Assembly (NCBI GenBank): GCA_025201365.1
Contig: JAIXMF010000143.1
Location: 1 to 31,631, forward strand
Length of the DNA stretch: 31,631 nt
Source: Syncephalis plumigaleata
Taxonomy: Eukaryota > Zoopagomycota > Zoopagomycetes > Zoopagales > Piptocephalidaceae
Direction: 5' to 3'
Under the pieces are notes generated by a model that was not told the DNA's origin, searched no databases, and saw only the letters and a program-made list of their open reading frames with translations. Both the position numbers and the translations under genes were made by a program. Every line of letters begins with the position of its first letter. Position 1 is the first letter of the stretch. Positions 1 through 31,631 of the stretch are shown piece by piece.

Positions 1-1
1 A

Positions 2-2270
2 CGTGGTCGTTGTCCCTGCGACACTACACTTGAAGCTGCTCTCATTCGTCTCGCTCGCAAATTGAGTATCGCCCATTGTCCACAAATCCAAACGATCATT
101 GTGCTGCCAGTCTCCAGTCTAGACAGGAACAATCCGGACTCGCCCATCTCGCCGGATAATGATGACTCGTCCGATACTGATTTCATCCCGGATAGTTTCT
201 CGCGACAAGTGGCCGTGGCAACTCGTCAACTGGTGAATCAAAAAGAACCCGGTGTATCCAAGGATCCCCGAGTAATTGCCGTGGCACCAAGTCCCGTGGC
301 CGATCGTCTTATGGCCACTACCACCGGTCCGGATATGTCTAAGGCTGCCGGCCTTCGTTTCGGTCTTGATGTGGTGGATGGTAAGTAAATCGGACGGTAA
401 TAGTTGATACTTCAAACTAACATCGTATAACAATGCAATGCTACAGAGGGAACTCCTCCTAAGAAGCCATGGGAGGAGATGGATACCGTCGGTTGTCGTA
501 TATCCGGCTGGATCTTCTTTGCCATTGTAAGTTGTCTGTTTCACTAAAAGTACAATTGCTACTAGCTAATCAATACCATAGCTTATCCTTAGCATGTTCA
601 TAACAATGATATTTACGATTATACTGAGCTGTTGCTTTAATCTTGGTTTTACCATTTCATTCTGCGATTTGGTAATCGCATGGGTTGTCACGATTAGTAA
701 GTGCTCCAGCTCATCTATTCTATATGTGTATAGCTTTCGTATTTACGTATTTTATTCAATAATAGCGGTGGCCATATCATTCGTCATGCCTCGTTTCCTT
801 GATCCTGAAATGATGCTACGCCTTGTGGCCTTTCTACTCGATATCCTAGTGTTAATATCGGTTATTATTCGACGGTAAGTGGTCTCATTTGTGTTTAATT
901 CACGTTTACTTATCCCTGTAATTAGTGCATGTGTTCTTGCTCGTTTCCACGCTCAATGCATGTCATTCATACTCGGCAGTCTCGTGTTGACGGTGCTTAT
1001 TTCAGCGATAGGCGGATTTGCCTTTGGATTCCGCCTAGTGTTCCTGTATCGCATACCGGATCTTATCCTACCAAGCTGGACCGCTTCCTTTAGCTGGGCA
1101 TTGAAGGGCATTACCATCATGGCGATTAGCTTATTCACGGCATTTGGTAAGTTGATCAATCTCTCTTTTATTTGTTTTCATTTCTAATTTGAACAATAGG
1201 CGTCTGGTGTTTCCACATGGTGAGACATCTCGTTGTACGTCCTCAAGGCAAGCATCGACCGTACACTGAGGTTAGTATTTCGCATTAGCAATTCAACCGG
1301 CGTATTATATTAAACTACTATGCTATTCTAGGTCTCGCTTTTATGCGGTTTCGGTGCGTTAAGTGCTTTACTGGCACTATTGCACGATATCATTGCTGAT
1401 AGTCCAGAGTTGCGAGCGAAAGAATCACTCTCACTGCTCGCATGTATTCTTCTATACCTCGCTCATACACTACGCTGCTGGGCCCTGCTCTTGTTCTCTG
1501 TATGGCAACCGGGTACCGGTACTCATAGGCTACGAGGTCGACTACCACTGCCTAAGCCGCGTGCCTCCTACTGGCAACGCATCTCGAAGCGACAACTCCG
1601 TGAAATGGAGGATGAGGAACGGCAACGACAAATGCAGCAACGTGACCTGGAAGCGCAAACCGATCGAGATGGCAATCCCTCCGCACTAAATAACAGTAGA
1701 GCTGCACCAGCATCAGAACCAGCACCAGCTTCAAATCACAACAAAGCAAAGGGTCTAGGCATGGCGGCACTTGTTGCTATGCTGGCCCGTCCCTTCCGTC
1801 GTAATCCAAAGCCGGATGCATCCCGTCAAGCACCTGCATCGGATGCGCCGCGAACTGCTCCACTTACCATTTCAACTAGTCGCTCATCAATATCGTCGAC
1901 TCCAAGTGGTCCATCTTCACCGTTCACTCCTCCGCCCGCGCCATTGCCATTCCCGCCACGTAAACGACGCCCATCCTATTGGTCACCGCAAGAGTTGCAT
2001 CCACCTCCAATGGCACGTCCCATGCCTGTAGCTGAATCTAGCGCATCATCCAACTCTACACCAGAAGCTAGTGAAGAGACTAGTAACAGAAACTTGGATA
2101 ATCAGCGTTATCCCATTGAAGCAGCTTCAGCATCTGATGTCCATAATAACAACGGTAGCAATAACAACAGTGACCATCCTCCTCCTCCTCTTCCTACCAC
2201 TGCTGCTGCTACCACTGCTGCTGATGTACCTCCCGTTAATCAACCTGTCATGACCAGTCACAATTCGTAA
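2..2270 (+). CDS. Multi-pass membrane protein with Pro/Ser-rich cytoplasmic tail, 5' partial
   Basis: Seven exons can be joined in frame: 2-380, 447-526, 582-696, 766-874, 926-1146, 1200-1270 and 1332-2270, giving 637 residues from the window edge; the start codon lies outside. About 125 polar residues come first (an Asp/Ser-rich stretch DNDDSSDTDF is visible). From exon 2 to the start of exon 7 there are about seven hydrophobic segments, for example around IFFAILILSMFITM, LVAFLLDILVLISV, ITIMAISLFTAFG and LSLLACILLYLAH. The last ~250 residues form a charged, then Pro/Ser/Asn-rich tail ending in PPPPLP and Asn runs, with no further membrane segment. I do not recognise the family. A seven-helix topology would fit a receptor-like protein, but that is inference from hydrophobicity only. 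Introns are 53-91 nt with GTAAGT-type donors, except the last (GTTAGT). Confidence 0.7.
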
Positions 2271-2594
2271 AATGTATCATGCAAATCACACACACATAAA
2301 TATAAATATCACGTCATTATGTTGACATCATTGCAGCAATGTTTTTATTGTAATTAATCTATTCACATGAGTCAAATGCACAAAGCAGTGCATTGCCATC
2401 CAAGTTGAACCATTCAAACATGCTCAATAATATCATGTTGTATTCGTACTTTTACATTCAATTGATTTACACTTAATTTGAATTGTTAAACGACAGTTTA
2501 TTTCAATAAATCATACATTGCATTGTACGCGTATTCCAATCATGAAAGCACAAGCATTAATAAAACTCGTATAGCCTTGCTATCAAATAGATTG
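2271..2594. other. Convergent intergenic region with a diverged repeat fragment
   Basis: This AT-rich interval separates the stop codons of two converging genes. Its centre (about 2308-2432) is a diverged copy of part of the large inverted-repeat arm and is listed separately. The rest is AT-rich 3' flank with AATAAA-like strings on the plus strand (for example near 2504). No gene is seen. Confidence 0.6.
2308..2432 (+). repeat. Diverged dispersed copy of the inverted-repeat arm
   Basis: By eye this stretch lines up with 20227-20350 in the right arm, and so with the left arm in reverse. Shared blocks include ATTATGTTGACATC, TTGCAGCAAT, TTTTATTGT, CACAAAGCA, GAACCATTCAA and TGCTCAATAATA, in the same order and spacing with scattered substitutions and small indels. 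I estimate roughly three quarters identity. It is much more diverged than the two arms are from each other, so it is an older insertion of the same repeat family. Confidence 0.65.
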
Positions 2595-3806
2595 CTATCT
2601 CGTTTTATGGAAAAGCTGAGTAAATCTATTTCCAGATGGATTTGTTGGTACTGGTACTGGTACTGGTAGTGAGGTACTCTTCAATGCGGTCACAAGAGCA
2701 GTGCAATCCTGCACTTGGTCAGTATGGCAGCTACTCGAAGCAGCGAAATATGGGCAGCTGTAGCTTCTTCCAATTTCTTTCCGGTTGGATCCTGAGCAAT
2801 CGCGGCTCTAGCGCTTTCCTTTATATACTGTGCTATTGTCGCATAATCCTTAGGAGTAATATTATGGGGTTTTCCACAGTGAGTAGCTTAATATTCTCTG
2901 CAATATATTGGAGAAGTTCCTTATGATAACCAGTACATGTATAAGGATTTGGTGATCCAGGACTACTGGTATGGGGTATTGATATCCAACTGTTGTTGAG
3001 GTGGAAGTGGTTGTGACCCTGCCTTTGCATCAAAGCCAAACATCGTTGCCTTCAATTGACCTGTAGGCTGTTGCAGGACCGTGGTATCTACATTTATATG
3101 TTAGATAGGTATGGAATCATTTGATAACACTTACAGTCTAAAATCAAATCTATATGTCTAATACCAGCATTATAAAGGTAAATGGAACCTATGAAATAGT
3201 TAGTACATGTACTAAATAGCATAAATAAACAGCTTACCTTTAAGTAGTTGTGGCATGACTTGATTGAGAGTAACAAGGCGATCTGCATAGTTGCTTCTAC
3301 TACGGATGAATGACCATAATCGATCACCATTAACATTACGGTAGACAAAACAGTTTCCTGCTTGTTGAGATGGTCCTGCTGGAACTGGTATAGATTTCAC
3401 TGGATCCTTCACGTAATTACGATATTCCTCGTTGGCTCCTTTAAGCGTAGTTTGTGCGCTCACAAGTGCCTTTTATACCAGAGTAAGTAGAAGAAATATA
3501 AATGATGTCCATTATACTTACCTCAAATGCTGCTTTATCACGATTGCCAACTATGCACGTCATAAACCCAGGCTTTCTACCATGCATAACTTTAGCAAAA
3601 CTGAAAGTATCGGCTTCTCCATCGGTCCATTCCATAATTGATATGCCTTCCTTGGCAGCTACTTGCTCTATGAAATTACGAGCGTACAGCTTTCCATCGG
3701 GATTTCCACCGACTTTAACACCAACTGCTTGTGTTTGGGTGGCACATGATATAAGTGCCAATACCGCGGTTATCGTCAATGTCGTTTGATGAAGTAGTGA
3801 GCGCAT
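2595..3806 (-). CDS. Small secreted protein, last exon with three apparent 1-base frame breaks
   Basis: Minus-strand exons are 3806-3522, 3469-3238, 3188-3135 and 3087-2595. The product begins with a clear signal peptide (charged start, hydrophobic core ITAVLALISCATQTQA, likely cleavage near residue 27), then a region with KVGGNPDGKLYARNF, and in exon 2 NCFVYRNVNGDRLWSF. In the last exon the coherent reading changes frame three times: around plus positions 2973-2976, 2866-2869 and 2752-2754. Each lies in a run of 3-4 G on the plus strand. The net change (-1, +1, +1) gives exactly 355 codons including the stop. The C-terminal part has Cys pairs and a VPVPVPTNP linker. No domain is recognised. 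It is either a gene hit by homopolymer base-calling errors or a pseudogene decayed at its 3' end. Exons 1-3 are well supported. Confidence 0.65.
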
Positions 3807-3869
3807 GCTATTCGTGATATCTAGTAAAATCCAAAGATAGGATAGACGAGCGTGTATGTGTGTGGATAA

Positions 3870-3900
3870 TGAGAGATGAGAGATGAGAGAGAGAGATGAT
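3870..3900 (+). repeat. GA-rich microsatellite upstream of the secreted-protein gene
   Basis: The plus strand shows repeated GAGAGATGA and GAGAGAGAGA units. On the sense strand of the secreted-protein gene (minus) this is a CT-rich tract about 65-95 bases before the start codon, comparable with the CT-rich stretch upstream of GH16 gene B. Confidence 0.6.
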
Positions 3901-3969
3901 GGTTTGATGCAAAGAAAGTAGCAATATTGCCGTCTCTATTTATGTCGTAAACAGCTCAGATGTGCCATT

Positions 3970-4239
3970 CTATTGAATAGAACGATGCTTCGACTGTAAA
4001 CTGAGTATTGCGGAGCAAAACAATCTCAACTCCACATGCAAATTGCCATTAATAGTATGACATCCACCAGTTGTGTTATGTTTTTCTTCTATCTCGGTAA
4101 TGCGAAACGTGTCGTGCTGTTCAATCTTGCTTTGGATAAAGGGATGTTTCAGTTGTAGGTTGCGTGCTAAGGAAAGGAGGAAACATTGCACGATATCACC
4201 TGCTATTATTAGCATGCTTACTATAGAAAAGATACTCAT
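3970..4239 (-). CDS. Possible small protein-coding exon, unknown
   Basis: An open frame of 89 codons reads like protein, with mixed polar and hydrophobic residues (segments such as QSKIEQHDTFRITEIEEKHN and GCHTINGNLHVELRLF), unlike the low-complexity frames elsewhere in the intergenic DNA. A short upstream frame begins with ATG ATG near 4313 on the minus strand and could supply a first exon, but no good splice donor is visible between them. No family is recognised and there is no Kozak or promoter support. It may be a remnant or chance. Confidence is low. Confidence 0.25.
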   Translation of the reverse strand: MSIFSIVSMLIIAGDIVQCFLLSLARNLQLKHPFIQSKIEQHDTFRITEIEEKHNTTGGCHTINGNLHVELRLFCSAILSLQSKHRSIQ

Positions 4240-4676
4240 TCAAACCAATCCGGTATTGACTAGCATGTCTATATCCAATTGACCATTATATCGATAATAG
4301 TATACCGTCATCATTATGATATGGATTGGCTTACATTCAGCTAGACAATACTATCATGTTCATTACATATGTGTCTTGTGAGATTTCCATGGTAAAGCAG
4401 CAATTAGCTTGATAATAACTATCATAAAGTAAATAAGATATTGTATACGCTTTAGTTTTCGTACATTTACATGTTAACGGATTACACTTGATAGCAAGCT
4501 TAGTGCCATTTGGCTATCCATAGAACATTGATTGATATCACTTTACTGTTTGTTAATTGTATATGGACTGTTAATCATTGAATAAAACTGAAACGCAATA
4601 AATTCATTTAATATTAATACGAGCCAATAACACAAGTATACTCGTCGTGTCATTTGGTCGGGAAAGCAAGGTGCAA

Positions 4677-6500
4677 TTACGACTTGCATTGCGGATTCAA
4701 CGAGTATTCCGGTAGTGGATAGCCAGATTCGTTAAATGCACGAAGACCAGGATCATTGTATAGTTTGGGATGCTCCTTGATATACTTGGCTGTAGGTCTA
4801 TCCTTGGGATCGCATGTGACATCAATCTTATCCGGATGTTGATAGATACGAATGTAGTCGACGTGCATGGTGGAGGGAATCGGTGCATTCTTTTCATCGA
4901 CCTCGCCGAAACCAGTTGACATGGCCAAATTCATAATGATATACTATGAAATACGTTAATATTACCGCATATTCTAATGCATAACGGCTACTAATCAATT
5001 GACTTACCATCGGTTCTTCGGATATAAGTCGTTGGCCCACGCCGTTCTTTGAGTTGGGAGCAACTGCACGTGCATCAATGGTGGCTTTCTTATTTTCATC
5101 AATGTACCACCGGACGTAGCCCTTGGCGCCTGGCTCATACTGGAAGGCATAGTTCTGATAAGCCTTTCCTTCAAAGTATTCCGGTCCAACCTTCGTCTTT
5201 GCCGACACCATTTGCTGTAGTTCCGAGCCACTATACGTGTTCTTATAGGTGGATGTCGCATTATTAATGACAAAGTACTGGGGATTCACGACGTAGTCAG
5301 CATCAAATGGCGCGAATTGATGTGATTGCGACACGGTGGCACCACCATTATTACCACCATCTTTGGCGGCACCTTCTAGTAAATCTATTTCGGGTGCACC
5401 ACGTCCAATACCGGGTGATGGTGTATCCTGATCCGAGCATAAACATTTATTGAGTCGTTGACCTGCCAACTTCGAGTAACCAGCATTGATGCCCTGACCC
5501 TTCTGTACACCCAGATCACAGCTATCATAGCTATATGGCCAACTGGAAATGGATCATATTAGTACACAGTAACAGTTGTAAGAAGACAACTTACAGTCCA
5601 TCGGTAGATCCACCATATGCACTAGATAGATGGTATAATTAGAACAAAAATAACGTTTACAGCTAGAGTGACGACTACTTACGCTCGTGCCAAATTACCC
5701 ATGGTCCAGATAGCAGGCCAGAATGCAGGAATGGTAGGACTACCCGGTAATGATACACGCGCTATTATTTCATTTATGTTAGTAACGTTATACATGTGTA
5801 TACGTATATATATATATATAGCATAGATTGCTCACCTTCTAGATAGCCACCACGGAAGCAGAACTTATTCCATGTTTGTATCATTGCACTAGCATAACGC
5901 TGCTGTCCAATCTGTTTCTTTTCAATGGTGATGCGTAGTGTGCCATCCTTCGTGGTCGCTTGATCAGGATGATAGTATTCCATATCGCCTGTTTGCCAGT
6001 TCCACAAATCAAGTGCCTCCCTATTTCACGTTTGAAGCAATTGTTCAACCATCATATGATGTGCGTTAATAAACGGTATTACTCTTGTTTCCCCCCTAAA
6101 AGTCCATCGATATTAATTACCAGATTTTATCTTGTCCCGGACGGAAGTTGCGACCATCCTGGTTGAATTCATCCGAGAACACGAGTTGATACTCTGTATT
6201 GTCCTCCATTCGCTTTCTACGTGCTTCTTGTGGTGTATCCGGATCAACCCATTTATTACCAGGATTAGATGGATTGCTACCACCACTTACGCCTGTACCA
6301 TCCGAGTTGAGCTTATCCTTCCATATGGTATTTTTGAGAATGGGGAAAGCAATAGCTAGAAACGCTACACCCAAGGCGAGCAATATACCGGCAATGATTA
6401 TCAACCAGCGCGGCAAGCTACCCGAACCCTTCCCGGCTTTTGAAATGTTTCTGGGTGTGGCCATACCCACCGCCAGGTCATCTCTACTATGATAATGCAT
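4677..6500 (-). CDS. Beta-glucan synthesis-associated protein, KRE6/SKN1 family (GH16), copy A
   Basis: Exons on the minus strand: 6500-6121, 6020-5836, 5761-5683, 5621-5595, 5542-5008, 4943-4677 (490 aa). It is a type II membrane protein: a cytoplasmic head of about 31 residues, one membrane helix (about 32-54), a Gly/Ser/Asn-rich stalk, then a lumenal GH16-like domain. Family hallmarks visible are FSDEFN, PAIWTMGNLARA, STDGLWPYSYD, CSDQDTPSPGIGRGAPE and the active-site ExDxxE as E275-I-D277-L-L-E280. KRE6/SKN1 proteins act in the ER, Golgi or plasma membrane in beta-1,6-glucan assembly of the fungal wall; the exact reaction is unsettled. Copy A has two introns that B and C lack, isolating a 27-nt exon (5621-5595). 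It is divergent from copy B across a 1.4-kb spacer. Symbol withheld because there are three paralogues. Confidence 0.93.
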
Positions 6501-7729
6501 ATTATATAGCTAGTGGTGCAGCGTATGTGTGTAGTGCTTAGTGCTTCTTAGTGTTTGTACCTGAAAGATGAGCGAGTATTACGTGATAGCAGGGTAATAG
6601 AAAGAAATGCCAGCCTGCTTGTATACGGTAAACTAGAAATCCAAACAGTAATAACTGTAGAACTCGTTGATATAGTCGAGCAGGAAAGAAAAAGAGAAAG
6701 ATGCTAAGGAAGAGGTGTAAGAAGTTCGAGAAGAACGAGCTATACTACACTAATAAGGAAGAAAAGGGGACAGGTAAAATGTGTACTTGTCTACAAAAAC
6801 AGAAACAAGACACTAATAATAATAACAGAGCTGATTGTTTATCTCATTGATCATTCATTATCAAGGCAGTCCTAAATGCTATTAATAATAATGCAGACGA
6901 GTGGATCTCCACTCTATTAGTAGTTGCATTGTTTTGTTAAATGGATCAATTTAAATAAATACTGGAGTAGTATCCAATGCAAACCATCTATTTATTTATT
7001 TACTAGGACTGTTATCTTAGAAGCTTGGCCTTTATTCAATCTGAGCACAATTGATTAAAAGTATTGAGAGAAATCATGTGGATTACATGAATATTCCTAA
7101 GTAGATTGACTGTTAATACTATTCATACTTGTATAAGGACACACCATGTAAGTAACGGCAACTGCAATGAAATACTTAATTCCCTATTAAATATGCACTA
7201 GCCAGCATATGTACTTTCTAATTAAACCCGATCACAACAGCTAGCATCTAATCCATAATGTAGTGATCGACAAGTGTCTACGATAACAAATCCATTTGAG
7301 TAACAATACGTACATATACACATATACATGAATGCTAATCTACATGATGTACTATTTTTAAACAGATTCGAGATTTCTATTAAATAATGGGTCCTTCTAT
7401 AAACGGACATAATTATAGCTAAGATACTGTCATCCATTGGCAGTAGCGAATAAGTCATCACTTCTTAATGTAGTCAATCTATTGACGATTGTTCGCGAAA
7501 TCACTCATTGGCATTGTGTTCATGGAGAGAGAGGAGAGAAAGGCCAGAAAAGGCCAACTCTGGTTGTTTTCTCCTATAACAAAATAGAAACAGAATCGCT
7601 TCCTTCATTATTGTTATCTCACTCTCTTTTTCGTAGTTTACGCGGACCAGCCTATTCGGTCTCCGCTTGCAGACGATGAAGATTCATTGGTCTATTTACA
7701 GGCTTTTTTCTTTACAAAAAAGTACATAA

Positions 7730-7819
7730 TGTCCTTTCTTATTCCCTCCCTCTCTTTCACGCTTACACTTGTCCTATTTGAGCTACATATTACTCTACCT
7801 TTGTTTCTCTCTCTATAAC
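7730..7819 (+). promoter_or_regulatory. CT-rich stretch upstream of GH16 gene B
   Basis: A pyrimidine-rich run (TTCCCTCCCTCTCTTTC, later TTTCTCTCTCTAT) lies about 90-175 bases before the start codon. CT-rich tracts of this kind commonly mark the core promoter or transcription start of expressed fungal genes. The position of the true start is not visible. Confidence 0.3.
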
Positions 7820-7870
7820 CGCGTCAGGTCTTGTTCTATTCAACTAATACACAACTACATGATTATTGTC

Positions 7871-7900
7871 AATAATAATAATAATAATAATAATAATAAT
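7871..7900 (+). repeat. (AAT)10 microsatellite just before the start codon of GH16 gene B
   Basis: Ten uninterrupted AAT units end 5 bases before the ATG at 7906. The repeat is therefore probably within the 5' untranslated region, where copy-number change could affect leader length. Confidence 0.9.
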
Positions 7901-7905
7901 TAGAC

Positions 7906-8307
7906 ATGGGAGCTGCAGGTAATGGACGCCGTATTTGCGGCATGCCTCGCTGGATATTCTTCACTATTTGCGCTATTCTTGCCTTGGGTGTGGCATTCGC
8001 GGCCATTGGCGTTCCCATTCTAAAGTCAACTGTTTGGAAGAGTAATTCAAATAAAAATGGCAGTGACAGCGAAGACTCTGACAGCAGCGATGGTAGTGGC
8101 AATAATAGCAGTGGCGGTAGTAAGAAGCCAGATGTTAGCAAATGGATCGATTCGGATACACCAAAGGAACTACGCACTAAGAAGATGGAGGATGGAAGTG
8201 AATACAAGTTGGTGTTCTCTGATGAATTTAATAAAGATGGGCGTGATTTCAATCCAGGCAAAGATAAGATATGGTAAGTTGATACTAATATTAATGGTAG
8301 TAGTAGC

Positions 8308-8362
<55 letters not shown>

Positions 8363-9618
8363 ATGAACGTTAACACAACTAATATCATTTAGGGAAGGTG
8401 TCAATCTACACTATTGGCAAACGGGTGATTACGAGCACTATATACCGGAACAAGCCAGCACAAAAGATGGTAAACTACGCATCACTATTGAGCGAAAGCG
8501 AGTTGGAAATCAGGACTTTGCTAGTGCCATGTTACAAACGTGGAATAACTTTTGCTTCCGTGGCGGATATCTAGAAGGTAAACTATATATATATATATGT
8601 ATGTATAACATTGCTAATGGGAATGTATTTCACATAGCTCGTATCTCCTTACCTGGAGCAGCTAATGTACCAGCTTTATGGCCAGCCGTATGGACCATGG
8701 GTAATCTAGGGCGTGCTGGCTATGGTGCATCCACCGATGGACTATGGCCCTACAGCTATGACACATGCGATGCTGGTGTTTCGCGTAATCAAAGCTTAAC
8801 CACTGGATTGTCGTGGTTGCCTGGCCAGCGACTCAACAAGTGCTTGTGTTCCGATCAAGACACGCCATCACCTGGTATTGGACGTAGCGCACCTGAGCTC
8901 GATCTACTAGAAGGTGCCGGCGGTGATGGTGGCAACAATGGCGGTGGTACCGTGTCGCAATCCCATCAATTTGGCCCATTCGACGCGGAATACACGGTGA
9001 AGGAACAGTATGTGGTCGTGTACAACAGCACTAGCACCTATAAGAACACCTATAAAGGTGCACACCTTCAACAAGCGGTCTCCGTCAAGACAAAAATTCC
9101 ACCGCAGTATTATGAAGGTCGTGACTATATGGACTATGCGTTTGACTATGAGCCAGGTGCCAAGGGAACTGCTCGCTGGTATGTTGGCGGTCAAAAGAAG
9201 TGGTCGCTCGATGCACGCGCCGTTGCACCAAATGCCGCGGTTAACGCAGGACAACGCATTATCTCTGAAGAACCAATGGTAAGTAACTCGATGAAGTGAT
9301 ATCATCATTAGTCATTGTGCAGTTCCTAATCATTTATCTGTTACTCTCTAGTACATCATCATGAATGTTGGTATGTCAAATGGATTTGGTGCAGTTGACC
9401 TGGAGAATGCCAAATTCCCGGCTACAATGTACGTCGACTACATTCGTATCTATCAACATCCGGATAGAATCGATATTGGTTGTGATCCCAAGGATAGGCC
9501 AACAGCCAAGTACATCAAGGATCATCCCAAGTTATACAATGATCCAGCATTACGGGAATTCAAAGATTCGGGCTATCCGCTACCGGAATACTCGTTGAAT
9601 CCACAATGCAAGGCTTAA
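7906..9618 (+). CDS. Beta-glucan synthesis-associated protein, KRE6/SKN1 family (GH16), copy B
   Basis: Exons 7906-8273, 8393-8577, 8638-9278, 9352-9618 (486 aa). Short cytoplasmic N-terminus (about 14 residues), one membrane helix (about 15-39, WIFFTICAILALGVAF), a Ser/Asp/Gly-rich stalk, then the lumenal GH16-like domain with FSDEFN, PAVWTMGNLGRAGYG, TDGLWPYSYDTCD and ExDxxE at E271, D273 and E276. The C-terminal exon carries VDYIRIYQHPD and CDPKDRPTAKYIK, shared with A and C. Intron 1 is largely a GTA repeat. The 3' part of exon 1, intron 1 and the start of exon 2 are almost identical to copy C, much closer than the rest of the two genes. Expected role: beta-1,6-glucan assembly in the secretory pathway. 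Convergent with copy C (305-bp gap). Confidence 0.93.
8297..8362 (+). repeat. (GTA)22 in intron 1 of GH16 gene B
   Basis: About 22 GTA units with one GCA interruption near the start fill more than half of the 119-nt intron. The same repeat in intron 1 of copy C has about 12 units, in the same orientation relative to the gene. Confidence 0.9.
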
Positions 9619-9923
9619 CAAATATTAGTATAGATCAGTCATAGCTCTTTATAGTTTTGCTAATAGCAGCAGTTAGTATATCATATATATATATTGGTTG
9701 CATAATAAACTTGAACATACTTCCATTACAAAATTCTAAACGTTTATTAATAAAAGTCTATTAGTCTTCCATGAATACCACAATACTATCAATACAAACT
9801 GCTCTTTAACAATTAAACAGATATTATCAATAAATTTGTGATAATGCATATACAGCTTAGTCCGGTTTATTAATATGAAAGACAGGAGACAGCAATAGTG
9901 ATGATGCCGACAACGATGATACT
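9619..9923. other. Convergent 3' region between GH16 genes B and C
   Basis: This 305-bp AT-rich spacer lies between two stop codons. It contains AATAAA at 9704-9709 for gene B, and TTTATT at 9743-9748 and 9866-9871, which read AATAAA on the minus strand for gene C. No gene is seen. Confidence 0.6.
9704..9709 (+). terminator. Candidate poly(A) signal of GH16 gene B
   Basis: AATAAA lies 86 bases after the stop codon of gene B. The hexamer is common by chance in this AT-rich spacer, so the assignment is tentative. Confidence 0.35.
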
Positions 9924-11218
9924 TTACGCCGGACATTTACCGTCTAGTGAGTAGCTAGGCAATGGATAGCCTGCATCTTTAAAGTTATGAAGTGATGGAT
10001 CATTGTATAGCTTGGGATGATCCTTGATATACTTGGCTGTAGGTCTATCCTTGGGATCACAACCAAGATCGATCTTGTCCGGATGTTGATAGATACGAAC
10101 GTAGTCGACGTACATTGTAGCCGGGAATTTAGCGCGTGAAAAATCTATCTTGCCAAATGTATCGGACATGGCAACATTTAAAATCAAATACTAAATAAAT
10201 AGATAACAAGTGAGCATGATGAGGATGATTAGTTTCATTTCTACCTATCTATCCAGTAGAGAGTGCTTACCATAGGTTCTTCCGAGATAACACGTTGACC
10301 GATCTTGGCCTGAGCATTAGGACCGACGGCTTTGGCATCAAACATCCACTTCTTGTCATCGCCTACCCACCAAGTGACACGGCCCTGAGGTCCAGGTGTA
10401 TAGTCGAATGCATAGGTTTGATAGGCACGTCCCTCGTAGTATTGTGGATCAATCTTTGTCTTAACCGAGATAACTTGTTGCAATTTGCCACCATCATACG
10501 AGTTCTTATAAGTAGACGATGTGTTGAAGATGTTGACGTGTCGCGATTGTGCCTTGTAATTGATGTCGAATGGTGCGAATTGATGTGATTGCGATATAGT
10601 GCCACCGCCCTTGTTACCCTCATCGCCATTAACACCAAAGTCACCACCGGCACCTTCTAATAAATCGAGTTCAGCTGCACTACGTCCAATACCGGGTGAT
10701 GGCGTGTCTTGATCCGAGCATAGACATTTATTGAGTCGCTGGCCAGGTAACCATGATACTACACCGGCATTACTCTGGTTGGCAGTTACACCGGTATCGC
10801 ATGTGTCATAGCTGTAAGGCCATAGTCCATCGGTGGATGCACCATAGCCAGCACGCCCTAGATTACCCATGGTCCATACGGCTGGCCATAAAGCTGGTAC
10901 GGTTGGATCACCTGGCAATGATACACTGGCTATATATATGTAATAAAATATTGGTTAACCACTGCTAATTGATAGATAGATATATAGATATACATCCACT
11001 TACCTTCCATATATCCACCGCGGAAGCAAAAGTTATTCCATGTTTGTAACATGGCACTTACATAATCCTGATCACCTACTCGTCTCTTCTCCACTCTAAT
11101 ACGTAATTTACCATCCTTTGTACTAGCTTGATCCGGTATATAACGTTCATGGTCTTCAGTTTGCCAATAGTGTAGATTGACACCTTCCCTAAATGATATT
11201 AGTTGTGTTAACGTTCAT

Positions 11219-11256
<38 letters not shown>

Positions 11257-11696
11257 TTAATATTAGTATCAACTTACCATATCTTATCTTTGCCCGGATT
11301 GAAATCACGCCCATCTTTATTAAATTCATCAGAGAACACCAACTTGTATTCACTTCCATCCTCCATCTTCTTAGTGCGTAGTTCCTTTGGTGTATCCGAA
11401 TCGATCCATTTGCTTAATGGTTTATTGGAACTACCACTATTTCCAGACCCGCTAACATACCCATCTGCATCCTCGCTTGAACCTATACCGTTCTTCCATA
11501 CTGTAAACTTGAGGATAGGGAAAACGATAGCCACACATGCCACAATAACCAGTAAAGTAGCACCAATAGTGATAACTAATTTGCGTGGCAAACCAAATAG
11601 TCGTTTGCCACGAACTTGATGAGCAGGTGCCAGGTCATCATGACTAGGCATAGGCTGCAAGTTACGAGCCCGTAGTGCTCGTACCGACTCACTCAT
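9924..11696 (-). CDS. Beta-glucan synthesis-associated protein, KRE6/SKN1 family (GH16), copy C
   Basis: Minus-strand exons 11696-11278, 11188-11004, 10929-10271, 10190-9924 (509 aa). The cytoplasmic head is longer (about 38 residues), followed by a membrane helix (about 39-62, LVITIGATLLVIVACVAIVF), a short stalk and the lumenal GH16-like domain. ExDxxE is at E288, D290 and E293 (AAELDLLEGAGG), followed by a copy-specific insert rich in Gly, Asn and Asp (DFGVNGDEGNKGGG). TDGLWPYSYDTCD and CSDQDTPSPGIGR are conserved. Exon 2 is 185 nt in all three copies, and the intron positions match B exactly. Part of exon 1 through the start of exon 2 is nearly identical to B. Like A and B it should act at the secretory membranes in cell-wall glucan assembly. 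Confidence 0.93.
11219..11256 (-). repeat. (GTA)12 in intron 1 of GH16 gene C
   Basis: On the minus strand, about 12 GTA units occupy the same place in intron 1 as the 22 units in copy B. The flanking intron sequence is the same in both genes. Confidence 0.9.
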
Positions 11697-12238
11697 AATA
11701 GGATGGATAGAGTGGAAAGAGTGAACGGCTTAAAAAATGGCGCAGTTAAATAGAACGGAGTAAGTGTTATAGTATTGATTAGTTGTACTTCAATAGAGTG
11801 AAGTAGTGTATATAAAGGACAAAGCAATACGCTCTATGACAGAAGATAAACTAAAATATTATGCCAGCTAGCTGCAGTATTACTTTGACATAGAAATTAG
11901 CGCTTTGTTAGAATAAAGAAAGAACGAGAAAAAGGTAATATGAGAGGAGTGGTTGTTACTATCAAAAGAAAAGAACAAGAGAAATAGCGGCTTAAGGAGT
12001 AGAAGAATTAGGCGGCAATACGAAACAAAGATAGAATGTTCGCTACCTTTTTAGTAGACCCATATTTACAGCACCAATGAAAGAAAAAGGAAGGAGATAC
12101 AAGCTCCATAAAAAGCTATTCTATAAAAATGTTAGAGTTCAGATGATTACTCCGATTCTCTGTACTGCTATAATTAAATCATCTATTTATTATTGTTACT
12201 GCTTCTAGTCATAAATGTATACGCTTTCATCGGTAGAA
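11697..12238. other. Intergenic region between GH16 gene C and RAD3
   Basis: This is the upstream flank of gene C and the downstream flank of RAD3. The plus strand is purine-rich around 11915-12000, so the sense strand of gene C is CT-rich, as ahead of copies A and B. No coding frame is convincing. Confidence 0.55.
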
Positions 12239-13148
12239 TTAATGTGCAATAGCTGGTTTATCGGCCAACATCTTCGATTTGTCAATAGTACTAGTACCAC
12301 CACCACCACCACCAACAGCTGTAGTAGTGTCTTTTGTTTTCGCCAATACATCGTGTACACTCCAAAGGCTCACTCCCAGTTGTCCTTGTTCGAATGGTTG
12401 AGCCATAGTACGCAGAAACTTTTTTGCAATACCAATGGCCATATCAGTTGACAGATTAATAGTGGCATCCGCTAGATACTGATTGATCCATTTGGGTAAT
12501 TTGGAACGTTTATCGTTCAGACCAAATCGCTAATAAAGAATTGTATTAGCAAACAAGTTATCCTATATATATTACAAGTAATCCCGCTTACTTTATCGGC
12601 GAATATCATGAGACCGTAGTCAGTTTTACCGCGAAGAACACGACCGACACATTGTGCGGCATGACGCATGGCATCAAAGGTAAGAAAGTCATTCTCTCGT
12701 ATACGATAATTCGTGCGCAAGTATTCCAAACGAGCCTAGTAGTACACGGTTAAGTGGCAATCATTATACCATGAATCATGCGTAGTAATCACCTTTAATA
12801 TACGACTTTCCGTGTATTGATAAGGAATACCGAACATAATGACAGCTCGTCCATAGTTGTGATCAAAATCGATACCTTCAGATACTTTGCCACGAGCTAC
12901 AGAGAGTAGAATAGCACCACGTCCATTATTACAAGCCTTTATGAGGTGACAATAATTATCAGAGCAATTAGAATGCATGCTAACCGTAATACGTTGCAAC
13001 TAGTTACCATACGATAATTCTGAAGGGCAATACTCGTTTCTGCTGCATCTGGCGTTTCAACGAATATCAATTTATATTTCCACGCTTCTTGTAATAAACC
13101 CTATTTTAACGAAAGATAAAGCTGAATGAGCAAGTGATGCTATCATAT

Positions 13149-13184
<36 letters not shown>

Positions 13185-15798
13185 CGTACCATTTCATTCC
13201 AAGCAGCCACAATTGATTCCATGTATAGATAACTCGGAAAGAATGCCACAATACCATCGGGTACAATTTTCGCACATTCAATTAATAGACTACCATAATT
13301 ACGCACTACTGCCGGGTCATTTCGTACTTCAAAGCGAGAGCTCACCGCTACTTGATCGCTACCACGTGTGACCACCTAGCATGTTCAATCAGCGTTATTA
13401 GGCAAGAGTAATCAATTGTCGTGTCAAGATAAATACCATAGGAAGGAAACAATTACGCGTTAATGTCATCGAGTAGCTTTCCTGCACCACTGCATGGAAT
13501 TGCAACATACGCGGGTACATGTCCAATGGCGACAATGTACCAGAAGTGATGACAACCGAGCGGAATCGTTGGAATATCGGTTTAATAGCAATGGAGGCAT
13601 CTAAGCAACTGCATTCAATGGGTGGTGATAAGAATAAGTGTGCATGTAAGTATCTAATAACTACTTACACCAAGTGGAATACAGGATTGGGAATCTCGCT
13701 CTTTTCCGATTCAAATGGCTCAAGAATTAGCTGGAATCCTAGCGATAATAATAATAGCTCGATTAATTAATCTAGCATACATATCAATAGAATCGATGAT
13801 ACCTTTGTCATAAGTGGCGACCAAAGTAGCAAATTGAGTCACTTGAGTCAGTGCCGATAACTCCTCCATATGCGTTAGTTCCAGTGTGCGTACTAATGAT
13901 ACTAATCGTTCAGCGCAAAATCTATTGATAGACATTAACTACTATACGTATAATAGTGATGACAATGTCGATAACATTACCGTAATGGTTTCCGTTCAAT
14001 GTAGGTGATCTCTTTAACGTGTTGTAGAAACGATGTAGGTGTCTCGGATATTACATTCATAACACGCATACGAGTCTAATTAGTCGAATAATCACATCAG
14101 TATAATATACATCCTATTTGCTTATTCATCCTACTACCTTGAGATATTCCACGAATCGACGTAGGAATGCTACGAAATGCTCGGCACGTCTGATATTCCC
14201 GGGAACAACTTCCTGAAGAATGTCATCCGGTAATACTGGTATAGACGGTATTAGCATTGCAGTCATTAGTTAGACAATTGTCTTACCTGGATTAGCCATA
14301 ATAAGACCTTCATCGCGTGCTTGTCCCGCTTCAACCAATCCTATATCGTTGCATATCATTAGTAATGGCATAATTATATCGTAAATGCAAATTGCAATCA
14401 TTTGGTAGCATACCTTCAACTAAGCGACTATATTCATTCTTCAATTTATCCGAATCCGTTTTCTTGATCCTGTCATTCAATGAGTAAACCATTTAGGCAC
14501 AATCACTAAAGACTTACTCTTCAATGCGTTCTGTTAATGAGGTGACACTACGTGCGGCAGCTTCCAAGGTAGGACGGTACAAATCAATACTCATAGATTC
14601 GATGCATACATTGTCTACATGGTTAGATGTATATGTATATATGGGTGTCATTATTAGTCATTCGACAATAGTATTATAATGATGCTAAACCATTTACCAA
14701 TATTATGTGCTTCATCGAATACAACAATACAGTCTTTGGAAAGCTCTCTTGACACCAACTCGGCAATCTTAGGATCCAGTAGATAATGATAGCTGTAGAT
14801 GATGACGTTGGCAAACGATATCTATCAAATCAACACTTTAATACCAATACCATTTAATCTCTTTGATTTAGCAAATTACCATTCTACGGGATAAAAAGTA
14901 AGGACAATATCCTTGCTGCTTTCCATAAGTCTTCAATTCATCCAACGTATAAATGCCGGGTGGCATTAATGACGTCTTATTGGCGGATTCCAAGCTCTAA
15001 TGAAGCATGTGTATTAGTATTAATCTTATCAACGCTAGTATTTATCATGCTCTCTACCTCGTAGAAACCGCATAGATCTACTTGGCCACCATCACCATCT
15101 TGTGATGCTTTCTTTGCTCGTTCTCTCACCCAAGGTGCGGTTAAGTCACGACATCGTGCATCAACTACCTTGCCCTTCTTTTCTTTGCTAACCTGTACGT
15201 GTAAGGTGTATTAATGACATGTATATCCAGCTATCTATATAAATACCGTCGGGTGAATACAAAGATTTCTACGTGATGTTAATCCAATACCAATAAATTG
15301 CTCTTCATCTTCAGTGGTCGTGTATTGACGTCGATAAGCCATTAAGCGATTCAGTTCGGCCAGCGCCTTTTCAATTTCCGGAACTGTACGCGAGCAATAG
15401 ATTAGCTTACGAGCATCCTTATTATGCTAATGGTTGTATATTAGATTACAGCAGGTATCCGTAACTAAACATAACAGTAGACTTACCTGCAAGTAAGACA
15501 CAATAAGCGATAGCAACGATACTGTCTTGCCAGTACCTGAAGGCATCTCCAGTACACAGTGTCCCTGTATGACAAGTGGTGTAATTTGCGTAAGATTAGC
15601 AATATATTCACGAATATTGTTTCCGTTACAAGCTACTTGCCTTTGCATCGAGTGCTCGCTTCAAATCATTCATATACGCGAACTGCTCGGGATAAATGTA
15701 ATCATAGGGAAATAGGACAGGCAATCCATCTAGCTCGAACCTACATTTGTTGGTTACTCATTGCTGTACACGCTAGTCTAGCTAGCCACCTACTTCAT
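12239..15798 (-). CDS. RAD3: RAD3/XPD (ERCC2) TFIIH DNA helicase
   Basis: Superfamily 2 5'-3' DNA helicase of TFIIH, acting in nucleotide excision repair and transcription initiation. Twenty exons, minus strand: 15798-15794, 15740-15641, 15564-15487, 15426-15247, 15192-15058, 14996-14880, 14821-14698, 14614-14518, 14469-14414, 14340-14287, 14235-14138, 14075-13981, 13921-13803, 13738-13669, 13608-13437, 13375-13190, 13100-13008, 12936-12793, 12735-12592, 12529-12239; 785 aa, near the usual 760-780. Visible motifs: [11 protein letters not shown], Walker A MPSGTGKT (K48), four Fe-S Cys (117, 135, 162, 197), DEAH at 241-244, [26 protein letters not shown], and [18 protein letters not shown]. The first exon codes only Met and two bases of Lys. 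Intron 2 uses a GC donor (GCAAGT). The C-terminus has a Thr/Gly-rich tail with six Gly. Confidence 0.97.
13150..13184. repeat. AT dinucleotide tract in RAD3 intron 16
   Basis: A run of (AT)n with two interrupting AC steps fills most of the intron between 13189 and 13101, close to the donor GTACGA. It looks like an ordinary microsatellite. Confidence 0.7.
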
Positions 15799-16852
15799 TG
15801 TAGAATAGCAATAAACTGAAAGGCAATATGAAAGGAAGAAGCGAATGAACGAACGACACAGTGGTCACGTATGCTTGGTGAAATCTCGGTCAGAGAAAGA
15901 ATAAAAAGCAAGTTAGTTCAAACCAGCTTGAACTAATCATCAAATGTGGATTATAATTGTTTCTGTAATGTGGTAGCATCATTTTATATCATTAGATATA
16001 GAAAACAAACTTTATTATAATGAGTAGTATGAATAAAACTAATTAAGCTTGCATGGAGAAATAAATGAAATCGTAAATAAGTTAAAAGCATCCCGGCAAT
16101 TATGTGGTCACTGTGAAGTCGGGCATCCTTGTATACTATTATTATTGTTGTTGTTGAATATTAGCTGATAGACATTTAGAATGGGAATTAGTACATATTG
16201 TCTGTATATTATCTCTTGTATTAGCAATGAATAGAAATGTCAACTTACCGAATAGAATGGAAATAGTATGTAGTCAATATCATTGACATTTGAATCAGTA
16301 TTTGTACATGATGATTCATTCGTTGTTCGTAGATTGCTTCTAAAACAGAATGGATTACATATTTATTCAATAAATAGCTAGATGATCGAATGAATCAGCT
16401 GGTATTTGATGTTTACGCAATAGAATAATGGATTAATAGACCAGATGAACTGGTATCAATGTACTATTGACCTGTATATTTATGCATACTTGTATTGTTT
16501 GTATTGCTTTCATTGAAATGTGCTAGTTTACGTACAGTTTTATTAATCAAGAGTATCGGACATGTAGTGTATATCATATTGGTATTAGTGCAAGAGTAGA
16601 AGCAGAGTGCAGTAGACTACCACAAACAAAATAAACAAAATAGAAATGGACAAAGAATAAGCCACTACAGATAAGGATAGAGCAGTTGGCTGTATTCAAT
16701 AAGCAGTTAAGACCGTGCATTTATTAAATAAATTATGATGATAATGCTTACGGTTAATGGCATAGGAGTAGCAACAAGTGAACAAATAGAATACACGATA
16801 AACAATGTAATAAACAAGCAGTAACTAGTAGAATGACTGAATTGTCACGAAT
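15799..16852. other. AT-rich intergenic DNA, RAD3 upstream flank
   Basis: About 1 kb lies between the RAD3 start and the left inverted-repeat arm. It is AT-rich, with a short TTG/TTA-rich stretch near 16140-16160. From about 16590 onward the plus strand becomes purine-rich, anticipating the strand bias of the arm. No coding frame or RNA gene is recognised. Confidence 0.5.
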
Positions 16853-17242
16853 GAGCAAGGAATGAGCAAGGAAGGGTGCATGAACACGTATGTTAGTTTA
16901 TTTGAAGAAGCAGTGTATGCTTGTATGTGGTGAATAGAGTATGTAGATGGCAGTAAACAAATAAAAATACAAATAAAAGCATGACGTAATGGTGGCATAC
17001 AAACAGATGACGGAAAAGAGCGGTAAAGTAAAAGGTACATATTACAACGAGAGCAGTAAACGCTTAAACATTGATAAATAAGCAGGACAGTGATAGAAAA
17101 CAAAAGACTAGAACGAACAATAAACAAGGCTTATTGGTATAGTAATAATAACGACAAGTGAGCATGTAGATAGTTTAGTGGAAGAGAAAGAGATAAATAA
17201 AAGTCATAGAGATAGTATGACAGAATAGCTGCTATTGGGAAT

Positions 17243-17540
17243 GTGTATGTTAAAGTGAAAGAGGAAGTAAGTGGAATGTGAATGACACGAAGAAGACGCG
17301 TATTACTGAGAAAGTAAAAGAACTAGCTAGCATATAGTTAAGAGGAAGTAGGTGTGTGTTGTTTACTGACAAGTGGAATGTAGTTGGCACAAAGAAGGCG
17401 CTTATTGTTTAGTAATAAGAGGGATGAGATTAGCACGAATAAGACAGTATGTGAAAGAAGTAAATGACAAGTGGAATGTAGTCAATACTAAGAATATGTG
17501 TATTGTTTAATGACAAAGGGAATGTAGTTAAAAGAAAGAA
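17243..17540 (+). repeat. Degenerate ~49-bp tandem array in the left arm
   Basis: The motif TGACAAGTGGAATGTAGT followed by an AAGAAG-rich stretch and TATTGTTTA recurs with about 49-bp spacing. Clear units start near 17369, 17463 and 17511, and a weaker one lies near 17269. The mirrored array is at about 20515-20812 in the right arm. Confidence 0.6.
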
Positions 17541-18000
17541 GACAACATTGGTAAAGAAGGAAAAGTAGCAACAATGAAATGAATACTTGGAAATGGATTA
17601 GTACATCATTAACGTCAATAGACACTAATAACAAACATGTCAATTAGTATTAGTGCTTACTGATTGTTAGTAATAAATGAATAAACTAAATATATACTTA
17701 TTATTGAGCATCATTGAATGGTTCTAATTGAATAACAGTGCGGTGCTTTGTGTAGTTAACTTATGTTTATAGATTATCACAATAAAGATATTGCTGCAAC
17801 GATGTCAACATAATGGCACGATGTGTTAGTTGGCGTGTAGATTAGCAATACCAGTATATCGTCTTATAGTCCTACGAACTACAAGCATTCACATATAAAA
17901 ATGAAACTATACAAGCAGCTAGTAAGCTAGAACATCTGCCCTTTACTGCTTTTATTTCGAAGCATATTGGCTACAACTTCTCTTACCTGCTTTAGTTTTA

Positions 18001-18189
18001 TTGAAAGATCCAAATACTATCAAGGTCAAGTTCGAAGAGAGTAAGAGGCGTGCTTGTAATACTAGGGCGGAGCGCAGCTTTGCGTCAGCCACTGGTGTTA
18101 CTTTAGAGCACAGCCAGAACGATAATGAAGAATGGGAGGGACATCTAATGCTTTATTTTTACTTAGTATGGGGGAGGGGAAACAACTAG
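18001..18189 (+). pseudogene. Possible fossil coding fragment in the inverted-repeat arm
   Basis: An open frame of 62 codons without an ATG overlaps a GC-richer island in otherwise AT-rich repeat DNA (GGGCGGAGCGCAGC at about 18065-18078). The protein reads plausibly (FEESKRRACNTRAERSFAS, then EHSQNDNEEWEG). An identical frame is present in the other arm at 20047-19859. I recognise no family. It may be a remnant of a mobile-element gene or a chance frame, and its duplication only reflects the arm duplication. Confidence 0.2.
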
Positions 18190-18207
18190 TTGTAGGCACC
18201 AATAATG

Positions 18208-18405
18208 TAGCAATAGTTTTAAATGGATATAATTGTTTTGAAACACGCTAATTACAAACATGTAAATATATTGGCATCAAGTGGAGAATGTAACACTATG
18301 TCACAGCCTCATACTTTCCCAACCAGCTATCGCTTCTTATATTTTCATTAACTTTACAAACATACAACTTGCGTTGACGTCTTGCTTTATACTCCTTCGT
18401 CAACT
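18208..18405. other. Inverted-repeat spacer, upstream flank of the enclosed gene
   Basis: Starts with TAGCAATAGTTTTAAATGG, nearly the same as 27824-27842 beside another dispersed repeat. The rest is AT-rich and presumably carries the promoter of the gene at 18406. Confidence 0.45.
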
Positions 18406-19512
18406 ATGACTATAGTACGCGACTCTATCGTCTCTAACGACAATATTGAAGACTATTCGAGACTATTGGATTCCGACGACGAACATGAGTCTTCCATTCC
18501 ATTAGCGGTACCGTTACGTGAGGGCGAGATACGTCCACCGCATAGTGCTCCTATATTCTCGTCAACGGCTGCGATAACCGAGAACCATCAATTGACTACA
18601 CCGCCACCACCTAAACCACCACGAGGTCGAAGTCCAGTCAATGGTCCAAGTAGCGGTACTTCAACGGTTACGGCGCCTTTAACACCCCCTTCACTACCGC
18701 CACGACCTCAACGTATTGCATTACCGGGTGGCTCGTTGTCTTCACCAGCACCGCTTTCCGCGCCATTATCTGGTAGTACGGTACCGGGTGGCTTAGCGCT
18801 GGACGATGTTCGATTGATTATTCGTCTTATGCAAGCGGAAGGAAACATACAGCAAGCGCGTGCACTAGCACAAACCCTACCGGTAGACCCCGAGGATCCA
18901 AATCGTTCTATTGATCCGGAAGTAGACATCTTTCTCGGCTATCGACCGGTACCACGCGATTCTACCGGCATTGACACGTACGATTTCTACGAGGAATTAG
19001 GCACGGGATTTTACTTTTATTCAACTCGAGAAATCGCTTGGGAGATTGGTAGAAATACGGATTGGACGAATTTCGAGGTGGTACGTGCCTACATTAAACC
19101 GCCCTATCGTCGCGGTTATGAGCAGCGCGAGAAAATACGTGTTTATCCAGGACCACCGCATGGTGAAGGTAGTAGCAGTAGTAGTGCGGTGAAACGATCG
19201 AATAGTTTCTCGCTTAGTCGAATTATGGGTGCACTACGTGATGAGCCAAAGTATCACATCTCTTCCATTCTACAAAGCTCATTCAATCAGGAGGTGCTCA
19301 TTGCCGATGCACCCGTGGGACATGGCATGCAAATTAAACTAGGATCAAGTCTAGGAGCGCAGATTGTCCGTCTTAACGACGAGTACAATTTGAATGAAAG
19401 CGATGGACCAGAAGGTGGTTGGCCCGTTGCCGTTTACGAGCATACACGTACTCATGGACGTCTACGTGCACTAGTACAGCGTGTGTCGAGTAATTCTGAT
19501 AAGACCACTTAG
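18406..19512 (+). CDS. Unknown intronless protein enclosed by the large inverted repeat
   Basis: The first ATG of the open frame is at 18406, giving 368 aa without introns, unlike most neighbours. The N-terminal ~140 residues are low-complexity and Pro/Ser/Thr-rich, with acidic RLLDSDDEHESS and proline motifs PPPPKPPRGR and PSLPPRPQR that look like SH3-binding PxxP sites. From about residue 140 it looks globular: LALDDVRLIIRLMQAEGNIQQA (helical), then IFLGYRPVPRDSTGIDTYDFY and WEIGRNTDWTNFEVVRAYI, a Ser-rich loop, and a final part with YHISSILQSSFNQEVLIADAP. No transposase, recombinase or known enzyme motif is visible and I do not recognise the family. Normal composition and high complexity in the C-terminal half argue that it is a real host-type gene, not a remnant. 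Confidence 0.8.
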   Translation: MTIVRDSIVSNDNIEDYSRLLDSDDEHESSIPLAVPLREGEIRPPHSAPIFSSTAAITENHQLTTPPPPKPPRGRSPVNGPSSGTSTVTAPLTPPSLPPRPQRIALPGGSLSSPAPLSAPLSGSTVPGGLALDDVRLIIRLMQAEGNIQQARALAQTLPVDPEDPNRSIDPEVDIFLGYRPVPRDSTGIDTYDFYEELGTGFYFYSTREIAWEIGRNTDWTNFEVVRAYIKPPYRRGYEQREKIRVYPGPPHGEGSSSSSAVKRSNSFSLSRIMGALRDEPKYHISSILQSSFNQEVLIADAPVGHGMQIKLGSSLGAQIVRLNDEYNLNESDGPEGGWPVAVYEHTRTHGRLRALVQRVSSNSDKTT

Positions 19513-19840
19513 TCTAGCTCCAGCAATGTATAGCTTATTCTTGCTGATTTCTTTTTTACATATATATTCAGCTCAAAATATGTACTACGATATTTGTAGG
19601 TGAAATTTACAAATTAGACCAGCTACTCTGGTATATTTGTCATATCGTTCGATTGAACATCTTACAAATGAACATTTTATTCAAGTTTTGATATTCACTG
19701 CACTGAAATGTAAATTCATGTTTGGTTTTTGGCAATAAAATAATACAAGGTGCCTCGTTCTAATTAACATAACTTGTAATTTCGTTCTCTATAAGTCATT
19801 AGTTTGCGATTTGCCTTCACGTCTTATAGTTTAACTAGCC
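19513..19840. other. Inverted-repeat spacer, 3' flank of the enclosed gene
   Basis: AT-rich DNA between the stop codon and the right arm, with AATAAAATAATA at about 19734. A 16-bp string at 19769-19784 (CATAACTTGTAATTTC) occurs inverted at about 28030-28045. No gene is seen. Confidence 0.5.
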
Positions 19841-21195
19841 CATTATTGGTGCCTACAGCTAGTTGTTTCCCCTCCCCCATACTAAGTAAAAATAAAGCAT
19901 TAGATGTCCCTCCCATTCTTCATTATCGTTCTGGCTGTGCTCTAAAGTAACACCAGTGGCTGACGCAAAGCTGCGCTCCGCCCTAGTATTACAAGCACGC
20001 CTCTTACTCTCTTCGAACTTGACCTTGATAGTATTTGGATCTTTCAATAAAACTAAAGCAGGTAAGAGAAGTTGTAGCCAATATGCTTCGAAATAAAAGC
20101 AGTAAAGGGCAGATGTTCTAGCTTACTAGCTGCTTGTATAGTTTCATTTTTATATGTGAATGCTTGTAGTTCGTAGGACTATAAGACGATATACTGGTAT
20201 TGCTAATCTACACGCCAACTAACACATCGTGCCATTATGTTGACATCGTTGCAGCAATATCTTTATTGTGATAATCTATAAACATAAGTTAACTACACAA
20301 AGCACCGCACTGTTATTCAATTAGAACCATTCAATGATGCTCAATAATAAGTATATATTTAGTTTATTCATTTATTACTAACAATCAGTAAGCACTAATA
20401 CTAATTGACATGTTTGTTATTAGTGTCTATTGACGTTAATGATGTACTAATCCATTTCCAAGTATTCATTTCATTGTTGCTACTTTTCCTTCTTTACCAA
20501 TGTTGTCTTCTTTCTTTTAACTACATTCCCTTTGTCATTAAACAATACACATATTCTTAGTATTGACTACATTCCACTTGTCATTTACTTCTTTCACATA
20601 CTGTCTTATTCGTGCTAATCTCATCCCTCTTATTACTAAACAATAAGCGCCTTCTTTGTGCCAACTACATTCCACTTGTCAGTAAACAACACACACCTAC
20701 TTCCTCTTAACTATATGCTAGCTAGTTCTTTTACTTTCTCAGTAATACGCGTCTTCTTCGTGTCATTCACATTCCACTTACTTCCTCTTTCACTTTAACA
20801 TACACATTCCCAATAGCAGCTATTCTGTCATACTATCTCTATGACTTTTATTTATCTCTTTCTCTTCCACTAAACTATCTACATGCTCACTTGTCGTTAT
20901 TATTACTATACCAATAAGCCTTGTTTATTGTTCGTTCTAGTCTTTTGTTTTCTATCACTGTCCTGCTTATTTATCAATGTTTAAGCGTTTACTGCTCTCG
21001 TTGTAATATGTACCTTTTACTTTACCGCTCTTTTCCGTCATCTGTTTGTATGCCACCATTACGTCATGCTTTTATTTGTATTTTTATTTGTTTACTGCCA
21101 TCTACATACTCTATTCACCACATACAAGCATACACTGCTTCTTCAAATAAACTAACATACGTGTTCATGCACCCTTCCTTGCTCATTCCTTGCTC
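19841..21195 (-). repeat. Large inverted repeat, right arm (1355 bp)
   Basis: Reverse complement of the left arm over the same length, beginning with CATTATTGGTGCC and ending with CCTTGCTCATTCCTTGCTC. Here the plus strand is strongly pyrimidine-rich. Beyond 21195 the sequence differs from the left flank. Together with the 1633-bp spacer, the two arms make a 4343-bp unit. Confidence 0.95.
20515..20812 (-). repeat. Degenerate ~49-bp tandem array in the right arm
   Basis: Units on the plus strand begin with ACTACATTCCACTTGTCA and recur near 20518, 20566, 20615 (weak), 20664 and 20765. It is the mirror of the left-arm array. Confidence 0.6.
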
Positions 21196-22501
21196 GTTTT
21201 CTCGTTATCACGTAACTATTACCGTAACGCTCATATAAGGTGGATATGCACACTCTCGTCTATTGCTTTTTATTCTTTTATTCGTCCTCTGACAACACAT
21301 ACACCACTACAACTCATGCTTTTCCTCTTACTCCACCTTCGTTTATAGTCATATACAGGCTACACTTAGCTGCAAGCGTATACTACTTGTCTTTGTGTTG
21401 TTCTCGATCGGTCGTCTTATTCCCGTCTAGTCTGCTGCTTTGCCACTGACTACTTGTCGAATATATTGATTGTATGCCGCATACTCGTATTTTGTATCGC
21501 TACTTGTCGGTAGCCTCACTCCAATCTGTATACTCTGTCATAAGCACACTTTGCTCTTCACGCTGTGTAGTAATTGGTTCTTTATTTGTTGTCGATCAAC
21601 GTGGCATATACTCCCACTAGGTCTTTCATACTGGTCTATCCTCTATTCAGTTCACTCTTTCTCACTCTCTTGTCTACTTGCTTGCGACACTCCCTTGCCC
21701 TCACTCGTGTATTTCTATTATTTCATGCCGTGTCCTTTATTCACGACGTTTGCTTGCCGCGTTGTACCACTTTATTCGCGTTGACTTGCTGCTCTTTGCT
21801 CGTAGTATGTAGGGACACGTACGCATACATAACACTCGCGCTATGCATTAGGTGCCACACTTGCTTGTCAGCATACAACGTCTCCACTTGCTGCTTTGCA
21901 CTACTTACTCGTGATTTATAAATATATGCAAGTACGCGGTACTCGTGTTAATCACTAGCCAGCGCTGTTTGTTCCTCCAATTGCGACATGTATACGTAAC
22001 AAACACTACACCTTCTACTCGTGTGTTGTGAAAGTACGCGTACATACATAATATCCGCGCTAACTACTACCTATCGCGTCGCTTAGCATTTTGTATTTGT
22101 AGTGGCACTGTCTGACATTGTATTGCATATTGTATATGTGTCGAGGAAGTCCTATATGATGGCTATATCTTTATTTGCATAGTATATATCAATAGCTAAT
22201 ATGGCACTAATAGAGGGTAATAACGGCATTAGCACATCCATTCATTGCTCATTAGCATGGTATTACAGGTCTTTCCAACCGATTAACACAGTAAGTCATT
22301 ACCATTTGTTCTTATTAATAGATAATCTTGCATCTTTGTTAACACCATTATCGCATTGCTATTATTATTGAGTAGTTGCCATGGCTCTAGCAGTTGAGGA
22401 TTATTGCTTCCACGTCTAAATACGTAAATTTTATTATCATAACTATTATTTATTAGTAAACCGCAAAAGGCTAGCTGCGCAAATTAGTTGGAAAAGAACT
22501 G
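21196..22501. other. Non-coding, pyrimidine-rich then AT-rich intergenic DNA
   Basis: Up to about 21900 the plus strand stays pyrimidine-rich, with scattered CTACTTGTC and CACTTGCTTGTC strings that recall the ~49-bp array in the right arm, suggesting that the repeat decays outward. Open frames here encode only Leu/Ser/Cys/Tyr-rich low-complexity text. Two related strings, ACGTACGCATACATAACACTCGCGCT near 21816 and a similar one near 22034, form a diverged direct repeat. From 22100 it is plain AT-rich DNA. Confidence 0.5.
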
Positions 22502-22678
22502 TATGTTGTTAACTAGCATGTTTTTACGGCGATCGAACTTTGATCTCACACATATGTTACCCATCGCTTTCTCCGCAAACACGAATTGAGCGCAAAGAAG
22601 GATGATGTGAGAAGTATGCATGCTAGCACTAAGCTTTATTTAGTTTCGATATTCAATAAAGAGAACATGGAAAAGCAA
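22502..22678 (+). repeat. Dispersed repeat, copy 1 of an inverted pair (177 bp)
   Basis: Matches 27846-28024 in reverse complement with only a few substitutions and small indels (I estimate about 95%). Shared text includes GTTAACTAGCATG, ACGGCGATCGAACTTTGATC, TTTCTCCGCAAACAC, GAGCGCAAAGAAGGATGAT and TAGTTTCGATATTCAATAAA. No coding frame is convincing. Confidence 0.9.
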
Positions 22679-23128
22679 ATATATGTACCTTATCAGAATG
22701 TCGTCATAAGTATTCGAATAAACAGGTTGCCATTTCTCATATCGACACGAGTAATCCTCGATTTATACTCTCCGCTCCCTTTTTATGACTCCTTACTCGT
22801 ACAAACATAGTCAAATAGGCACGTTTACATGCTCTAACAGCATAGCATCCTTGTGCTGTATTCCGCTTCCACCTAATAAAGCACATGGAAATACCAAACT
22901 AGATAAGTGCCATCTGCTATATCTGTATCACGATCAATGATAGTCAACGTGCTACCCGAAAAGAAAAGTGTAAACTTTTTAAAAAATATCTATTCTTCCT
23001 TGAACAAACAAATGCCGCAGCAAGTATAAATTGATGCAATTAGAAAAAAAACGTACATTTATATTTTATTTTATATTATAGCGTTGCATTTCTTTTTCTT
23101 CATTGATAGACTTCATTATACGTGCACT
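22679..23128. other. Upstream flank of the subtilase-like gene
   Basis: AT-rich DNA with an A-run (TTTTTAAAAAATATC near 22975) and a TATTTTATTTTATATTATA stretch at about 23061 that could serve as the TATA region of the following gene. No gene is seen. Confidence 0.45.
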
Positions 23129-24970
23129 ATGCTGACAGCCGTTGCTATTCCATATTTGTTGGGACTTTTTTCGATTGGTACTAGTTGGTGGCACTATGTA
23201 AATGCTGCCACACCAAATGTACCTCATAATAATCCACATATATCAAGCGTGGCTAATAACAACATACGTTATAATCATCAACAAGATGTTAGTGGCATTA
23301 AGATTGCTATTGTAGACAGTGGCGTTGATTATGCACATCCTGCCATAGGTCAATGCCCAGGTCCCACATGTAAAATTATTACCGGATACAATTTTGTCGG
23401 TGACGAATACAACGGATTCAACAAACCAATAGAGGATCATAATCCACACGACGTATGTAATGGACATGGCACGACAATGGCAGGGATTATCAGTGGGGAA
23501 TCAGCTGGACTCGATGGTATTGCACACAAGGCAAGACTAGGCATCTATCGTGTTCTAGGCTGTAATGGTATGACACAGCCTGATATTGTCGTAGCAGCGT
23601 TAAACATGGCATATCAACAACATATGGACATCATTACCCTATCATTCATTGCCAAGACCGATATATTCAATAGGGCACTGATCAACACCGTCGATACTAT
23701 TGCCAATAAAGGTATCATCATTGTGTCGGCCTTCAACTATAATCTTGACACGAGTCAGTGGCAAACACTACTATCACCACCACCTGTATTCTCGGTAGCT
23801 ACTAGTAAGGAACAGCACGTAGATCAGCATTTCTTGCTGGTTAACGGCGTTTCAACCGTACGACTTGCATACTTCACTAATGCGCGTAATCACTTTACGA
23901 TTAATAAGTCACAAGTGGTATTGCCCGAGATAATTGTATCCCATGGTCTTTGCATGATATCGAACGATGTACAAAACAAATTGCTTGTGGTTACATTTAA
24001 TCCATGCGATCCTTTTATTCTAGCTAAACGTGCAGCATCTATGGGTGCTATCGGAATTATTACAGAGATTGGCTCGTTCGTTGTAAGCCATGATCAATTG
24101 TACGCATTGCCTGTCTTTTTCGTAGAACAAAGCGATATTCAAATTATTGCAATGCTACGTGCTCGAAGCGAGATAACCATTGCGTTCCCAAGGAATGAGA
24201 ATATGAGTAACCAGTTCACCGTCAGACGCGCGGGATCATCCACCAAGCCCGTGTATACTATCAATGATCTTACTATACCGGATATAATTGCACCTGGTGT
24301 GAATCTAAGATTGATTAGCTCTACTACCGCTGATCTAACATACCCTGTCAGTGGCAATGACGTAGCATCGGCCCATTTTGCGGGTAATGCAGCACTCTAC
24401 CTGCAAGCCAAATTGAAGAAAAATCCAACGCGAGCAACGAGTATAAAAACTATATTCCAGAATAGCGCTATGCTACTAATGCTTTCACGGGAACATACTT
24501 CATTGTCGGTAGATCGACAAGGTGCAGGTGAAGTTGCCATCCAACAAGCAATTCAATCATCTGCATCCATTATACCGTCAGTATTGAAATTCGAGTTCAA
24601 TCCTTCCGGACATCCGGATGCTTTCATGGCCGAGCGTACACTTACTATCAAGAATCATTATAATGCGGAGGCGCAGGTCACCTTCTACCAAGTGAAAGCA
24701 CCCACTATTCGTAAAGTGGATGCTTACGGGAATGCTATACATCCGCAGGAGACAAGCACGCATATGGCGAATTTAATATTTGAGCAATGGCAAATTACCG
24801 TAGGACCTAATAGTGCACGTACAATCCATGTAACATTCGCAAAGCCAGCCAAGCTTGCCTATCAACCAAACTGGATCTATTCTGGCTACATAGCTGCGAA
24901 TATCATCTATAAGGGCATGGGACATGATGACAAGATGGATCGTATCAGTATACCGTACATTTCCACGTAG
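23129..24970 (+). CDS. Secreted subtilase-like protein (S8 family), probably catalytically inactive
   Basis: Single exon; the first ATG of the open frame is at 23129 (613 aa). Signal peptide-like start (LTAVAIPYLLGLFSIG, then AATPN near 27-30). S8 landmarks: Asp motif IAIVDSGVDYAHPAIG (D63), His motif NGHGTTMAGIISG (H113), oxyanion Asn region IIIVSAFNYN (N203), and PDIIAPGVN before the Ser block. The Ser block, normally GTSMASPHVAG, reads GNDVASAHFAG, so D411 replaces the nucleophile while the surrounding helix is kept. A PA-like insert lies at about residues 270-350 (GLCMISNDVQNKLLVV, RAASMGAIGIITE) and a C-terminal Fn3-like domain from about 482. The layout matches large fungal subtilisin-like proteases with PA and C-terminal beta domains. 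The frame is intact over its full length, so a non-peptidase role (binding, inhibitor or scaffold) is plausible. That role is inference. Confidence 0.9.
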   Translation: MLTAVAIPYLLGLFSIGTSWWHYVNAATPNVPHNNPHISSVANNNIRYNHQQDVSGIKIAIVDSGVDYAHPAIGQCPGPTCKIITGYNFVGDEYNGFNKPIEDHNPHDVCNGHGTTMAGIISGESAGLDGIAHKARLGIYRVLGCNGMTQPDIVVAALNMAYQQHMDIITLSFIAKTDIFNRALINTVDTIANKGIIIVSAFNYNLDTSQWQTLLSPPPVFSVATSKEQHVDQHFLLVNGVSTVRLAYFTNARNHFTINKSQVVLPEIIVSHGLCMISNDVQNKLLVVTFNPCDPFILAKRAASMGAIGIITEIGSFVVSHDQLYALPVFFVEQSDIQIIAMLRARSEITIAFPRNENMSNQFTVRRAGSSTKPVYTINDLTIPDIIAPGVNLRLISSTTADLTYPVSGNDVASAHFAGNAALYLQAKLKKNPTRATSIKTIFQNSAMLLMLSREHTSLSVDRQGAGEVAIQQAIQSSASIIPSVLKFEFNPSGHPDAFMAERTLTIKNHYNAEAQVTFYQVKAPTIRKVDAYGNAIHPQETSTHMANLIFEQWQITVGPNSARTIHVTFAKPAKLAYQPNWIYSGYIAANIIYKGMGHDDKMDRISIPYIST

Positions 24971-25220
24971 ACAGTATCTGTTTGTTTATGCTCTATTTAT
25001 TAGTACCAGTAATAAAATACTATTACTTGTTAATGTCAGTCACAATCAATTGATTAATGTGCGCTGATAATCTTGATTATAAGATCTACCAAATAAATAC
25101 CCGAATATCTGGATTCCTATAAACAGCCGCTGCATTCTCACTGTTGAACACTTTTTCACTCCACGTTAGAACAATACATTCTTGTCTCCATCAGACTATC
25201 GTATATACTTGTCACTTATC

Positions 25221-27678
25221 ATGGTAATTTCGTCGATAATTAGACAGAAGCTTATACGTGGCCTGTCACACTCGTGGAATGTACGTCATCTGGCGACCGC
25301 TACACCGGGCATTACTCGTCGACAAAACTACATAGAACGAGTTGTACAGCGATATGCTGTAGATTTGCCCAAAGGTCATGTAGTGCATAGTGGTGATGTC
25401 GTGGCTATTCGTCCTGAACATGTATTGACTCACGACAATACCGGTGCAGTTATAAGCAAGTAAGTGAGCTAGTTGGGTGTGTATATGCTGTTACATTAAT
25501 CATGGAGTTGCGTCAATAGATTTAAGAGTATTGGAGCAGAACGATTCAAGAATCCACGTCAACCGGTATTCGCTTTAGATCATGATGTTCAAAATAAAAG
25601 TCCAGCAGTAAGTGGAATGATTTATTAAGTTGTATTGAATCATTTAATCAAAACAAATCCACGCTAGAACCTGGCAAAATACGCACGTATCGAGGAGTTT
25701 GCCAAGCAGCATAATGTCGATTTCTATCCAGCAGGTCGTGGCATTGGTCATCAGATCATGATCGAGGAGGGTTACGCCTTTCCAGGCACATTAACTGTCG
25801 CTTCTGATTCGCACTCCAACATGTACGGCGGTGTTGGTTGTGTGGGTACACCACTAGTACGAACTGACGCTGCAGCATTATGGGCTACAGGTCAAACTTG
25901 GTGGCAAGTACCGTCGGTGGTGCAGTGCGAACTGGTTGGCACGCTACCCGCCGGTGTATCAGGCAAAGATGTCATTGTAACGCTTTGCGGTGAACTCAAT
26001 AAAGACGAAGTGCTCAATTGTGCCGTGGAGTTTACAGGTGACGGTGTACGACAGTTGACCATCGAGGATCGACTGGCCATTGCGAATATGACCACCGAAT
26101 GGGGCGCGCTAGCGGGTGTATTTCCCGTGGATGACATGACACTAGCATGGCTACGCGAACAAGCAAAGAAAGCATACGATGGTCGTTGGCGTAATGTCAA
26201 TCATCTACGTCAGCTACAACTGGCTAATGCCGAGTCAAGTGCATTGGATAAATCGGACTGGATACACCCGCGCTTGAATACACGTCGTATCGATGATTTA
26301 GCACGACAAGTAGAGGCAGATCTGGAGACAGATGCCAAACTACCATCTACACAGGATCTCGGCTATAGCAAACGCGTCACACTTGATCTAAGCTCGCTAG
26401 TGCCTAGTGTCTCGGGACCTAATTCCGTTAAAGTCTCGCAGCCTGTTACTGCACTAGCAGGTACGCCGGTCAACAAGGCCTACCTGGTATCTTGTGTCAA
26501 CTCACGCGCTCAGGATATACGCAAGGCAGCCGAGGTAATAGGCGATCAGAAGGTGGCGCAAGGTGTTGAATTCTATGTGGCAGCAGCCAGCAGTGAAGTG
26601 CAACGGGAAGTGGAGGCCAGTGGACATTGGCAGATATTACTGAATGCCGGTGCTAAAGTATTGCCCGCAGGTTGTGGTCCATGTATTGGTAAATTACATT
26701 ATGCTATTATCAAAATAGTAACGAATTACTAACGAATTGCATATACATAATATAAAAAGGTTTGGGTGCAGGCTTATTGGAGGATGGCGAGGTAGGCATC
26801 TCTGCCACCAATCGAAACTTCAAGGGACGTATGGGTTCATTGAAGGCAAAGGCATACTTGGCATCACCTGAAGTGGTGGCAGCATCAGCGATTCATGGTT
26901 CAATCACTTCACCAGCATCACTATTACAACAACAACAACAACAATCTAATAATAATAGCAAGGAAACAAACCTGAATACTAGTGCTCCAAAAGTGAATCT
27001 GGTAGATCTAACAACGAATAAACAGGGCAATACAGTTACTACTGGAACAGCATCTAATATCATTGATGGATTTCCACAACAAATACAAGGCGAGATAATA
27101 TTCTGTCCTGCGGATAATCTCAACACTGATGGTATTTATCCCGGCAAATACACGTATAAAGATGATTTAACTAAAGAAGAGATGGCGCGTGCTGTTATGG
27201 AGAATTATGATCCCAATTTTATTAAAGTAATTAAAGAGGTAAGCAAATGATAGATACAACTGTTGTTACTGTTACTATGTATTAATAACTCAACATTATC
27301 TGCTATTAGGGTGACATTCTAGTGGCAGGCTTCAACTTTGGTACGGGATCATCTCGCGAGCAAGCGGCCACCGCTTTATTACACGCTGGCATTCGATGTG
27401 TCATAGCTGGCTCATTCAGCGAAACGTATAAGCGTAATGCGGTCAATAACGCACTTGTTTGCATTGAAGCACCCGAATTAGTACGCACTCTACTTGACAA
27501 GTACGGTCGTGATCAGTTAACCGTGCAAACCAAGGAGAAAGTCACCATTGATTTTACACGTAGACAGGTTATTTCAGCTCATCAAGATACTAAATGGACG
27601 TGTTCAGGTGTAGGTCTTGCCGCACAAGATGTTATTGCATCTGGCGGATTAGAAGCATGGGTACGACAAAGAATATAA
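25221..27678 (+). CDS. LYS4: Homoaconitase, mitochondrial (lysine biosynthesis)
   Basis: Converts homocitrate/homoaconitate to homoisocitrate in the alpha-aminoadipate pathway, in mitochondria. Exons 25221-25459, 25520-25607, 25668-26688, 26760-27238, 27310-27678 (731 aa; yeast Lys4 is about 690). The first in-frame ATG is 25221; the N-terminus ([20 protein letters not shown]) looks like a mitochondrial presequence. Family text is clear: [76 protein letters not shown]. The 4Fe-4S ligands are C385 (VSCVNSR), C445 and C448 (GCGPCIG). The swivel domain has the substrate-binding loop FGTGSSRE (R625). A low-complexity insert with six Gln and Asn runs starts near residue 504, between catalytic core and swivel. 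The choice of LYS4 over aconitase or LEU1 rests on these segments. Confidence 0.96.
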
Positions 27679-27689
27679 ATAGGTGATAG

Positions 27690-27695
27690 AATAAA
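27690..27695 (+). terminator. Candidate poly(A) signal of LYS4
   Basis: AATAAA lies 12 bases after the LYS4 stop codon. That is close for a poly(A) signal, so it may not be the one used. Confidence 0.3.
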
Positions 27696-27845
27696 CGTAC
27701 ATGTCTTTATATTATGATCAACTACTTGATATACTGTTTGTTCGTTTGTTTGTTTCTTGCCAAGAGCTTTATATGCTCATTATCAATGCAATTAGTAGTC
27801 ATACGTGATAACCTAAAATGTAGCAATAGTTTTGAATGGATATAA

Positions 27846-28024
27846 TTGCTTTTCCATGTTCTCTTTATTGAATATCGAAACTAAATAAAGCTTAGTGCTA
27901 GCATGCATACTTCTCATATCATCCTTCTTTGCGCTCAATTTGTGTTTGCGGAGAAAGCGGTGGGTAACATATATGTGTGATCAAAGTTCGATCGCCGTAA
28001 AAAAACATGCTAGTTAACAACATA
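27846..28024 (-). repeat. Dispersed repeat, copy 2 of an inverted pair (179 bp)
   Basis: Reverse-complement partner of 22502-22678. The pair encloses about 5.2 kb with the subtilase-like gene and LYS4. The 24 bases before it (27822-27845) resemble the inner flank of the large left arm at 18206-18229, linking the two repeat systems. Confidence 0.9.
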
Positions 28025-28272
28025 GAAAATGAAATTACAAGTTATGTGCGACGACCTGGAATGGCAAGCAATTAGATGGAAAAAGCCTGTATGCATTAGA
28101 CGTTTACGTTACCAGTATCATTATTGCCTTTTTAACCTCATTCCTCCCTCTTCCGCTCGTATTCACTCACTCATTGACTAACTTGCCTAGTCTCTACCTT
28201 TATCATCAGTATTCTTCTTGTTAAACTTTGCATAGTTTGTCAATTTTTATTTAGTATATTCTGAGCGTAGTC

Positions 28273-31200
28273 ATGGAGGGTGCACCACCTGGCCATGTTA
28301 TATTGACGGTGCCTGAGGTGGAGGCACTCGACCGTGCAAACACTCCAAGTCGCGCACCTTTACTGGGCGGCAATACGACGTCCAGTCAGCAGCAGGTGGT
28401 CAACGCGGTTGAAAGCGACTTTTCCGAGGACGAGGACGGCAATGACGACAATACTATCACTGCCTACGAGACAGCTAGTACAGCGCAACGATTCATGTCG
28501 GATGGATATCATGCGTCGGATAAAACAGGCTATGATGGAAAAACGGTTAGTATGAACTAGTAGTGTATGGAAGTAGTTGTTACATAGATTATTCGTATTC
28601 ATATCAATTTATTAATTACGATAAAGATATTGCGACAACCACCTTCATGGGCATGGTGTGCCATCGGTCTTTCCCTAGTGGTTAGTCTAGTGCTATTCAT
28701 TAGTGGCGCCATTATGTTTAGTCAAGGCAAGTGAATTCATAATACTAATATTACTAATACTAATGCTACTAATAGTGAAAACATCCATGAGTAAGGATCA
28801 GTCGGCTGAGGGTTTAATTAATGGCGCGGTGGTTGATCCGATTATACCTTCAAACAAGGACACCATTGGCAAGAATGCCGTTGGAACTAAGCCGTCTATA
28901 TCATTACCTGGAGACAAGAGCAAGACAAACGATACTGCCGAAGAAGGGGAGGATCTATTCGATATAATCACCAACAAACGCTATACATTAGATGATTACC
29001 TTAGTGGTACTCTATCACCTGGATACAAGTCGATACACTGGCTAGAGAGTAAGTCATATGCTATATTTTATTAATCTTATCATTATCATTGCTATCTAAC
29101 ATGCCTGCACTTTTTCCTAATTTAATCAATGACTAGCACCTCAGGATGGTATTATTGTTACGCGAGAGGCTGGTCATATTGATGTGGAAATGTTACACGA
29201 CGGTACAAGTCGAATTTTGGCCAATACTACAGACTTGATTGATGTAAGTTTACGTGTGATTTATTCTAATTACAATGTTACTTATACCAAGTATATATCA
29301 CATTTACATAGCCTGATGGTCGTACTATGGCTTATGCGCCCTATTCCATTTCAGCTGATTTGCAATACATTATGTTTACCACTAATGTGAAACAGGTAAG
29401 GAACGATCTATCAAATCATCATTGAAAAGAAACGAAAGCGATTAATCAGCTGTGTATACATATATATATTTATATTAGGAATGGCGTCATTCCTCATTTG
29501 CAGAGTATATCATCTACGAGGTGGCCACCCGTAGAGTAACTCGATTGACTGAAACCGGAGGACGTGCAACCACATCCTATGCCAAATGGAGTCCTATGGG
29601 ACATAGCGTTGTAAGTTGGAATGATCAAACAATTATTACCGAGATTAATCTACTATGCATCTCACACTCACTCGCTCTCATACAAAAACACGATATATAG
29701 ATGTTTGTACGTGGCAATGATCTCTATGTTAATGTTGATTTGAAACTGGAGATACGTGTCACGTATGATGGTTCTGCCACCGTATTCAATGGAATTCCCG
29801 ACTGGATCTACGAGGAAGAGGTGTTCACGTCCAATTTTGTATGCTGGTGGTCACCAAATGCCCAGCATGTTGCGTTTCTACGCCTCGACGAGACGAATGT
29901 ACCCGAGTACAACATGACAATGTATGCGGAGAAGACACCACGCGAAAACTCTTATCCAACCGAAGTAAAGATTCGATATCCAAAGGTAAGTGTATTTTTA
30001 TTTTTTTTATAAATGATTAATTATTTATCTTTAAACGATCGACATCAATCATTAGCCTGGCTATCCTAATCCAATTGCCACACTACATGTGTACAGTCTC
30101 AAGTCACCGGCACCGACCAAGCATGATCCGGTTGCTCCAATGGAATTCAAGCGAAAGAACGCGTTCACGGATGAGGACCGTTTAATTGTAGAGGTGGCCT
30201 GGATGGGTGACGACCAATTGATGGTTCGCACTATGAATCGTGTTCAGGATATCGCGCAATTGTATCTGGTCGATGCAACCAAGCTAAGCGCCACGTTCGT
30301 ACGAGAGGAGCAAGGCAACGTTGACGGCGGCTGGCTAGATATTGTAAGTGATTAGTACACGCTATTACAATTAGTCTAACCATTATTCGACGACTAGAAA
30401 CAAGCACTTGCGTATATTCCAGCGGGTGAAGGAACCCAGGAGGGTTACATCGACTTGGTAGTTCATGATGGCAATGATCATTTAGCCTATTTCTCATCGC
30501 TAACTGCCGATAAACCCTCCTACTGGCTAACTCACGGCGACTGGGAGGTAGTTGATGGCGCGGCAGGCATTGATCTCATCTATCGTCGTGTGTAAGTTAA
30601 TCCAACACTTTTTATTACAATAATGAGAATGTACTAATGAGCGTTTTTTTTATTGTATAATAGTTTCTATATGAGTACCGAACGAGGATCCACTCAACGT
30701 CATTTGTACAGGTTTGTACCGCAACCATTATAACAAGCGTTTGTATGGAACTAATGAATGGAATATATAATCGATAGTGTTTCACTCGATGGTACCAACA
30801 AGCAGGCATTAACGCCAGACGATGGAGGTGTGTATGAAGTCAAGTTTTCACCACACGCCGGCTGGTATACGCTTTCCTATAGGGGACCGAATATACCATC
30901 CCAGAAATTATACAGTACACATGATCCAAGTAAGTTGATACATAGATAAGTGGATAGATATACTAGGTGTTACATTTTATTAAACTGCTATCTAGAGTTT
31001 GAAAGGACGTTGAAAGACTTTACACCGTTGAAAGAAGCCGCGGCCAGATACAAACTGCCAACAATTCGATTCAAGGCCGTAAAGAGCGCTGGCTATGGTG
31101 AGTAGATCGTTTAGCATGAAGATCAGCTTATATAACTAGTACGATAGACTTGAATGTTAAGGAGTATGTGCCACCGGATTTCGATGAAAACAAAAAGTAT

Positions 31201-31592
31201 GGTGTTTTATTCAGAGTGTAAGTTTATAGCAATGATGATGAATATGTCAATTAGCTAACACTATGATAGTTATGGCGGTCCAGGATCACAATTGGTGACT
31301 CGCGCCTTTTCTCCAGGCTTTGACGATGTCGTCGCCTCGGATCCTACCCTGAATATGATTGTAGTTATTGTCGATAATCGTGGAACTGGATTTAAAGGAC
31401 GTAAATTCCGAGTGGGTGTTCGTAAACAATGGGCACGCTGGAAACCATCGATCAAATTAATGCAGGAAGGTAAGCGATACTAGGTTGCTATATAAAAAAT
31501 GGAAGGATTACGTATTAAATCGTCGTCCTACCGTTAGAGCATGGAGTAAACTTCCATACGTCGATCCAACTCGTATAGCCATTTGGGGTTGG
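28273..31592 (+). CDS. Dipeptidyl aminopeptidase, S9B family (DPP IV/STE13/DAP2-like), 3' partial, one frame break
   Basis: Type II membrane serine exopeptidase removing X-Pro/X-Ala dipeptides, in yeast in Golgi or vacuole. Exons: 28273-28545, 28627-28726, 28776-29048, 29137-29243, 29312-29395, 29479-29610, 29701-29985, 30056-30343, 30398-30591, 30664-30711, 30778-30929, 30996-31097, 31148-31217, 31270-31469, 31538-31592. A cytoplasmic head of about 97 residues, one membrane helix in exon 2 ([17 protein letters not shown]), then the beta-propeller with the substrate N-terminus motif DWIYEEEVF and [16 protein letters not shown]. The hydrolase part has YGGPGSQ and [13 protein letters not shown]. 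The window ends after RIAIWGW, so nucleophile Ser and later catalytic residues are outside. Intron 2 has a GC donor (GCAAGT). In exon 14 the conserved reading jumps one frame near 31429-31433 (one base missing): a sequence error or a disabling mutation. Confidence 0.9.
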
Positions 31593-31631
31593 GTAAGTAG
31601 AAGTGTGCCGAAATAATAAAAATTAACAAAC

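Follow-up and report, generated by a model that had tools for sequence, protein, structure and literature searches.

An inverted repeat encloses a single gene

The window, that is, the whole stretch of 31,631 nucleotides analysed here and the entire contig C50 of the Syncephalis plumigaleata assembly, contains two long, near-identical inverted arms that enclose single-copy DNA (referred to as locus 1). A repeat search of the window places the left arm at 16850-18207 (plus strand) and the right arm at 19841-21198 (minus strand), each 1358 bp long and separated by 1633 nt, and the unit of arms and spacer measures 4.35 kb. Global alignment of the arms shows two mismatches (arm positions 3 and 1341) and no gaps over 1358 bp, a match that we judge to be far beyond chance. 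The earlier note on this DNA had described a near-perfect repeat of 1355 bp, which is confirmed with one mismatch over that length (99.93% in blastn), although the arms extend to 1358 bp.

As that note had also stated, the spacer (18208-19840, plus strand) carries a single intronless gene: its sole intact ORF occupies a single open frame of 368 aa on the plus strand (18406-19512, from the ATG at 18406 to the end of the stop codon) and has a proline-rich N-terminal part. The coding score of this frame, 0.206, is the highest of the six, and 200 shuffles reached at most 0.177, a value that one reverse frame of the same region also attains. The score thus lends modest support to the ORF being coding. 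Using the 367 residues that follow the initial methionine, we found one copy of the gene on C50 and one on contig C46 and none elsewhere in the genome's contigs, and the same query matched no family in Pfam. NCBIfam likewise returned no family, leaving the protein with no recognised domain in either collection, while a comparison with PDB sequences gave one row (E 0.96), no relatives appeared among 76 pattern matches in viral contigs, and an AlphaFold model computed without an alignment reached a mean pLDDT of 34.4. The two copies differ at seven codons, four replacing and three silent, which are too few for a claim of strong constraint.

The arms belong to a high-copy dispersed family with at least 57 matches among those listed, based on scoring 40 of 340 first-look candidates, and contain imperfect internal repeats. 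Outward from the left arm extends a dispersed repeat (16145-16849, plus strand), and a different, high-copy dispersed repeat extends outward from the right arm (21199-22351, minus strand). At the inner end of the right arm, reaching into it from the spacer, lies a fragment matching a CDC20/Fizzy-type WD40 gene (19767-19874, minus strand; the outer coordinate is approximate, being taken from the alignment and the Pfam start), with its inner ~34 bp recurring in mirror image at about 18174-18207. C382 carries a fuller copy of this gene, colinear with C46 at ~228 kb. In the open-licence literature we found no description of locus 1 or of the arm repeat family, an absence that is weakly supported.

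The spacer is inverted between two contigs with colinear flanks

The window matches C46:110579-142272 with a divergence of 1.19-1.20% in the flanks outside dispersed repeats. Judged by this alignment, C50 looks like the other haplotype of that segment, and the two would be alleles of one individual. The flanks are colinear, but the 4.35-kb unit as a whole aligns on the minus strand only. The spacer corresponds to C46:128885-130517 on the minus strand with 14 substitutions and no gaps, and its gene accordingly lies on the minus strand at C46, with orientation read at the level of the assembly. Two further inverted pairs in the window (8137-8926/10641-11414, 82%; 22502-22684/27840-28024, 96%) serve as an internal control; both fall inside the colinear alignment of C50 and C46, and neither is flipped. 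The two spacer orientations that the earlier note had predicted from recombination between the arms are therefore both present in the assembly.

Divergence between C50 and C46 is 0.86% in the spacer and 3.62% in the arms, and reaches 5.67% and 4.50% in the dispersed repeats extending outward from the left and right arm, respectively. We compared the four arms of locus 1 with one another, scoring as AABB those sites at which both arms of one haplotype differ in the same way from both arms of the other, and as ABAB those that are position-specific. The comparison yielded 46 AABB substitutions and six AABB gap columns against one ABAB substitution, located at the outermost edge, and four private singletons, which indicates that the arms homogenise within each haplotype. 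The surviving differences between left and right arm lie at most 32 bp from the outer edge and at most 18 bp from the inner edge. Where the note had left the choice between a recent origin and ongoing homogenisation, the second contig supports homogenisation, again at assembly level.

Reversed spacers at two further loci

Six haplotype pairs were compared, three of which have a clean inverted repeat on both sides, and in all three the spacer is reversed. This count may be inflated, since alternative contigs probably favour sites where the haplotypes differ in structure. At locus 2 (C277/C351) the flanks align on the plus strand (276 bp on the left, 3.65 kb on the right) and the spacer on the minus strand. 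The four arms show 72 AABB sites along their length and 31 ABAB sites, all confined to the outer ~200 bp, which indicates that the arms are older than the haplotypes and that their outer edge escaped conversion. The C277 arms share an identical stretch of 2683 bp and are 96.9% alike as a whole; those of C351 are 98.3% alike, the left one carrying 20 gap columns (in 17 places) not seen in the other three arms.

Locus 3 (C228/C46:324-333k) likewise has flanks on the plus strand and a spacer on the minus strand, with 53 AABB and no ABAB sites among its arms. The C228 arms are 100% identical over 932 bp, but identity between the two C46 arms is just 90.6%, which leaves C228 as the one haplotype on which homogenisation is visible. 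Spacer divergence at this locus is 7.65%, far above that of the flanks beside the arms (2.4% and 4.8%; further out the identity is 98%), which argues that ectopic exchange also acts here. The spacers of loci 2 and 3 consist of DNA different from that of locus 1, and that of locus 3 is repetitive. In other words, at assembly level all three loci present both spacer orientations between colinear flanks, and arms on the same chromosome are closer to each other than to the same arm on the other chromosome at loci 1 and 2 and, on C228, at locus 3.

One of the remaining pairs is complex and two are without a clean inverted pair on both sides. C175 and C46:368-376k carry a prolyl-oligopeptidase-like fragment in opposite orientations, but as both the left arm and the arm-type repeat are missing from the compared part of C175, the pair was rejected as a clean flip and scored as complex. 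C71 and C351:638k align colinearly along 3.9 kb that contain no inverted pair, while C382 and C46:228k are colinear over 5.5 kb; the 335-bp inverted pair of C382 (98.5%) has a left arm without a colinear partner in the compared piece of C46.

Recombination between inverted repeat copies as the probable mechanism

We propose, with a probability of roughly 0.8, that homologous recombination between inverted copies of a dispersed repeat explains the locus, accounting for both conversion of the arms and inversion of the spacer. The starting point would be a host gene flanked by two inverted copies of the repeat. These copies, residing on one chromosome, would recombine homologously with two possible outcomes: without a crossover, one arm would be copied onto the other by gene conversion, keeping the arms almost identical, while a crossover would invert the spacer. 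The flip is presumably mostly neutral, because, whichever way it points, the gene meets the same ~1.36-kb arm at both ends. The high-copy family that the earlier note had held against the structure does exist, but the random spacers named alongside it do not apply, as the family does not carry the gene in the spacer as random cargo; nor does a high-copy arm family make the structure trivial, given that pairing, homogenisation and flip are specific to the locus.

The same two products would arise if replication template switching, rather than double-strand-break repair, had copied the arm and flipped the spacer. Sequence alone cannot separate the two routes, and we regard template switching as a possible, if less probable, source. 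As described in Saccharomyces cerevisiae, it concerns short inverted repeats (PMC8604942), in contrast to homogenised stretches of 1.3 to about 3 kb here. The process is probably homologous recombination, of the Rad51/Rad52 type, and not template switching. It is unlikely that the pattern is produced by the assembly, with arms collapsed to one consensus and spacer orientation picked randomly by the assembler. Short-read collapse could leave differences close to the arm edges, as at locus 1, and several small alternative contigs are present, as in an unpurged assembly; however, contig coordinates up to 2.84 Mb and the absence of N in the loci examined suggest long reads, and the unit measures only 4.35 kb. 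Collapse of arms is also not the rule, as seen from the one-arm-private gap columns of C351 and the 9.4% difference between the C46 arms at locus 3, and position-specific sites persist over about 200 bp at locus 2. Moreover, collapse alone would not produce a 3.6% arm difference between haplotypes.

The imperfect internal repeats, the related inverted pairs at C228, C46:325k, C351 and C277 and the match of the inner arm end to a CDC20-type gene fragment would all suit a non-autonomous foldback- or Galileo-type transposon, with very long, internally repetitive terminal repeats homogenised and a gene captured. We nevertheless consider this very unlikely: other genome copies of the family continue straight past both outer arm boundaries, which shows that no element ends with the arms, and the gene in the spacer occurs at locus 1 only, which together speak against the non-autonomous cargo element that the note had offered alongside an inverted segmental duplication and an invertible cassette. 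Its remark that neither a transposase nor a target-site duplication is visible holds, with no transposase match in a Pfam scan of 15 ORFs (from the window, L010, L012, L013 and L047) and no duplication among words of 5 to 9 bases at the window junctions, apart from one 5-mer common to both that directly adjoins the left arm and lies about 10 bp off the right arm. Inspection by eye of C228 and C46:325k revealed no target duplication in their flanks, and the copies there and at L017 showed no clean terminus in common; a sharp-looking end near arm position 760 on the right side of C228 is explained by a short deletion compared with the window, beyond which the homology resumes. Least probable of all, and in our view hardly credible, is a regulated invertible cassette whose orientation, set by a site-specific recombinase or a mating-type-like switch, would control the gene. 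The complete gene between the arms and the presence of both orientations would suit it, yet in either orientation the gene keeps the same 5' and 3' spacer sequence and arms that are nearly identical, its product matches no recombinase or mating-type domain in Pfam or NCBIfam, and at loci 2 and 3 it is other DNA that is flipped. A centromere of the homogenised-inverted-repeat type was also considered and rejected, since C46 bears two clean inverted-repeat loci, one of them with a gene-containing core. Centromeres of that type number one per chromosome, and their core is expected to be devoid of genes.

Recombination between inverted repeat copies may reach further. It is conceivable, though doubtful, that the dispersed family has seeded many gene-sized palindromes genome-wide, flipping so often that the individual's two haplotypes are inverted at most of them and forming genome-wide invertible gene cassettes. 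If true, such cassettes could alter the context of neighbouring genes or locally block meiotic exchange.

Comparison with known systems

By analogy, locus 1 is best read as a flip-flop of the kind already known from yeasts and mammals. Candida tropicalis centromeres, as described, resemble it in having kilobase inverted repeats, termed homogenised, around a ~3-kb core, but occur once per centromere, at all seven, with a CENP-A-rich core (PMC7292649), whereas C46 alone has two clean cases and a partial one, with a gene in the core. The Drosophila Foldback and Galileo elements share the long, internally repetitive inverted repeats (PMC3573991), but here no transposon ends or target duplications were found.

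Closer are the palindromes of the mammalian Y chromosome, in which, as proposed here, gene conversion keeps the arms alike (>99.9%) and a crossover between arms causes inversion; at human P6, three inversions against 56 conversions were reported in 83 phased chromosomes, inversion being far rarer (PMC3723533). A recurrent inversion on the eutherian X is also described (Caceres et al., as cited in PMC9731477). Unlike the present loci, the mammalian palindromes lie on sex chromosomes. Those of the X and Y are also much larger than locus 1.

In the flip/flop of Saccharomyces chromosome XIV the repeats are, as here, homogenised within strains and species and both orientations occur (Salzberg et al., 2022, PMC9731477). 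The same account reports some diploid isolates to be heterozygous and proposes gene conversion with occasional crossover. It concerns one locus, whose repeats, 4.2 kb long and themselves gene-bearing, enclose 15 genes over 24 kb. To the authors' knowledge this is the one large inversion in Saccharomyces with both orientations at substantial frequency. Here, by contrast, the spacer of locus 1 is 1.6 kb with one gene, and the arms belong to a dispersed repeat family with no recognised gene except the fragment at the inner end. Short-read assemblies would be blind to flips of this kind, a limit that Salzberg et al. point out for the yeast region (PMC9731477). Long reads and PCR allow a direct test of how conversion and crossover are balanced and of how orientation affects a gene enclosed on its own. 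Set beside the single Saccharomyces locus, one fungal genome here presents reversed spacers at three inverted-repeat loci of one dispersed family, together with homogenisation of the arms.

The inverted repeat and the gene it encloses

A repeat search of the window places the two arms of the inverted repeat (locus 1) at 16850-18207 and 19841-21198, each 1358 bp long and separated by 1633 bp. The earlier note had located the arms correctly at 1355 bp, and each extends three bases further at its outer side. Its single arm difference is likewise confirmed, as alignment gives two mismatches in 1358 bp (arm positions 3 and 1341), one of which falls inside the 1355 bp. The spacer carries a single open reading frame of 368 amino acids (18406-19512), with 198 bp of spacer 5' and 328 bp 3' of it. 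No relatives of the protein were found in Pfam, NCBIfam, PDB sequences or viral contigs, and its predicted structure model was unusable.

The arm belongs to a dispersed repeat, with at least 57 matches listed from the 40 of 340 first-look candidates that were scored. Elsewhere in the genome the repeat does not stop at the arm's outer boundary: on contig C228 it runs on into the sequence that adjoins the left arm on its left, and on contig C46 at 104 kb into that flanking the right arm on its right. The points at which two overlapping repeat copies cease to match thus define the arm ends, and the suggestion of a mobile cargo element finds no support. Similarity to part of a CDC20/Fizzy-type gene spans the right arm's inner end and the next 74 bp of spacer. 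Contig C382, in a region colinear with C46 at about 228 kb, has a fuller copy of that gene.

The unit is reversed on the counterpart contig

The genome comprises 32.6 Mb in 383 contigs, of which the window is one whole contig (C50, 31,631 bp). This size, together with a match to the SKN1/KRE6 family, suggests a fungal source. Its counterpart is C46:110579-142272, with 1-3400 of the window aligning to C46:110579-113982 and 3419-31631 to C46:114001-142272. When the gene, the spacer and the flanks were used as genome queries, only C50 and C46 gave near-full-length matches; the remaining matches were partial and lay inside repeats or, for bases 2306-3400, in a diverged family. Window 2433-3400, probably a gene family, has 19 longer relatives genome-wide at 66-83% identity. 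With dispersed repeats excluded, the flanks of the two contigs differ by 1.19-1.20%. Both flanks keep their direction on C46, while the unit 16853-21198 aligns whole to C46 only when reversed. The gene lies on the plus strand in C50 and on the minus strand in C46, and over the 1633 bp of spacer the two contigs show 14 substitutions without any gap. At the level of the assembly, this bears out the invertible cassette that had been among the options considered. We read C50 and C46, and other such small/large contig pairs, as two haplotypes; paralogous loci would be a less likely reading.

Arms are alike within each contig

Had the arms evolved separately since the haplotype split, sites at which both arms of C50 agree and both arms of C46 agree would be nearly absent, yet the four-way alignment contains 46 substitutions and 6 gap columns of this class, together with a single site, arm position 3 at the outer edge, that distinguishes left from right on both haplotypes, and four sites private to one arm. 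Homogenisation, which the earlier note had raised as an alternative to recent origin, is thus right as far as the assembly shows. Between haplotypes the arms diverge by 3.62%, three times the flanks, and the dispersed repeats directly outside them by 5.67% and 4.50%. Positions 906-943 of the C46 arms hold a dense cluster of differences, several letters of which are common to a dispersed copy on contig C201. Variants may enter one arm from dispersed copies and then spread by conversion between the arms.

Reversed spacers at two further loci

Five further small/large contig pairs were compared (C382 with C46:228k, C175 with C46:368k, C277 with C351, C228 with C46:325k and C71 with C351:638k). 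At locus 2 (C351:978.4-992.5k versus C277), the arms are about 3.5 and 3.3 kb long, with within-contig identities of 98.3% and 96.9%; the flanks are colinear across the 276 bp compared to the left and the 3.65 kb to the right, and the spacer is reversed, its two near-full-length genome copies lying on opposite strands alongside partial repeat matches. Across 3271 ungapped columns of the arm alignment, 72 sites are shared by the arms within each haplotype, 31 are left/right-specific, 46 are private to the left arm of C277 (positions 76-354) and 21 are others. All 31 left/right-specific sites lie in the outer 200 bp of the arm, which indicates that the arm pair predates the haplotypes and that its outer edge escapes conversion. 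Gaps absent from the other three arms occupy 20 columns, at 17 places, in the left arm of C351. The flipped spacer contains a short minus-strand ORF (4436-4810 of the locus 2 sequence L047) that is gag-like by eye and has no Pfam match.

At locus 3 (C228 versus C46:324.4-333.3k) the flanks are again colinear and the spacer reversed. The arms are identical across 932 bp on C228 and merely 90.6% identical over 0.97 kb on C46, so that homogenisation is visible on C228 alone. The arm alignment has 53 sites shared within haplotypes, no left/right-specific site, 58 private to one C46 arm, two three-state sites and 50 columns with gaps. The locus is less clean because its spacer diverges by 7.65% between haplotypes and is itself repetitive.

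Between C175 and C46:371k a gene fragment is reversed within a more complex structure: a prolyl-oligopeptidase-like fragment is opposite in C175:1-7000 and C46:368000-376000, and the former has lost one arm and arm-type repeat relative to the latter. C71/C351 and C382/C46 are colinear in the compared parts, with no inverted pair common to both contigs. Hence, of six pairs including that of the window, the three that have an inverted repeat in each haplotype are all flipped, one is complex and two are uninformative, a flipped fraction that is probably biased upward, since the pairs were encountered via repeat matches rather than sampled at random and assemblers tend to keep separate contigs where haplotype structure differs. 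A further inverted pair, on contig C318 (1495951-1499500 and 1510009-1513555), is 99.3% identical over at least 3.55 kb; 10.5 kb separates these two stretches, and the arms may extend further.

Orientation is unchanged between haplotypes in the two other inverted pairs listed for the window. One consists of the SKN1/KRE6 copies, 82% alike over about 0.8 kb; the other is 185 bp long at 96%. Both fall short of the window's flipped pair in length or identity, although the C46 arms of locus 3 illustrate that the arms of a flipped pair are not always near-identical at present. In window 4894-11696 three similar gene copies alternate in orientation; a Pfam scan identified one as SKN1/KRE6, and the others are assigned by similarity. 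Within copies otherwise about 82% alike, a 196-bp inverted stretch (8137-8332/11219-11414) is 98% identical, which suggests local conversion.

Probable recombination between inverted copies

Non-allelic homologous recombination between inverted copies would give both arm homogenisation and spacer inversion. The main artefact to consider is assembly collapse, which could make the arms of locus 1 appear homogeneous and would fit the survival of their differences solely near the arm edges; at locus 2, however, some 200 bp retain position-specific sites, and the gap columns of the C351 left arm would be lost under collapse. Both arm identity and spacer orientation are read from the assembled sequence. 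Template switching may likewise produce homogenised arms and an inverted spacer, and PMC8604942 describes the same products at short repeats. Inversion would leave some 1.5 kb upstream of the 368-amino-acid gene as before, because the gene keeps its own spacer sequence on both sides and the arms are alike, and little effect on its expression is expected.

The kind of arrangement is already known, and this one gains interest from its recurrence at several loci of a single genome. Salzberg et al. (PMC9731477) propose the same recombination scheme for the Saccharomyces flip/flop region and record diploids heterozygous for orientation, and for human palindrome P6 inversion is described as less frequent than conversion (PMC3723533).
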